Of a stretch of 48,054 bases of DNA, positions 1-48,054 are shown piece after piece; within the stretch, counting starts at the first letter, position 1; each line of letters starts with the position of its first letter. This stretch comes from a virus: positions 1 through 48,054 of IMG/VR virus record IMGVR_UViG_3300037116_000060. One strand, 5' to 3'. Position numbers and translations under genes: made by a program. Under the pieces are notes generated by a model, which had not been told where the DNA came from, did not search any database, and saw only the letters and a program-made list of their open reading frames with translations.

Positions 1-2
1 AT

Positions 3-458
3 GAAGTCGAAAGGATGTTCACCGACCCGGAACTACGGCGCGGACTCTCAAACCCATGGGCTTTCGCAACGCATGCGTTGCTTCCGATATACGCCAGGAA
101 TCGCCCGGCGATCAATCTTCCGGAAGGGCCGATTGATTTCGTGTTTGACGATAGATCAGACAAGAAAGCGATTATTGAGAACTGGGATCGGTTCAAATCG
201 GTCAACCCTGATTGCGCCAATCTGATGGGCGCCACCCCCATCTTTCGTAGCGACCGCGAATACCTGCCGCTTCAGGCAGCGGATCTTTTTGCTTGGTGGG
301 TGCGGCACTGGCAACTAGATGGCGTCAAAGGTAATGAGATTTCCCAATGCGAATTTCCGTGGCCTAGAACCACAGGCATGCCTTGGTCCCACATCGTTAG
401 TTACAGGAAGCAGATTAGAGATCGACTGAGGGAATGTTGTGCTTGTAGAGAAGCTTGA
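3..458 (+). CDS. DUF3800 family protein, C-terminal part (cut by window edge)
   Basis: The frame is open from the first bases of the window, so the true start lies outside. The C-terminal block LPLQAADLFAWWVR matches the conserved end of DUF3800 proteins, a family with an RNase H-like fold that is common in phages and mobile elements and whose activity is poorly established. A preceding FDDRSDKK motif carries the acidic residues typical of the family. Its last 44 bp overlap the convergent HicB-like gene. The family call is fairly safe; function is unknown. Confidence 0.7.
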   Translation, partial: EVERMFTDPELRRGLSNPWAFATHALLPIYARNRPAINLPEGPIDFVFDDRSDKKAIIENWDRFKSVNPDCANLMGATPIFRSDREYLPLQAADLFAWWVRHWQLDGVKGNEISQCEFPWPRTTGMPWSHIVSYRKQIRDRLRECCACREA

Positions 459-612
459 TAGCGGCTGGCACATCTTCCAGAAGCGTGGGCAGATGCGGTC
501 CGGCCAAGATCAAGCCGGACAAGTTAGGGCTAGTGACCAAGTAGCGCTTTTCTACGCTGCTGTAGGCCACTTGCAGATTGATTACCGTTGTAAAACGGGT
601 GCTCGCGTTCAT
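415..612 (-). CDS. HicB/DUF1902-like small protein
   Basis: This 65-residue protein has the HicB/DUF1902 half-fold pattern: a first strand (VINLQVAYSS), a second strand around YLVTSPNLSGL, then the helix LPTLLEDVPAAIKLL. HicB proteins are antitoxins that neutralise the HicA RNase. No hicA-like gene (small, with a GSHH-type motif) is visible next to it, so it is either an orphan antitoxin or an unrelated member of the fold. It is transcribed leftward, opposite to the early operon, which suggests a separate promoter between 613 and 712. Family assignment is moderate. Confidence 0.6.
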   Translation of the reverse strand: MNASTRFTTVINLQVAYSSVEKRYLVTSPNLSGLILAGPHLPTLLEDVPAAIKLLYKHNIPSVDL

Positions 613-622
613 ATGTCACATC

Positions 623-645
623 TTGGGGCTACAGGCCCCAATTTT
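623..645 (+). terminator. Hairpin followed by T-run, terminator-like
   Basis: A perfect 7-bp stem (TTGGGGC / GCCCCAA) with a 5-nt loop is followed directly by TTTT. It could end rightward transcription coming from the DUF3800 side. It lies in the 5' leader of the leftward HicB-like gene, so it could also act there as an RNA structure. Confidence 0.5.
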
Positions 646-712
646 CAACGTTTCCGACGTGGGAATAAAGGCAATTGCTCTCGGATTGAAATCATTGATA
701 GGATGTTTTGAA

Positions 713-895
713 ATGCCAAACACCAAAGACATCGCCCAACTAATCATCGACGAATCCAAGAACTACCCGTACCTGGGCCAATGGTCGGCCTTTTGCCGCG
801 CCCATGGATTCAACCGCCATCAGGTATTTCATTGGCGCAAGAAGCTGGGACTGGCGCGCAGGGCGCCGAGTCGGTCCGAGCACACCGTGACATGA
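713..895 (+). CDS. Small putative DNA-binding protein
   Basis: This 60-residue protein starts at the ATG preceded by AGGA (about 10 nt upstream); longer upstream starts exist but lack support. The segment WSAFCRAHGFNRHQVFHWRKK looks like a helix-turn-helix recognition region followed by a basic tail, as in small phage regulators or transposon-type HTH proteins. Its stop overlaps the exonuclease start (ATGA), so it is translationally coupled to it and heads the early operon. The HTH reading is an inference. Confidence 0.5.
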   Translation: MPNTKDIAQLIIDESKNYPYLGQWSAFCRAHGFNRHQVFHWRKKLGLARRAPSRSEHTVT

Positions 896-1776
896 GCGCC
901 GTAATCGAACCTATCCGCGTCGGCATCGAATCGCGGATTCCTCGCGCGGAGTACGATCCTATTAAGAGCGTAAGCATTACTCGGCTGAAGGAGTTGCGTC
1001 GCTCGCCGCAGCATTATCAATACTCGCTTGAGCATCCGAAGAAGTCTGGCGCTCTCACCTTAGGTATAGCCGCTCACATTGCCGTACTTGAACCGGATCG
1101 CTTCGCAAATGAGTTCGCAATTTGGGAGCGCACTACCGATGCTGGCGCCATGGCTCCGCGACGCGGGCAGCATTGGGATGCGTTCCGTGCGTCGTGTCCA
1201 GACATGACAGTCCTCACTCCAAAAGAGGGAGGATTGTGTCAGCAGATTGCTGAGGCCGTCCGTAACGATGCGCTCGCCATAAAATATCTAGCGAGTGGCG
1301 ATCCAGAAGTCACGTTGCTGTGGGAGACGATGGGGCGCCAGTGCAAGGGTCGCTCCGATTGGCTTACGCGCATTGACGGTAAGCCGTACATCGTCGGACT
1401 GAAGACGGCGCGCGACTGCCGACCGTTCGTGTTCGGGGCGCAGTGCGCGAAGCTTGGCTACCACTTGCAATTCGCGTTCTATCAGGACGGGTATGAGGCG
1501 ATCTCTGGCGTGCGGCCGGCGCTTGTCGAGATCGTCGTGGAATCGGCGCCCCCGCATGCCGTCGCTGTCTACCGCATATCGGATGACGTGTTGGCGCAGG
1601 GGCGTGAGGAATACCTTCGCTTATTGGAGGTACTTGCCAGATGCGAAGCGGAGAATTATTGGCCCGGTCCTGTCCCACAGGAAGAAGAGTTGACGCTTCC
1701 GACATGGGCCTACACCGGCGGCGATGACGATATCGAGGATTTAGGACTCATTGGCGCAGAAAGGGGTAATTCATGA
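892..1776 (+). CDS. RecE/PDDEXK-type exonuclease of phage recombination
   Basis: The 294-residue protein resembles the PD-(D/E)XK exonuclease VIII (RecE-like) family, which makes 3' overhangs for single-strand annealing recombination. Visible marks are the GIAAHIAVLEPDRF block at residues 59-71, the CKGRSDW segment at 151-157 (first catalytic Asp, D156), the LKTARD block at 170-175 and the YHLQFAFY segment at 190-197. The acidic residue expected two places before the catalytic lysine (family DLK) is glycine here (G169-L-K171), so activity is doubtful. The start is set by the ATGA overlap. The next gene is the usual partner of this nuclease. Confidence 0.8.
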   Translation: MSAVIEPIRVGIESRIPRAEYDPIKSVSITRLKELRRSPQHYQYSLEHPKKSGALTLGIAAHIAVLEPDRFANEFAIWERTTDAGAMAPRRGQHWDAFRASCPDMTVLTPKEGGLCQQIAEAVRNDALAIKYLASGDPEVTLLWETMGRQCKGRSDWLTRIDGKPYIVGLKTARDCRPFVFGAQCAKLGYHLQFAFYQDGYEAISGVRPALVEIVVESAPPHAVAVYRISDDVLAQGREEYLRLLEVLARCEAENYWPGPVPQEEELTLPTWAYTGGDDDIEDLGLIGAERGNS

Positions 1777-2216
1777 ACGACGAGCCGCGAAAACTCAAAA
1801 AGCCTACCGTCTACGACGAATTGTACCCCGGTCGCTTCATCCGCGCAGCCGAACTGCTCGGCAAAAAGGTCACGCTAGCGATTAGCGATGTCGATATCGA
1901 AGAACTTCAGGGCGACGACGGCGCGAAGAAGGTAAAGGCTATAATCTCTTTCAAGCAGACAGAGAAAAAACTCGTTGCGTGTAAGACTAATGGCTGGTGT
2001 TTAAAGGAAATGTTCGGCAAGGAAATCTCCAACTGGATCGGGAAGCGAATCACTCTGTTCGAGGACGTCTGGAATGGCGAGCCTTGTATACGGGTATGGG
2101 GGTCCCCTGACATTCAAGAAGAAATCGAAGTGACAGTCACACTGCCACGTCGGCGACCTTTCAAAAAGGTCATGCACAAAATTATGGCGCAGGCGCAACC
2201 GGGGAGCACAGCATGA
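1773..2216 (+). CDS. Conserved phage recombination-cluster protein, possibly OB-fold
   Basis: The 147-residue protein has the pattern of a family found beside RecE-like exonucleases: LLGKKVTLAISDVDIEEL near residues 28-45, a KTNGWCLKEMFG block, then WIGKRITLFEDV and a final beta strand with IRVWG. The alternating strands suggest an OB-like nucleic-acid binding fold, so an annealing or single-strand binding role is plausible but unproven. It overlaps the exonuclease gene by ATGA and the next gene likewise, which places it in one translationally coupled unit. Confidence 0.65.
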   Translation: MNDEPRKLKKPTVYDELYPGRFIRAAELLGKKVTLAISDVDIEELQGDDGAKKVKAIISFKQTEKKLVACKTNGWCLKEMFGKEISNWIGKRITLFEDVWNGEPCIRVWGSPDIQEEIEVTVTLPRRRPFKKVMHKIMAQAQPGSTA

Positions 2217-2509
2217 AAATCGCCCTATACAAATTAGTAGGCATTGACCTGACGGTTATTAGGGACGTGAGCCTAGAACCGTTCATGTCTAGCGTGGTCC
2301 GCGTCAGCGAAGCAATGGATGTGGAGTTTGCGCCAAGGATCGGCAGCGAAGCGGTGGCCGAGGAAATCAACCTGCTCGATGCCGAGATCGCAGAGAAGAC
2401 GCAAGTTTTCGCTGAGGCTATCGACAAGCTCAAGGACGCTAAGGCCAAGCTACTGGCGATCACGCATGCGCCGGCTCCGGCCGGCAAGTCAGCGGAGCGC
2501 ATGCAATGA
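2213..2509 (+). CDS. Small coiled-coil phage protein
   Basis: I do not recognise this 98-residue protein. Its C-terminal half (about residues 45-85) has heptad-like spacing of Leu, Ile and Ala with many charged residues, consistent with a coiled coil. It is coupled by ATGA on both sides in the recombination operon, which is the main support for it being real. Confidence 0.6.
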   Translation: MKIALYKLVGIDLTVIRDVSLEPFMSSVVRVSEAMDVEFAPRIGSEAVAEEINLLDAEIAEKTQVFAEAIDKLKDAKAKLLAITHAPAPAGKSAERMQ

Positions 2510-2718
2510 CCCCCGCCGCCGCCCTGCACGAACAAGCCCAAGCCGAGCGACTGGCCGGTCAATTGCTGACGCAGTACGTACATGCCGTAACCTGCACTGA
2601 CCGCAGCAGAATCTTGGGGCGCGCGCTGTGGGAAGCGGGGAGAGCTGGCGCTTACGGCGAGATGGCGGAGAGGCTGGAATCGGAGATCAAGGACAAACCT
2701 AGAGGGACACGACGATGA
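2506..2718 (+). CDS. Small hypothetical early protein
   Basis: This 70-residue protein is Ala- and Arg-rich and mostly helical by composition. Start and stop both overlap neighbouring genes (ATGA), supporting expression as part of the operon. No family is recognised. Confidence 0.55.
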   Translation: MTPAAALHEQAQAERLAGQLLTQYVHAVTCTDRSRILGRALWEAGRAGAYGEMAERLESEIKDKPRGTRR

Positions 2719-2942
2719 CCCAACCCCAACTAGTAGAGATCCAAGGCATCCTAACCGCCAAGCACGCCATGGACTGGCCCAAAGGACCGCTGACTGACTT
2801 GGAGCTACTGTACGCGTTGGGCAAAGTCATCAAGGACGCGCTGCGCGAGGGGGAGAAGATCGGCATCAACGAGACATCCGCGAATGCACAGCGGCAGTTC
2901 GCGCAGATGCAGAAGCCGGCGGTGCTGTGGCCGGCAGGGTGA
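2715..2942 (+). CDS. Small hypothetical early protein
   Basis: A 75-residue protein starting at an ATGA junction. The sequence KGPLTDLELLYALGKVIKDALREGEKIG is a plausible amphipathic helical region. A 4-bp gap separates it from the next start. No family recognised. Confidence 0.55.
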   Translation: MTQPQLVEIQGILTAKHAMDWPKGPLTDLELLYALGKVIKDALREGEKIGINETSANAQRQFAQMQKPAVLWPAG

Positions 2943-2946
2943 TGAC

Positions 2947-3249
2947 ATGAAAGATAAATGTGAACAGCATCAGCAAGACCTCAAGGAAGTATTTGCCCCG
3001 ATGCATGCACGAGCCGCAAAGGAAATACCTGCGACCCAGACTAGCAATCACATATCTGGTCAGTACGTTCCTGTTGCACAACTGGAGACTCTTGAGCGTG
3101 CGTCGGAGAAGTACCGTAAGGCGCTTCAATTCATCAAAGAATTATCTGGCGAATGCCTGGAGAACGGCGACGTTCGAGTCGGACAAGCTGCCGAGGTAGC
3201 CATGCGCCATATTTACCGCCGGGCCAATGAGGCGCTCCATGGAAACTGA
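2947..3249 (+). CDS. Hypothetical early protein
   Basis: A 100-residue charged protein starting at ATGAAAGAT just after the previous stop. The segment YVPVAQLETLERASEKYRKALQFIKEL is probably helical or coiled coil. It overlaps the next small gene by 11 bp. An upstream in-frame ATG at 2884 would lie inside the previous gene and is less likely. Function unknown. Confidence 0.55.
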   Translation: MKDKCEQHQQDLKEVFAPMHARAAKEIPATQTSNHISGQYVPVAQLETLERASEKYRKALQFIKELSGECLENGDVRVGQAAEVAMRHIYRRANEALHGN

Positions 3250-3394
3250 CATCATCGCCTCTCTCTACCGCGAGCTTATGGACGATCCGTTAAGGACGGC
3301 CGGCGAAGGCGAACTCGAATCTGACGACGCCCCCTTCGAGTCCTTCGAGCGGCGGGATAGGCTGAATGATCGGATGTGGGAGGAGGGGAAGTGA
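3239..3394 (+). CDS. Small acidic protein
   Basis: A 51-residue ORF, METDIIASLY to WEEGK, rich in Asp and Glu. It overlaps the gene before it and joins the next gene by a GTGA overlap. Its last codons form the AGGAGG ribosome binding site of the next gene, which supports the arrangement. Function unknown. Confidence 0.5.
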   Translation: METDIIASLYRELMDDPLRTAGEGELESDDAPFESFERRDRLNDRMWEEGK

Positions 3395-3633
3395 ACTATA
3401 AACCAGATGGGCGTGGTACATCCGATACGCTACTTGAGGATTCGTGTCCGCCACGTACTCGCAAAACGTTTAGGCGGTTGGACGCGATGCGTCGTAATGG
3501 GCCGACTCGCAGAGTATTGGTGTCGCCAGCGGTCTATCGAATGCTTAAAGCATCCGGTGCCGATATGCGCCACTACACTTCCAGCGCACGGGAGACCCCC
3601 AATGCCCCCGCACTTAAAGGCGCCGTGCAATGA
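3391..3633 (+). CDS. Small basic hypothetical protein, GTG start
   Basis: An 80-residue protein read from GTG at 3391, chosen because AGGAGGGG lies immediately upstream and the GTG overlaps the preceding TGA. The middle is Arg-rich (RTRKTFRRLDAMRRNG), which suggests nucleic acid contact, but no family is recognised. Confidence 0.5.
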   Translation: MNYKPDGRGTSDTLLEDSCPPRTRKTFRRLDAMRRNGPTRRVLVSPAVYRMLKASGADMRHYTSSARETPNAPALKGAVQ

Positions 3634-3755
3634 CCACGATCATCATCTGGGTCTGCATCGCCGGCTTTGTCGCCTGTCTAGGCTGGCTGGCGATATTTTC
3701 TGTGATCGGCAGCGCCAGGCTTGAGGCGCAGACTGAAGAGGATGAGAGGGAGTAA
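3630..3755 (+). CDS. Small single-pass membrane protein
   Basis: A 41-residue ORF starting at an ATGA overlap. Residues 3-25 (from TIIIWVCIAGFVACLGWLAI) form one hydrophobic helix followed by a short acidic tail. It is likely an inner-membrane peptide of the early operon. Role unknown. Confidence 0.5.
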   Translation: MTTIIIWVCIAGFVACLGWLAIFSVIGSARLEAQTEEDERE

Positions 3756-3761
3756 ACGAAC

Positions 3762-4076
3762 ATGACTGACGCAGTATTCAACACATTGGCCGCCGTCGCT
3801 CTGATGTGCTCGGGCCATTTCCACGGCTCGTTGACAATGCAGATGCAGCCATTGGAGGGTAAATATGAGGCTGGATTCGAGCGGTGCGTCATTGTCCTCG
3901 CAGCACTGGACGCAGAAAAAGTGCGTCGAGCAGAGGCGCAAAAGGTTGAGGAAAATGACCACGACAAGGCGCGGCTCGCCAATGGTCTAGCAGCTTTGCA
4001 AGGTAAGAGCTTCGAGCCTGAAGCGGCTCCCCCGCCTGCGAAGTCACCTTACGGCTGCACGTTACTTACCAATTGA
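3762..4076 (+). CDS. Hypothetical early protein
   Basis: A 104-residue protein starting 6 bp after the previous stop. It has a hydrophobic N-terminal third, a charged helical middle (EKVRRAEAQKVEENDHDKAR) and a proline-rich end. A weak secretion signal cannot be excluded. No family recognised. Confidence 0.5.
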   Translation: MTDAVFNTLAAVALMCSGHFHGSLTMQMQPLEGKYEAGFERCVIVLAALDAEKVRRAEAQKVEENDHDKARLANGLAALQGKSFEPEAAPPPAKSPYGCTLLTN

Positions 4077-4086
4077 GTGCCCCATC

Positions 4087-4476
4087 ATGAAAACCATACG
4101 CGCCGGCTTCATTCTGCTCACTATGATTGGCTGTTCCTCGGCGCCGACATCACCCACGCCGATTGCCCCAAGAGAAATTGCGTTTTTATTCGTACACCAG
4201 GACACCACGAAATCATGCCCGCATCGTTTTGAGACTACGCCCGGCAAGTACCTTCTTGAGCTTGATAATGAATGCGGTGCGGTTTATTCCATCGACATAT
4301 CAGGCGAGGCCAAAGTGTATCAACCCGACCGCCTGAAGGAATCGCGCGTTTTCTTTGTGGGCGAAATAGAGCGAATGAATAAAGCAAACGCGGAGGCCTC
4401 CCGGAAACAGAACCTCGATTTGCAGAAAGCGTTTCCATTTGACGTGCCGAGTCCCGAGACTAAGCACACCACGTAA
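4087..4476 (+). CDS. Putative lipoprotein
   Basis: The N-terminus MKTIRAGFILLTMIGCSS is a lipoprotein signal peptide with lipobox MIGC, so Cys16 would be lipidated and the 114-residue mature part would face the periplasm. The mature part contains two further cysteines about 20 residues apart (SCPHRF and NECGAVY), a possible disulfide. Lipoproteins in phage early regions can alter the host envelope, for example by superinfection exclusion; that role is only a possibility here. Confidence 0.6.
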   Translation: MKTIRAGFILLTMIGCSSAPTSPTPIAPREIAFLFVHQDTTKSCPHRFETTPGKYLLELDNECGAVYSIDISGEAKVYQPDRLKESRVFFVGEIERMNKANAEASRKQNLDLQKAFPFDVPSPETKHTT

Positions 4477-4485
4477 CCCAGACCC

Positions 4486-4617
4486 ATGAGCAGAATTAAT
4501 AAATCGTTCTTTCGCTGGTGGAGACGGACATTTGGCGAATACTCGCCAACCCATATTGCTATGCACGCCTTTCGAGCTGGCTGGAAACTCGGGCGTCGTG
4601 CTAACCGAACCACGTAA
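4486..4617 (+). CDS. Small basic protein
   Basis: A 43-residue ORF, MSRINKSFFRWWRR to RANRTT, very rich in Arg and Trp. It sits between two genes at short spacing in the same orientation. Real but unrecognised, or possibly only a leader. Confidence 0.35.
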   Translation: MSRINKSFFRWWRRTFGEYSPTHIAMHAFRAGWKLGRRANRTT

Positions 4618-4627
4618 GAGGCATCCC

Positions 4628-4777
4628 ATGTACTTCACCGCCTTTCTTCTCAGCCTGATCGGCATATCGTGCTCACTCGGCGCCACGCTATTCTTCTGCC
4701 GCTGCCTGAGATGGTGCGAGGGGGAGAGGTGGAGGCATACGATGGCCGGTGATAAGTTTCAAGACGGCGTGGAGTAG
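4628..4777 (+). CDS. Small membrane protein
   Basis: A 49-residue protein starting at ATG 4628 after AAGAGG. Residues 2-25 (YFTAFLLSLIGISCSLGATL) form one transmembrane helix followed by a Cys- and Arg-rich tail (FFCRCLRWCEGERW). Function unknown. Confidence 0.45.
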   Translation: MYFTAFLLSLIGISCSLGATLFFCRCLRWCEGERWRHTMAGDKFQDGVE

Positions 4778-4783
4778 CTGCGC

Positions 4784-5134
4784 ATGCTAAAGATTCCGCT
4801 CGACATGGAGATTTACCGTGGGCCGCATTGGGCCGATCCCAACGATATGGGCGACCACGAGAACGGTTGCTTCCAAATTCCTGCGCGCAGCATGGTCATC
4901 GTAGCCAGCAGCGGCGAAGGCTGGGAGCACGTTTCCGTGAGCATCAAGGATCGCTGCCCGACGTGGGATGAAATGGAGTGGGTCAAGCGCAAGCTGTGGG
5001 AAGACTGCGATACGGTCATGCAGTTGCACGTACCTCCGGCCCAGCACAAGAACTGCCATCCTTATTGCCTGCATATGTGGCGTCCGACATTCACGCTTAT
5101 CCCACGACCACCGGCTGAGTTCGTGGCGCCATGA
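4784..5134 (+). CDS. Conserved phage protein, DUF7694-like
   Basis: The 116-residue protein has a conserved block seen in a widespread phage and bacterial family: WEHVSVSIKDRCPTWDEME, then VKRKLW, VMQLHVPP and HPYCLHMWRP, ending with IPRPP. I connect this pattern with DUF7694, but the exact accession is from memory. The fixed His, Cys and Trp positions suggest a folded, perhaps metal-binding, domain. Function is unknown. It overlaps the next gene by ATGA. Confidence 0.65.
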   Translation: MLKIPLDMEIYRGPHWADPNDMGDHENGCFQIPARSMVIVASSGEGWEHVSVSIKDRCPTWDEMEWVKRKLWEDCDTVMQLHVPPAQHKNCHPYCLHMWRPTFTLIPRPPAEFVAP

Positions 5135-5325
5135 CCCGCATCGCGCTACCGCTCCTCGCCGACATCGATGCTCTCAAAGCCGCTAATGAGGAATTAAACG
5201 CGGTCAATAATCGCCTCAGAATTTCTTGGCGCGAGGACACTGCGCGTATCGCTATCGAACGGGATCAGTGGAAGAAAGCGTATCTAGATACGTGCTCTGC
5301 GCTCGGCATAGACCCAAAGCCATGA
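5131..5325 (+). CDS. Small coiled-coil protein
   Basis: A 64-residue protein with a heptad-like helix over most of its length (LKAANEELNAVNNRL, then a charged stretch). It is joined by ATGA overlaps to both neighbours. No family recognised. Confidence 0.5.
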   Translation: MTRIALPLLADIDALKAANEELNAVNNRLRISWREDTARIAIERDQWKKAYLDTCSALGIDPKP

Positions 5326-5528
5326 AGTGGCTCTCCCTCATCGCCATTCTCCTCGCGCTCAACGCGCTGCGCGGGTGGCTGGACAGAAGGCAAAGCTGGA
5401 GATCCAGTCTGGGCCTTTTGCTCGCGCGAGGACCTGCATGTAACCGGCAAGTTGGCCGCTGTTGTTATCGAGCCCATTGGTTTTTTCAGGCGTCACTGGT
5501 TTACGCTAGATGCCGACTACATAATTGA
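5322..5528 (+). CDS. Small membrane protein, possibly frameshifted
   Basis: Starts at an ATGA overlap with MKWLSLIAILLALNALRGWL, a convincing membrane helix. After about residue 30 the sequence becomes Arg- and Cys-rich without recognisable structure, and the next gene's frame appears coding well upstream of any good start codon. Either only the N-terminal part matters or an indel separates two parts of one gene. Confidence 0.4.
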   Translation: MKWLSLIAILLALNALRGWLDRRQSWRSSLGLLLARGPACNRQVGRCCYRAHWFFQASLVYARCRLHN

Positions 5529-5757
5529 GGTCGAATGCGCTCCGTGCCCGAATACGCAGAAAGGTGTTAAGACAGGATTGTGGATTGCAGCGGAAGGCGT
5601 GTTGCGGCCTCGTCGCGATGACTTTGAAAGTCAAAAGTCTGGCACGTGGGAATCCTGCATATGGAAGCCGCCAGTAAAAAAGCCAGAGACTGCTTTGATC
5701 GCGCGGGACTGGGCCGAGTTCACCGAGGCGTGGGAGAGGGAGCGTCAGCATGAATAG
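5452..5757 (+). CDS. Hypothetical protein with uncertain start
   Basis: Read from TTG 5452 this is 101 residues; the frame is open further upstream (VWAFCSREDLHVTGKLAAVV) without a convincing ATG or GTG. The protein has a beta-rich pattern and a Cys pair (VECAPCPNT), with a charged helical C-terminus. No family recognised. See the preceding entry for a possible frameshift. Confidence 0.45.
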   Translation: MAAVVIEPIGFFRRHWFTLDADYIIEVECAPCPNTQKGVKTGLWIAAEGVLRPRRDDFESQKSGTWESCIWKPPVKKPETALIARDWAEFTEAWERERQHE

Positions 5758-6139
5758 GGACGTTGATGCGCACGGCAATTGCGCGAAGTGCGGTGGCACC
5801 CATTACGGCAGCTACACCTGTCCATTATCCGAGGAATCTTTAAAGGAGATTGCAATGAACGAACAGCAAGCAGCAGCAGAGATGCCGAAGTACAAATGCC
5901 ACAAGGAAGTGTGGGCGCTGAAGATCTCCGAGATTCATCCTGGCAGGCGAGACGGCAAAGGACCGGGCGGCACGCTGGTATTCGCTGAGGAGGGCTATGC
6001 ACCGCTGAGCGTCGGTGAGGACTACCTGCAGCGGGACCCTCAGGAAGGCGGCTACTACGTGGTCTATGCTGATGGCTATAAATCGTACTCGCCTGCCAAA
6101 GCCTTTGAAGACGGCTATACGCTCGTCCTCGCCGTCTAA
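5750..6139 (+). CDS. Conserved phage protein with N-terminal Cys motif and internal start
   Basis: The main domain (YKCHKEVWALKI, then GYYVVYADGYKSYSPAKAFEDGYT) is a pattern I associate with a small protein common in proteobacterial phages, function unknown. Two starts are possible in one frame: ATG 5750, overlapping the previous gene, gives 129 residues with a short zinc-ribbon-like extension (CAKCG, then a later Cys). ATG 5855 is preceded by an ideal AAGGAG at -7 and gives 94 residues covering only the conserved domain. The internal start is probably the main one. Confidence 0.65.
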   Translation: MNRDVDAHGNCAKCGGTHYGSYTCPLSEESLKEIAMNEQQAAAEMPKYKCHKEVWALKISEIHPGRRDGKGPGGTLVFAEEGYAPLSVGEDYLQRDPQEGGYYVVYADGYKSYSPAKAFEDGYTLVLAV

Positions 6140-6145
6140 TCCAAA

Positions 6146-6238
6146 ATGAAATCCCTCCTCATCTACCTCGCCCTCGCGACATGGGTCGAGCTGACGGAGT
6201 TCGTGCAGCGAGGATGGCAGTGGAGCCGGCGCATATGA
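6146..6238 (+). CDS. Tiny membrane peptide
   Basis: A 30-residue ORF, MKSLLIYLALATWVELTEF with a basic end, joined to the next gene by ATGA. One short hydrophobic helix. Translational coupling is the main reason to list it. Confidence 0.35.
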   Translation: MKSLLIYLALATWVELTEFVQRGWQWSRRI

Positions 6239-6618
6239 CAAAGGAACTGATCGCGCAACTACGCCGCATCGGCGATGTCGATGAGGGCGGAGAGCCCAGT
6301 ATCGAGCTACTGGCTGCCGCTGTGCTCAATGAGCAGGCGGGGGAAATCGAGCGGCTACAGCGAATAGAGGCCGCAGCTTACGATGCGCTCCAGGCGCAGA
6401 TCGAACGGCTCACAGCCGAACTCACGCAAGCCCGTGAAGGCAGGTGGCCGCAAATTGTTGAGGTGCTGAATGGACATCTCGCCGAGATCGAACGGCTGCG
6501 CGCCGAATTAGCGGCCGCTCCACGAGTGATGATTCATGAGCATTGGAACGCGCCTCACGTTGACGACGAGTTGACCCACCCCTCCGCGCACCCGAGCACG
6601 CCTTGGGAGGTGCCATGA
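6235..6618 (+). CDS. Coiled-coil phage protein
   Basis: A 127-residue protein beginning MTKELIAQLRRIGDVDEGG. Residues 38-105 carry repeated E-I-E-R-L type heptads (GEIERLQRIEAAAYDALQAQIERL and AEIERLRAEL), so a long coiled coil is expected. The start overlaps the preceding tiny ORF (ATGA) and the stop overlaps the HTH gene. This layout is common among small phage proteins that scaffold or oligomerise; no specific role is known. Confidence 0.6.
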   Translation: MTKELIAQLRRIGDVDEGGEPSIELLAAAVLNEQAGEIERLQRIEAAAYDALQAQIERLTAELTQAREGRWPQIVEVLNGHLAEIERLRAELAAAPRVMIHEHWNAPHVDDELTHPSAHPSTPWEVP

Positions 6619-6866
6619 CCGACCGCGCCACCTTCTTCGAGGCCCGCGCCATCGCGGATACCCGCTACCTGCGCAGAGTGCTCCGCGAGTGCCGATGGAA
6701 TGCAGCCGATGCCGCGCGCGAGGCAGGCATGAATCGCACGCAATTCTATAAGCTGATCCGGCGCCTCGGTATCAGATTTCCGCCTAGCGCGAGCGTGCGT
6801 AAGCGGCTGGGAAGGATTCTGAAGTCGCAGTATTCAATGACTGACTCTGAGGATGTGCGCCGATGA
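6615..6866 (+). CDS. Fis-type helix-turn-helix DNA-binding protein
   Basis: An 83-residue protein, read from the ATG overlapping the previous stop. Residues 16-55 (YLRRVLRECRWNAADAAREAGMNRTQFYKLIRRLGI) are a clear Fis/NtrC C-terminal-type helix-turn-helix, with the AAREAGMNRTQFYKLI recognition signature. It lacks any ATPase or receiver domain, so it is a small stand-alone regulator or architectural protein. Its place at the end of the early operon fits a switch to late expression, but that is inference. Confidence 0.7.
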   Translation: MTDRATFFEARAIADTRYLRRVLRECRWNAADAAREAGMNRTQFYKLIRRLGIRFPPSASVRKRLGRILKSQYSMTDSEDVRR

Positions 6867-7759
6867 AAGTATATCTGTGCGCGATTGCCCTATTTCTGTC
6901 CGCGTGCGGGGGAGGGAGTGATCCATCGGCACCGACTGCCGCGCCTGCGCCGGCAACGATACCTGCGGCCACGCCTGCGGCACCGGCAGCTTCGCCCCCC
7001 GTGGCCACTCCAGCCGCACCCCCGCCTGCGGTACCCCCCCCGACAGTCTCCCCCGTCCCCACGCCATCATCCGTCGCCACGCCTAACATGGGCGGCTTCT
7101 GGATCGCGCCTGGGCCTGATGGCGAGACCAGCTACCTGATCTCCACCGCAGCCGGCGAATTCTTCATGCTCGAGAACCAGCCACCGCAGGACTTCACCGT
7201 GTGCCCGTATCTCTTCTACGGCACCCTGACCGACGTGGAATCGACGCTGACCGGATCTGGCTATGGTGCCGATGCTGATGATCTGACGCTGCCGGATGGG
7301 ATTGTCTGCGGCGGCGCAGCAACTCTTGAGGCGTTCAGCGGCACGCTGTTGACCACGCTGACGCTATCCGCTTCTGGAGAACTCAACGGCAGTATCGAAG
7401 GCAACCCGCAGCCCGGATACGCGGCTACGCCGTCCGTAGCATCGCTCTCGGGCTCCTATACGCTCCTGGCAGGCGATATCCTGACGATCGATACTCAGGG
7501 TAATCTGAGCGAAACGGAAGCCAGCAGCGGCTGTACGTTCGCCGGAGCGGTATCCGTGATCGATACCGGCGCGGTCTATCGGGTATCGGTGACGGCCACG
7601 GGGTGCACGTCGACCAAGACACAGTCCTGGAACGGCGTGGTGGAAGTGGGCTTGCTGGCGCTCCTCGCCAATGACGATGGCATCAGCCAGTCGCCGGTCT
7701 TTGCCGGAACGTCCTTCACGGACAACAATGGCGCTAGGCAGGTCAGGATCTTTCAGTAG
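6863..7759 (+). CDS. Large putative lipoprotein with Pro/Ala linker
   Basis: MKVYLCAIALFLSACGGGS is a lipoprotein signal with lipobox LSAC (Cys15). Residues about 20-75 are a Pro/Ala/Thr linker; residues 75-298 form a beta-rich domain beginning NMGGFWIAPGPDGET with several Gly-Ser-Thr strands and four cysteines. The product is probably anchored in the outer membrane by its lipid with the domain held off on the linker. It closes the rightward operon and overlaps the last 7 bp of the leftward lysis gene. It may be a cargo (moron) gene altering the host surface. Confidence 0.65.
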   Translation: MKVYLCAIALFLSACGGGSDPSAPTAAPAPATIPAATPAAPAASPPVATPAAPPPAVPPPTVSPVPTPSSVATPNMGGFWIAPGPDGETSYLISTAAGEFFMLENQPPQDFTVCPYLFYGTLTDVESTLTGSGYGADADDLTLPDGIVCGGAATLEAFSGTLLTTLTLSASGELNGSIEGNPQPGYAATPSVASLSGSYTLLAGDILTIDTQGNLSETEASSGCTFAGAVSVIDTGAVYRVSVTATGCTSTKTQSWNGVVEVGLLALLANDDGISQSPVFAGTSFTDNNGARQVRIFQ

Positions 7760-8268
7760 CTACTTAGAATGGTCGTGCCGTTTTTGCCGCTTACCAACAT
7801 GGCCAGCATACCAGGGGAAGTGCCATATGTAGGCACGAATAGCCTTCGCAATCCGCTAACGTCAGGTATGCCCCAGAGATCACTGCTCTCGCCAGCCGCC
7901 GTGGCGATGTCCGAGCAAAACCAGTGATCCGGCGTGCGAAAATCGTATCCCAGTCCGAAGTTATTGACGATTGCTCGCCAGTCGTATGGCTTGCCTTCTT
8001 GGCTTACATAGAACGCATGGTAGGACTCGCGCTGCAGCGTCGTGCATGGGAGGGCGAATACCGTGCGGTGTTCCCACTTCTCGTAATCCGGTGGGCGGCC
8101 CCAGACTCCAGATGCTTTGCCGCCGACCTTATCTGATCTAGCGCCCCATAACACTCCGTCCTCAAACTCGCAATCGACGTGCGAAAAGAAGCCGGTCACC
8201 CGACCGATGAGGCCCGAGCTGAATCCTTCGCCTCGAACGAATGCCAGCTTTACTGCGGCGTCGTTCAC
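7753..8268 (-). CDS. YiiX/NlpC-like papain-fold amidase
   Basis: The 171-residue protein has the layout of the permuted papain-like (YiiX/YebB, NlpC/P60-related) family: GLIGRVTGFFSHVDCEFEDG with the candidate catalytic His, GKPYDWRAIVNNFGLG, and DHWFCSDIATAA with the candidate catalytic Cys after Phe. Such phage proteins are thought to cleave peptide bonds in the cell wall or modify envelope components. It lies at the end of the leftward lysis region, overlapping the next gene by ATGA, so a lysis or wall-processing job is plausible. Confidence 0.65.
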   Translation of the reverse strand: MNDAAVKLAFVRGEGFSSGLIGRVTGFFSHVDCEFEDGVLWGARSDKVGGKASGVWGRPPDYEKWEHRTVFALPCTTLQRESYHAFYVSQEGKPYDWRAIVNNFGLGYDFRTPDHWFCSDIATAAGESSDLWGIPDVSGLRRLFVPTYGTSPGMLAMLVSGKNGTTILSSY

Positions 8269-8531
8269 GCGGGCTTGGGGGGCGTCCCCGCTGCGGCCTG
8301 GTAGGCCACTAGTTTAGCGGTGAGCGCCGTGATTTCCTGTTGCAGGATGGACGTTGCTCCAGAGAGCAATGCGGCCGGCGCATTACCTAATATGTAAAGC
8401 TTCGCGGCCTCGATGCCCGCAAGATTCGGACTCTTCTGCAGGATCTGGAGCGCCCCGATGCCGACCGGGATCAGATCAATTTCGAGGTTGCTTTCGATCA
8501 AGGTGAGTAGGCTGTTGACGTTGTTGCTCAT
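8265..8531 (-). CDS. Small lysis-region protein
   Basis: An 88-residue protein with a long helical middle and an Ala/Pro tail, ATGA-coupled on both sides between the amidase and the holin-like gene. It has no signal or clear membrane helix. The alternating hydrophobic stretch IDLIPVGIGALQIL might contact the membrane. Similar small proteins accompany phage holins, but no family is recognised. Confidence 0.5.
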   Translation of the reverse strand: MSNNVNSLLTLIESNLEIDLIPVGIGALQILQKSPNLAGIEAAKLYILGNAPAALLSGATSILQQEITALTAKLVAYQAAAGTPPKPA

Positions 8532-8947
8532 TTAGAAATGTCCTTAAGTGATTTTGCAGTAGCGTCCTGCGCGGTTTGAATCTGTGCGGCACGCACGCCT
8601 GATGGTGTAATGCCGGCTTCGTTCATGGCGATGGTGGTCTCGATTCTGGCGAGCGTGGCCGGCGCGGCTGTAGCACCTTTCTGCGTCAGCGTGATGGGCT
8701 GCAATTTGCTTATCTGGCGGATGATCCAGGCAGCGCCACCGCCCAGTAAGGCAATGGCAGCGCCTATGATCTCGACAAAATCCAAGACACTGATCTGGTC
8801 CTTCTTCAATATCGCGCCCAGCGCGGGGAAGAACGCGCACGCGCCTCCCACGACAATCGACATGGCAAGGATGTACTGCGGAGACCTGTAAAACGGAATC
8901 GCCCCGGCGGTGACCGGAGTCGGCGACGCTGGGTCTGGCGAGTTCAT
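8528..8947 (-). CDS. Holin-like membrane protein
   Basis: A 139-residue protein with two hydrophobic helices at about residues 26-48 and 55-76 and a charged, Ala-rich cytoplasmic-type tail (from about 85). Two-helix proteins of this size beside muralytic genes are typical holins, which release the endolysin or trigger lysis. The neighbours (amidase downstream, two small membrane proteins upstream) support this, although no holin family signature is read directly. Confidence 0.55.
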   Translation of the reverse strand: MNSPDPASPTPVTAGAIPFYRSPQYILAMSIVVGGACAFFPALGAILKKDQISVLDFVEIIGAAIALLGGGAAWIIRQISKLQPITLTQKGATAAPATLARIETTIAMNEAGITPSGVRAAQIQTAQDATAKSLKDISK

Positions 8948-8956
8948 AGTGTCAGC

Positions 8957-9148
8957 TCAATGCGTGCCAACTGCGGTGCCCGCAGCGTGCAGATGAGCGT
9001 TGAGCATCAGCGAGAGCAGCCACAAGAACATTCCGGTCGGGAACCAGATCGGAACCGTGCGTGGTGGGGTGGGTGGAAAGAGATTCAAGGCGGCAAAGAG
9101 CAAGCACAACAGCGCAAGCAACTGCAGCACGAAGGGAACAATATCCAT
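8957..9148 (-). CDS. Small two-helix membrane protein
   Basis: A 63-residue protein with two helices (VPFVLQLLALLCLLFAAL and FLWLLSLMLNAHL). Starts at a TAATG overlap with the previous membrane ORF and ends 9 bp before the holin-like gene. It could be a second holin or an antiholin; this cannot be decided from sequence. Confidence 0.55.
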   Translation of the reverse strand: MDIVPFVLQLLALLCLLFAALNLFPPTPPRTVPIWFPTGMFLWLLSLMLNAHLHAAGTAVGTH

Positions 9149-9309
9149 TACGGTCTCCCGCGAAAAAATAGAACGATAACCACGATGAGCAGCACCGTAC
9201 CGAGGCCGAACCCAGGAACGCGGGCGGACTCATAGTACCCACCACCGCCGAAGCAGAGAAGTACCAGAACGATAAGGAGTGTGTGCCGTACTGCCAGTTT
9301 GTAGGACAC
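9148..9309 (-). CDS. Small Gly-rich membrane protein
   Basis: A 53-residue ORF containing LLIVLVLLCFGGGGYY, then GFGLGTVLLIVVIVLFFRG: two hydrophobic helices separated by a Gly-rich turn, like the small DUF3309-type membrane proteins common in proteobacteria and phages. The GTG start at 9309 is the best available, but no strong ribosome site is seen. Its stop overlaps the next start (TAATG). Confidence 0.5.
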   Translation of the reverse strand: MSYKLAVRHTLLIVLVLLCFGGGGYYESARVPGFGLGTVLLIVVIVLFFRGRP

Positions 9310-9335
9310 GGCTCGCTCGGCACGGCAAGAGCCGC

Positions 9336-9533
9336 TTAGTCGTCGAGCTGAGCCACTGCTTTGGACACCTTATCGACCCACTCCGGCTTTTCCGAACGAC
9401 TTGTCTCTGCCTGCCTGCCGACTGCCTGCTCCGCAAGTTTCATCGTCTCTGAAGACACATTCGTGAGAGCACCTCCGCGTACGTCCTCGAGAAGCGCATC
9501 TACCTGTTCCTCGAAAAGATCGATGAGTCCCAT
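9336..9533 (-). CDS. Small hypothetical protein
   Basis: A 65-residue acidic, helical protein. The start is well supported by TAGGAGAT about 7 nt upstream. It lies directly downstream of the GH5 gene. No family recognised. Confidence 0.55.
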   Translation of the reverse strand: MGLIDLFEEQVDALLEDVRGGALTNVSSETMKLAEQAVGRQAETSRSEKPEWVDKVSKAVAQLDD

Positions 9534-9550
9534 AAATTATCTCCTACAGA

Positions 9551-11152
9551 TCAAGAATGTTTCGACGTCCAGTTGAAAAAATACGCGCCCGAAGTATCGA
9601 GCGTCGTGTTGGACGGGGTGTTGTTGTCCCAACTCTGCGTGAGATTCGGCGCCCCGAAGCCGTTCGCCGGGTTGAGCGCCCAACCGACCACGCCGTATCC
9701 CTGTTGGTCCGCCACGCCGAGTACAGACGAGATGTAGGACGAGCCGCTATTGCTATCTCCGACCTCCGTGATAACGACGGGAACATTCGTCGCGTTCAGC
9801 ATCGCGACCGCAGCGCCGGCATTGCTGCCGATGTCATAGCCGAGACCCTGATTATAGTCGTGATGCGCGGCGGCGATTTGCGCCGGAACTAGCGTGTCTA
9901 TGGGCCGGTTGCTAGTCCACCACGTCTCGTCGTTGCTCCAAGCCACCCCTCCCATCAGCACAACATTCGTGGCGCCCGTCGCTCGAACTGCGCTCAACAT
10001 CTGCTGATAACCGGCCCATCCGCCACCGCCGCCATCGACAACGGCGTTTGAAATGTCATGCGGCTCGTTGTAGAGCTCGAAGATAACCGCAGGATTACCC
10101 TTGAACGCATTGGCGAGAGAGGTCCAGAATGTAAGCGAGTAAGCCGTGTCGGCCATCTGCTGCTGCTGACTGGCAATAGCGCCGGCAGTAGGCGAACTCC
10201 AGTGCAGATCGACGATCACGAACAGGCCGTCAGCGGTGTACTGAGCAACGGATTTCTGCACCACGGCCACGTAGTTACCACTTGGATCAGGATTCTTGCC
10301 AGAACTATTGGCGTAGTGCAGCCAAGATTCCTCATTCAGCGGCAGCCGCACGACGTTGCACTTCTTCGCTATGACGAAGGCGTCGTTCGGGATGTTGCCA
10401 GATGAGGTGCCGAAGCCCCCGTATCCCCACGGGTCGCCGCTGCCGAGGATGCTGGATAGCTCCAACCCGGACATATTCACGCCGCGCAACTGAACGGCCG
10501 CACCGGTCTTCGTGTTGACCAGCGTCTTGCCGACGACTTTGATACCGAAGCCGGAACCACCGCCGCTCGATGAACTTGATCCCCCGCTCGATGAACTACT
10601 GCTGCTAGCGACGGGCGGACAAGCTGGCAGCCCCTTCAATCCGGCCAGCGCAGGAGAGAGCGTGCCGCTGAAATTGTACCAGTTGCAAGACGCGTTCTCC
10701 TGCCAGAGCATGCCGTTGACGTAGGCGATTGCGATGACGTTGGCCGTGCCTGCAAGCACCGCGCCGTTTTGCACAATCTGCTGACCAGCGCTGATCGCCC
10801 AGCTATGCCCTGCGGCATCTGTAAGCGTTGGGCCGACAGTGGTGACAACAGTGCCCGAGGGAGATGCCCCGCCGCCGCTGGAGCTGCTCGAGGAAGACGA
10901 ACTGCCAGAACTTGACGATGAGGAACCGCTTGACGAACTTGCTCCGCTACTGCTCGAGCTTGAGGAGGACGTGGGTCCAGGTGGTCCTTGTGGGCCGATG
11001 GGTCCCTGCGCCCCTGTAGGACCAGGAGGACCAGGTATCGGCGCCGGAATAGTGATCGTGACGCTGCCACCAATGATCGGCACGGTTTGCGTCGTCTGGG
11101 CAAAGACAGCACCCGCAGCGGTTGCCAAGATGAGAGAAGCAACGATTTTCAT
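9551..11152 (-). CDS. Secreted GH5 glycoside hydrolase with collagen-like and polyserine linkers
   Basis: A 533-residue protein. Residues 1-18 are a Sec signal peptide; 40-60 are Gly-X-Y collagen-like triplets; 61-95 are polyserine; 101-180 a module with DAAGHSWAI and VNGMLWQENAS; 183-200 polyserine again; 215-530 a glycoside hydrolase family 5 domain. Catalytic-site residues are visible: R269 in VVRLPLNE, H317 in DLHW, N362-E363 in LYNEP (acid/base), H430-H431 and E463 in VVITEVG (nucleophile). GH5 enzymes cut beta-linked glucans and mannans such as cellulose. It sits inside the lysis region, downstream of small membrane proteins. Polyserine linkers recall exported cellulases of marine and soil gammaproteobacteria. 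The substrate is unknown. Confidence 0.85.
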   Translation of the reverse strand: MKIVASLILATAAGAVFAQTTQTVPIIGGSVTITIPAPIPGPPGPTGAQGPIGPQGPPGPTSSSSSSSSGASSSSGSSSSSSGSSSSSSSSSGGGASPSGTVVTTVGPTLTDAAGHSWAISAGQQIVQNGAVLAGTANVIAIAYVNGMLWQENASCNWYNFSGTLSPALAGLKGLPACPPVASSSSSSSGGSSSSSGGGSGFGIKVVGKTLVNTKTGAAVQLRGVNMSGLELSSILGSGDPWGYGGFGTSSGNIPNDAFVIAKKCNVVRLPLNEESWLHYANSSGKNPDPSGNYVAVVQKSVAQYTADGLFVIVDLHWSSPTAGAIASQQQQMADTAYSLTFWTSLANAFKGNPAVIFELYNEPHDISNAVVDGGGGGWAGYQQMLSAVRATGATNVVLMGGVAWSNDETWWTSNRPIDTLVPAQIAAAHHDYNQGLGYDIGSNAGAAVAMLNATNVPVVITEVGDSNSGSSYISSVLGVADQQGYGVVGWALNPANGFGAPNLTQSWDNNTPSNTTLDTSGAYFFNWTSKHS

Positions 11153-11162
11153 GTCAGCTCCA

Positions 11163-11243
11163 TTATTTCCAAAACATCAGATAAAGCGAAATGACCACAG
11201 CCACGACGATCACGATCACTATCGGACCACTGAAACCGTTCAC
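11163..11243 (-). CDS. Tiny transmembrane peptide
   Basis: A 26-residue ORF from GTG 11243 (GTGA overlap with the previous stop): a short head then GPIVIVIVVAVVISLYLMFWK, a single strong membrane helix. It ends 10 bp before the GH5 start. Translational coupling and hydrophobicity support it; a role in lysis is a guess. Confidence 0.4.
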   Translation of the reverse strand: MNGFSGPIVIVIVVAVVISLYLMFWK

Positions 11244-11560
11244 TCATGCGCCCTCGGAACACCGACCAGCGCTAGGTCCATGCCCTCGATACTGCCATTA
11301 TCCTCAAGCCGGGAGCGTTCAATGAATAGCAGCAGCAATTGTGCCGAGTTGCGTTCCAGCAAAGTGATATCGCCGTCTATCATCCGTGTATCCATCGCCT
11401 CCGCAAGTTGCTTTTCTTCCGCGCGCGTGAGTGTACTCGGCGGACCGACTTTCGCCAGCAGTGCATCGGTATTTGGCGCATGAAAGTGAGTCAACTGTTT
11501 TACAAGTACAGCGGCCATCGCAGCGGTGAGCGGCTGCACTGCCTGCCCTAGAATAAGCAT
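11240..11560 (-). CDS. Lysis-region hypothetical protein
   Basis: A 106-residue helical protein read from ATG 11560 (MLILGQAVQPLTAAMAAVLV), within the end of the preceding spanin-like gene. It has a hydrophobic start that might be membrane-associated, followed by a charged helical region (LTRAEEKQLAEAMDTRM). Function unknown. Confidence 0.5.
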   Translation of the reverse strand: MLILGQAVQPLTAAMAAVLVKQLTHFHAPNTDALLAKVGPPSTLTRAEEKQLAEAMDTRMIDGDITLLERNSAQLLLLFIERSRLEDNGSIEGMDLALVGVPRAHE

Positions 11561-11727
11561 CTGTGATTCAAAGAGCCGAGTTGATCTTGGACGCTCCTCG
11601 CAGTGTCCTCCAGCGCCGCCTTCGCAAGCTCCTTCTTGGTTTGCAGCTTCCAGTAAGCCGCTCCCAGCAGGAGCAAAGAGGCCCCTAGGACCGATTCGAG
11701 CACCAGGTGGAGGCCGACATCGTTCAT
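11548..11727 (-). CDS. Spanin-like single-pass membrane protein
   Basis: A 59-residue ORF: MNDVGLHLVLESVLGASLLLLGAAYW gives an N-terminal membrane helix, followed by a charged helical stretch (LQTKKELAKAALEDTARS). This is the shape of a short inner-membrane spanin (Rz-like) though shorter than usual. It starts at an ATGA overlap with the transglycosylase gene, where Rz-type genes are often found. Assignment rests on layout only. Confidence 0.45.
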   Translation of the reverse strand: MNDVGLHLVLESVLGASLLLLGAAYWKLQTKKELAKAALEDTARSVQDQLGSLNHRCLF

Positions 11728-12116
11728 GCGAGCGCAATCCCGTCATTGATCTGCTGCGGCGTATAAATCTGCTCGCCGTTCTCGTGGCGAATGATAGCCG
11801 ATACAAGATGCGGCATGATCGCATCGAAATCCACGATATCGTCAGGACTCACCCCGCATGGCGTGCAAACCGCAGTGACGTAGGCTGCGCTGTTGTTCTC
11901 ATTCGCTGGAGCCCATCGGTCTATAGCTTCGCTCAATGTAAGTAGTCCCTGTCTCTGGTAGCTGCGCATGATCCGCACAATGGCGCGGACGCCGTAGACC
12001 GGATCTTTGAACTGCACGAAAGCCTCATCCGTCTGTGTATCCGATTGGCCTACCCATGTAACGCCATGAACGATGCGGACGTTCCCTGGATTGCAATTAC
12101 GTTCTCCGCGGGTCAC
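11724..12116 (-). CDS. Phage lytic transglycosylase-like endolysin
   Basis: A 130-residue protein from GTG 12116. It shows the conserved pattern of the PRD1 P5-like / phage structural lytic transglycosylase family: TRGERNCNPGNVR near the N-terminus, AFVQFKDPVYGVRAIVRIM, LSEAIDRWAPANENNSAAYV, and a C-terminal RHENGEQIYTPQQI. These enzymes cleave glycan strands of peptidoglycan. No signal peptide is seen, so release through a holin is expected. It is coupled by ATGA to the spanin-like gene. Confidence 0.75.
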   Translation of the reverse strand: MTRGERNCNPGNVRIVHGVTWVGQSDTQTDEAFVQFKDPVYGVRAIVRIMRSYQRQGLLTLSEAIDRWAPANENNSAAYVTAVCTPCGVSPDDIVDFDAIMPHLVSAIIRHENGEQIYTPQQINDGIALA

Positions 12117-12254
12117 AACAGCGTCCTCATGGTCCCCTCCCAGCGCCCACTAGGGTGAATCGAGCGGCAGCCAAATGACCGCTCACGGAGAGAAAGGATA
12201 ATCAGCACCACTGCACCCCAGGCGCCAACAGCGCGAGAATGATTAAAAAGTTCA
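12117..12254. other. Short region without a confident gene
   Basis: On the minus strand a 17-codon hydrophobic ORF (12202-12255, MNFLIILALLAPGVQWC) starts at a TGATG overlap with the upstream gene, and another frame reads VVLIILSLRERS. Either may be a membrane peptide of the lysis region, but neither is convincing alone. Confidence 0.3.
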
Positions 12255-12710
12255 TCACGGCGTAAGCACCCCGCCACCGCCAGGCAACAGCACCGGCACA
12301 CCTCCTGGTAGCAGCACTAATTGAGGCGTCGGCCCAGAGATAGGCGCCGTTACTCCTGGGCACACGCTGACAGCGCCGCTCAGTAATCTGGTCACGTTGC
12401 CGTACGGGTCTGTCAGCAAAAGATCGTACACGCCGCACCACCAAGTGAAACCAGCGGTTACACTCGCCGGAATCACGAGTGTAATCGTGCCGGCTGTACC
12501 GCCCAGCGTGATATCCGCGCTCGCGTCAAAGAGTACCGCAGTCGCGAGCGGATACGGCCTGATCTGCATGTTGGCCGTGTAGCCCGTCAGATCGACCGGC
12601 GCTGGCTGCGAGCCCACGGCACCGCAACACGATCCTGCCAGCCACGTGAATATCCGCGTCAGGGTCGCGTTCTGGTCGATGCAGAAATTATAATTTCCAA
12701 CGCAGTTCAT
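12255..12710 (-). CDS. Conserved phage structural-type protein
   Basis: A 151-residue beta-rich protein. The layout N-terminal NYNFCIDQNATLTRIFTW, then PVDLTGYTANMQIRPY, ITLVIPASVT and GVYDLLLTDPYGNVTRLLSGAVSV is a pattern I know from phage genomes near tail and lysis genes, probably a virion component of immunoglobulin-like fold. The end is a Leu/Pro/Gly-rich tail (LLPGGVPVLLPGGGG). Exact role unknown. Confidence 0.55.
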   Translation of the reverse strand: MNCVGNYNFCIDQNATLTRIFTWLAGSCCGAVGSQPAPVDLTGYTANMQIRPYPLATAVLFDASADITLGGTAGTITLVIPASVTAGFTWWCGVYDLLLTDPYGNVTRLLSGAVSVCPGVTAPISGPTPQLVLLPGGVPVLLPGGGGVLTP

Positions 12711-12970
12711 GGCGGCAGCTTGCCTCTGCCAGTCAGCCCGTTGCTGATGGCGAAGCCGGTAGGATTGTCCAGATCACGCTGCGACGGCTTGATGGCATCG
12801 GCGATACTCTTGCCAGCGCACAATCCGCCACGAATTCCCGGTAGGTACAGATCGACAAGCACACGATTTGACACGCCGAGCCGCTTGAGCGCTTTGCCGA
12901 CGTCTCTATCAAGCTCTCGGCGATCAGCCTGCGTCCAATCAAGCACGTCCTTGCCTACGTACGTTTTCAT
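12707..12970 (-). CDS. Small phage protein
   Basis: An 87-residue protein read from ATG 12970, which overlaps the preceding stop. Contains DRDVGKALKRLGVSNRVLVDLYLPGI and a basic C-terminus. ATGA overlap with the next gene. No family recognised. Confidence 0.5.
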   Translation of the reverse strand: MKTYVGKDVLDWTQADRRELDRDVGKALKRLGVSNRVLVDLYLPGIRGGLCAGKSIADAIKPSQRDLDNPTGFAISNGLTGRGKLPP

Positions 12971-13251
12971 GTTATGGGATGCGCCTGAGCTAATTGCAAT
13001 GTTTCTACGCCTTCCCACACGTCGCCGTACATCGCCAAGCGAATACTTTCAGCGTTTACTACAGGCGCTCCTTGCATTGGTTCCCTTACGCGCCCATTAA
13101 CAAGCCTCACATATTCGCAATGGGCGTCATGGAAACGAGGTCCAGCAGCGCCATGTCCTAGCGTTCCGACAGGGGTGCAAGTACAAGTCTTTTCCGCGAA
13201 TCGAGCGAACGTCTCGATAACAGACTCGACGACATCGTAGAAGTTATTCAT
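12967..13251 (-). CDS. Small phage protein ending in AQAHPIT
   Basis: A 94-residue protein from ATG 13251 (ATGA overlap). A CTCTP motif near residue 26 and FHDAHCEYVRLVNG in the middle give a Cys/His set that could bind metal. Its last residues, AQAHPIT, nearly match the end of the 784-residue protein just upstream (AQSHPIT). Confidence 0.5.
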   Translation of the reverse strand: MNNFYDVVESVIETFARFAEKTCTCTPVGTLGHGAAGPRFHDAHCEYVRLVNGRVREPMQGAPVVNAESIRLAMYGDVWEGVETLQLAQAHPIT

Positions 13252-13478
13252 GACGGCTCTGGATAGATCTTGCCATCTGCATGGCGCCACAAATTAATAA
13301 GCTCATCAGTAGTCACATCATCAAGCCCCTCGATGTGCCACTTGTCTCCTCCCCTGTAGACGGCGCGATCTTCCGGCGAGCGTCTCCGGAAGATGAATCG
13401 CTCGTTAGGAGTGCCAGCGCCGTGCCAATACACTGGGTTGTTCTTGCTAGCTTTTCCGAATATGTCGTTGTCATTCAT
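13248..13478 (-). CDS. Small phage protein
   Basis: A 76-residue protein, charged, with paired aromatic residues (NPVYWHGAGTPNERFIFRRR). It follows the large internal virion gene by 9 bp and is ATGA-coupled to the next. No family recognised. Confidence 0.5.
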   Translation of the reverse strand: MNDNDIFGKASKNNPVYWHGAGTPNERFIFRRRSPEDRAVYRGGDKWHIEGLDDVTTDELINLWRHADGKIYPEPS

Positions 13479-13487
13479 ACATAGCCC

Positions 13488-15842
13488 TCATGTGATCGGA
13501 TGACTCTGAGCTATTTTCAAAGCCTTCGTGATCGCCTCATCGGGAAACTTCAGCAGCGGCTCCGTTGTCGCGTCCGCGTCCTTTTGGGCTTGCTTCCATC
13601 TGGTAAATAATCTGGCGGTCAGAGATTCGTGGTCGACGCGGCCGCCAGTGGCGCGGGCGGTCGGCGTGGGTGCCGCAGTCGTCGCGTTCGCTAGAAGGTT
13701 AGCTAAATCGGTCGCGTCTGGGTCTTGAGTTTTCTGACCCATTTGCGACAACTGATTGATGGCATTCGGGAGTATGCCGATTGGAGCCTTCGTTGATCGC
13801 GCAAGCCACTGCGCAGTACGCGGATTCGTCAATGCCCGAGCCAACACGTTGTTAGCGGCAAAACCGGCTCCTACGGCAGCTAAATTGCCTGGATGCCCCA
13901 TAGCAGTGGCTCCAAGACCTTCCAGAATGGCAAAGAGCCCAGCACCGTGAGCGACAGCCTCGCCGGTTCCTGATGGATTCTTGAGCAACGTGCTACTGCG
14001 GATCGTAGAGGTCGTATTAGCCAGCGAGTCCAACGATGAGCGCAGAGTCGCAGGAGAGCCGCTCTGTCCGAAAAGCGCGTCCTTAGCCGTTGGATCGAAC
14101 TTGTTCCAGTTGGTCAGGAAAGTGTTGACGCTGAACGCATTCCCGCCAGCCGTCTGCTGACTTGGAATGGCGTTCCCTAGTCGGTCAAGGACGGTCGCGC
14201 GCACTATATTCTGCTGATCAGGAGCCAACGCACCCATCACCTGCCCAATTTTAGTCGCGCCGTTTTTAGTGCCATTTGTCGCTGCCTGATAGACCGCTTC
14301 TGGTCCCCCAGCACGATCAATGATCGGATTCAACGCATCGCGCCGCGCCTGATTGGCGGCATATAGCCCCTTAGCATCACCGACCGCCTTGGCTGCGGCT
14401 GGGCTGATCGCCGCAGCGCCCGTATCGATGTCGCCCTTGAGCGCGCCGTATACTTGCTTGAGACCGCCGTTTTGGACCGGATTGCTGGGCGCAAACCCCC
14501 AGTCTATCGAGTTGCCCACCGCCGTCTTGAGCGCTGAGGCAGCCTCGTACGGCAATTGTGGATTGCCGCCGTTGGCCGCGATATCAGCGGCCAAGTTGTC
14601 GTGCAACTCTTGAATCTTAGCCAGAACAAGTGCTGCGGTTGACCGTGCTGCGCCAGGAGTCGGTGTAACCAGTGTCTTGAGTTGCCCAAGCGTTCCAGAT
14701 ACATCAATAGGAGATTGCGGAGGCACCAGCGCGTCCACATTAGCGTACGCGGCCTTTTCAGCAGTGCGCATGCTTTGCTTAGCCGCTGTGACGCCCGTAT
14801 TGATCGCCGTTCCAGCTTCCGTCGGCGACACATCTGCTCCCTGCGAGAGATTGTCCACGATGCTATCGACGCGACTGCCGACGTCCTTGGTCTGCCCATC
14901 GGCTAACCGCCTTAGCGGTCCGCCTCCCCAGAATTTTGAACTCGCGGCTTCGCCCATCTGCAGCAGTTTTGACCCAGATGCCTGACCAGCGCTCAGCGAT
15001 GTATCGCTTGCCGACGCATCCGCTAATCTCGCCTGCATGTCGGCTTGTCCAGCCGAGCCTCCACGAACGGCAAGTCGCGTTGCACTAGCGATGCCTGTGC
15101 CTAGCGCAGGCAGGCTTCCGCCTGCGAGACCCGCAAGCGTTTGCGCGATCGGCCCACCGCCAGCTTCCTTCGCCGCTTGTGCGGACGCCCCTCCCATAAA
15201 ATTAGAGATCGCGCCGCTGACCGGCGCCTCTGGCGTCGCTATCGTATAAGGGAGCGCCTCTCCGCCAGCATGAATCATGCGATTGAGCGGAGTATTCTCG
15301 GTCGGGGTCGTCACGCCAGGCCCACCCACGGCCTCCATTCCTGCCTTGATGCTGGCCGAGCCACCAACGTCGTTCGCGTCAGGTGTTGGTTGCAGAAACG
15401 ACGGGATGCTTACTTGCGAGACGGTATAGGGGCGGCTTCCCGATGGCGGAGGATTCTTGGAGAACGTGTCAGAGCCAGTGGTTGGATCGATGTAATGGTA
15501 GAGGCCGTGCGTTGTCAGAGTGCCCCTATTGCCGTTCAAAGGTTTTTCGCCAGCGGGTAACTCGTCGGTGCTCGTCAACGCGCCATATGCCGATCCGGCA
15601 CCAGCTTTCGCGAGTTCCGTTATGCGTCGCATTGTATCGACGGGCGTCCCTAATATGTCAGCGACGCCGGCATTGACGCCGCCAACTCCCGCATTAACGG
15701 CGCCCATGGCGGTCTGAGAGGGACCAGCGTCATCATCCCACTTTACCTGCGACGCATCCGGAGGTCCTGACGCAGGTGCAGGCGGAGGTGCATCCGTGTC
15801 CCACTGAACCGCCGATGGGTCTATAGCGGCATCAGTTGGCAT
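13488..15842 (-). CDS. Large internal virion / DNA ejection-type protein
   Basis: A 784-residue Ala/Gly/Ser-rich protein without a signal peptide. The N-terminus repeats an acidic motif (VQWDTDAP and VKWDDDAG), the middle is mostly helical with coiled-coil-like stretches, and hydrophobic helices occur near residues 640-690 (AGLFAILEGLGATAMGH). This layout resembles podoviral ejection or injection proteins and also transglycosylase-less internal core proteins. It starts 11 bp inside the preceding large gene. No enzymatic motif was found, so the name is based on size, composition and place. Confidence 0.5.
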   Translation of the reverse strand: MPTDAAIDPSAVQWDTDAPPPAPASGPPDASQVKWDDDAGPSQTAMGAVNAGVGGVNAGVADILGTPVDTMRRITELAKAGAGSAYGALTSTDELPAGEKPLNGNRGTLTTHGLYHYIDPTTGSDTFSKNPPPSGSRPYTVSQVSIPSFLQPTPDANDVGGSASIKAGMEAVGGPGVTTPTENTPLNRMIHAGGEALPYTIATPEAPVSGAISNFMGGASAQAAKEAGGGPIAQTLAGLAGGSLPALGTGIASATRLAVRGGSAGQADMQARLADASASDTSLSAGQASGSKLLQMGEAASSKFWGGGPLRRLADGQTKDVGSRVDSIVDNLSQGADVSPTEAGTAINTGVTAAKQSMRTAEKAAYANVDALVPPQSPIDVSGTLGQLKTLVTPTPGAARSTAALVLAKIQELHDNLAADIAANGGNPQLPYEAASALKTAVGNSIDWGFAPSNPVQNGGLKQVYGALKGDIDTGAAAISPAAAKAVGDAKGLYAANQARRDALNPIIDRAGGPEAVYQAATNGTKNGATKIGQVMGALAPDQQNIVRATVLDRLGNAIPSQQTAGGNAFSVNTFLTNWNKFDPTAKDALFGQSGSPATLRSSLDSLANTTSTIRSSTLLKNPSGTGEAVAHGAGLFAILEGLGATAMGHPGNLAAVGAGFAANNVLARALTNPRTAQWLARSTKAPIGILPNAINQLSQMGQKTQDPDATDLANLLANATTAAPTPTARATGGRVDHESLTARLFTRWKQAQKDADATTEPLLKFPDEAITKALKIAQSHPIT

Positions 15843-18800
15843 ACGCTACGGAGCCGTCAGAATATTGATTGACCTTCCTGCCGTTTGCCGTGCCGGTGCG
15901 CACAATCGTGGGCTGCGCTGTCGTCTGTCCTGGCCTCTGCTTTGGCGTGAAAGCAGGCGTAAATCCCAATTTCCCTTGCACGTATTCAGCGCGACTCGCG
16001 CCAGCAGTAGCATCAAGGGTGCCAGGTAAACTCCATGGGTCGGCATTAACTGCCGGCGATAACGCGTGAATCTTCGTCGCCTGAAGCTTCGCGTCGTAGC
16101 CGTTATCGGCAGCCATATAATTCACAAGGTTCTGAATCGTACGGAGCGGCATCGACACATTCGGTGAACCTCGCGTCATGAATGTCATCATTTCCTGATT
16201 GGTGATTTTCTGTCCCTGTAGCAATGAGCGCACGTTCTGCGCACCCAATTGATTCAGGTATTTGTCGAGCGCCTCCTGGTTCACAAGCGCATCAGGCGCA
16301 CTGCCGGACACCCCTGTGTATAGCTTCTGAAAGTAGTTGTAAGCATCAGACGCAGGACCAACGGAGCGGGGGGTAATCTTGCCGAGTTCGGTCTGAGCTG
16401 CCGTTATGATTGACCGAGTTTTAGCATCTTGCGTGGCGGCATCGTTCGCATCTGACAGTTGAGATGCTCGAAAGTCCTCTGTCTTTTGAGGACCGATCTG
16501 GCCCGTCTTCGTCGCGAATCCTGATTGGGCTGCGGTTTTCGGTAAGGCATCGAAATTGATGCCAGGCAGGAAATTTCCTTGCGGCGCAGGCGTTGACGCC
16601 GATTGAGGGGGCGCCCCTCCAGCATTCGGTCTGGCGGTGGGCGTAGCAGCCGCACCAGCGCCAGCTGGCGCCCCAGCACCGCCGATCTGCGTACGCTGCT
16701 TAGTCAGCGAATTGACTGCCCACAAATTTCCGTTCTCATCACGCTCAATGCCTAGTTTGCTCAGATCCTGGCCGCGAAGCGTCGTTGCTAGACCAGCTTG
16801 CTGCTCAGGCGTCAATGTCTGAGCTTGGGCTCCAGCTGTCGGCGCACCCGTTAGCGAATTTCGTAGTGAACCTCCCTGATCTTCTATTTTCGCACCAGTC
16901 CACTGAGGCTGAGAGACCGCGTTGTATCTAACAGTCGCGGCATCTCTGATCACTTTATCCTGCGTTGGATCATTCATGACCGACTGGAGCGCCGCAGCCT
17001 CATGCTGAGCAGCCTGCTGATTGGTAAATGTCTGAGCTTGAACGCGCTGAGCTTGGCGCTGTTTTGCTATGTCATTCCACGCTGGATTTTTAGTAGCCGC
17101 CGCGAGCGCGGTCATGCGATTATTGAAATCGGCTTCATCCGGAGTGATCGGGGGCACTTGGTATTGCGTGCGAACATTCTGATCGATAGCGGAAGCCGTA
17201 TCGCTGGGAGCAGCCGACGCTGCGGTTGGTGTCTGCTGCGAGCTGGGGGTCCGTAACTGACTAGCGTAGGGGCCTTTCCCAGAAAGGGCGTCAGCTGCCG
17301 CCTGATTCGTAATGCGATTCAGTTGATTCGCGATATCGACGCCCGTCGCCTGAGCACCTAGCAGACCGGTCTGAGCCTCCGTTCTTCCCTGCTGAGCAAG
17401 CGCCGTCTGCTCGCCTTGGTACGAATTCGCACCCGCTCCCAGCCCAGCCGCCAACGCCACGCCCGGATGCACCGTCTTCGCCGTCCCCATGGCGCTGATG
17501 GCATTGGCCAGCGGTATCCAATTCTCCGGCTTGGCGAGCGCGCTGCCCTTGATCTTGTCCCAGAGGGATTTCGTGGGTGCAGCGTGCGCGCCAGCAGCCA
17601 CGCCGGTACTGTCGGGCGCGGCAGTCTCCGGGCCCGACGGATCAGAAGCCACCACGCCCGTTGCCGCGTTGTCAGGCACCTGGGCCGTGTCATACGCAGG
17701 CGGATCGCGGTTCGCCGTCACATCAACTTCCGGGAGATCAGCCGAATCCACCACCGCACCCGAATCGGCATATCCCCGCCGCCCCGCGACACCGCCCGTC
17801 GCCAGCGCCTGGTTGCTGAACATCCCGCCAGCGAGGCTGCTCCATTTAGTCGGATCGCCCATGGTCATCATGGTCTGAAGGCCGGTCGGCTGCTTCCCGG
17901 CGCCGGGGGCCGCTTTCAGCGTAGACGTATTCGGATCTTCCGGTATATTCAGGTCGCCGCTGCTATCCAAGCCGCCCTCAAGGTAAGGTGTGCCGCCCGC
18001 GCCGCCAGCGGCCCGCCGTATCCTGCCGCCGCGCTTGGCCACCATGAGGGCCGCCATGCCCACGTCTGCGGCCGCGTATTCGGCCGCCAAGGCTGCCGCG
18101 GCCTCGGCTGCTGCTGTCGTGCCTGCGGTCGCTGCAGCGGTTCCAGCGGCTCCTGCTGCGGCCGTACCGGCTGCATCTGCAGCGGCTCCTGTGGCGGCCG
18201 CGTCGGCCGCCCCTGCCGCTGCAGCATCTCCGGCTCCAGCGCCCGCAGCGGCCTCCGGAGCGGCCGTCGCAGCCGCTTCCGGCGCGCCCGCAGTGGTCAC
18301 ACCAGATGCCTGCAGCCCAGCGCCCTGAAGGCCCGCAGGCTGAACCGCCGCCTGCGTCGCTGAGCTCGGCACCACGCCGCCAGACGGCGTTGCCGCCGGC
18401 TTCGTCAGGTTGCCGTACAGTTTATAGCCGTTGTTGACTGTATTGATCCCGCTATTGACCTGGCTGATGCCAGACTGCGGGGCCACGCCCGGCGCATTCG
18501 ACACGGCCAGCGAATGACCGCCCCCGCCGCTGCCAGTCGAATTTATCTGCCGCTGGCCAGCGCCCCCCGCCATGCTCGAGTACATAGAGCGCTGGGCCTC
18601 GAGAACTCCCGCGAGGCCATCGCCGTAGGGGGAGCCGCCATCGGCGTAACGCTTCCTGCCAATCGGCACGACGCCGCCAGCATAGAAGTGGCCCTGATTG
18701 GCCGCTTTCTCCGTCGCCTTACCGTAGTCAACAGTCTTGAATCCGCCGGCCACGCCGACCGCTTCCGGGTGCTTCTTCTCGACGTCCTGCGCGATGAGAC

Positions 18801-19620
18801 CGATGCGCGTGCGCTTGTCATCTCCCATCTTGTACGTGACGACGTCCTGATGATCGTATGTCTTGCCGATCTTCTTGATGTCGCGCTTCAGACGCTTGTC
18901 AGAGAAGAAGCCGCCGGGTTGAGTTGTCGTTGTAGTTGAGCCGGATAAAGAACCTGTCCCTTCAGCGATATTCGCGAGGAACTGATCCACCTGGAACGGA
19001 TAGGACTGCTGCTGCAAGAACTGGTTGTATTCCGCAGTGTCCTGCGCCTGCTGCGTCTGCTGCTGAACCGTGCCCGCGCCGATTTCTGCTTGTCCTCCAG
19101 CGAGGCCGACTTGCTGCTCTGTCAGTGCAGTACCCTGCGCGGTGTTGTAGCCTTGATTAGCAATCCCGGCGATAACATTCGAGTTCGCAAGGTTCTCTTG
19201 TCCCTGCAAGTTTGCCGCTGCGATGCCTGTTCTGTCGCCGCCGAAAGCGCCGGAAGAGATAGCGTTCCCCAACTGCCCAGCTTGTGCCTGTTGGTTCGAT
19301 TGGTTTTGCAGCGCTTCTGTGCTGCCGAGCACGTCGCCGAGGTACGGGCTGAGATACGAATTTATATCTGAGCCGCTGATCGGCTGCGTAGCGGCGTTGA
19401 TATCGGAGGTGCCTTGATTTTGCTCCGCATTTGTCGGCGCGACGAATGTGCCAGAGTTCGTATCGTTATAGCCTGGCGCTACGGGAGCTGCGGTCTTGCC
19501 GTAAGTTTGAAACGGAGTTTGCGCGGTTTGGCCGGCGGATTGGTTGACGCTGTTGTACTGCGCGAGTACGGAAGGCGGAATCGACACGCCCGAGGTACTG
19601 GTACTGGTTTTCCCGCCCAA
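15832..19620 (-). CDS. 1262-residue virion protein with an internal S74-like domain
   Basis: Starts at TTG 19620 with AAGGA 10 nt upstream; no ATG or GTG is available in frame. The N-terminal 235 residues are Gln/Asn/Gly/Ser-rich with SSGAFGGDRTGIAAANLQGQ. Residues 238-300 match the start of the peptidase S74 chaperone domain (FFSDKRLKRDIKKIG, then IGLIAQDVEKKHPEAVG). Nearly a thousand residues follow, with repeated Gly-rich motifs (RKRYADGG, RRAAGGAGG, RRGYADSG) and an Ala-rich stretch. The C-terminal third is helical. This is probably a tail-tip or ejection protein of the podovirus type. Confidence 0.6.
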   Translation of the reverse strand: MGGKTSTSTSGVSIPPSVLAQYNSVNQSAGQTAQTPFQTYGKTAAPVAPGYNDTNSGTFVAPTNAEQNQGTSDINAATQPISGSDINSYLSPYLGDVLGSTEALQNQSNQQAQAGQLGNAISSGAFGGDRTGIAAANLQGQENLANSNVIAGIANQGYNTAQGTALTEQQVGLAGGQAEIGAGTVQQQTQQAQDTAEYNQFLQQQSYPFQVDQFLANIAEGTGSLSGSTTTTTQPGGFFSDKRLKRDIKKIGKTYDHQDVVTYKMGDDKRTRIGLIAQDVEKKHPEAVGVAGGFKTVDYGKATEKAANQGHFYAGGVVPIGRKRYADGGSPYGDGLAGVLEAQRSMYSSMAGGAGQRQINSTGSGGGGHSLAVSNAPGVAPQSGISQVNSGINTVNNGYKLYGNLTKPAATPSGGVVPSSATQAAVQPAGLQGAGLQASGVTTAGAPEAAATAAPEAAAGAGAGDAAAAGAADAAATGAAADAAGTAAAGAAGTAAATAGTTAAAEAAAALAAEYAAADVGMAALMVAKRGGRIRRAAGGAGGTPYLEGGLDSSGDLNIPEDPNTSTLKAAPGAGKQPTGLQTMMTMGDPTKWSSLAGGMFSNQALATGGVAGRRGYADSGAVVDSADLPEVDVTANRDPPAYDTAQVPDNAATGVVASDPSGPETAAPDSTGVAAGAHAAPTKSLWDKIKGSALAKPENWIPLANAISAMGTAKTVHPGVALAAGLGAGANSYQGEQTALAQQGRTEAQTGLLGAQATGVDIANQLNRITNQAAADALSGKGPYASQLRTPSSQQTPTAASAAPSDTASAIDQNVRTQYQVPPITPDEADFNNRMTALAAATKNPAWNDIAKQRQAQRVQAQTFTNQQAAQHEAAALQSVMNDPTQDKVIRDAATVRYNAVSQPQWTGAKIEDQGGSLRNSLTGAPTAGAQAQTLTPEQQAGLATTLRGQDLSKLGIERDENGNLWAVNSLTKQRTQIGGAGAPAGAGAAATPTARPNAGGAPPQSASTPAPQGNFLPGINFDALPKTAAQSGFATKTGQIGPQKTEDFRASQLSDANDAATQDAKTRSIITAAQTELGKITPRSVGPASDAYNYFQKLYTGVSGSAPDALVNQEALDKYLNQLGAQNVRSLLQGQKITNQEMMTFMTRGSPNVSMPLRTIQNLVNYMAADNGYDAKLQATKIHALSPAVNADPWSLPGTLDATAGASRAEYVQGKLGFTPAFTPKQRPGQTTAQPTIVRTGTANGRKVNQYSDGSVAYAN

Positions 19621-19680
19621 GTTATTGATTTCCTTGAGTTTTTTCTTGTATTGAAGATAAAACGTAGAACTTGTCTGCGC

Positions 19681-20172
19681 TCACGCCACCACCTCATGCC
19701 CACCGGTCCGAGTCCGATAGATCCAGTACGCCCCGGAAGGCGGACCTAGCATTCTGGAGTACAGACGGCATTTAGCCTCAGTTCTTTCGTTAGACAACAC
19801 ACCGATCAGCAGAGGCAGTCCCAACGCATCGGCGGCGAACTTGCTGAAAGCAACAAGTTTTGTCGCGCGCCCACCTTGCGCACTGCGATACGCTGGCCGC
19901 ACGTACAAGGTACGCTCTTCTAGGCAATCCTCATCGCTATAGAAGATTTTTCCTATATTCAGAACTACCATACCTTCGATTGTGTTCCCTAGCTCCCCAA
20001 TGCAACCAATGATGCCGTGATCTTGATTGATAGGACCCCACGCGGCCTTTACGAGCAGATTCACACTCGCTTCAAGAAATCCATTTTCCTTGGACGCCTC
20101 AACCGCAAGCTTCATGATCTCTTCCATGTCGCTGGCGTCGGCGACGCGTACTGTTACGGCGGCTTCCGTCAT
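19681..20172 (-). CDS. GNAT-family acetyltransferase of phage type
   Basis: A 163-residue protein beginning VRVADASDMEEIMKLAVEAS, typical of GNAT motif C/D, with LYVRPAYRSAQGGRATKLVAFSKFAADALGL carrying the acetyl-CoA binding pattern (R-x-x-G-x-A region) and a final YSRMLGPPSGAYWIY. Stand-alone GNATs next to virion genes are frequent in environmental phages, but their acceptor is not known. ATGA-coupled to the small upstream gene. Confidence 0.7.
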   Translation of the reverse strand: MTEAAVTVRVADASDMEEIMKLAVEASKENGFLEASVNLLVKAAWGPINQDHGIIGCIGELGNTIEGMVVLNIGKIFYSDEDCLEERTLYVRPAYRSAQGGRATKLVAFSKFAADALGLPLLIGVLSNERTEAKCRLYSRMLGPPSGAYWIYRTRTGGHEVVA

Positions 20173-20345
20173 CGCCGATCCGCAGCCTTAGCCAGTCGCA
20201 TCGTTCCCTCTTCCACGTACTTGTCGAGTTCATTCTCGATCAGATACGACATTGCGATAACGTCAAAGGCGCGATCATCGATGATCCTGCTCGCCAAGTG
20301 CTCGGCAATGTCGCGGGTGTCTTGGGTTTGAGGGGAGTCAGTCAC
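20169..20345 (-). CDS. Small acidic protein
   Basis: A 58-residue protein from GTG 20345, overlapping the Nudix gene by 8 bp and the GNAT gene by ATGA. Helical, with EHLASRIIDDRAFDVIAMSYLIENELDKY. No family recognised. Confidence 0.5.
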   Translation of the reverse strand: MTDSPQTQDTRDIAEHLASRIIDDRAFDVIAMSYLIENELDKYVEEGTMRLAKAADRR

Positions 20346-21264
20346 GTTTGGGGCCTGGAAGTTTGACGAGGGTGCCAATCAGTTCCTTACGGACACGGTG
20401 CACGAAACTGTCGAGCACGCGGTGCCCGAGATCGATGTCGCCGCCGCCAACTTGCCTGACGTGACTGGGCGAAATAACCCACTCGCCGCCAGCCGCCACA
20501 ATCGGCACGCCCGAGGATTCGCCGCCGTGGGCCTTACCCGCACGCGTGGCGAGTTTTTCGAGCGCAGCCTTGACGCCCGGATGCAGCGGTAGCTTTGCAG
20601 CCTCATCTAGGGTCACCCATTTGGCCGTGTCATGTTCATGGTTGAGCGCCGGATTAAAACGTTTAGAATGAGCAAGATACGTGACGAAGTCTACCCCATT
20701 TTTGTCGCTATGCATAAAAGGCGACAAACCGCCCTCGTGCTCGTATCCGGACTCTTCCCGCGTCTCGCGGCGCGCGGCATTTTCAGGGGTTTCGTCCTTT
20801 TTGATGCCGCCAGCCGGGAATGCCCATTTACCCTGATCGCCGTCGTTTTCGGTCCTGCGCATCAGCAGCACTTCTTTCTCGGGAGATAGGAACAGGATGC
20901 CGGCGGCGCGGGTGCGGCCTCCGCGGGCGTACTGGACCGGCAGCCCGTAGACGCCGGATTTTTGGCCGTATGGTGCGGAGCCGTGACCGTACGGCTCGCC
21001 GCCGAAGGTTCGGCGCAGGACTTTGAAGCCGGCGAGAGTGTTGCCGCTGCCGCCCGCAGAAACGATATCGGCAGGCAAAACGTATGACCCCGAAGAAACC
21101 GTTATGGGCAGGTGATCTGTCCGACCCGCAACGCCACTATGAATCGGCCCCGCGTGAAACCTCGGCGTGCGTGCTCCGGGCCCAGCCGTGGTCGTAGTGG
21201 TGACTCCACCTTCGTCGCGGCGCTTGCGGGCCGTGTGTAGAGCTATTGTGACTGGATCGCTCAT
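20338..21264 (-). CDS. Phage structural-type protein with an inserted Nudix hydrolase domain
   Basis: A 308-residue protein in three parts. Residues 40-110 (GRTDHLPITVSSGSYVLPADIVSA and following) and 252-308 (PIVAAGGEWVISPSHV, GGGDIDLGHRVLDSFV, TLVKLPGPK) resemble the two halves of a conserved phage protein found near tail genes. Between them, about 117-242, lies a Nudix domain with a near-complete box at 152-174 (GG, E157, then RETREESGY). Nudix enzymes hydrolyse nucleoside diphosphate derivatives. The fusion suggests a catalytic domain carried by a virion-associated protein or a late-expressed enzyme. ATGA-coupled upstream. Confidence 0.7.
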   Translation of the reverse strand: MSDPVTIALHTARKRRDEGGVTTTTTAGPGARTPRFHAGPIHSGVAGRTDHLPITVSSGSYVLPADIVSAGGSGNTLAGFKVLRRTFGGEPYGHGSAPYGQKSGVYGLPVQYARGGRTRAAGILFLSPEKEVLLMRRTENDGDQGKWAFPAGGIKKDETPENAARRETREESGYEHEGGLSPFMHSDKNGVDFVTYLAHSKRFNPALNHEHDTAKWVTLDEAAKLPLHPGVKAALEKLATRAGKAHGGESSGVPIVAAGGEWVISPSHVRQVGGGDIDLGHRVLDSFVHRVRKELIGTLVKLPGPKRD

Positions 21265-21668
21265 GAATAACTCACTGCGACAACTTGCCCCGTCCCCGGA
21301 ACAACGAGTATTCCGAACGCAAACGGCCAGATAAATTCGGCGACGCCAACCGCATCCGGGATGGCGTACATAGGTTTCGAGGTAGCTGACAAGCTCGCGC
21401 CATCATAGATCATGCCGGCCGTCGATCCCGCGGTCGTCACGCTGACTCGAGCGACGCGCCCAGCGGAGGCTTTGACGACCGTAGGAACCGCCAATGGCCC
21501 TGAGTTCGTCAGTCCCTCGACGTTCAAGTAGTTCTGCGCGAGCGCGTTGACCGCCGTCACGAGATTCTTGATCGCGGAGAGAATATCGGAGAGCGATGCG
21601 CCTGCGGATTGTGGGCTCTTGGCAGCTGGCGTAGGAGCCGTTGGCGGATGGGTATAGCTATCGGTCAT
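21261..21668 (-). CDS. Phage structural-region protein
   Basis: A 135-residue protein: Pro/Ala-rich head, helical stretch LSDILSAIKNLVTAVNALAQNYLNV, then a beta-rich C-terminal domain (VARVSVTTAGSTAGMIYDG). It resembles small phage proteins that coat or complete tails. Overlaps neighbours by one to four bases. Function not assigned. Confidence 0.55.
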   Translation of the reverse strand: MTDSYTHPPTAPTPAAKSPQSAGASLSDILSAIKNLVTAVNALAQNYLNVEGLTNSGPLAVPTVVKASAGRVARVSVTTAGSTAGMIYDGASLSATSKPMYAIPDAVGVAEFIWPFAFGILVVPGTGQVVAVSYS

Positions 21669-23713
21669 TAAAATTTCCCGTCAGGCGCAAAGCGATACCG
21701 AAGCGCTCCGATACGCCAGAAACTTCCTAGATCACTGCTCGATATCCTGATCGCAACGAGCCGCCCGCGCAATCTAGTGTTGAAATACTTGGTGGCCTGA
21801 GTCACCGAATAGGGGCCGAATATCTGCGGCGTGTCGCCGGGGGATTCGGCCACTAGGAACGTGATCTGGACCGTCGCCGTTTGGGCGGCGTCAAAAAACC
21901 CCCACTTCATGTCAGGCCAAATCAAGTCGATGAAGGTTTTAAAATCCCCCTCCGCAATCGTAAAGTACCCAGTCTGCAAGAACGGCAACATCGCCACGCC
22001 GTCGGCATCGTTCGAGGTCTCGTGCTGATAGAGATACAGCGACACAGGATCGGCTCCAATCGGAGGCCCGAGCACCGACTGATCCACCCACGCCGTTCGG
22101 CCCAGCGAACCATAATCCCATTCGTTCATGTAGACATTGTACTTGACGTACGAATCTACCTCGCCAGTACCGTTCGCCGAAGGATAAAACCACTGGATCT
22201 CGCCGAACCTAGAATTGACTGCGACGCGTATTTTCGTCAGGTTCGCTTGATTGAGATTCTGAAATACGACATCCCACACTGGGCACGGCAGCGGTAATAC
22301 GCCGCCTGCGCCGAGCGTGTAAAACTGCGATGGCCCCATCCAATAATAGATGCCGTTTACGGACGCCGCGGCTTTGCGCGCGATCAGGCCACAACCGGAG
22401 CCAATTTCGTTGAACGAATAGACGTACGGAGGGCCGATGTACTGCATCGACCAGACGTCAATGTCTGTCCACACGAGTGCCTGCTGTGGACCCTGAACGC
22501 CGCCCACGATGCGAGAGCCTTTCGGGATGCGATAGGAGCCGGCTTGATTGGTTACCAGCGCAATCCACTGAAATGGGTTATTGACATCGGACCAGTTGAT
22601 CAGCAGAGGATCTTGGATGCCGGTCTGCGTCGAGCCCCACGCCACAAGCTGACGCTGCGGCATCGCGACGAACACGCCGTCGTTAAGCGGGGGCGCCTGC
22701 GGTATCACTGCGGCAGTTAACTGTCCGACTGGTGTCCAGCCATAGATCGGCTGATACGGAATTTGGACACCTAGCGGGGCTGCCGTTGAGGTAGTTGGGC
22801 ACGCGATTAAATCTTGGCCGAAATTGTCTAATGTCCAATCTGCTGTTGCAATCGGCAATGCTGAGGGCGGTGATGCGCCCTTTCCATTATAAATAAAAAT
22901 CGCGGCGCCCCCGTTCAGCGTAGCGGTATTTATGCTGAAAGCAGCGCCAGGCACCAGAATCGTAAAGGAGTTCGCGTTGGTAATAGACTGGATGATGTAA
23001 TTGCCATAGAGAGTGATGCCACTAGCACCGATCGTAGTTGGCACGAGAACCGGAAACGTGTTTCCGACAGAATACCCGTGATTGGTCAATGTGACTTCGA
23101 CGGTGTTGACACCTATGGTCGTAAACGTTGGCAGTACGGCTGCGGCGGTCGTGGTCGCAGGCAATAGATTCCCGAGGATATCCCGCGCGTATACAGTGTA
23201 CGATGTCGCGTCTGCATACGCGTCAGGATCACACTGGTAGAGACCGAACAGCACAACTCCGCCCACGGCAATTTGCGTCGGGATGTACACGCTGCATGTA
23301 CCGTCAATTCCAGGCGTGGCGGCATCGACTATTTTGATCGACGGACTGCCGATTGTCGCGAACGCCGTCGGAGGGTTGATGAGGCTATTTGCCTGCACCG
23401 GCGTGATATCAGCAAGAACGCCAGCAGTGATGACGCCAAGCTGCGACTGCGTTCCGGATGGCCACACTTGCGTGCCAAATGCCAGATGTGCGTTGTCGTC
23501 AATGTCCTCCCACGCCCACAGCGCGCGGACGATGGCGGACATTACATTCGGAAAGAAGCGCGACCAGCCGCCGAGTTTTTGGCAGAGGGGAGAGCCGTTG
23601 GGATCGTACGCGTAGCGAATAAGATTCGATGACGATATTCCAGAATTCTCGTTGAGTGCCGGCGTCTCTGTCGTATTAACTCCACCAACCAAGCGAAGCA
23701 TTGCATGCGGCAT
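21668..23713 (-). CDS. P22 gp10-like tail hub / DNA-stabilisation protein
   Basis: A 681-residue beta-rich protein beginning MLRLVGGVNTTETPALNENSGISSSNLIRY. The segments GWSRFF, NWSDVNNPFQW, GSRIVGGVQGPQQALVWTDIDVWSMQYIG, SGCGLIARKAA, YYWMGPSQFYTLG and GEIQWFYPS follow the beta-propeller-like pattern of packaged DNA stabilisation (gp10-type) proteins in podoviruses, which form the hub under the portal. The neighbouring adaptor-like genes fit. The assignment is by pattern. Confidence 0.65.
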   Translation of the reverse strand: MPHAMLRLVGGVNTTETPALNENSGISSSNLIRYAYDPNGSPLCQKLGGWSRFFPNVMSAIVRALWAWEDIDDNAHLAFGTQVWPSGTQSQLGVITAGVLADITPVQANSLINPPTAFATIGSPSIKIVDAATPGIDGTCSVYIPTQIAVGGVVLFGLYQCDPDAYADATSYTVYARDILGNLLPATTTAAAVLPTFTTIGVNTVEVTLTNHGYSVGNTFPVLVPTTIGASGITLYGNYIIQSITNANSFTILVPGAAFSINTATLNGGAAIFIYNGKGASPPSALPIATADWTLDNFGQDLIACPTTSTAAPLGVQIPYQPIYGWTPVGQLTAAVIPQAPPLNDGVFVAMPQRQLVAWGSTQTGIQDPLLINWSDVNNPFQWIALVTNQAGSYRIPKGSRIVGGVQGPQQALVWTDIDVWSMQYIGPPYVYSFNEIGSGCGLIARKAAASVNGIYYWMGPSQFYTLGAGGVLPLPCPVWDVVFQNLNQANLTKIRVAVNSRFGEIQWFYPSANGTGEVDSYVKYNVYMNEWDYGSLGRTAWVDQSVLGPPIGADPVSLYLYQHETSNDADGVAMLPFLQTGYFTIAEGDFKTFIDLIWPDMKWGFFDAAQTATVQITFLVAESPGDTPQIFGPYSVTQATKYFNTRLRGRLVAIRISSSDLGSFWRIGALRYRFAPDGKF

Positions 23714-23716
23714 GCG

Positions 23717-24517
23717 TCACCGCGTCGGCGTGGCAGAGACTGGCGCGGAGTACGATGACCAGGAACTGCCCATGAATTTCTTTCGGTTCTCCTCGCTGAT
23801 CGCGCCGAGCCGCAGCGCCTGATATTGTTTCTCGTACGATTGTCCCATATCGGCTGAATCCGATGTCGCGGAGAAATTGCGCTGAAACGCCGATATATAA
23901 ATCATGCTCGCCATCATGAGCATGTCTGGCAAGAACTCAGAAATATACGTGTACGCCGTATCGGCCACGCCAGCCGTAACAAACTGCGCCAATGACGGCA
24001 GCCGAATCACGCCATTGACTCGCACTGGATACGCGTAGTTCGGTGGTGGCCCTAGCAGCACGTTGATATTCGTATTGGCGCCATCCCCGAACGTGTCTCC
24101 GGCCATGGCGAAGAAACGTGGCTGCCCTGACTGCGCCAGTCCTGAGTAGCAGTTCTGGATGAACTCGCGCGACACTGGCGTCAACGGGCTGCTATTGATG
24201 ACTTGCGCGCCATTGTTCTGCGTGATTTCTAGAGTCTCAACGGTTAGGAAATCGTTGATCGGAATCGACATGGTGCTCTGTCCGGCAGTTAGCGCATAGG
24301 TATTAGACGAACGGGCATTCAAAAAATCTATATCGCGCTGAATCCGTAACTCAGCGAAATTCAGCGCCTGCGGAAGCGCCGTTTGCATGGGCGCATCGAT
24401 GAAGCTATAGAGGCCAGAAATCTCTTGGGTCAGCGCAACCGCCATGACGCCCAACTGCTGGACGTAGGCGTTATAGGATAGCGGATTAGTGGCTGGAGCG
24501 GTCAAGGCGCAACCCAC
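23717..24517 (-). CDS. Adaptor-like phage structural protein
   Basis: A 266-residue protein. FAELRIQRDIDFLNARSS, LTAGQSTMSIPINDFLTVETLEI and FLPDMLMMASMIYISAFQRNF are patterns of phage tail-adaptor (head-to-tail connector) proteins. GTG 24517 gives a 16-bp overlap with the preceding gene; TTG 24505 would give 4 bp. The first is used. It lies next to the gp10-like gene. Confidence 0.6.
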   Translation of the reverse strand: MGCALTAPATNPLSYNAYVQQLGVMAVALTQEISGLYSFIDAPMQTALPQALNFAELRIQRDIDFLNARSSNTYALTAGQSTMSIPINDFLTVETLEITQNNGAQVINSSPLTPVSREFIQNCYSGLAQSGQPRFFAMAGDTFGDGANTNINVLLGPPPNYAYPVRVNGVIRLPSLAQFVTAGVADTAYTYISEFLPDMLMMASMIYISAFQRNFSATSDSADMGQSYEKQYQALRLGAISEENRKKFMGSSWSSYSAPVSATPTR

Positions 24518-25677
24518 ACCGCGATGTAGCGGACCTGCATGTTGTGCGGTGTTGATCCGCTGTGCAGGCCAGAACCGAAAATAACTTCAAAATGATTGTT
24601 CTGCCACGCAGAGTTCACCATGTTTACCGAAGCGAATGTAATGTGAGAGAAGCATGTGCCGTTGAAACACGGCAGCACAAAGCCTCCGCTGGTTGCCGGC
24701 GACCAGCCGCTGCCCCATATCTGCTCGCTGTTGTAAGCGACATTAGTGCCGCTATAATAAGACTCCTGCGGTGAGTTCGCGGGCCAGTTGTGCAGCGTCT
24801 GCGTGAAGCCGTAAAAACCACCAGAGGAGAATCCGTTCTCCTCGGTGTCGTACTCAACGTACTGCGCGATCGAGGTATTGGCTTGACCCTCCACGGTCCA
24901 CAGATACGCCGCATCCCATTGAGTCGTCGTAGCGTTTGAGTCCGTCGATGCCGTCTCGAAGTAGAACTTGTTGTTCATCGGGATCTGCGGGAAACCCGAT
25001 GCTAATTGGGCGACTGTATAGTTCTGATTGAACGTCGCGGCTGAGAGAAAACCTCCGTATGTGCCGGTGCTGCCAGCGTTGACCAGCGTCAACTGCCCAT
25101 TGGTAGTTGTGAATTGGGCAGACGTGCACCCTGTATTCGCCCCTGGAGCCCCGCAAGTAAAATAGTTAGAAATCGGCGTGCCGTTGGAGGGGACTAGGTT
25201 TATGTCAGAGACGACCGGATGAATGATGATGAGCGGCGTGTGCAGCCCGAGCGCTGCGGCTCCTGCGGGCACCGGGGGGTTGAGGATCAGCCAGCGCGTA
25301 CCGTTACTCTGCTCAGGACCCAGATCTGAGGTCGTCGCGGTGTAGCCGTTATAGCTCGCGGCTGGGTAGTTCGCGATCAGCTGCGCGTCAGTCGGCGTGC
25401 CAGGGATGTAACTGCTCGACCAGGTAGATGCGTTGAAAGCGACCCAGGACGCCCCGTTACTCCACACTGGCCCCAAATCACCCGTAACTGCGGAAGTCCC
25501 CACAGGAACCGCAGAAGCCGGGTACGCTGCGCTTAGCACGGTTGAGGCCGAGAAGTAGCCAAGGTTGGGGGTTGCTGCTGCTGTCGCCGCGCTTGCGCTT
25601 CTCAGTTGAATGCCGCCAGAGAGCGCCGCAGTTAGCAGTAGCAGTAGATAGAGAGTGAATGAGCGTGGGAAACGCAT
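24502..25677 (-). CDS. Exported protein, possible concanavalin-like / GH16-like domain
   Basis: A 391-residue protein from ATG 25677 (AGGAG 10 nt upstream). Residues 1-30 are a long signal peptide (LYLLLLLTAALSGG, then SASA). Residues about 40-145 contain two copies of a YPA...DLGP...SNG...W module. The C-terminal domain has KFYFETASTDS, AQYVEYDTEENGF and WQNNHFEVIFGS; the E-Y-D-T-E-E string resembles the GH16 active-site motif E-x-D-x-(x)-E in a concanavalin A-like fold. Enzymatic activity is only suggested. It belongs to the set of exported adhesin-like genes. Confidence 0.5.
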   Translation of the reverse strand: MRFPRSFTLYLLLLLTAALSGGIQLRSASAATAAATPNLGYFSASTVLSAAYPASAVPVGTSAVTGDLGPVWSNGASWVAFNASTWSSSYIPGTPTDAQLIANYPAASYNGYTATTSDLGPEQSNGTRWLILNPPVPAGAAALGLHTPLIIIHPVVSDINLVPSNGTPISNYFTCGAPGANTGCTSAQFTTTNGQLTLVNAGSTGTYGGFLSAATFNQNYTVAQLASGFPQIPMNNKFYFETASTDSNATTTQWDAAYLWTVEGQANTSIAQYVEYDTEENGFSSGGFYGFTQTLHNWPANSPQESYYSGTNVAYNSEQIWGSGWSPATSGGFVLPCFNGTCFSHITFASVNMVNSAWQNNHFEVIFGSGLHSGSTPHNMQVRYIAVWVAP

Positions 25678-25678
25678 A

Positions 25679-26749
25679 TCAGTAGGCTCCTGCATCATAA
25701 CTTAGATAGTCGCCGACCGTCGCCACGCCGAGCATGGTACAACTCGTCGCGGTGTGCGCGGTCTGTATAAATGCTAACTGTCCAGTCTCATCGGTCATAT
25801 TGCAGCGCCAGCCATTAGTCGGTGTCACGTTCGTGGTAAAAGTTAGCACGACTGAGCACGTGCCGGTGGTCCCTCCGGTCGTGAAGCCACCATACGCCAC
25901 CTGCTGCGAGGCACTCGGGCCGCCATTGAGAGCGCTGGTCGAACAGCTCGTGCCCACTGCCGTGTAGCCTCCCCCGGCGCTTGGAACCGTTGCTGGCAGG
26001 AAACCAGATGGGATCGCAGCTTGACTTACGAGTTGCCTGGAAGAGTTGCTGCCAAGAAGTGTCGCAGAGAGCGGAACCGAGGTTCCGTTTATTGCGTTGG
26101 CGTTGTTCACGCCTGAACCCGCCACGTTGATCGACGCGCCACTCCCTACCACCATGGCTGCGGTCGTATTCGTACCGCTGGTGATGGCATTGAACGCGGA
26201 TGATCCGCCCCCGCCTGAGCCGCAGTCTGATCCAGTGCCTGAGATCAGGCCGGAGCTATTAGCATGCAGGCATTGCGTCACACCGGTGATGGCAGAGTCA
26301 GTGATGGATGTCGTAAGAATGGCGGCAAAAGACTGCGTTGCCGACCACGTATTGGTGCCGTTCAGCAGCGGGATAGTCGCTCCGGCGACACCTACGCTGG
26401 TCGTCGCAGCCGTGCCGAAAAGAACTCCACCGGTTCTCAGGCAAGTGATGTTTGGCTGTGAGAACGAGCAGTCGCCTCCCAACGCAAAGCCACTAAACGC
26501 GCCAGAATTGTTGTATTGAAGCTGCCCGGTCGAGCCGCCTGGAGAGCCGCCTGTTGCAACCGCTATTCCATTAACAAATAGCCCCTGAGCATTGAGTGTT
26601 CCAGGCCCCTGAACCCCACCGGTAGCTGAACCCAAAGACAGTCCTGCGCCCAACCCGTACGTGATTCCAGGCGGTGGGAAGTAGTGGTAGACGCCCTGCG
26701 CAGAGGCGACGGTACTTGCCAGCAAGAATGCCCAGAGTATGTGTTTCAT
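25679..26749 (-). CDS. Exported tail-fibre-like protein
   Basis: A 356-residue protein from ATG 26749 (TGATG overlap). MKHILWAFLLASTVASAQ is a clean signal peptide. The rest is Gly/Ser/Thr-rich and fibre-like, including STGQLQYNNSGAFSGF, ATTSVGVAGATIPLLNGTNTWSATQSF and a C-terminal domain ending TCSVVLTFTTNVTPTNGWRCNMTD; such segments occur in phage tail fibres. An exported fibre is unusual for a virion protein. Confidence 0.6.
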   Translation of the reverse strand: MKHILWAFLLASTVASAQGVYHYFPPPGITYGLGAGLSLGSATGGVQGPGTLNAQGLFVNGIAVATGGSPGGSTGQLQYNNSGAFSGFALGGDCSFSQPNITCLRTGGVLFGTAATTSVGVAGATIPLLNGTNTWSATQSFAAILTTSITDSAITGVTQCLHANSSGLISGTGSDCGSGGGGSSAFNAITSGTNTTAAMVVGSGASINVAGSGVNNANAINGTSVPLSATLLGSNSSRQLVSQAAIPSGFLPATVPSAGGGYTAVGTSCSTSALNGGPSASQQVAYGGFTTGGTTGTCSVVLTFTTNVTPTNGWRCNMTDETGQLAFIQTAHTATSCTMLGVATVGDYLSYDAGAY

Positions 26750-27240
26750 CACAGCGCCACCCACTTGCCGATCGTTGCCGAATACTTGAACGATTTCGAA
26801 TCGTTCTGCGTCAGAATCAAGTCGCCTGGCAATCTGAATTGGTTGGCAGCAATCGATCCGACATTCAGCGCGTTTAGCGTCATAGCGAAGGCGCTTAGGT
26901 TTGTGATAACGATAATCTGACCATCGAATCCAGCCTGTAGACCCGTGATATTGCAAATCGCTGTCGGCGTCAGCTCCACGAATCCGACTGCTGGACCCAT
27001 CTGATTCGATGCGGTGTAGTCGTTATTCGCGCCTGCCGCTGGAACCGCGTAGATGACGCCCGTGGGGCCCGTTGCGCCGATCCTTGACGCAATGGCCGCG
27101 ATCTGAGCCAGCGATACGCGGATCGACACCCACCCAAGTTGACCGTTAGGCAGAGTCGTCGGCTGCGCGGCTTCCAATTGCTCGACGCCAAGCAGGCCAG
27201 CGACGGCTTGGGGGAGCTGCAATATGGTGGTTGTGCTCAC
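26749..27240 (-). CDS. Phage structural-region protein
   Basis: A 163-residue protein with no signal peptide. The segment ICNITGLQAGFDGQIIVITNLSAFAMTLNAL, followed by NQFRLPGDLILTQNDSKSFKY and KWVAL, is a receptor-binding or fibre-cap beta domain widely seen in phage fibres. The N-terminal part is Ala/Leu-rich. Coupled to both neighbours. Confidence 0.55.
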   Translation of the reverse strand: MSTTTILQLPQAVAGLLGVEQLEAAQPTTLPNGQLGWVSIRVSLAQIAAIASRIGATGPTGVIYAVPAAGANNDYTASNQMGPAVGFVELTPTAICNITGLQAGFDGQIIVITNLSAFAMTLNALNVGSIAANQFRLPGDLILTQNDSKSFKYSATIGKWVAL

Positions 27241-27974
27241 GTTACCCCCACAGGGATGGCTGGCGAACCGTACGGCAATCCGACCAGCGCTGTCACGATG
27301 CGGGTCTTCGGCGTCAGCAGGGAACCCGCTGGAATGTTCCCAGACGTCATATAGGTAAACATCGTCGCCGTCGGCACGGTCACGCTATAAAATCCACAAG
27401 CGGCGCGATCCGACAGCGCCTCGATCGACACCTGATCATTGGGCTGTAATCCATGAACTTTTGAGCACGTCACGACAATCGTCGCGGTTCCGTCGGCGAT
27501 GACAGACAGGAGCGCGAGCGGCACGCCGAACGCCTTCTGCACGCCGCCGTTGTAGGGCATGACGGCGTTTTGTTCGAGACCCGCAGGACTGCCGATGGGC
27601 TGCGTAATACGATTCTGGCAATCCTCGGTGACGCGCAGCGTGGTCGAGGGGGTTGGGATGCCGACGATTGGGTCAACGGCATTCGATACCGTCGAGCGGT
27701 AGTCTGTTTCGGCGTCTGCGAAGTTCTCCGGGCGCGGCTGCCATATTGGAACAGGGTCTGCGGGTAAAATCACGGCCCTGTTTTGCTCCTGCGGTGTGTC
27801 GAGACATCGCCTGCAAACTAGAAGCCACAGATTTTGTAAACTTCCTCCGCGCCAGTCAGCCTGAAATTGTGCGTCGCATCTGTTTCCCCAGAATCCACAT
27901 CGGTCACAAACAAAAAACGCCGACGGCTTCTTAGCCGAAACTCTCGCTTTACCTGCGCGCGATGCATAAGCCAT
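27237..27974 (-). CDS. Phage structural protein with zinc-ribbon-like segment
   Basis: A 245-residue protein from ATG 27974. The N-terminal part has FFVCDRCGFWGNRCD and, about 27 residues later, LLVCRRCLD, giving two Cys pairs of a zinc ribbon, then ILPADPVPIWQPRPENF. This N-terminal block is a recurring phage pattern beside adaptor genes. The C-terminal half is beta-rich. Its start overlaps the stop of the HNH gene upstream, which suggests the HNH gene was inserted at this junction. Confidence 0.6.
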   Translation of the reverse strand: MAYASRAGKARVSAKKPSAFFVCDRCGFWGNRCDAQFQADWRGGSLQNLWLLVCRRCLDTPQEQNRAVILPADPVPIWQPRPENFADAETDYRSTVSNAVDPIVGIPTPSTTLRVTEDCQNRITQPIGSPAGLEQNAVMPYNGGVQKAFGVPLALLSVIADGTATIVVTCSKVHGLQPNDQVSIEALSDRAACGFYSVTVPTATMFTYMTSGNIPAGSLLTPKTRIVTALVGLPYGSPAIPVGVT

Positions 27975-28636
27975 TAGAGGTGGCTCCGAAGGTTTTTCTG
28001 TGGATTCCACAGCATATGTTCGAATTTCTTCGGCACCTTGATCCATTTCTTATCGTTGTCGGCAGCAGTTAATACCTGCAAGTTCCATGGAACGTGGAGA
28101 CCGGTCCATCCTTGACCATGGATAGAGAAGATGTGATCCACATGGTGTTTGATTCCAGTCTGCATCGTGCGCGCGGCAGATATCTCATAGAATTCTTGGA
28201 TCTGCGCTTTTTGAATTGCATTTAGCCAAGAAGGCATAGCGTGGCGACGACGCAAGAGATTAGCTCTTGCGCTAGCACTTCGGCGCACTTTGTTTTCCTT
28301 ACCCCACTTTGCAATTCGCGCATTCTCTTTCTTGCGGTACTCTGGATCCTCCATCCTGCGAAGACGAGCCACGTTATTAGTTTCTCTAGCACGCTCTAAA
28401 TTCGCGGCGCGCCATTCATCTAGACGTTTCCTCATAGGTTTTGGATCAGAATGGTATCTAGCCTTTTCCCGCTCTCTATGCTTTTCAGCGCCTTCTGGCG
28501 TTGCCCGAAGTCGAGCGATGCTCTGGCGATTGCAATCCTTGCACCACAACGAAATTCCATCCTTTCGCTGACTATGCTTTCCGAACTTTTCTATCGGAAG
28601 CGTGAGCTTGCACTTCGAGCACCTTCTCTCGCTCAT
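27974..28636 (-). CDS. HNH homing-type endonuclease
   Basis: A 220-residue protein. An N-terminal zinc finger has C6, C9, C32 and C35 (RRCSKCKL, WCKDCN). A long basic helical middle follows, and an HNH domain near residues 161-197 has GIKHHVDHIFSIHGQGWTGLHVPWNLQVL with H164/H165, D167-H168 and N185. Free-standing HNH genes of this kind cut phage DNA and spread between genomes. It sits between two structural genes with seamless overlaps at both ends. Confidence 0.8.
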   Translation of the reverse strand: MSERRCSKCKLTLPIEKFGKHSQRKDGISLWCKDCNRQSIARLRATPEGAEKHREREKARYHSDPKPMRKRLDEWRAANLERARETNNVARLRRMEDPEYRKKENARIAKWGKENKVRRSASARANLLRRRHAMPSWLNAIQKAQIQEFYEISAARTMQTGIKHHVDHIFSIHGQGWTGLHVPWNLQVLTAADNDKKWIKVPKKFEHMLWNPQKNLRSHL

Positions 28637-29337
28637 CTAAAATACCCACTAATCATCGGCGATATATAAATGTTGGCCTGTTCGACGTTTTGTCTGCTTG
28701 CGATACCGAACGTTTCGGCCGCCTTCATTTTCAACATAGGAGTCTTGTCTGGCGCCCACGAATACGACAACACCTCAGCCAGTCCGAATGCATAAGCATT
28801 CTGGAAGTACACCGGAATCTCTACGTTCTGGCCGTTCGCCAGATTTGAATCTTGCGTTTGTCTAAGTCTGTAGTATTTGAAACATGCCTGCCGCCCATCT
28901 GGGCACGGCCACAAATTGGCGGTGGGAGACAATAATCTGTTGAACCATACAGTAGTCGGCATTCCCTGCTGCTTCTTGTTCGGATAACTCGCATATTCCG
29001 TACGACTGATCGGCGTCATAATCCGATCAATCTCCTGCTGGCCATTATTGAACGTGCAGTACATGTCGAGCATCACGATGGTGTTCGACGGCACTGGATA
29101 TGTAGGACATCCTTGAATTAACGGTATCCGCTCCAGATCAACCTGCCAAAGATTAACGCCGTTGGCGCTCCACTCTCCCATCAGGAGATTGGTCGCCATC
29201 CTTGCATCCTCAAAATGCTCTTGGAGTAGGGCCGTTCTACGTACACCACACAACCCGAACGCGAACGCGACCGCCTCCCCCATTCCGGGAGAGAACTGGT
29301 ATGCGCCACTAGTATTGGATGGATTCGGCGTACTCAC
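28633..29337 (-). CDS. Head-tail adaptor-like protein (P22 gp4-type)
   Basis: A 234-residue protein. EAVAFAFGLCGVRRTALLQEHFEDARMATNLLMGEWSANGVNLWQVD, IPLIQGCPTYPVPSNTIVMLDMYC and YFQNAYAFGLAEVLSYSWAP form the pattern of podoviral head-completion or tail-adaptor proteins, which extend the portal ring. Position next to other tail genes agrees. Which ring of the tail it forms cannot be told. Confidence 0.6.
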   Translation of the reverse strand: MSTPNPSNTSGAYQFSPGMGEAVAFAFGLCGVRRTALLQEHFEDARMATNLLMGEWSANGVNLWQVDLERIPLIQGCPTYPVPSNTIVMLDMYCTFNNGQQEIDRIMTPISRTEYASYPNKKQQGMPTTVWFNRLLSPTANLWPCPDGRQACFKYYRLRQTQDSNLANGQNVEIPVYFQNAYAFGLAEVLSYSWAPDKTPMLKMKAAETFGIASRQNVEQANIYISPMISGYFR

Positions 29338-30389
29338 GCTGCCTTACTCTCGCAAAACTCCAAATTCCTACGAAGCCTCAAATCATCCGGCGTCAGCTCG
29401 ACGGCGCGCCGCGCATGCTCCAGCGCCAACGAATACTGCCCGAGATTGTACGCCGCAATGGAAGCCAAGTCGTGCGGCGCGGCGCCCCACACGACCGGAT
29501 CGACGGTGTACAACTTCTCGCGATTCGTAATTGACAGGCATGTGAGGGCAGCGCCCAGACATTCTGCCCACCTTGAAGTCCGGTAACAGCACAGCGCCAG
29601 ATCGTGCCACGGCTCGCGCGTATCTGGCGCCTCACTGCAGGAATCGCGGAACCATTTCAGCGCTAACGCCCACTCTTGAAGTTCCTGATACGAGCGCCCA
29701 ATCACGCGCATGGCATAGCAGCGCTCGTTCGGCCAGTTCGCGCGCGGCAGGGCAAGATAGCGCTCGCCCTGCGTTATGGCCTCGCGCCACATCGAGCGGA
29801 ATGAGAGTTCGCGCGCATAGTAGAAGGCGTTGCGTGGCTCGGTCGGGTTTTCCTCGATGCTGATGCGCAGAAGATCCAGATACTGGCCGCGTGATTTCTC
29901 TGGGTCTGACTTGTGAACCACTAGGAGCTGATCAGTGTTGGCCCAGACTTCTGGGATGCGATCGGGTACCAAATATTCGTGACATGGTAGCGCCCATCTG
30001 ACGCCGTGGCGCGCATGGATTTTTTCATAGCTGAAAACAATCCCGCAACCCCAATCGAATCCGTACCGCAGCCGCGTCGTACCAGGCGTCCAGACGCGTT
30101 CGATTTCCTCGCGCCAGCCGGGTTGCAAGACTTCGTCAAGATCAAGGCTCAGGCAGACATCTATATCTAACGGCAGCAGCGCAAGTGCGGCATTGCGAGC
30201 GTCATCGAAGCGCCAAGGTTTGATGCCGATGTGAGCGACAGTTGCGCCGTTGTCGTGGAGCAGTTTTACCGTGTCATCGGTCGAGCCAGTGTCGGCGACG
30301 AAGATAAGATCCGCGTCGCGCGCGGCGTCGCAGAAGCGCTGGGCGAACTTGGCTTCCTGAAGTGCAATTGCGTAGATGGCGATTTTCAC
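29334..30389 (-). CDS. Family 2 glycosyltransferase with TPR-like tail
   Basis: A 351-residue protein. The GT-A domain is clear: IAIYAIALQEAKFAQRF, the nucleotide-binding VADTGSTDDTV (residues 31-41), PWRFDDARNAAL, and the metal-binding LSLDLDEVL (80-88). Residues about 190-345 contain helical repeats (NAFYYARELSFRSMWREAITQGERYL, then later YNLGQYSLALEHARRAVEL) of TPR type. Such phage enzymes may glycosylate virion or cell-surface components; the acceptor is unknown. It lies among tail genes and overlaps the next gene by ATGA. Confidence 0.75.
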   Translation of the reverse strand: MKIAIYAIALQEAKFAQRFCDAARDADLIFVADTGSTDDTVKLLHDNGATVAHIGIKPWRFDDARNAALALLPLDIDVCLSLDLDEVLQPGWREEIERVWTPGTTRLRYGFDWGCGIVFSYEKIHARHGVRWALPCHEYLVPDRIPEVWANTDQLLVVHKSDPEKSRGQYLDLLRISIEENPTEPRNAFYYARELSFRSMWREAITQGERYLALPRANWPNERCYAMRVIGRSYQELQEWALALKWFRDSCSEAPDTREPWHDLALCCYRTSRWAECLGAALTCLSITNREKLYTVDPVVWGAAPHDLASIAAYNLGQYSLALEHARRAVELTPDDLRLRRNLEFCESKAA

Positions 30390-30724
30390 TGGATCTTAGG
30401 CTGAGAATTGATGGCCACTGATGTTTTCTGAGCCTGCGTTACGCGCGTAATCTCTTTGTCCAAAAGATGATCCAGATGCTCGTTGTTGGCGAGAATACCC
30501 AAGTCGCGCACCCGCACCATGTGCTCGCGCAGGACCGCGTAACGCGCCGCGAACGCTTTGTGCTGCGCTATGGAATCATCGTAAGCCTTTTGCATCACTG
30601 CTATGGAATGCTCGTGCTGGTCACCAATGCGCTTGATGCAGGCGGCCTGGTTAGCTTCGTTGTGTCTCAGCAATCCCACGGCAGCGGCGAACTGCTGTTC
30701 TAGAAAAGCCTCGCGCTCGCTCAT
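30386..30724 (-). CDS. Coiled-coil phage protein
   Basis: A 112-residue protein beginning [26 protein letters not shown] at a TGATG overlap with the tail spike gene. Charged helical content and heptad-like spacing throughout, no membrane helix. It may be a small chaperone for the neighbouring spike or fibre, but this is a guess. Confidence 0.5.
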   Translation of the reverse strand: MSEREAFLEQQFAAAVGLLRHNEANQAACIKRIGDQHEHSIAVMQKAYDDSIAQHKAFAARYAVLREHMVRVRDLGILANNEHLDHLLDKEITRVTQAQKTSVAINSQPKIQ

Positions 30725-32493
30725 CAGTAGTTCCCCAGCGCCATCCAATTAAACGTGATCACTTGCCCGGAAGCGGAACCTATGGCCGTATAGGTAAATC
30801 CAGTGTTGCTGATTGAATTTATCGTGATTCCAGCCGCGCCAGTCCCGCCAGTAACTACAGGACATACCCAGGGTGGAGTGTCGGTTGCGGAGTACGCAGA
30901 CGCGAAAGTCACAGATCCGCTGGAAGTAAACAACGCGCCATACGCTGTAGTGACTGCCGGACTAGATGCGGTCCCAAACTGCTGCGGATATAGATCGTAA
31001 ATCTTAACGCCGCTGTTGCTGACCTTGTACTGGAACGTACCGGAGAAGCCGTTGATGCCGATGCGCCCACCTGTACAGGTACTGGTTACATCGATGCCCT
31101 TGCAGGTCGAACCGCTGCCGACCAGTTGATTGCCGTCGATAATGACATCGTTAGAGTAGTTGGCATAAATAGCCTGATCGTTCGTAGACAGATTGCAGGT
31201 ATTTCCAAAGATGTGCAGATCAGTGATGAACGTCGAGCCCGAAGCACCTGCAAAAATATGGTTGCCGCATCCCGCTGTCTGATTGTTGTAAATCTGTACG
31301 TGCCCGAGCGTCACGCCACCGCTGTTGCGCGAAAACGAAATGCCAGCCTGACTCTGATTCTCTAGGGAGTTGTTCCCTATATAGAAGTCGCCAGTAGACC
31401 CAGATGCAGCGGTAGGCGATACGGCGACGCCAGTATTTCCAGACAGAAACTTGTTGTCCGTGACTCGAAGACCACCCCCTGAAAGCCAGTACACGCCAAA
31501 GCCCGTGGAGTTATTCGCGTTGAACACGTTACCGGGACCGACGATGCTATCGCCGCCGTCTATGTTGGTCGTGTTCTGAACACTGATGGCAACGCCCACG
31601 CACTGAAAGAAGAAGCAGCGCGCGACAGACCAAAACGCAGCTTGCACGAAGCTTAAGCACGCAGGGAAACCGAGAAAAGAGCAGCGATTGAAATCCGTGT
31701 AGGAGTTTAAACTTCCACCCGGGCCTGTTCCGTCGCCAACGAGCGCTATCACCGCGCCACTGGTCTTCACCGCATCAAGGCCCATCTCGAAGTCTTCAAA
31801 TAGAAGCGCACCTATGCCCGTGCAAATGATGGTGTTATTGGCGCTTGTATCCTGCGAGCTGAATATGGAGTTTACGCGGCCAGAGCCTTTGATGCCGCCC
31901 CCAGGAATCGTTACCTGCCCTGACGCTCCAAACAGCACTTGCCCTGGCGGGTACGTGATAACGACGCCAATTGAATGCGCCCTATTCATGGCCGCCGTAC
32001 TGTCGGTAGTACCAGTAACGTCGATGCCGTAGCGTTGCGCCGTGTAGGGCTCATACCAGTAATAGGTCGGCGGCACGCCAGCAGCCTGCTCCGCCAGAGT
32101 CTGGTCGTACTTGATATTCAGGCTGTCTACTGGCAACGGAGCTGATGGTCCGGTCGGCCCCGTTGGTCCAGTGCCGGATGGTCCCGTGGGACCCGTCGAA
32201 CCTCCGGCACCGGTCGAACCTCCGGGGCCGGTCGGCCCCCCAGCGCCAGTTGGACCAGTGCCAGATGGCCCAGTCGGGCCTGTCGGCCCAGTGGCTCCCA
32301 TGCCGGGTCCCGTAGGACCCTGGGCACCATTCGTTCCATTATTGCCCGCGGTGCCAGTCGGCCCAGTTGGCCCTCCGAAGAACGTTGGCCCAGTCGGCCC
32401 GGGATTGCCCATCGGGCCTGTCGGCCCCTGCGGTCCAGGCGTAGCTACCTGGACGACATTAGTGCCCGTGACTTCGGTGACGACGGCATTCAT
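30724..32493 (-). CDS. Tail spike with collagen-like head and beta-helix
   Basis: A 589-residue protein. Residues 18-118 are Gly-X-Y repeats ([15 protein letters not shown] type) that should form a collagen-like trimer; residues about 150-480 have the pectate-lyase-like beta-helix pattern seen in spikes ([19 protein letters not shown], later [28 protein letters not shown]). The final 65 residues ([20 protein letters not shown] to FNWMALGNY) match a gp53-like C-terminal fibre domain. No signal peptide. It is the best candidate for the virion spike binding or cutting a surface polysaccharide. Confidence 0.75.
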
Positions 32494-32660
32494 CAGATCA
32501 CGGCGGCCTGCGCGGAATGCCGCCGGGCAACACCGAGCGATGGCGCGAACGAATAACTCCCGCTCGTATTCAGCGGATTCTGCCCTCCCGGCCCAGTCAA
32601 GGCACCTCCAGCGACTTCAACAGTGCTGGCGCTTCCAGGTCCGCTGATGACAGTGCTCAT
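32493..32660 (-). CDS. Small protein between GH5 and spike genes
   Basis: A 55-residue [24 protein letters not shown] to [10 protein letters not shown]. Its start overlaps the GH5 gene's stop (ATGA) and its stop overlaps the spike start (TGATG). Gly/Ser/Ala-rich with no recognised family. Its coupling makes it likely real. Confidence 0.5.
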
Positions 32661-34504
32661 AGATGGGTCGCAGTCCAGTTGAAGAAGTATGCGCCGCATG
32701 TGGTAGTGGTCGCTGTGCCAGCGCTGTTGTTCCAGGTCTGGGTAAGATTTGGCGCACCGTAGCCAGCGGCAGGATTCGCGGCCCAAGCAATAACGCTGTA
32801 GTGATTCGTGTCAGCGAGGGGCAGAATGCCCGCGCCTTCGCTGGATGGCGCGAGGTAACTAGTGACGCCGTTACTGTCACATGAAGTCTCATCGATGACG
32901 ACTGGAACTCCTGCGGCGTTGAGCATCGAGATAGCGGCGGCTTGAGTACCCGTAAGACCTAGCTCATAGGTCAGACCTTGATTGTAATCGTGATGCGCTA
33001 GGGCAATTTGGTGAATGGAGTCCGTCGGCGCATTCGAGGTCCACCACGTCTCGTCGTTGCTGTAGACAAGACCGCCCATCAGCACAACATTAGTAGCTCC
33101 GGTCGCACGCACGGCGTTGAGCATGGGTTGGTAGCCTTCCCATCCGCCCGTGCCAGTGTTGAGCTGCGCATTGGTGCAGCAGTTATGCGGCTCATTGTAA
33201 AGCTCGAAGATTACAGCCGGATTGCCCTTGAAGGCACCAGCGATACTCGTCCAGAAAGAAGCCGAGTAAGTCGTGTCGGCCATCTCTTGCTGCGAAGTAG
33301 CTGGGCTGTTCGGCCCGGTTCCATTCCAATGCAGATCAAGGATGACGTAAAGCCCGTCGCCAGTGTACTGCGCGACCGCTTTTTCGACAGTTTGCTTGTA
33401 GTTGCCCTGAAGGTCAGGGTTGTTGCCGCCAGAATAGTCTAGCCACGCCTGCTCATTCAGCGGAAGGCGGACAGCGTTTACCTTTTGGCTGATAAGATAA
33501 GCGTCATTAGGAATCGTGCCGGCTACGCCAAAGGTTCCAGAGGCAACAGTACCAAAGCCCGAGGCACCGCCATTCCAGGGGTCGTCAGAGCCGCTGGAGG
33601 AGAGCGTACCAGCCTCCTCCATCCCAGACATGTTGACGCCGCGTAGTTGCACCACAGCGCTAGCTTGGTTGATGAACTTCGTAGCGTTGCCGCTACTACC
33701 TACAGCGATACTAAAGGCGCCGCTCGAGCTAGAACTGGTGCTAGAACCGCCGCTGGAGCTAGAGCCTGAACTCGAACTCGAGCCCGCAGTTAGGCTATTA
33801 AAGGCAACCTTGAAGGCAGCGGTCTGCTGTATCCACCAGCCTGTAGGCGTGGCCGTGGCAGTAGAGGCCCAAGCGCCAGCAAAGGTAACAACCTCGTCCT
33901 CTAATAGGTTGCCCCCGGAAGTCAAGATGCGCTGAGTAAAGCCGGCGCCAGGAGTAGCGTTAGTGCCGTAGATGTAACTTGCTCCGACCAGCAGGTCGGA
34001 GGACTGAGTAGTAGTAGCATTACCGCTGTTGAGGGCCGTGCCAGTGGTAGCACTTGCACTGACCTGGGTGTCGAAGGCGATAATGTTCGAGTATTCAACA
34101 GCTCGGATATCTTGGTTGGCGGGGGTGCCGCTAAAGACGACAGTGATGCTGTTGGCTCCGGCGCCAGACGCCAGGATGCTCGGGGCGTAGTAGATAGCTT
34201 GGCTGTAACCGCTGGTAGCGGTGACCGGCGCAGCTACGCTGTAGGTATTGCCCTCAGTGTCGGTGACGGAGGTGATCGCCGCCGAACCACTATTAAAACC
34301 AATCGCGACTACGTTCCAATCGCCGACGAGTTGCGCTGAGGCATAAGTGACGGTGCTGACATCGACGCTAGAAGCGACCTGAACAGGCGGCACAGCTATA
34401 GCGTAGCTGCCGATAAAGTTCGCCGGGATTATGTTCGCGCCAGCAATCGCAACTAGCGCTGCGATGCCCAGCGAACAGAGCGTGATGATCAGGCGATCCA
34501 TCAA
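32657..34504 (-). CDS. Second GH5 glycoside hydrolase with N-terminal beta-sandwich domain
   Basis: A 615-residue protein. Residues 5-23 are a hydrophobic signal or anchor; 30-240 form a beta-sandwich domain (SVTDTEGNTYSV, SITVVFSG, AVEYSN); 241-261 is a Ser/Gly linker; 275-615 is a GH5 domain closely resembling the one at 9551-11152 (VQLRGVNMSG, NAVRLPLNE, DLHW, FELYNEP, HHDYNQGL). E438 (acid/base) and E539 in VVIDET (nucleophile) are present. The N-terminal modules of the two paralogues differ entirely, pointing to domain swapping around a shared catalytic unit. Confidence 0.85.
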   Translation of the reverse strand: MMDRLIITLCSLGIAALVAIAGANIIPANFIGSYAIAVPPVQVASSVDVSTVTYASAQLVGDWNVVAIGFNSGSAAITSVTDTEGNTYSVAAPVTATSGYSQAIYYAPSILASGAGANSITVVFSGTPANQDIRAVEYSNIIAFDTQVSASATTGTALNSGNATTTQSSDLLVGASYIYGTNATPGAGFTQRILTSGGNLLEDEVVTFAGAWASTATATPTGWWIQQTAAFKVAFNSLTAGSSSSSGSSSSGGSSTSSSSSGAFSIAVGSSGNATKFINQASAVVQLRGVNMSGMEEAGTLSSSGSDDPWNGGASGFGTVASGTFGVAGTIPNDAYLISQKVNAVRLPLNEQAWLDYSGGNNPDLQGNYKQTVEKAVAQYTGDGLYVILDLHWNGTGPNSPATSQQEMADTTYSASFWTSIAGAFKGNPAVIFELYNEPHNCCTNAQLNTGTGGWEGYQPMLNAVRATGATNVVLMGGLVYSNDETWWTSNAPTDSIHQIALAHHDYNQGLTYELGLTGTQAAAISMLNAAGVPVVIDETSCDSNGVTSYLAPSSEGAGILPLADTNHYSVIAWAANPAAGYGAPNLTQTWNNSAGTATTTTCGAYFFNWTATHL

Positions 34505-35436
34505 CTCTCTCCAACACCCCAGTTAGCCCAGTGCGTGCTGTCGTACTTGCAGACGACAGCAGAACTCCCCGCGACGAGTGTGCGCGAGCCGGTGAGTAGG
34601 CTTGGGAAGAAAGTCATGGTGTCAGTGGTGATCGCGAGGGTTACAACGGCAGTGCCAGGTAGAGCGACTATCTCGATGCAGAAGTCACTACCGAGTGGGA
34701 CCACTGAGTTAGCAGGCAGCGTGACGTTGCAGGCGCTCCCGCAGAACATAGGTATCTTCGTACCGCCGTCAACGGCAACGACAGAGTGACTCGTGGTGTA
34801 CGGACCGCCGTTGCTGTTCGGGAGGCCCAGATATCCAAGGTTTGACGTACCAGGCGGGAGGGTGTCACTCACCGTCCCGGGGGCTGCTAACGTGATCGCG
34901 CCACCGATAGTTGCAAAAGAACCCCCGCCGACGGAAATTCCAAAAGCGTTGTTATTGCCCGTCCCGCCTGCGGTCGCGGGGAATGGAGCGTTCTGAGTAA
35001 TGCCGAAGACGCCGGAAGAAGTGATCGCGGCGGGACTGACGCTGAAGTAAGAGGGTACGGTCACCCCGACACTGGAGACACCTCCGCCCCCACCGCCGCC
35101 AGCGCTGCACGTCTGGTTGTACAACAGGACTGGAGTACCAGAATTGCAACCGCTCCAGAAACTGAAGATTTTCGCAAAAGTGAGGTTGTTGAGCGTGAAG
35201 TTGCTGAACTGGGTCGCGGTTGTGGAGACGCCTGCGCCGCTCTGTACACCGACGAATTGCTCGGGACCGCTGAATGCGATGGCGGCTGGCAACGCGGTGA
35301 TCTGCGTGCCGGGCAGTGTGCCGGTGCAGGTCAGCGTGCCCGGTGACGTGCCCGTGCAGGTCAGTGTGAGCGTTGATTGGGCAAACGCAAAAGGGCTGAC
35401 CAGTAGAAGAAACAATGCGAGTAAAGGGCGCTTCAT
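34501..35436 (-). CDS. Exported fibre-like protein
   Basis: A 311-residue protein. MKRPLLALFLLLVSPFAFAQ is a classical signal peptide. Residues about 21-47 repeat TCTGTSPGT / TCTGTLPGT. A Gly stretch at about residue 115 separates an N-terminal from a C-terminal beta domain; the latter has VVAVDGGTKIPMFCGSACNVTLP and ends KYDSTHWANWGV, like a fibre tip. ATGA-coupled to the GH5 gene downstream. Role: presumably adhesion; not demonstrated. Confidence 0.6.
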   Translation of the reverse strand: MKRPLLALFLLLVSPFAFAQSTLTLTCTGTSPGTLTCTGTLPGTQITALPAAIAFSGPEQFVGVQSGAGVSTTATQFSNFTLNNLTFAKIFSFWSGCNSGTPVLLYNQTCSAGGGGGGGVSSVGVTVPSYFSVSPAAITSSGVFGITQNAPFPATAGGTGNNNAFGISVGGGSFATIGGAITLAAPGTVSDTLPPGTSNLGYLGLPNSNGGPYTTSHSVVAVDGGTKIPMFCGSACNVTLPANSVVPLGSDFCIEIVALPGTAVVTLAITTDTMTFFPSLLTGSRTLVAGSSAVVCKYDSTHWANWGVGES

Positions 35437-35511
35437 GGAAACTCCTAGTTAGGCTGGCACTTTGACGTTAGAGTACAGTACCTATCACATAGATCGGCTC
35501 AGCGCCCAACG

Positions 35512-35646
35512 TCAGCGCCAAGCTTCCGCTGCTCGCCTGCGATCAGCAACGCGACGAGGGCGACAAATGCTTTCATGCTTGGCTTCCTCATCCTGTGCTA
35601 GCGCATCGATCTGCGCGTTCGTGGTGGGCTGCGCGACGGCGTTCAA
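35512..35646 (-). CDS. Small ORF overlapping the big fibre gene's stop
   Basis: A 44-codon ORF from TTG 35646 (TTGA overlap with the fibre gene's stop): NAVAQPTTNAQIDALAQDEE then a basic tail. Nested in it in another frame, 35499-35576, is a 25-codon ORF with a signal-like start (MKAFVALVALLIAGEQRK). The pair resembles overlapping small envelope genes in layout only. The remaining bases to 35436 show nothing certain. Confidence 0.3.
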   Translation of the reverse strand: MNAVAQPTTNAQIDALAQDEEAKHESICRPRRVADRRRAAEAWR

Positions 35647-38600
35647 TGCGCGAAACAACTAGCTTGTACGATCTCACTCGCGGTCCAGGCAACCGCCAGC
35701 CCGGTCGTTCTGCTGTAATTGGTGAGTGTTACAGATGTCGTTGTCATTGCAGATGGCTCGGTCTGCCCGGTGGGCGTCGTGCCCGTATCAGATGCGTAGC
35801 AAGACCAGGCATTCGTTGCGGTTGGTAATGTGATGACGCCGGTAGTAGCCGAGCCACCTGTGCCGACATTGACGCTAAAAGAAGACGGAATGGAACCAGT
35901 ACCGATGCTTGGCGTGCTACCGAAGCCGCTTGCGACGGTAGGGGCTGCGCCGCCACCACCAAACAGGCCGGCAATCGTCGTGACAGATGTGCCCGGCGTG
36001 CCACCCCCGGTGGCAGAAATAATCGGGGTACTACCAGCGCAAATTCCCAATGTGTTGCTGGTGCCAGCGGCGATAGCGCTTGATGTACAAGATGCGCTGT
36101 TGCCGATATATGTGTTGCTACTGCCAGTGGTCAGGGTCGCACTGAGAACGGCGTTGCCAACGATAGTATTGGTGGCACCTGTGGTAATTGTAGCGCCGGC
36201 ACTCTGGCCTACCGCTGTATTGGCATTTCCAGCGCCTTGAACAGCGATGAGAGTGCTATCGCCAACGGCGGTGTTGTTAGCGCCTGTGGTCTTTGCCCCG
36301 ATGACGCCCAACAATGCGAAATTGCCAAGTGCAGTGTTTGACAACCCGGTAGAAACAAATTGACCTGCATCGAAGCCAAAAGCCGCTATTTCGCCAGTGG
36401 TATCATCTTGGCAAGCGCTGGCACCAAAACAGGCTACTTTATTCCCAGTGCTGTCAAGGCTCGCAGCATAGTACCCAAATGCCGTGATGTTAAGTGCTGT
36501 CGTCACCGCGTTCGCTGAAGTATTACCCGCAGCAGTGTTTTGTAACGAGTAGGGTTGTTTATAGTTATCGCAAGTATTTAATACGCACAGCGAGCCAGAG
36601 AATGAAGCGGGGGCCGCTGACCAATTACCGCTATTAGGTACATAAACTTGCCCGCTGAAGGTCCAAGCAGACGGTGAATCGAAAACCTTGATGCCATTTC
36701 CAGCAGAAAAGACAGGGATCTTAATCTCGCCGCCCTGAATGCTGGCTGACGTAACTCCAGTATCCAGCTTCAGAATCGAATTAGAGCCTGGATAAAAACG
36801 GTCGTGGATCTTAAGATTGGTGAACGCTGGTGCTGTGGCCGGTCCGCTTACCAGATATTCATCAGTCATCGCGGACGTTTCGCAATGAAGATCAGCATTC
36901 AGATTGTTGATGTTGCCGGTGGCCTCGGTGTAGAGAACCACGCAGTTGGCTGCGGTGGTCGTCGCATAGCCACCGATAAACTGATGCCAGCTCGCGTTCG
37001 CGATCCAGATCGGAATGACATTGGAGCTATTACCGCTTATCCAACCGCCAATAAAGACGTTGTTCCCAAAGCTGCTGTTGGTGTCTACTGGATTGCCGGT
37101 AACAGTGGCAAATGCTGACTGGACGTTCCAGTGATTGTAACCATCGAGCACAAGTGCATACGCCTCTGGCGTATAGGTAAGCCCAGTCGGGGTTCCGGCC
37201 GTCGTGGTCAATGCGCCACCGGCCGTGGGCTGTAACGTGGCGGTTCCGCTCCCAACAGCTGATACAATATAAGTCGTAGGATTCGTGTATCCAGTGATCG
37301 TTCCTGTGCCGCCCAAGGTGCCAGAAACAACCAGCGTATTACCTACCGCAAGTCCTGCGCACGTACAGGAAATTTGCCCGGCAGTCCCGGTGATAGCAAC
37401 CCCGGTCACGGTCCCAGGGGCGGAGCCGTTCCAGATGACTGGGTCGATAAAGAGATTGTCCTCGGAGCCCTCGTTATAGAGGGCTGTGAAGGTAAAGTTT
37501 CCCTCAATGACTGGGCGGTTGAAGTGGTGAACGTCCGCACTGTGAGCGCCGTTAGCGCGACCGATCTGCAAGCCGATGTTCGGCGTGTTCGTGCCCGACC
37601 CGTAGATGCACAGGTGCTCCCAGCTTATATACCGCGCACCAAGCGCATCAATGACCGGCGTGCCGCTGGTCTGACCAACTAAGCAGGAGCCAGTCATGTC
37701 AACCGTCACATCAAGCGCAGTCGGGGTGCCGAAGGAAGTCAGCCCGGTAAAGTTGAGTGAAGTTGTGACCAGCGACTTACCGCTCTGGCAACCCTTCAGA
37801 GTCGCGGAAATCGGCGCAAGCGCGCCAGTGGGCGGCGTCAATGCCTCTATCGCAGTGATGGCCGACTGCCAAGCCGCGTGATCGTCGGTCACTCCGTCGC
37901 ACGCGGCGCCGTATGTACGTATATCGAAAACAGCGCCCACGCCTGAGCCAAAAGCAGCGGCCGTTGCTGTGCTCGCCGTGTTGTTACCGATTAGAGTATA
38001 GGCGGCGCTACTTGGCAAACTCCCACCAACCGCCGTGCCGTTAACATAAAGGCCGGTCGCGTTGACGGTCCCGGCGCCTTTATTGCCTCCGGTGGGCGAT
38101 CCCACCACAACTGAATTGTTTTTTTCATTTCCCGATCCGTCTACGCTGAAATTGCCGAAATTAAGTTCGTAGCCGGTGAAGGTTCCTTTCGACCAATCAA
38201 TGCCATTGGCAACGGTGAAACCAGCTCCTTGATTGCCCTGGCCACCGATCAGCGTGCCGTCAGTAGCAACCGGAGCGTTGCCACCATATCGGCCGAAAGT
38301 GAGACCGGTCTTGTAACCGAGCCCGGTGCTCGGCGCATACTGATTAGTGATAGCAATTGCGTCATCATCGCGCGCGCCCTGCTGGCCGTAGGTCGAGCCG
38401 GTGACATCGACAACCTGAAATCCAACGCGGTCCCTTATCTCAGACGCTGTATAGGTCAGCCCAGTCGGCGTGCCAGCGGTCGTGACAATGGCCTGCTGTG
38501 CCTCGTTTTGTAGCGTGAACGTCGATGTGCCGTTCGTGGCGGTCACAAAGTAGCTGGTCGGGTCGGTGTATCCGGTAATCGATCCAGTGCCGCCGTAGGT

Positions 38601-39572
38601 TCCGGAAATCACTATCTGCTGCCCTACCACCAAGCCGACGCACGTACAGGAGAACTGTCCGGCTGTTCCCGTAATCGCAACGCTGGCTACGGTGACGGAA
38701 AGCGAGGTCTCAGTCCATGTATCGACTTCTTCTCCAATAACCGACTTTGAGACTACATTGGTTTTAAGATGTGATTGCGGGTTTGAACCGAAGCATGAGG
38801 ATGGGAAGGCATCGGTTGCACGAAGATTGCAACTCGAAGAAAGCGCGGTGTAGTTCTGCACACCGCTATTGCTGGTAGCCGCATTCAGATCGAGTTTGAA
38901 AAACCCTGCGGTGCGGCCGCCCACAGAGTTCGCGCCAATCTGTAGCCAGTCACCCATGCCAGTGCAGAATCCGGCCGAGCACGCGGTGTCCGATGAATCA
39001 TCGGTCTGCGTCAGAAACATTCCGAAATTGGCGCTCGCGCTCGTAGTGGTGCCGGTGAACGTAGCGTTCTGATTGATCGGAGAATTGCCGCTCGCCAGAG
39101 CGCCGCTGCCCCATGCGCCTCCGGGGAGCGTTGACAGAAAGCCGCCGCTGAAAGTGTGCAACCCGGTCCATGTTGGCGTGAACGTCAAATCAATCGCGGG
39201 CGCGGCATCCGAGCGCATGAACGTAGAAGCAGATCCATTGACAGCGCTGGCCCCGACTACGGCTGTGGGATTTGCCGAGGCGGGTACCGCGGGTCCAGAA
39301 ATAGTGATCGCTGGCGTTGTGGTAGCTGTAGCGACGGTTCCGGAATAACCATTCGCCGTGACCACCGAAACGCTTGTGACCGACCCACCGCCCGCACCAC
39401 AAGCCTGAAACGACGGAATATTAGGGAACGGCCCGTTGCTCGTCAGGCACAACCCGGTCGTGCCATAGCCGTTGCTGCTCGGGACGCCAGGAAGGTATGC
39501 ATTCCCGCTGCTTGTCGACTGTCCCCAAGCCAGGACCGGGAGCGCCAGCAGAATCCATATCAGACGTTTCAT
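35643..39572 (-). CDS. Giant exported tail-fibre-like adhesin
   Basis: A 1309-residue protein. Residues 1-18 (MKRLIWILLALPVLAWGQ) are a signal peptide. The N-terminal part is fibre-like with VAPGT-style strands; a duplicated module of about 80 residues lies near 296-374 and 723-801. A beta-helix (pectate-lyase-like) region starts about residue 555 with FDIRTYGAACDGVTDDHAAWQSAI, the usual entry motif of phage spike helices. Near 1080-1180 are short repeats (NTALGNFALLG, NNTAVGDSTLI, NTIVGNAVL, NTYIGNSA) like YadA-type collagen-binding heads. It is the largest protein of the adhesin block. Confidence 0.7.
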   Translation of the reverse strand: MKRLIWILLALPVLAWGQSTSSGNAYLPGVPSSNGYGTTGLCLTSNGPFPNIPSFQACGAGGGSVTSVSVVTANGYSGTVATATTTPAITISGPAVPASANPTAVVGASAVNGSASTFMRSDAAPAIDLTFTPTWTGLHTFSGGFLSTLPGGAWGSGALASGNSPINQNATFTGTTTSASANFGMFLTQTDDSSDTACSAGFCTGMGDWLQIGANSVGGRTAGFFKLDLNAATSNSGVQNYTALSSSCNLRATDAFPSSCFGSNPQSHLKTNVVSKSVIGEEVDTWTETSLSVTVASVAITGTAGQFSCTCVGLVVGQQIVISGTYGGTGSITGYTDPTSYFVTATNGTSTFTLQNEAQQAIVTTAGTPTGLTYTASEIRDRVGFQVVDVTGSTYGQQGARDDDAIAITNQYAPSTGLGYKTGLTFGRYGGNAPVATDGTLIGGQGNQGAGFTVANGIDWSKGTFTGYELNFGNFSVDGSGNEKNNSVVVGSPTGGNKGAGTVNATGLYVNGTAVGGSLPSSAAYTLIGNNTASTATAAAFGSGVGAVFDIRTYGAACDGVTDDHAAWQSAITAIEALTPPTGALAPISATLKGCQSGKSLVTTSLNFTGLTSFGTPTALDVTVDMTGSCLVGQTSGTPVIDALGARYISWEHLCIYGSGTNTPNIGLQIGRANGAHSADVHHFNRPVIEGNFTFTALYNEGSEDNLFIDPVIWNGSAPGTVTGVAITGTAGQISCTCAGLAVGNTLVVSGTLGGTGTITGYTNPTTYIVSAVGSGTATLQPTAGGALTTTAGTPTGLTYTPEAYALVLDGYNHWNVQSAFATVTGNPVDTNSSFGNNVFIGGWISGNSSNVIPIWIANASWHQFIGGYATTTAANCVVLYTEATGNINNLNADLHCETSAMTDEYLVSGPATAPAFTNLKIHDRFYPGSNSILKLDTGVTSASIQGGEIKIPVFSAGNGIKVFDSPSAWTFSGQVYVPNSGNWSAAPASFSGSLCVLNTCDNYKQPYSLQNTAAGNTSANAVTTALNITAFGYYAASLDSTGNKVACFGASACQDDTTGEIAAFGFDAGQFVSTGLSNTALGNFALLGVIGAKTTGANNTAVGDSTLIAVQGAGNANTAVGQSAGATITTGATNTIVGNAVLSATLTTGSSNTYIGNSASCTSSAIAAGTSNTLGICAGSTPIISATGGGTPGTSVTTIAGLFGGGGAAPTVASGFGSTPSIGTGSIPSSFSVNVGTGGSATTGVITLPTATNAWSCYASDTGTTPTGQTEPSAMTTTSVTLTNYSRTTGLAVAWTASEIVQASCFAH
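37169..37402 (-). repeat. Internal repeat copy 2 of the 1309-residue fibre
   Basis: Encodes a module starting VAITGTAGQISCTCAGLAVG and ending TTAGTPTGLTYT. It matches copy 1 over about 80 residues with mostly conservative changes. Boundaries are approximate. Confidence 0.65.
38450..38690 (-). repeat. Internal repeat copy 1 of the 1309-residue fibre
   Basis: Encodes VAITGTAGQFSCTCVGLVVG to TTAGTPTGLTYT. The two CTC cysteine pairs and the SGT..GTGSITGYT..PT stretch are shared with copy 2, about 1.3 kb away in the same gene. Boundaries are approximate. Confidence 0.65.
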
Positions 39573-40213
39573 CGATTCACCACATCGTATTGTGTCACGG
39601 TCGCCGTCACGGACCCGCTGCCCGAATTCAACAGTACGCGCACATACCGCGGAGCGAATAGGTAGTTCGTCAGAATCGCCCCAGTCGCCGCAACGCCTGC
39701 TGGATCATTCGTGCTAATCCACGTCATCGCGCTCGGGAGCACCGGATTGGTCGGGTCGTTCGGATCGTCATTCGATTCCTGTACCGTGTAGTTCACGGTA
39801 CCCGTGACATTGCACTGGATCGACAGCGCGGGATTCGCCCACTCGTCCGTGCGCAGCCATGAGGTTGAGGCGATGCCATTCGTGCCCACCGTCACCGCAG
39901 CCGTCGTGCCCTGGTTCGTAGTGATGGACGTGACGGTCTTGAAATCTTGACCGGTGTACGAGGCACCTGCGACGACCTTGAACGACTCAGAGAGTGCAGA
40001 CCCAGTCGGCGTGGTGCCCGTGACTGTAAATACCGTCGTCGTATCGGCCGTTGTGATCAGCACGCGCCGCGGGTTGTCGAGGATCGCGATACCGCTGGCG
40101 ACCAGCGAGCCGTTCAGCGTCATCGCACCGGCGCCGGCTGGCGTCTGCGAGGCCGCTATGTTGCTGGTGTTAGCCGCTGCGAGAGGTCCTACTGTGGCAA
40201 TTATCGGACGCAT
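39569..40213 (-). CDS. Structural-type protein (no signal peptide)
   Basis: A 214-residue beta-rich protein starting MRPIIATVGPLAAANTSNIAASQTPAGAGAMTLNG and continuing with PRRVLITTADTTTVFTVTGT, a pattern common in phage capsid-proximal proteins. The end RYVRVLLNSGSGSVTATVTQYDVVNR is a strand-rich tail. Probably a virion or decoration component; lies just downstream of head genes. Confidence 0.6.
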   Translation of the reverse strand: MRPIIATVGPLAAANTSNIAASQTPAGAGAMTLNGSLVASGIAILDNPRRVLITTADTTTVFTVTGTTPTGSALSESFKVVAGASYTGQDFKTVTSITTNQGTTAAVTVGTNGIASTSWLRTDEWANPALSIQCNVTGTVNYTVQESNDDPNDPTNPVLPSAMTWISTNDPAGVAATGAILTNYLFAPRYVRVLLNSGSGSVTATVTQYDVVNR

Positions 40214-40292
40214 TCACGTACTCCAAAAATGGAACGAGCCTCGTGAAGAGGCCCGTCCGTCAACCAGTGGGCCATCGCCCTACACCATTCGA

Positions 40293-40622
40293 TCAATCCT
40301 CGCCGCCCTCGAGCTCGCCCTTCATCATCTTGCGGCCCGGAGCATCGGTGCCCCTGCGCGCGCCGGTGAACGGCTGTGCCTCGGAGCCAGTGCGGCCACC
40401 AGACTTGCGCGGCTTTCGACCCGCGTGCATGGCGCCTTTCTCGCCCTCGACCTTGCCGACCATCTTGCCGCCGCGGGCTTTCTTCGCGCGGCCGCCTTTC
40501 TTGAGTTCCTCGGCCTCGTCGTCGATCTTCTTCGCGTTCGTGCGCGCCTCAGGCTTTTCCTTGATGTCCTCTTCGGCCTCGTTCTCGCCGCCGGATTCTC
40601 TGTGCTTGCGTCCGCCTTTCAT
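40293..40622 (-). CDS. Highly basic Gly-rich phage protein
   Basis: A 109-residue protein of very high Lys, Arg, Gly and Glu content (KKGGRAKKARGGKMVGK, KPRKSGGRTG). No hydrophobic core is visible, so it is probably disordered. Similar basic proteins occur beside phage capsid genes and may bind DNA or nucleoprotein during packaging; this is inference. Confidence 0.55.
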   Translation of the reverse strand: MKGGRKHRESGGENEAEEDIKEKPEARTNAKKIDDEAEELKKGGRAKKARGGKMVGKVEGEKGAMHAGRKPRKSGGRTGSEAQPFTGARRGTDAPGRKMMKGELEGGED

Positions 40623-40636
40623 AATTCCAATCTCCG

Positions 40637-41215
40637 TTACGAGGCGTTATTGATACCCTGAATATATTCCACTGTCAGCGTGCCGACGCCGTTTCCGGTG
40701 TTGGTCGACAGCAAAACGATCTGCACATCGGTATTGCCGACGTTGTCCCAGTTTCCGATCTGCGTCGCGCCAGTGCTGGGAGACACCGAGACTTGGCCCA
40801 GCGCTCCGGACGTCACGACAGCATTCGCCGTAGTCAGTGCGGTCGCGGATGCGCTCGTACCAATACCGAGCGTTGACGCGCTGCCACTGAATGCCGTCGT
40901 CACATTGAGCGTGATGCGCAGGATCTGTGACTGCGCCGGAATCACGATCGGACATACAAACTGTCCGGCGTTACCGTTGTTCGTAGCCTGTTTGACGACG
41001 CACGACTGCGCCATCACCGTGTAGCCAGCATTCGCGGTGCCCTGAGAGGAACCCGCGCCAGCGAGCACGTTCGAGCCGTCGCTTGCCAGAATGCTCCCGG
41101 CGATCACTGGACCCGTAAAATAGGTCCCCGGCGTGATGGGGTCGCCGTTAGTCTGCGTGAGCTGGCCACCCGTGATATCCGGGTAGGCGCTGCTCGTTCC
41201 TGGAAGATAGGCCAT
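40637..41215 (-). CDS. Capsid-proximal structural protein
   Basis: A 192-residue protein starting MAYLPGTSSAYPDITGGQLTQT, then beta strands (QFVCPIVIPAQSQILRITLNVTT) and VGTLTVEYIQGINNAS. It lies directly downstream of the major capsid protein (15-bp gap). Its fold looks like a head decoration or fibre-like domain. No named family recognised. Confidence 0.55.
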   Translation of the reverse strand: MAYLPGTSSAYPDITGGQLTQTNGDPITPGTYFTGPVIAGSILASDGSNVLAGAGSSQGTANAGYTVMAQSCVVKQATNNGNAGQFVCPIVIPAQSQILRITLNVTTAFSGSASTLGIGTSASATALTTANAVVTSGALGQVSVSPSTGATQIGNWDNVGNTDVQIVLLSTNTGNGVGTLTVEYIQGINNAS

Positions 41216-41230
41216 TGAGGACTCCTTCCG

Positions 41231-42145
41231 TTACGACGTCGGGAATGACCCAAAAATTGCGCGGGGATTGAAATAGTTCAAACTGTAGCGCTCGTACGAC
41301 TTCACAAGCAAATTATCAGTAACGAAGTCCACCTGCATGTCCGATTCATACGGAATGCGCTCCATGTACGCGAGTCCTGGGATGTTCGTCAGCAGGAACC
41401 ACGCGTAGAGCGAGGTCAAGAAGTCCATGACCATGTAGCCTTCGGGAATGCCGCCGGCCGTCGACAGGATCGCGTTGACGTCGTTGTCCGCTGTGCCGGG
41501 CCGCAGTTCGGTCTTCGTCAGGCGAATCGCCACCGGCTCAAGCGTCGGAGGCACGATGAGCTTGCGGCCGCGGGCGAACGTCTTCAGGTTTGCCTGGTCC
41601 CGGAAGTTCGTGCGGATCGCGATCATGCCGTTCAGCAGCGTCGCCTCGTTCAGATCGACCTGGGTCGTGGGCGTGTTGGCAAACACGCCGGCATCGATCG
41701 GATGGGAGGCAGAGCACAGCGCGACGCCGTCGCCGCCGATATTGGCGTTGTACGTAGTCGCAGTGTTCAGAACGTTCGCGCCGTAGATTTCCTTCGTCTG
41801 GTGGAATGACTCGTTCAGGCCAAGATTCGACGGGTGAAACTGGGTCTTGTAGAGGTTGTCGTCGATGGCCTTTCGGGTGATCGCATAACCTAACGCGATC
41901 TCGACGTGCTCTTGGTTATACACATAGCGCTCACCGGCGTTGTTGTCGAACTGCGTCTGACCGCCTTCGGTCTTGAGCTGCGCGAGCCCGAGGTAGCGCA
42001 TCTCGGCGGTGCGTTCCAACGCTAACTTGCTGTTAAACTTAGTAAAAACTTTGTCATACTGGCTTGGTATCATTTCGTACTTGCCAGTGATACCCCTCAG
42101 TCCGGGCAACAGGAGGTCTTTAATAGCAGAGAGGTTAATAGCCAT
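41231..42145 (-). CDS. Major capsid protein
   Basis: A 304-residue protein. The N-terminal SAIKDLLLPGLRGITGKYEMIPSQYDKVFTKFNSKLALERTAEMRYLGLAQL, GERYVYNQEHVEIALGYAITRKAIDDN and KTFARGRKLIVPPTLEPVAIRLTKTEL are patterns of the Mu gpT / podoviral major head family of HK97 fold. It forms the icosahedral shell. The HNH gene upstream runs 11 bp into its start, and its ribosome site GGAG lies inside the HNH gene's last codons, so the HNH gene separates it from the upstream decoration gene. Confidence 0.75.
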   Translation of the reverse strand: MAINLSAIKDLLLPGLRGITGKYEMIPSQYDKVFTKFNSKLALERTAEMRYLGLAQLKTEGGQTQFDNNAGERYVYNQEHVEIALGYAITRKAIDDNLYKTQFHPSNLGLNESFHQTKEIYGANVLNTATTYNANIGGDGVALCSASHPIDAGVFANTPTTQVDLNEATLLNGMIAIRTNFRDQANLKTFARGRKLIVPPTLEPVAIRLTKTELRPGTADNDVNAILSTAGGIPEGYMVMDFLTSLYAWFLLTNIPGLAYMERIPYESDMQVDFVTDNLLVKSYERYSLNYFNPRAIFGSFPTS

Positions 42146-42668
42146 TCACGTTCTCCGAAGCCTCGATGTGTGCCCAACTTTTTCCGGTCCGAATTCGCCA
42201 AATGTGCGTTGGTTTGACGCCGTACATTTCAGCCAATACCTTCTGCGAAACTCCGGGAGATGCCTTGATCTTTCGCACATCTTCCTCGGTCAGCTTCGAC
42301 GTTCCGATCTGCTCGCCGCGTACATCGCGCCGACCGCGCGAGTCGCGATCAGCCATGTTTTCCTTCACAGTCCCGGCACGCAGATGTGCGGGATTCACAC
42401 ATGACGGGTTGTCGCACGAATGAAGGACGTGCAGACCCGGCGGAATCGGACCTTTAAAGACCTCGTGGCTGATTCGATGAGCTGCGCGGTCTTTGCCGCC
42501 GACGTAGAAAACTCCGTACCCTTTGCCGTTCGTGGGGCCAGTCCAGATCCAGCAACCAGTCTCGGACATGCGGCATTTGTTCATCAGCCGATACTTGGAT
42601 AAATCTTCATCCGACACGCGCTCAAACGGCACGTATTCGGAGAGATCGATGTCGAATGAATTGCTCAT
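42135..42668 (-). CDS. HNH endonuclease with C-terminal HTH, beside the capsid gene
   Basis: A 177-residue protein. Residues about 36-57 carry GCWIWTGPTNGKGYG, and an HNH_3-type core follows (AAHRISHEVFKGPIPPGLHVLHSCDNPSCVNPAHL) with its Cys and His ligands. The C-terminal part TEEDVRKIKASPGVSQKVLAEMYGVKPTHIWRIRTGK is a helix-turn-helix target-recognition segment. This is the usual make-up of phage homing endonucleases. It interrupts the capsid operon between the decoration and capsid genes. Confidence 0.8.
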   Translation of the reverse strand: MSNSFDIDLSEYVPFERVSDEDLSKYRLMNKCRMSETGCWIWTGPTNGKGYGVFYVGGKDRAAHRISHEVFKGPIPPGLHVLHSCDNPSCVNPAHLRAGTVKENMADRDSRGRRDVRGEQIGTSKLTEEDVRKIKASPGVSQKVLAEMYGVKPTHIWRIRTGKSWAHIEASENVNGY

Positions 42669-42670
42669 GA

Positions 42671-43291
42671 TCAGGCGTTGTAGGCCAAGCCCACCTTCGT
42701 CTGGACGTTGTTAAACGCCACGACCGCGTAGTTGTACGCCCCACTTGCGGTACCAGGCGCCCCTGGCGGTTCCAAGACGAGAGCCACGAGGCGGAACGGG
42801 TAGGCTGCCGTTACGACGCCGGTGTGCAACAGATAGGCTCCCGAGAGTCCATTCGCTGCGTTACCAGTGCCGATGTTGAAATCGAAGTTTGCGCCGACAT
42901 CCGTCTGCGTCACGCCGGTGGAATCGCTCTGGCAGAGGAACTGCGCGTTCGGATCGTTGCAGACATAGGCTTCGATGCTTGATTGCGCGCCAGTGACCAC
43001 ATCTGAGCCGGGCCAGTAGTTCGACCAGACGGTGCGCTTCTGCGCGGTCGAGAGGTATTTGCAGCCGTAGAAGATACCGGCCATGGTGATCGTGCTGGCG
43101 CCTGCAGCGCCTGCGGCTTGCACAAGCGTCCCAGCGCTCGTGCTCGTGGGTACGACTGGATCGCCGAAGTAGATGGCGGCAGCGTTATAGGCAATGCCGC
43201 CGTTGCGGTAGCCTACCTGCTCAAAAGTTGGGGCCGAGCCGGTCCCTGATCTCTGGGTAAACCCGAAAGGCCCGCTTACATTCGAAGCCAT
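42671..43291 (-). CDS. Capsid decoration-type structural protein
   Basis: A 206-residue protein, MASNVSGPFGFTQRSGTGSAPTFEQVGYRNGG, then TLVQAAGAAGASTITMAGIFYGCKYLSTAQKRTVWSNYWPG. Proteins of this pattern are encoded directly before capsid genes in many podoviruses and are taken to be virion decoration or head proteins. No membrane or signal segment. Confidence 0.6.
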   Translation of the reverse strand: MASNVSGPFGFTQRSGTGSAPTFEQVGYRNGGIAYNAAAIYFGDPVVPTSTSAGTLVQAAGAAGASTITMAGIFYGCKYLSTAQKRTVWSNYWPGSDVVTGAQSSIEAYVCNDPNAQFLCQSDSTGVTQTDVGANFDFNIGTGNAANGLSGAYLLHTGVVTAAYPFRLVALVLEPPGAPGTASGAYNYAVVAFNNVQTKVGLAYNA

Positions 43292-43410
43292 ACGACGCTC
43301 CCATCTGGGGTCGCATGGCTACCGGAGCAATGGAGGACCTAACTTCTGATCACTGAGAACTGCGCCGAGCAGTTCGAATGCCGTAGGTTATCCACAATCG
43401 CTCGAAGAAG
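43292..43410. other. Spacer with no clear feature
   Basis: The 119 bp between the broken HNH gene and the decoration gene hold no long frame on either strand and no convincing terminator. A promoter for the leftward capsid genes is possible but not visible. Confidence 0.35.
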
Positions 43411-43981
43411 TCAAACTTTGCGTTTGCGGGCAGATCCAGGAATTACCGTTAACACTTCCTCGATAGGCCAACCGGCATGATGCCGAGCTTCAATCGTTCT
43501 TCGACCAATGCCGACGCGCTCAGACCATTCGGCGACCGTCAGTGTACAACCGTCGAATGTCAATTTGAGATTGCGACGCGTGTTGCGCGCCTGATCTTTC
43601 GGTGTGCGCCACGCGCAATTTCCAGGCTCGTAATTGCCGTCGTTATTCAACCTGTCGATCGTCAATCCAGGCGCTGGCTCTCCCATGTCAGCCAGAAAAT
43701 TCTCAAAGCTACTGAGCCATCGGTCGCAGACCTTGATGCCGCGTCCGCCGTAGTTTTCGTACTCTCTCAATTTAGGATTGACGCATCTCGCAATCATCTT
43801 GCACCAGACGCGATAAATTCTAGTTCCTGCGCCGACAGAGTGGCCATGTGTCAGGTTTCTCTTGATCGTTACTTCCGACTGAAGGCAGCCGCAACTCTTG
43901 CTGTGGCCGATCCTAAGTTTGTAGGAACCGACAAACTGAACCGTTCCGCAATCGCAGCGGCATTCGTGAAAGTGAATCTTG
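43411..43981 (-). pseudogene. HNH endonuclease gene, 3' part (split by transposon)
   Basis: The larger part of a 220-codon HNH-type gene. It contains CRCDCGTVQFVGSYKLRIGHSKSCGCLQ, WCKMIARCVNPKLREYENYGGRGIKVCDRW, then IDRLNNDGNYEPGNCAWRTPKDQARNTR, the core of this phage endonuclease family, and a C-terminal helix-turn-helix-like stretch (LTVAEWSERVGIGRRTIEARHHAGW). Its N-terminal 33 codons lie beyond the transposon at 47032-47131. The frame also runs into the transposon end (TTG at 44043), so a hybrid N-terminus might be made; the native start is lost. Confidence 0.85.
43974..43981. repeat. Target-site duplication, left copy (GAATCTTG)
   Basis: Identical to 47032-47039 and directly adjacent to the inverted repeat. 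Eight base pairs is the usual duplication length of IS1595-family elements. Excision leaving one copy restores the HNH frame. Confidence 0.9.
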
Positions 43982-44024
43982 CCAGATTGGGTAGTTGAGA
44001 AACCTACTGTACGTGCGTACAGTA
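43982..44024 (+). repeat. Left terminal inverted repeat
   Basis: Begins CCAGATTGGGTAGTTGA; its first base differs from the right copy, the next 16 match exactly. The inner part holds a LexA-like palindrome. It matches the reverse complement of 46989-47031 at 34 of 43 positions. Confidence 0.88.
43995..44024 (+). promoter_or_regulatory. Inward promoter with LexA-like operator, left end
   Basis: TTGAGA at 43995-44000 and TACAGT at 44018-44023 are 17 bp apart, a good sigma-70 layout directed at the gene at 44061. The box TACTGTACGTGCGTACAGTA (44005-44024) is CTGT-N8-ACAG with near-perfect symmetry, as in LexA operators, and covers the -10. The LexA reading is an inference from consensus. Confidence 0.65.
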
Positions 44025-44060
44025 TAGCCACGTGACAGGCCAAAATGGCAGTTATCTACA

Positions 44061-44381
44061 ATGGGTTCTGCCGCACAGAAAGAAGTGCGGCATCGGCTAA
44101 AGCTACGCTCTATGGAAAATGAGCTAAAAAAGGTCCGCGAGTGGGCCGAGGAAAAACTCGCCCAAGGCAGCGAACCGCCTTGGGCGTGGTTTCAGTATAT
44201 GAAGCTCGTCGAGACCATCCGCGCTCTAGAGGCTGGTATGGCCGCCACCATTACGCGAACGGAGAATTCACCGCAATCGGAACAGCGTCCGGATGCACAT
44301 CTCCGATTAGTGGCTTCCACTGATCGGCAAGATATCGCTCAACCCCATCCTGTTGGGCTGCCGGTATTGTTGCCCATGTGA
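44061..44381 (+). CDS. Transposon cargo: small helical protein
   Basis: A 106-residue protein starting at ATG 44061, 37 bp inside the left promoter/operator. Residues 1-62 are charged and helical (ELKKVREWAEEKLAQGSEPPWAWFQYMKLVETIRALEAG); the end is Pro/Gln-rich with HLRLVASTDRQD. The EPPWAWFQYMKL block looks like a conserved motif of a small protein I cannot name. Its last 131 bp overlap the convergent GIY-YIG-like gene, an unusual arrangement if both are translated. Confidence 0.6.
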   Translation: MGSAAQKEVRHRLKLRSMENELKKVREWAEEKLAQGSEPPWAWFQYMKLVETIRALEAGMAATITRTENSPQSEQRPDAHLRLVASTDRQDIAQPHPVGLPVLLPM

Positions 44382-44613
44382 CACGCAGTACGCCATTCGC
44401 TCTATAGGCAAGTATCTGTGGATCCACTCGATGTGTGCCTAGGCGATTCCGTATAGGGTTTCCTTGGCCTAGATACACAACGCGTCCCGGATTTCCTTCG
44501 TGCCAGATCACATACACACCGTACTCCGTCACGGTGTCCAGATTGAGATCCACCAATGGGCACCAATTATAGTTTGGTGCTTTGCCGCATTTGATCCATT
44601 GAACGTTAAGCAT
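44251..44613 (-). CDS. Transposon cargo: GIY-YIG-like nuclease domain protein
   Basis: A 120-residue protein from ATG 44613. It shows the GIY-YIG order: GVY (residues 32-34), VVYLGQG with YLG at 47-49, the catalytic-type Arg in PIRNRLGTHR (R55/R57), Glu in GVERYL (E92) and Asn in AVNSP (N116). No DNA-binding domain is attached, so specificity would have to come from elsewhere. Its start codon and that of the gene on the other strand share one CATG. The family call is from motif spacing by eye. Confidence 0.6.
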   Translation of the reverse strand: MLNVQWIKCGKAPNYNWCPLVDLNLDTVTEYGVYVIWHEGNPGRVVYLGQGNPIRNRLGTHRVDPQILAYRANGVLRVTWATIPAAQQDGVERYLADQWKPLIGDVHPDAVPIAVNSPFA

Positions 44614-44815
44614 GAATATAACCTCACATATGGTGCGCAATGAATGCGGCTGGTACAGTGCGCACGTGTCCAGTACAGCCGACAGAGCCAAGTCCGACGA
44701 CGCAGCGCCTGAATTTCGTCGCGTTGTCGAACGCCTCTTGTCCCTACCGCCAAAGCCTAGAGTCACAACAAGAAAAAAGGCTAAGGCGAAAAAGCCTAAG
44801 GTCAATGGAGCGTAG
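44612..44815 (+). CDS. Transposon cargo: small basic protein
   Basis: A 67-residue ORF from ATG 44612 (or 61 residues from ATG 44630). FRRVVERLLSLPPKPRVTTRKKAKAKKPK gives an amphipathic helix and a very basic tail. It diverges from the GIY-YIG-like gene at a shared CATG, so the two starts are on top of each other. Function unknown. Confidence 0.45.
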   Translation: MNITSHMVRNECGWYSAHVSSTADRAKSDDAAPEFRRVVERLLSLPPKPRVTTRKKAKAKKPKVNGA

Positions 44816-44885
44816 GGGGAACGATCCCCTGGCAGTTGGATAGAAAGCCTCCGCCGCTACCTAGCACGCCCCATCGGCCCACCAC

Positions 44886-44940
44886 GGCCTCCGTAGCGCT
44901 CCCGCCAGCAAGTGAGCGCGCTACGGGGGCCTTCTCTTTT
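44886..44940 (+). terminator. Strong rightward terminator hairpin
   Basis: A 9-bp stem CCGTAGCGC (44891-44899) with GCGCTACGG (44918-44926), extended by GGCC pairing outside, is followed by TTCTCTTTT. It would end the rightward cargo transcript from the left end before the leftward DUF5343-like gene. The 44816-44992 interval otherwise holds no gene. Confidence 0.7.
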
Positions 44941-44992
44941 GTGCAGCGAGCTTCAGTGCCGGTGAGCGTGGCAGCCGAAGCTCTGGACCCTC

Positions 44993-45700
44993 TTACTCAT
45001 CACCAGCCTCCTGCGCGGGTTTCTCCGCGACGATGAAACAGAAATCCAGCATTGCCTTAAATGCGCTCTCGAATTTGTCGCGCTCTGCCTTAGTCCAAGA
45101 GCCTTGTTCTGGCGGCAGTTTCGTCAGCAAAGCGGCAATGGGTGCTGGCGCTCCGGTCGGCAGCGCTGCAACCCCCTGCTTTACCGCCGGACGGTATGTG
45201 GTGAACGCAGCTTTGCCAGTGCCAGGTGAGGCTGCCTTTCGCGCCGCGGGTCGCGGAGTCGAAGCGGCCTGATCGTCTGTACGCAGACCGGAAGCGCGGC
45301 ACAGTCCTAGAAACAACGACACCATTCGTGGTTGTTGTCCAACGGGGTTGTAGGCGCGGAATGCGTCGCGGATTGCGCCTTCGTCGTCCGACGCGTTAAC
45401 GAAAGACAGCACGTCCGCGTATACGGCGCTGATCCAAGCTGCCTGACGGGCCTTCAATTCCGGCTCCGGCGCGCGTCGCAGCCCTTCGAGGGTTTCAGTG
45501 GGCTGCCCATCCTCCGTCATCAGTTCCAGCGCTATGAGCGCCTGAAGGGTGCGTGGTATGAGACTATCAGAAACTCCGGCGCGGGCCAGAACCTCGCCTG
45601 TGAACGGGGTTGATAGCCCCTTATTGCGATACCGGGTTATGAAGTCCAGAATTGCTGATGTTGGCGCATAAGGTGCGGGGTTGGTTGCTGTGACTGCCAT
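44993..45700 (-). CDS. Transposon cargo: DUF5343-like protein
   Basis: A 235-residue protein from ATG 45700. APYAPTSAILDFITRYRNKGLSTPFTGEVLARAGVSDSLIPRTLQALIALELMTEDGQPTETLEGL has the layout of DUF5343: an N-terminal winged-helix-like domain with a helix-turn-helix followed by a helical domain ending RMVSLFLGLCRASGL. A Pro/Ala linker and a C-terminal helical segment follow. It may bind DNA. It is transcribed away from the 45865 gene. I recall this DUF only by pattern; the assignment is moderate. Confidence 0.55.
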   Translation of the reverse strand: MAVTATNPAPYAPTSAILDFITRYRNKGLSTPFTGEVLARAGVSDSLIPRTLQALIALELMTEDGQPTETLEGLRRAPEPELKARQAAWISAVYADVLSFVNASDDEGAIRDAFRAYNPVGQQPRMVSLFLGLCRASGLRTDDQAASTPRPAARKAASPGTGKAAFTTYRPAVKQGVAALPTGAPAPIAALLTKLPPEQGSWTKAERDKFESAFKAMLDFCFIVAEKPAQEAGDE

Positions 45701-45864
45701 GTTTCCGATCTCCATTAAGTCCGTGGTTCTATCGTAAACATATGTTTTAGAAAATTCAACTTGTTTTGGTACTGTACTGACGACGTTGTACAGACGTTAA
45801 TGCATTGATATGAAAGATAAAATATAATCTACTGTGCTCCGAGTACAAGAAACAGGAGCGATCT
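45701..45864. promoter_or_regulatory. AT-rich divergent regulatory region
   Basis: Separates the DUF5343-like gene (leftward) from the 45865 gene (rightward) and is much richer in A and T than the neighbouring genes. A TATAAT at 45823-45828 could be the -10 of the rightward gene. Palindrome-like CTGT...ACAG pieces occur (about 45772-45796), with a gap too long for a LexA box. Promoters for both genes must lie here. Confidence 0.5.
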
Positions 45865-46071
45865 GTGAACGACATTGGCTTTCAGGTAATTGGGCCAGAG
45901 ATCATAAAACGACCCAGAGGCGGGTTTCTGGCAATCAGCAACCGCTGCACCACCCTGCGTATCGGCGTAATCGCTGACACGGAGGAGCAGGCCAAGCGGG
46001 AGTTTGGCGAAATCGTGGAACGATGGATGAAGGAGCGCGCTGCGGAGTTATCGCAGCAGTCGGCGCACTAG
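45865..46071 (+). CDS. Transposon cargo: small protein
   Basis: A 68-residue protein from GTG 45865 with AGGAG 8 nt upstream. FQVIGPEIIKRPRGGFLAISNRCTTLRIGVIADTEEQAKREFGEIVERWMKE suggests a compact alpha/beta fold with a terminal helix, loosely reminiscent of HicB-type half domains. It ends one base before the convergent transposase gene. Not recognised with certainty. Confidence 0.5.
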   Translation: MNDIGFQVIGPEIIKRPRGGFLAISNRCTTLRIGVIADTEEQAKREFGEIVERWMKERAAELSQQSAH

Positions 46072-46072
46072 T

Positions 46073-46969
46073 TCATCTGTAGGTCAGCCGCTTGCCCTCG
46101 ATGCCCTTGAGCGTATTAACAGCTCTCTGCGCATCGTTCGTGCCGAGCGCGGCGCGATGGTTGTAGCGGAACGAAAACTCGTTCACGTATCGGTGCAAAT
46201 GCGCGGGGCTCACGTGCTGGTAAATGCCGCCGATGCCGCGCTTGAGAATGCCGAAGTAACCCTCGACCGTGTTGGTGGTTACATCGCCGCGCGCGTATTC
46301 CTTGGCCAGATGGTTGACGGTCTCATGGCTGGCGAAGCCCTTGCCAATCTTGGTGTACAGCGGCGCGCTGTCAGTCATGAGGCGGGCACTGGCCGCAATC
46401 TGGCCCTCTAGGATCGGTTTGAGGCTGGCGGCGGTCACGGTCGGCACATGGAACGCGCGGACCTTACCGTTACGCTCCACGAGCGCCACGACCTTCTGTT
46501 TCTTGCTTCTGTGGGAGCCTTTGCCCTGGCCTTCGGTCTTACCGAAGTAGGTCTCGTCGGCCTCGACAATACCGCTGCTGCCGGGACCACCCAACAGAGT
46601 CGATGAGCCGTCCTTCATGGCCTCGCGAATACGATGGCTCAAGAACCAGGCCGTCTTGTATTGAACGTCCAGCATCCGATGTAGCTGGTGCGAGCTAATG
46701 CCCTTCTTGCTTGAGCACATCAGATTCACGGCCAGCAGCCACTTAGACAATGGGATCTTGCTGCGCTCGAAAAGCGTCCCGACTGTCACGCTGAACTGCT
46801 TGCGGCACGGATAGGACGAGCACTTGTAAAGTCCGGGACGACCACCCTTGATGGGCCAGCCGCCCTTATTAGTGCAATGCGGGCAAACCGGGCCGTTAGG
46901 CCAGCGCACGGACTCTAGGAAGTCGCGGGCTTCTTCTTCGGTTTTGAACTCAGGGATTTTGGTGGCCAT
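46073..46969 (-). CDS. IS1595-family (ISXO2-like) DDE transposase
   Basis: A 298-residue, full-length transposase. An N-terminal zinc ribbon has C29, C32, C50 and C55 (CPHC, then CSSYPCRKQFSVTVGTLFERSKIPL). The DDE-type core shows GIVEADETYFG (D138), LMTDSAPLY (D200), and RGDVTTNTVEGYFGILKRG with E236 (and N233), followed by RYVNEFSFRYNHR. These are the marks of the ISXO2/IS1595 group. AGGAG lies just upstream of the ATG. It is driven by the inward promoter of the right repeat. Confidence 0.93.
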   Translation of the reverse strand: MATKIPEFKTEEEARDFLESVRWPNGPVCPHCTNKGGWPIKGGRPGLYKCSSYPCRKQFSVTVGTLFERSKIPLSKWLLAVNLMCSSKKGISSHQLHRMLDVQYKTAWFLSHRIREAMKDGSSTLLGGPGSSGIVEADETYFGKTEGQGKGSHRSKKQKVVALVERNGKVRAFHVPTVTAASLKPILEGQIAASARLMTDSAPLYTKIGKGFASHETVNHLAKEYARGDVTTNTVEGYFGILKRGIGGIYQHVSPAHLHRYVNEFSFRYNHRAALGTNDAQRAVNTLKGIEGKRLTYR

Positions 46970-46988
46970 AGCGATCTCCTATGGCTCA

Positions 46989-47018
46989 TACTGTACATGC
47001 ACACAGTGGGTGTGTCAA
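46989..47018 (-). promoter_or_regulatory. Transposase promoter with LexA-like operator, right end
   Basis: On the minus strand TTGACA (complement of 47013-47018) and TACAGT (complement of 46990-46995) are 17 bp apart, about 20 bp upstream of the transposase ATG. The box CTGT-ACATGCAC-ACAG (46991-47006) is a LexA-type match covering the spacer and -10. It mirrors the left end, so transposase and cargo may both be SOS-repressed. Confidence 0.7.
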
Positions 47019-47031
47019 CTACCCAATCTGT
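46989..47031 (-). repeat. Right terminal inverted repeat
   Basis: On the minus strand it begins ACAGATTGGGTAGTTGAC. Contains the transposase promoter. Compare with the left repeat at 43982-44024; changes concentrate in the middle of the palindrome and in positions 18-24. Confidence 0.88.
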
Positions 47032-47039
47032 GAATCTTG
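47032..47039. repeat. Target-site duplication, right copy (GAATCTTG)
   Basis: Directly outside the right inverted repeat; identical to 43974-43981. Confidence 0.9.
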
Positions 47040-47131
47040 GCACCCGACGGGTAAGTGCGCGTCTCAGTCGCTTCTAATGCAGTCCAACGACCAAATCGGT
47101 CGCCCGGCGTGATAGGCTTGCGGGAAGGCAT
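47032..47131 (-). pseudogene. HNH endonuclease gene, 5' part (split by transposon)
   Basis: Reads MPSRKPITPGDRFGRWTALE, then ATETRTYPSGAKI up to the transposon, with GGAG upstream of ATG 47131. Joined across one copy of the duplication to the 3' part at 43973, it continues HFHECRCDCGTV without a shift. The reconstructed gene has 220 codons. The GDRFGRWTALE start is typical of this HNH family, which confirms the reconstruction. Confidence 0.88.
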
Positions 47132-47161
47132 GACGGTCTCCAGTAAAGATCGGGGTGCTCA

Positions 47162-47197
47162 GGCCGGCGCGGTGCTTGATACACCGCCTCGGCCGCC
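47162..47197. other. Interrupted inverted repeat
   Basis: GGCCGgcGCGGTG and CACCGCctCGGCC flank a 7-nt loop. No clear T-run follows on either strand, so it is listed only as a structured element in the gap between two leftward genes. Confidence 0.35.
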
Positions 47198-47219
47198 TTA
47201 AAACAGCCTGAATTATAGC

Positions 47220-47244
47220 AAAAAAGACCCTCGCTAGGAGGGTC
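47220..47244 (-). terminator. Rho-independent terminator for leftward transcription
   Basis: On the minus strand GACCCTC, a 5-nt loop, GAGGGTC and TTTTTT: a textbook terminator just after the 47251-47469 gene and before the broken HNH gene. It implies the HNH gene and downstream head genes need their own promoter. Confidence 0.8.
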
Positions 47245-47250
47245 TCAGGT

Positions 47251-47469
47251 TTACCGCGCGCGGGGGATTTGCGCGTCGGCGTTTTCCGGTAGGGACCGGA
47301 AATCTGTTCGTTGAATTGATGGAACTGCCTGATCAACGACGACAACAATCGCCGTCGTCGGCTTGTACTGAGGAGGTGGGGGCAGTCGATTCCGGATTTC
47401 TTCAAGGAGACACTCAATCCGCGCCAAACGGCGCGAATCGAGTTCCTCTTCCCATGTCTGCCGGGTCAT
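47251..47469 (-). CDS. Small phage protein
   Basis: A 72-residue protein: helical acidic N-terminus (WEEELDSRRLARIECLLEEIRNRLPPPP) then a short strand region (IVVVVDQAV) and a basic tail. Ends at a strong terminator. No family recognised. Confidence 0.55.
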   Translation of the reverse strand: MTRQTWEEELDSRRLARIECLLEEIRNRLPPPPQYKPTTAIVVVVDQAVPSIQRTDFRSLPENADAQIPRAR

Positions 47470-47479
47470 GACGCGCGGC

Positions 47480-47854
47480 TTAGCGCTTGAGGGCGCTCTT
47501 GAGAGAAGCCGACGCAGCGACCGATGCCGTGACTGGCGTTACGGAAATTCCCGTGGTCGGCAGGAAGGTTGGCGGGGAGCCGGCTTCGGTGAACGACTGA
47601 GATACCGGTGTACCGAGCGTTGCGCCGTTGGCATCAAGATCGGTGGCCACTGCGGCGCCAGCTCCGACATTGACGCTGGTCGAGAATGCCCAGGTGGTAG
47701 GGGTTTCGGCGCCGGTCAGAAACACGGCCGGCTGCGGCGTGCCGCTGGAATCGGTAACGACGACACTGGTCGAGGCGAAGGCCGCACCAGTTGGGCTGTT
47801 GACGCTGGCGCCTTTGGCGATAGCGACGATAACGGAGACGAGATTAGCTGACAT
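47480..47854 (-). CDS. Structural-type protein
   Basis: A 124-residue beta-rich protein, MSANLVSVIVAIAKGASVNSP then Ser/Thr/Ala-rich strands, with AAGGAA about 8 nt upstream of the start. It resembles small phage head or decoration proteins. Separated from the next gene by 10 bp. Confidence 0.5.
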   Translation of the reverse strand: MSANLVSVIVAIAKGASVNSPTGAAFASTSVVVTDSSGTPQPAVFLTGAETPTTWAFSTSVNVGAGAAVATDLDANGATLGTPVSQSFTEAGSPPTFLPTTGISVTPVTASVAASASLKSALKR

Positions 47855-47884
47855 GGGAATTTCCTTAAATGATTTGGAAGACGC

Positions 47885-48054
47885 TCAGGCGCGAAGCCTA
47901 CGCCGAGCCTGTGACAGACTCAAGTAGGACCGATTGATACAGCTTGAGAACAGCATGCACGCAGCCACAAGAATGGCCAGCCACGGATGGCTCTGCGGCA
48001 TCACCCACATCCAGAGGGCGCCTCCGCAGAAACCAATGAAGACGGCTTTAGCTT
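47885..48054 (-). CDS. Membrane protein, 5' end outside window
   Basis: An open frame of at least 55 residues running into the right edge: AVFIGFCGGALWMWVMPQSHPWLAILVAACMLFSSCINRS then a basic tail. Two hydrophobic helices. The start is not visible. Function unknown. Confidence 0.5.
   Translation of the reverse strand, partial: AKAVFIGFCGGALWMWVMPQSHPWLAILVAACMLFSSCINRSYLSLSQARRRLRA

Follow-up and report, generated by a model that had tools for sequence, protein, structure and literature searches.

A cargo-bearing IS1595-family transposon in an HNH endonuclease gene of a lytic-type tailed phage

Members of the IS1595 family that carry passenger genes are known as transporter IS, a kind that PMC3129680 credits to Siguier, Gagnevin and Chandler (2009). 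ISCsp2, an IS1595-like element of about 1.05-1.09 kb, has no cargo. A feature of a different kind that bears on the present locus is the LexA operator of gamma- and betaproteobacteria, CTGT-N8-ACAG.

Here we describe a cargo-bearing IS1595-family element in a virus record that is linear and was analysed over its whole length of 48,054 bases (the window). The coordinates of its parts are collected in Table 1. Our main conclusion, which we hold with high confidence, is that a complete IS1595-family cargo transposon jumped once, recently, into a dispensable HNH gene of a lytic-type tailed phage.

Anatomy of the element and its cargo

The element lies between terminal inverted repeats and is flanked on both sides by the same 8-bp target-site duplication (TSD), in agreement with the preliminary description of this DNA. 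The inverted repeats of 43 bp given there hold in length, with arms of 43 nt (43983-44025 and 46988-47030), but not in identity: the arms are imperfect, being 81% complementary rather than 43 identical bases. In a comparison of 24 positions, 20 match between the two ends. Related elements have ends of the same design: ATT stands close to the tip, and position 14 carries a TTGACA-like hexamer. Both the 8-bp target duplication and terminal repeats resembling those of related members are characteristic of the IS1595 family.

The transposase, which starts 62 bp inward of the right end, has no internal stop, so that the full transposase initially reported is indeed present. Its matches to Zn_ribbon_IS1595 (PF12760, 1e-14), DDE_Tnp_IS1595 (PF12762, 2e-36) and NCBIfam transpos_IS1595 (NF033547, 208.7 bits with a cut-off of 75) provide the combination of a zinc ribbon and a DDE (ISXO2-like) domain by which the family is recognised. 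From the transposase stop codon to the left end extends a cargo region of ~2 kb. The element has room for five more ORFs, as the preliminary description had it, but only the DUF5343 gene matches a family above threshold. With this gene, at least one gene unrelated to transposition lies within one pair of ends, as is characteristic of a transporter IS.

The remaining cargo is less well defined. By eye, the residues GVYVI...VVYLGQG of the GIY-YIG-like ORF fit the motif; this ORF and the 106-aa ORF overlap tail to tail. No significant family match was obtained for the 106-, 67- and 68-aa ORFs, and the reality of these ORFs is uncertain. Neither the DUF5343 protein (tblastn) nor the GIY-YIG-like ORF nor the 106-aa ORF (tblastn) had a match in plasmids, and the DUF5343 protein had none in viral contigs. 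A PDB sequence search with the DUF5343 protein returned weak stray matches alone (E at least 0.07), and its single-sequence structure model, with a mean pLDDT of 41.7, was unusable.

Table 1 Features of the element and of the surrounding phage DNA, in window coordinates
Feature	Position	Strand	Details
Major capsid protein	41231-42145		596 or more related proteins in viral contigs
Interrupted phage HNH endonuclease gene, 3' part	43411..43981	-	PHROG 374 HNH endonuclease, 4.9e-59
Left target-site duplication	43974..43981		GAATCTTG; 8/8 identical to right copy
IS1595-family cargo transposon	43982-47031		3,050 bp
Left (cargo-side) terminal inverted repeat	43982..44026	+	starts CCAGATTGGGTAGTTGA; 35/45 positions match other end
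Inward promoter-like site, left repeat	43995..44023	+	TTGAGA-N17-TACAGT, 9/12; reads into cargo
LexA-operator-like dyad over left -10	44007..44022		CTGTACGTGCGTACAG; pattern search
Cargo ORF, 106 aa	44061..44381	+	no family match; first ORF behind left-repeat promoter-like site
Cargo ORF, 120 aa, GIY-YIG-like nuclease (weak)	44251..44613	-	PF01541, E 0.061, below cut-off
Small cargo ORF, 67 aa, doubtful	44612..44815	+	ORF only
Cargo gene, DUF5343 protein, 240 aa	44993..45715	-	PF17278, 3.8e-17
Second dyad, CTGTAC...GTACAG, different spacing	45772-45793		between DUF5343 (upstream region) and 68-aa ORF
Cargo ORF, 68 aa	45865..46071	+	no family above cut-off; good ribosome-binding site AGGAG
IS1595-family transposase, 298 aa, intact	46073..46969	-	PF12760, PF12762, NF033547
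Right (transposase-side) terminal inverted repeat	46987..47031	-	starts ACAGATTGGGTAGTTGACA; 35/45 positions match other end
Inward promoter-like site, right repeat	46990..47018	-	TTGACA-N17-TACAGT, 10/12; reads into transposase
LexA-operator-like dyad over right -10	46991..47006		CTGTACATGCACACAG; pattern search
Right target-site duplication	47032..47039		GAATCTTG; 8/8 identical to left copy
Interrupted HNH gene, 5' part	47040..47131	-	start codon 47131

The interrupted gene and its phage

The insertion point is codon 31 of the HNH gene. Removing the element together with one duplication and joining the flanks yields an uninterrupted HNH ORF of 220 aa. Given that the TSD, the repeats, the end-adjacent transposase and this exact ORF restoration coincide, the anatomy of the element goes beyond chance. 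An intact cargo transposon in a phage genome, as first proposed, is thus supported by its ends, duplication and transposase together with the restorable HNH gene. The proposal that the insertion is very recent likewise stands, because the perfect TSD, the intact transposase and the joined flanks that reopen the gene point to a young insertion.

Related phages were compared at the same locus. One viral contig (L074) carries an intact HNH homologue (63% identity) with the same structural genes as neighbours; the alignment runs uninterrupted through the codon 31 insertion point. A closer relative (L070), whose flanking proteins are 97-98% identical to those of the window, has neither the HNH gene nor the transposon, with just 173 bp between p47251 and p42671. 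The HNH gene was found in one of 80 capsid-bearing loci (L074), where it is intact, and L070 is without it, so the transposon invaded an endonuclease gene that itself occurs sporadically. The interrupted gene would thus be dispensable and itself mobile-looking, the dispensability being drawn from few phages (1 of the 80 loci).

A bacterial cargo transposon has in all likelihood been caught here in a lytic-type phage soon after insertion. Relatives with the gene intact or absent are at hand, and the phage-mediated spread of such elements is therefore open to direct study.

The record is probably a fragment of a longer genome, because longer relatives with the same capsid protein reach about 55-70 kb; the complete named relative MW202675 has 61 kb. 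In view of this size variation, into which an additional 3 kb fits, the preliminary argument that packaging limits penalise extra DNA is weak. The related statement that such transposons are rarely kept in phage genomes needs qualifying: they are uncommon but not unique, as cargo-bearing relatives occur in two other viral contigs (L062, with tail genes adjoining, and L065/L066).

Three other accounts of the insertion were weighed. IS elements accumulate in defective prophages, and the missing part of a 48-kb linear fragment could encode an integrase; the contig might accordingly be a decaying prophage in which the transposon is one of several accumulating lesions, as the preliminary description had suggested. 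Against this, the tail, head and exonuclease genes, including the large structural ORFs, are intact, and capsid relatives abound in viral contigs. The window proteins scanned, which represent part of the window ORFs, included no integrase, and none is annotated in MW202675. The HNH gene alone is visibly broken among the scanned proteins of this fragmentary record, so that these proteins do not offer the combination expected of a decaying prophage, namely an integrase or remnants together with several broken phage genes. We accordingly favour a lytic-type life cycle and regard prophage decay as very improbable. An assembly chimera of a bacterial element and a phage contig is conceivable in a metagenome assembly such as this record, but it would not yield a perfect 8-bp duplication beside both matched repeats, nor would it leave both HNH halves in frame on either side of the element; the chance of such an artefact is minimal.

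The remaining account concerns what keeps the element in place. If the cargo were useful to the phage, in counter-defence or superinfection exclusion, the insertion would be kept by selection; the DUF5343 gene and the GIY-YIG-like ORF, carried in what was the slot of a nuclease gene, would be consistent with such a role. However, the case concerns a single phage, the searches gave no relatives that share the cargo, and the insertion, with its perfect TSD and a target that can be restored, seems too young for its retention to be judged. Selection for the cargo is hence unlikely.

For the favoured event, a single recent jump into the HNH gene, we envisage DDE-type transposition that duplicated 8 bp of the target, in which the transposase would act on both ends of the element. 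The source copy would have resided in the bacterial host, from which the phage may have acquired it, and the cargo would serve the element or the host rather than the phage.

Relatives, insertion sites and operator-like dyads

The nearest transposases, 69-70% identical, are encoded in two proteobacterial metagenome genomes. In a transposase tree of 44 rows, the window forms a clade with L154, which represents the same insertion as L002, and with L003 (support 100/99). This clade is nested in one of 31 rows (100/98) whose elements all exceed 1.8 kb, and 13 short IS (~1 kb) fall outside the latter. Cargo varies among the relatives, spanning methyltransferase, restriction, toxin and nuclease genes, and includes Trypsin_2-like proteins, D12 and N6/N4 methyltransferases, a type I restriction-methylase fusion, and DUF3800, P63C, PIN, NYN, HicB-like and Beta protein genes.

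Searches revealed no second copy of the exact element and no closer transposase in viral contigs, and our case for its mobility is therefore drawn from its anatomy. The 16-bp end pattern had 31 matches in viral contigs, none with a transposase, and the two matches to the TIR-plus-operator pattern were both without a transposase. Comparison of the element with phages by DNA gave no match. An L002-like end pattern, sought in 369 genomes, was found in L002's own genome only.

Related elements were delineated automatically by matched ends with an 8-bp duplication, which yielded 55 elements with perfect duplications; some of these may be misdrawn, as L257 gave three different candidate elements. 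Their targets have a core that is AT-rich (81%) and bordered by short inverted repeats, and flank pairing over six positions (131 pairs versus 88 +/- 8 when shuffled) was not reached in any of 2000 shuffles. Exact CTGT-[TSD]-ACAG insertion sites were found for four of the 55 elements (L154, L003, L178 and L208), compared to a chance expectation of about 0.0008 in 55 for the exact CTGT/ACAG octet. Both closest relatives (L002/L154 and L003), which belong to the window's own clade, are thus inserted exactly into LexA-operator-type sites, and L002 regenerates the full operator at both junctions. L178 and L208 belong to a distant clade.

Immediately downstream of the insertion L178/L281 is an ORF that we take to be LexA, followed by a presumably ImuA-like ORF; both assignments are our own reading of the sequence rather than database matches. 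A copy of ISCsp2 in Diaphorobacter (L293) is inserted exactly in CTGT-ACAAATGC-ACAG. The sites of L180/L209 and L297 are one base off CTGT-N8-ACAG, and in L296, close to a gene for an SOS-response-associated peptidase, a single half-site is present. In the window itself the element is inserted at GTGC-CAAGATTC-ACTT, which is not of this type.

A mere palindrome preference does not fully explain the CTGT-N8-ACAG target, as only five elements show perfect pairing of the four bases on both sides, and four of these are CTGT/ACAG. Nor do the element ends dictate it: L178 and L208 target CTGT-N8-ACAG although their ends are AAGGGG/ATGGGG. Within the open-access literature, outside which most subscription journals lie, we recognised no paper linking insertion of IS1595, ISCsp2 or other IS to LexA/SOS boxes.

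The same motif recurs in the ends of the window element, where at both ends CTGT-N8-ACAG overlaps the -10 box of a promoter-like site that faces inward. It is present three times in the 48-kb window, twice in the terminal repeats and there both times at terminal position 26. One end of L003 has it from the same position; the ends of L154 and of all other relatives examined are without it. In most close relatives the transposase-side end has a -35-like hexamer beginning at terminal position 14, and the promoter scan was barely above shuffles (3 found versus 1.5 expected).

These observations suggest how the element might be regulated. The transposase would be transcribed from one inward promoter and the cargo from the other, while the dyads over both -10 boxes would put transcription under LexA control, leaving the element quiet until DNA damage and SOS induction lift LexA repression. 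We infer such SOS-controlled transposition from the motif alone. More broadly, a branch of the IS1595 family may be built around the SOS response: transposases would home to LexA operators, with the 8-bp duplication corresponding to the operator spacer; some members would carry LexA operators over inward promoters; damage or infection would switch on transposition and cargo; and a lytic phage would carry the element between hosts. We put this forward tentatively, rating its chances at somewhat below even.

Alternatively, the end dyads may be binding sites of the transposase or of a regulator encoded by the element, such as the DUF5343 protein, the relatives' transposases simply favouring that palindrome. 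The differently spaced CTGTAC dyad inside the element keeps binding of this kind open, and the inverted repeats around AT-rich target cores, in excess of shuffles among the 55 elements, also fit. In addition, the target of L297 (CTGG-N8-ACAG) is a GC-rich, non-SOS-looking site, and the LexA protein is therefore probably not needed for targeting. On the other hand, the spacing at the -10 of both ends is exactly that of the gamma/betaproteobacterial LexA operator, and the ends of ISCsp2-type elements and of L154 are without the dyad although those elements target it. Binding by a protein other than LexA is thus a serious possibility, if not quite an even one.

Whichever protein binds the dyads, a larger by-product of this analysis is that two separate IS1595 lineages are inserted exactly into SOS-operator-type sites, once in an apparent lexA-imuA promoter. 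If this holds widely, the SOS response can be rewired or co-opted through transposon insertion, and mobility of cargo under SOS control becomes testable. Operator targeting by IS1595 elements is a lead that deserves a census.

Comparison with known systems

In common with transporter IS of the IS1595 family, the window element has a zinc-ribbon/DDE transposase, imperfect repeats, an 8-bp duplication and unrelated passenger genes behind the transposase. In contrast to them, it resides in a phage, its repeats reach about 43 bp and hold LexA-operator-like dyads over inward promoter-like sites, and its DUF5343 and GIY-YIG-like cargo is absent from the other elements examined. With ISCsp2 it shares the family and the 8-bp duplication, whereas ISCsp2 is cargo-free and has different ends (AAGGGGTATC...), and its relative L178 is ~30% identical to the window transposase; the ISCsp2 copy L293 and the relatives L281/L178 and L208 insert in CTGT-N8-ACAG-type sites.

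The gamma/betaproteobacterial LexA operator is matched exactly at both element ends and at the insertion sites of the two nearest relatives, but not at the site where the window element is inserted. The interrupted gene belongs to the free-standing phage HNH endonuclease genes (PHROG 374), is present or absent among related phages at one locus, and differs from those genes in being broken by a transposon. Taken together, the element is of an ordinary and already known kind, a transporter IS, in an unusual place.

Target sites of IS1595-family insertions

An IS1595 element without cargo lies at 3352-4050 of locus L281, exactly within a site of the LexA-operator type (CTGT-N8-ACAG, with the 8-bp target duplication here taking the place of N8). 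Downstream of this site follow an ORF that, judged from its sequence, reads as lexA and then a putative imuA-like ORF. Genome G251 carries two nearly identical IS1595 copies at separate positions (L208 and L209), which have the duplication ATATCCAT in common and are both located within CTGT/G-N8-ACAG sites. Besides the two in the element ends, the window contains a single CTGT-N8-ACAG, at 28937 inside a phage ORF, and this is not where the transposon inserted.

Further IS1595 cargo elements (L235, L237, L251 and L271), three of the four with CCTAATT ends, were inserted at AGG-N8-CCT sites. Branches of the family therefore seem to prefer different short palindromes.

Recurrent cargo and a repeated contig end

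DUF3800 proteins are a repeated cargo type: no fewer than four distinct IS1595 elements carry one (L188, L241, L273 and L277). Loci L065 and L066 are the two ends of one 69,623-base viral contig; since both ends share the same IS1595 element and adjoining ORFs, the contig has a long terminal repeat, or else its ends overlap through assembly.

Other genes of the window phage

Other genes in the window (all on the minus strand), with the match supporting each assignment
Feature	Position	Basis
NUDIX-domain gene	20338-21264	domain match
Enoyl-CoA hydratase-like ORF	7753-8268	match to a moron family
Glycosyl hydrolase family 5 (cellulase) domain gene	9551-11152	domain match, E 3.8e-35
Glycosyl hydrolase family 5 (cellulase) domain gene	32657-34504	domain match, E 1.7e-31

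Glycosyl hydrolase family 5 domains occur in two genes of the window phage; cellulase-type enzymes would be uncommon in a phage particle.
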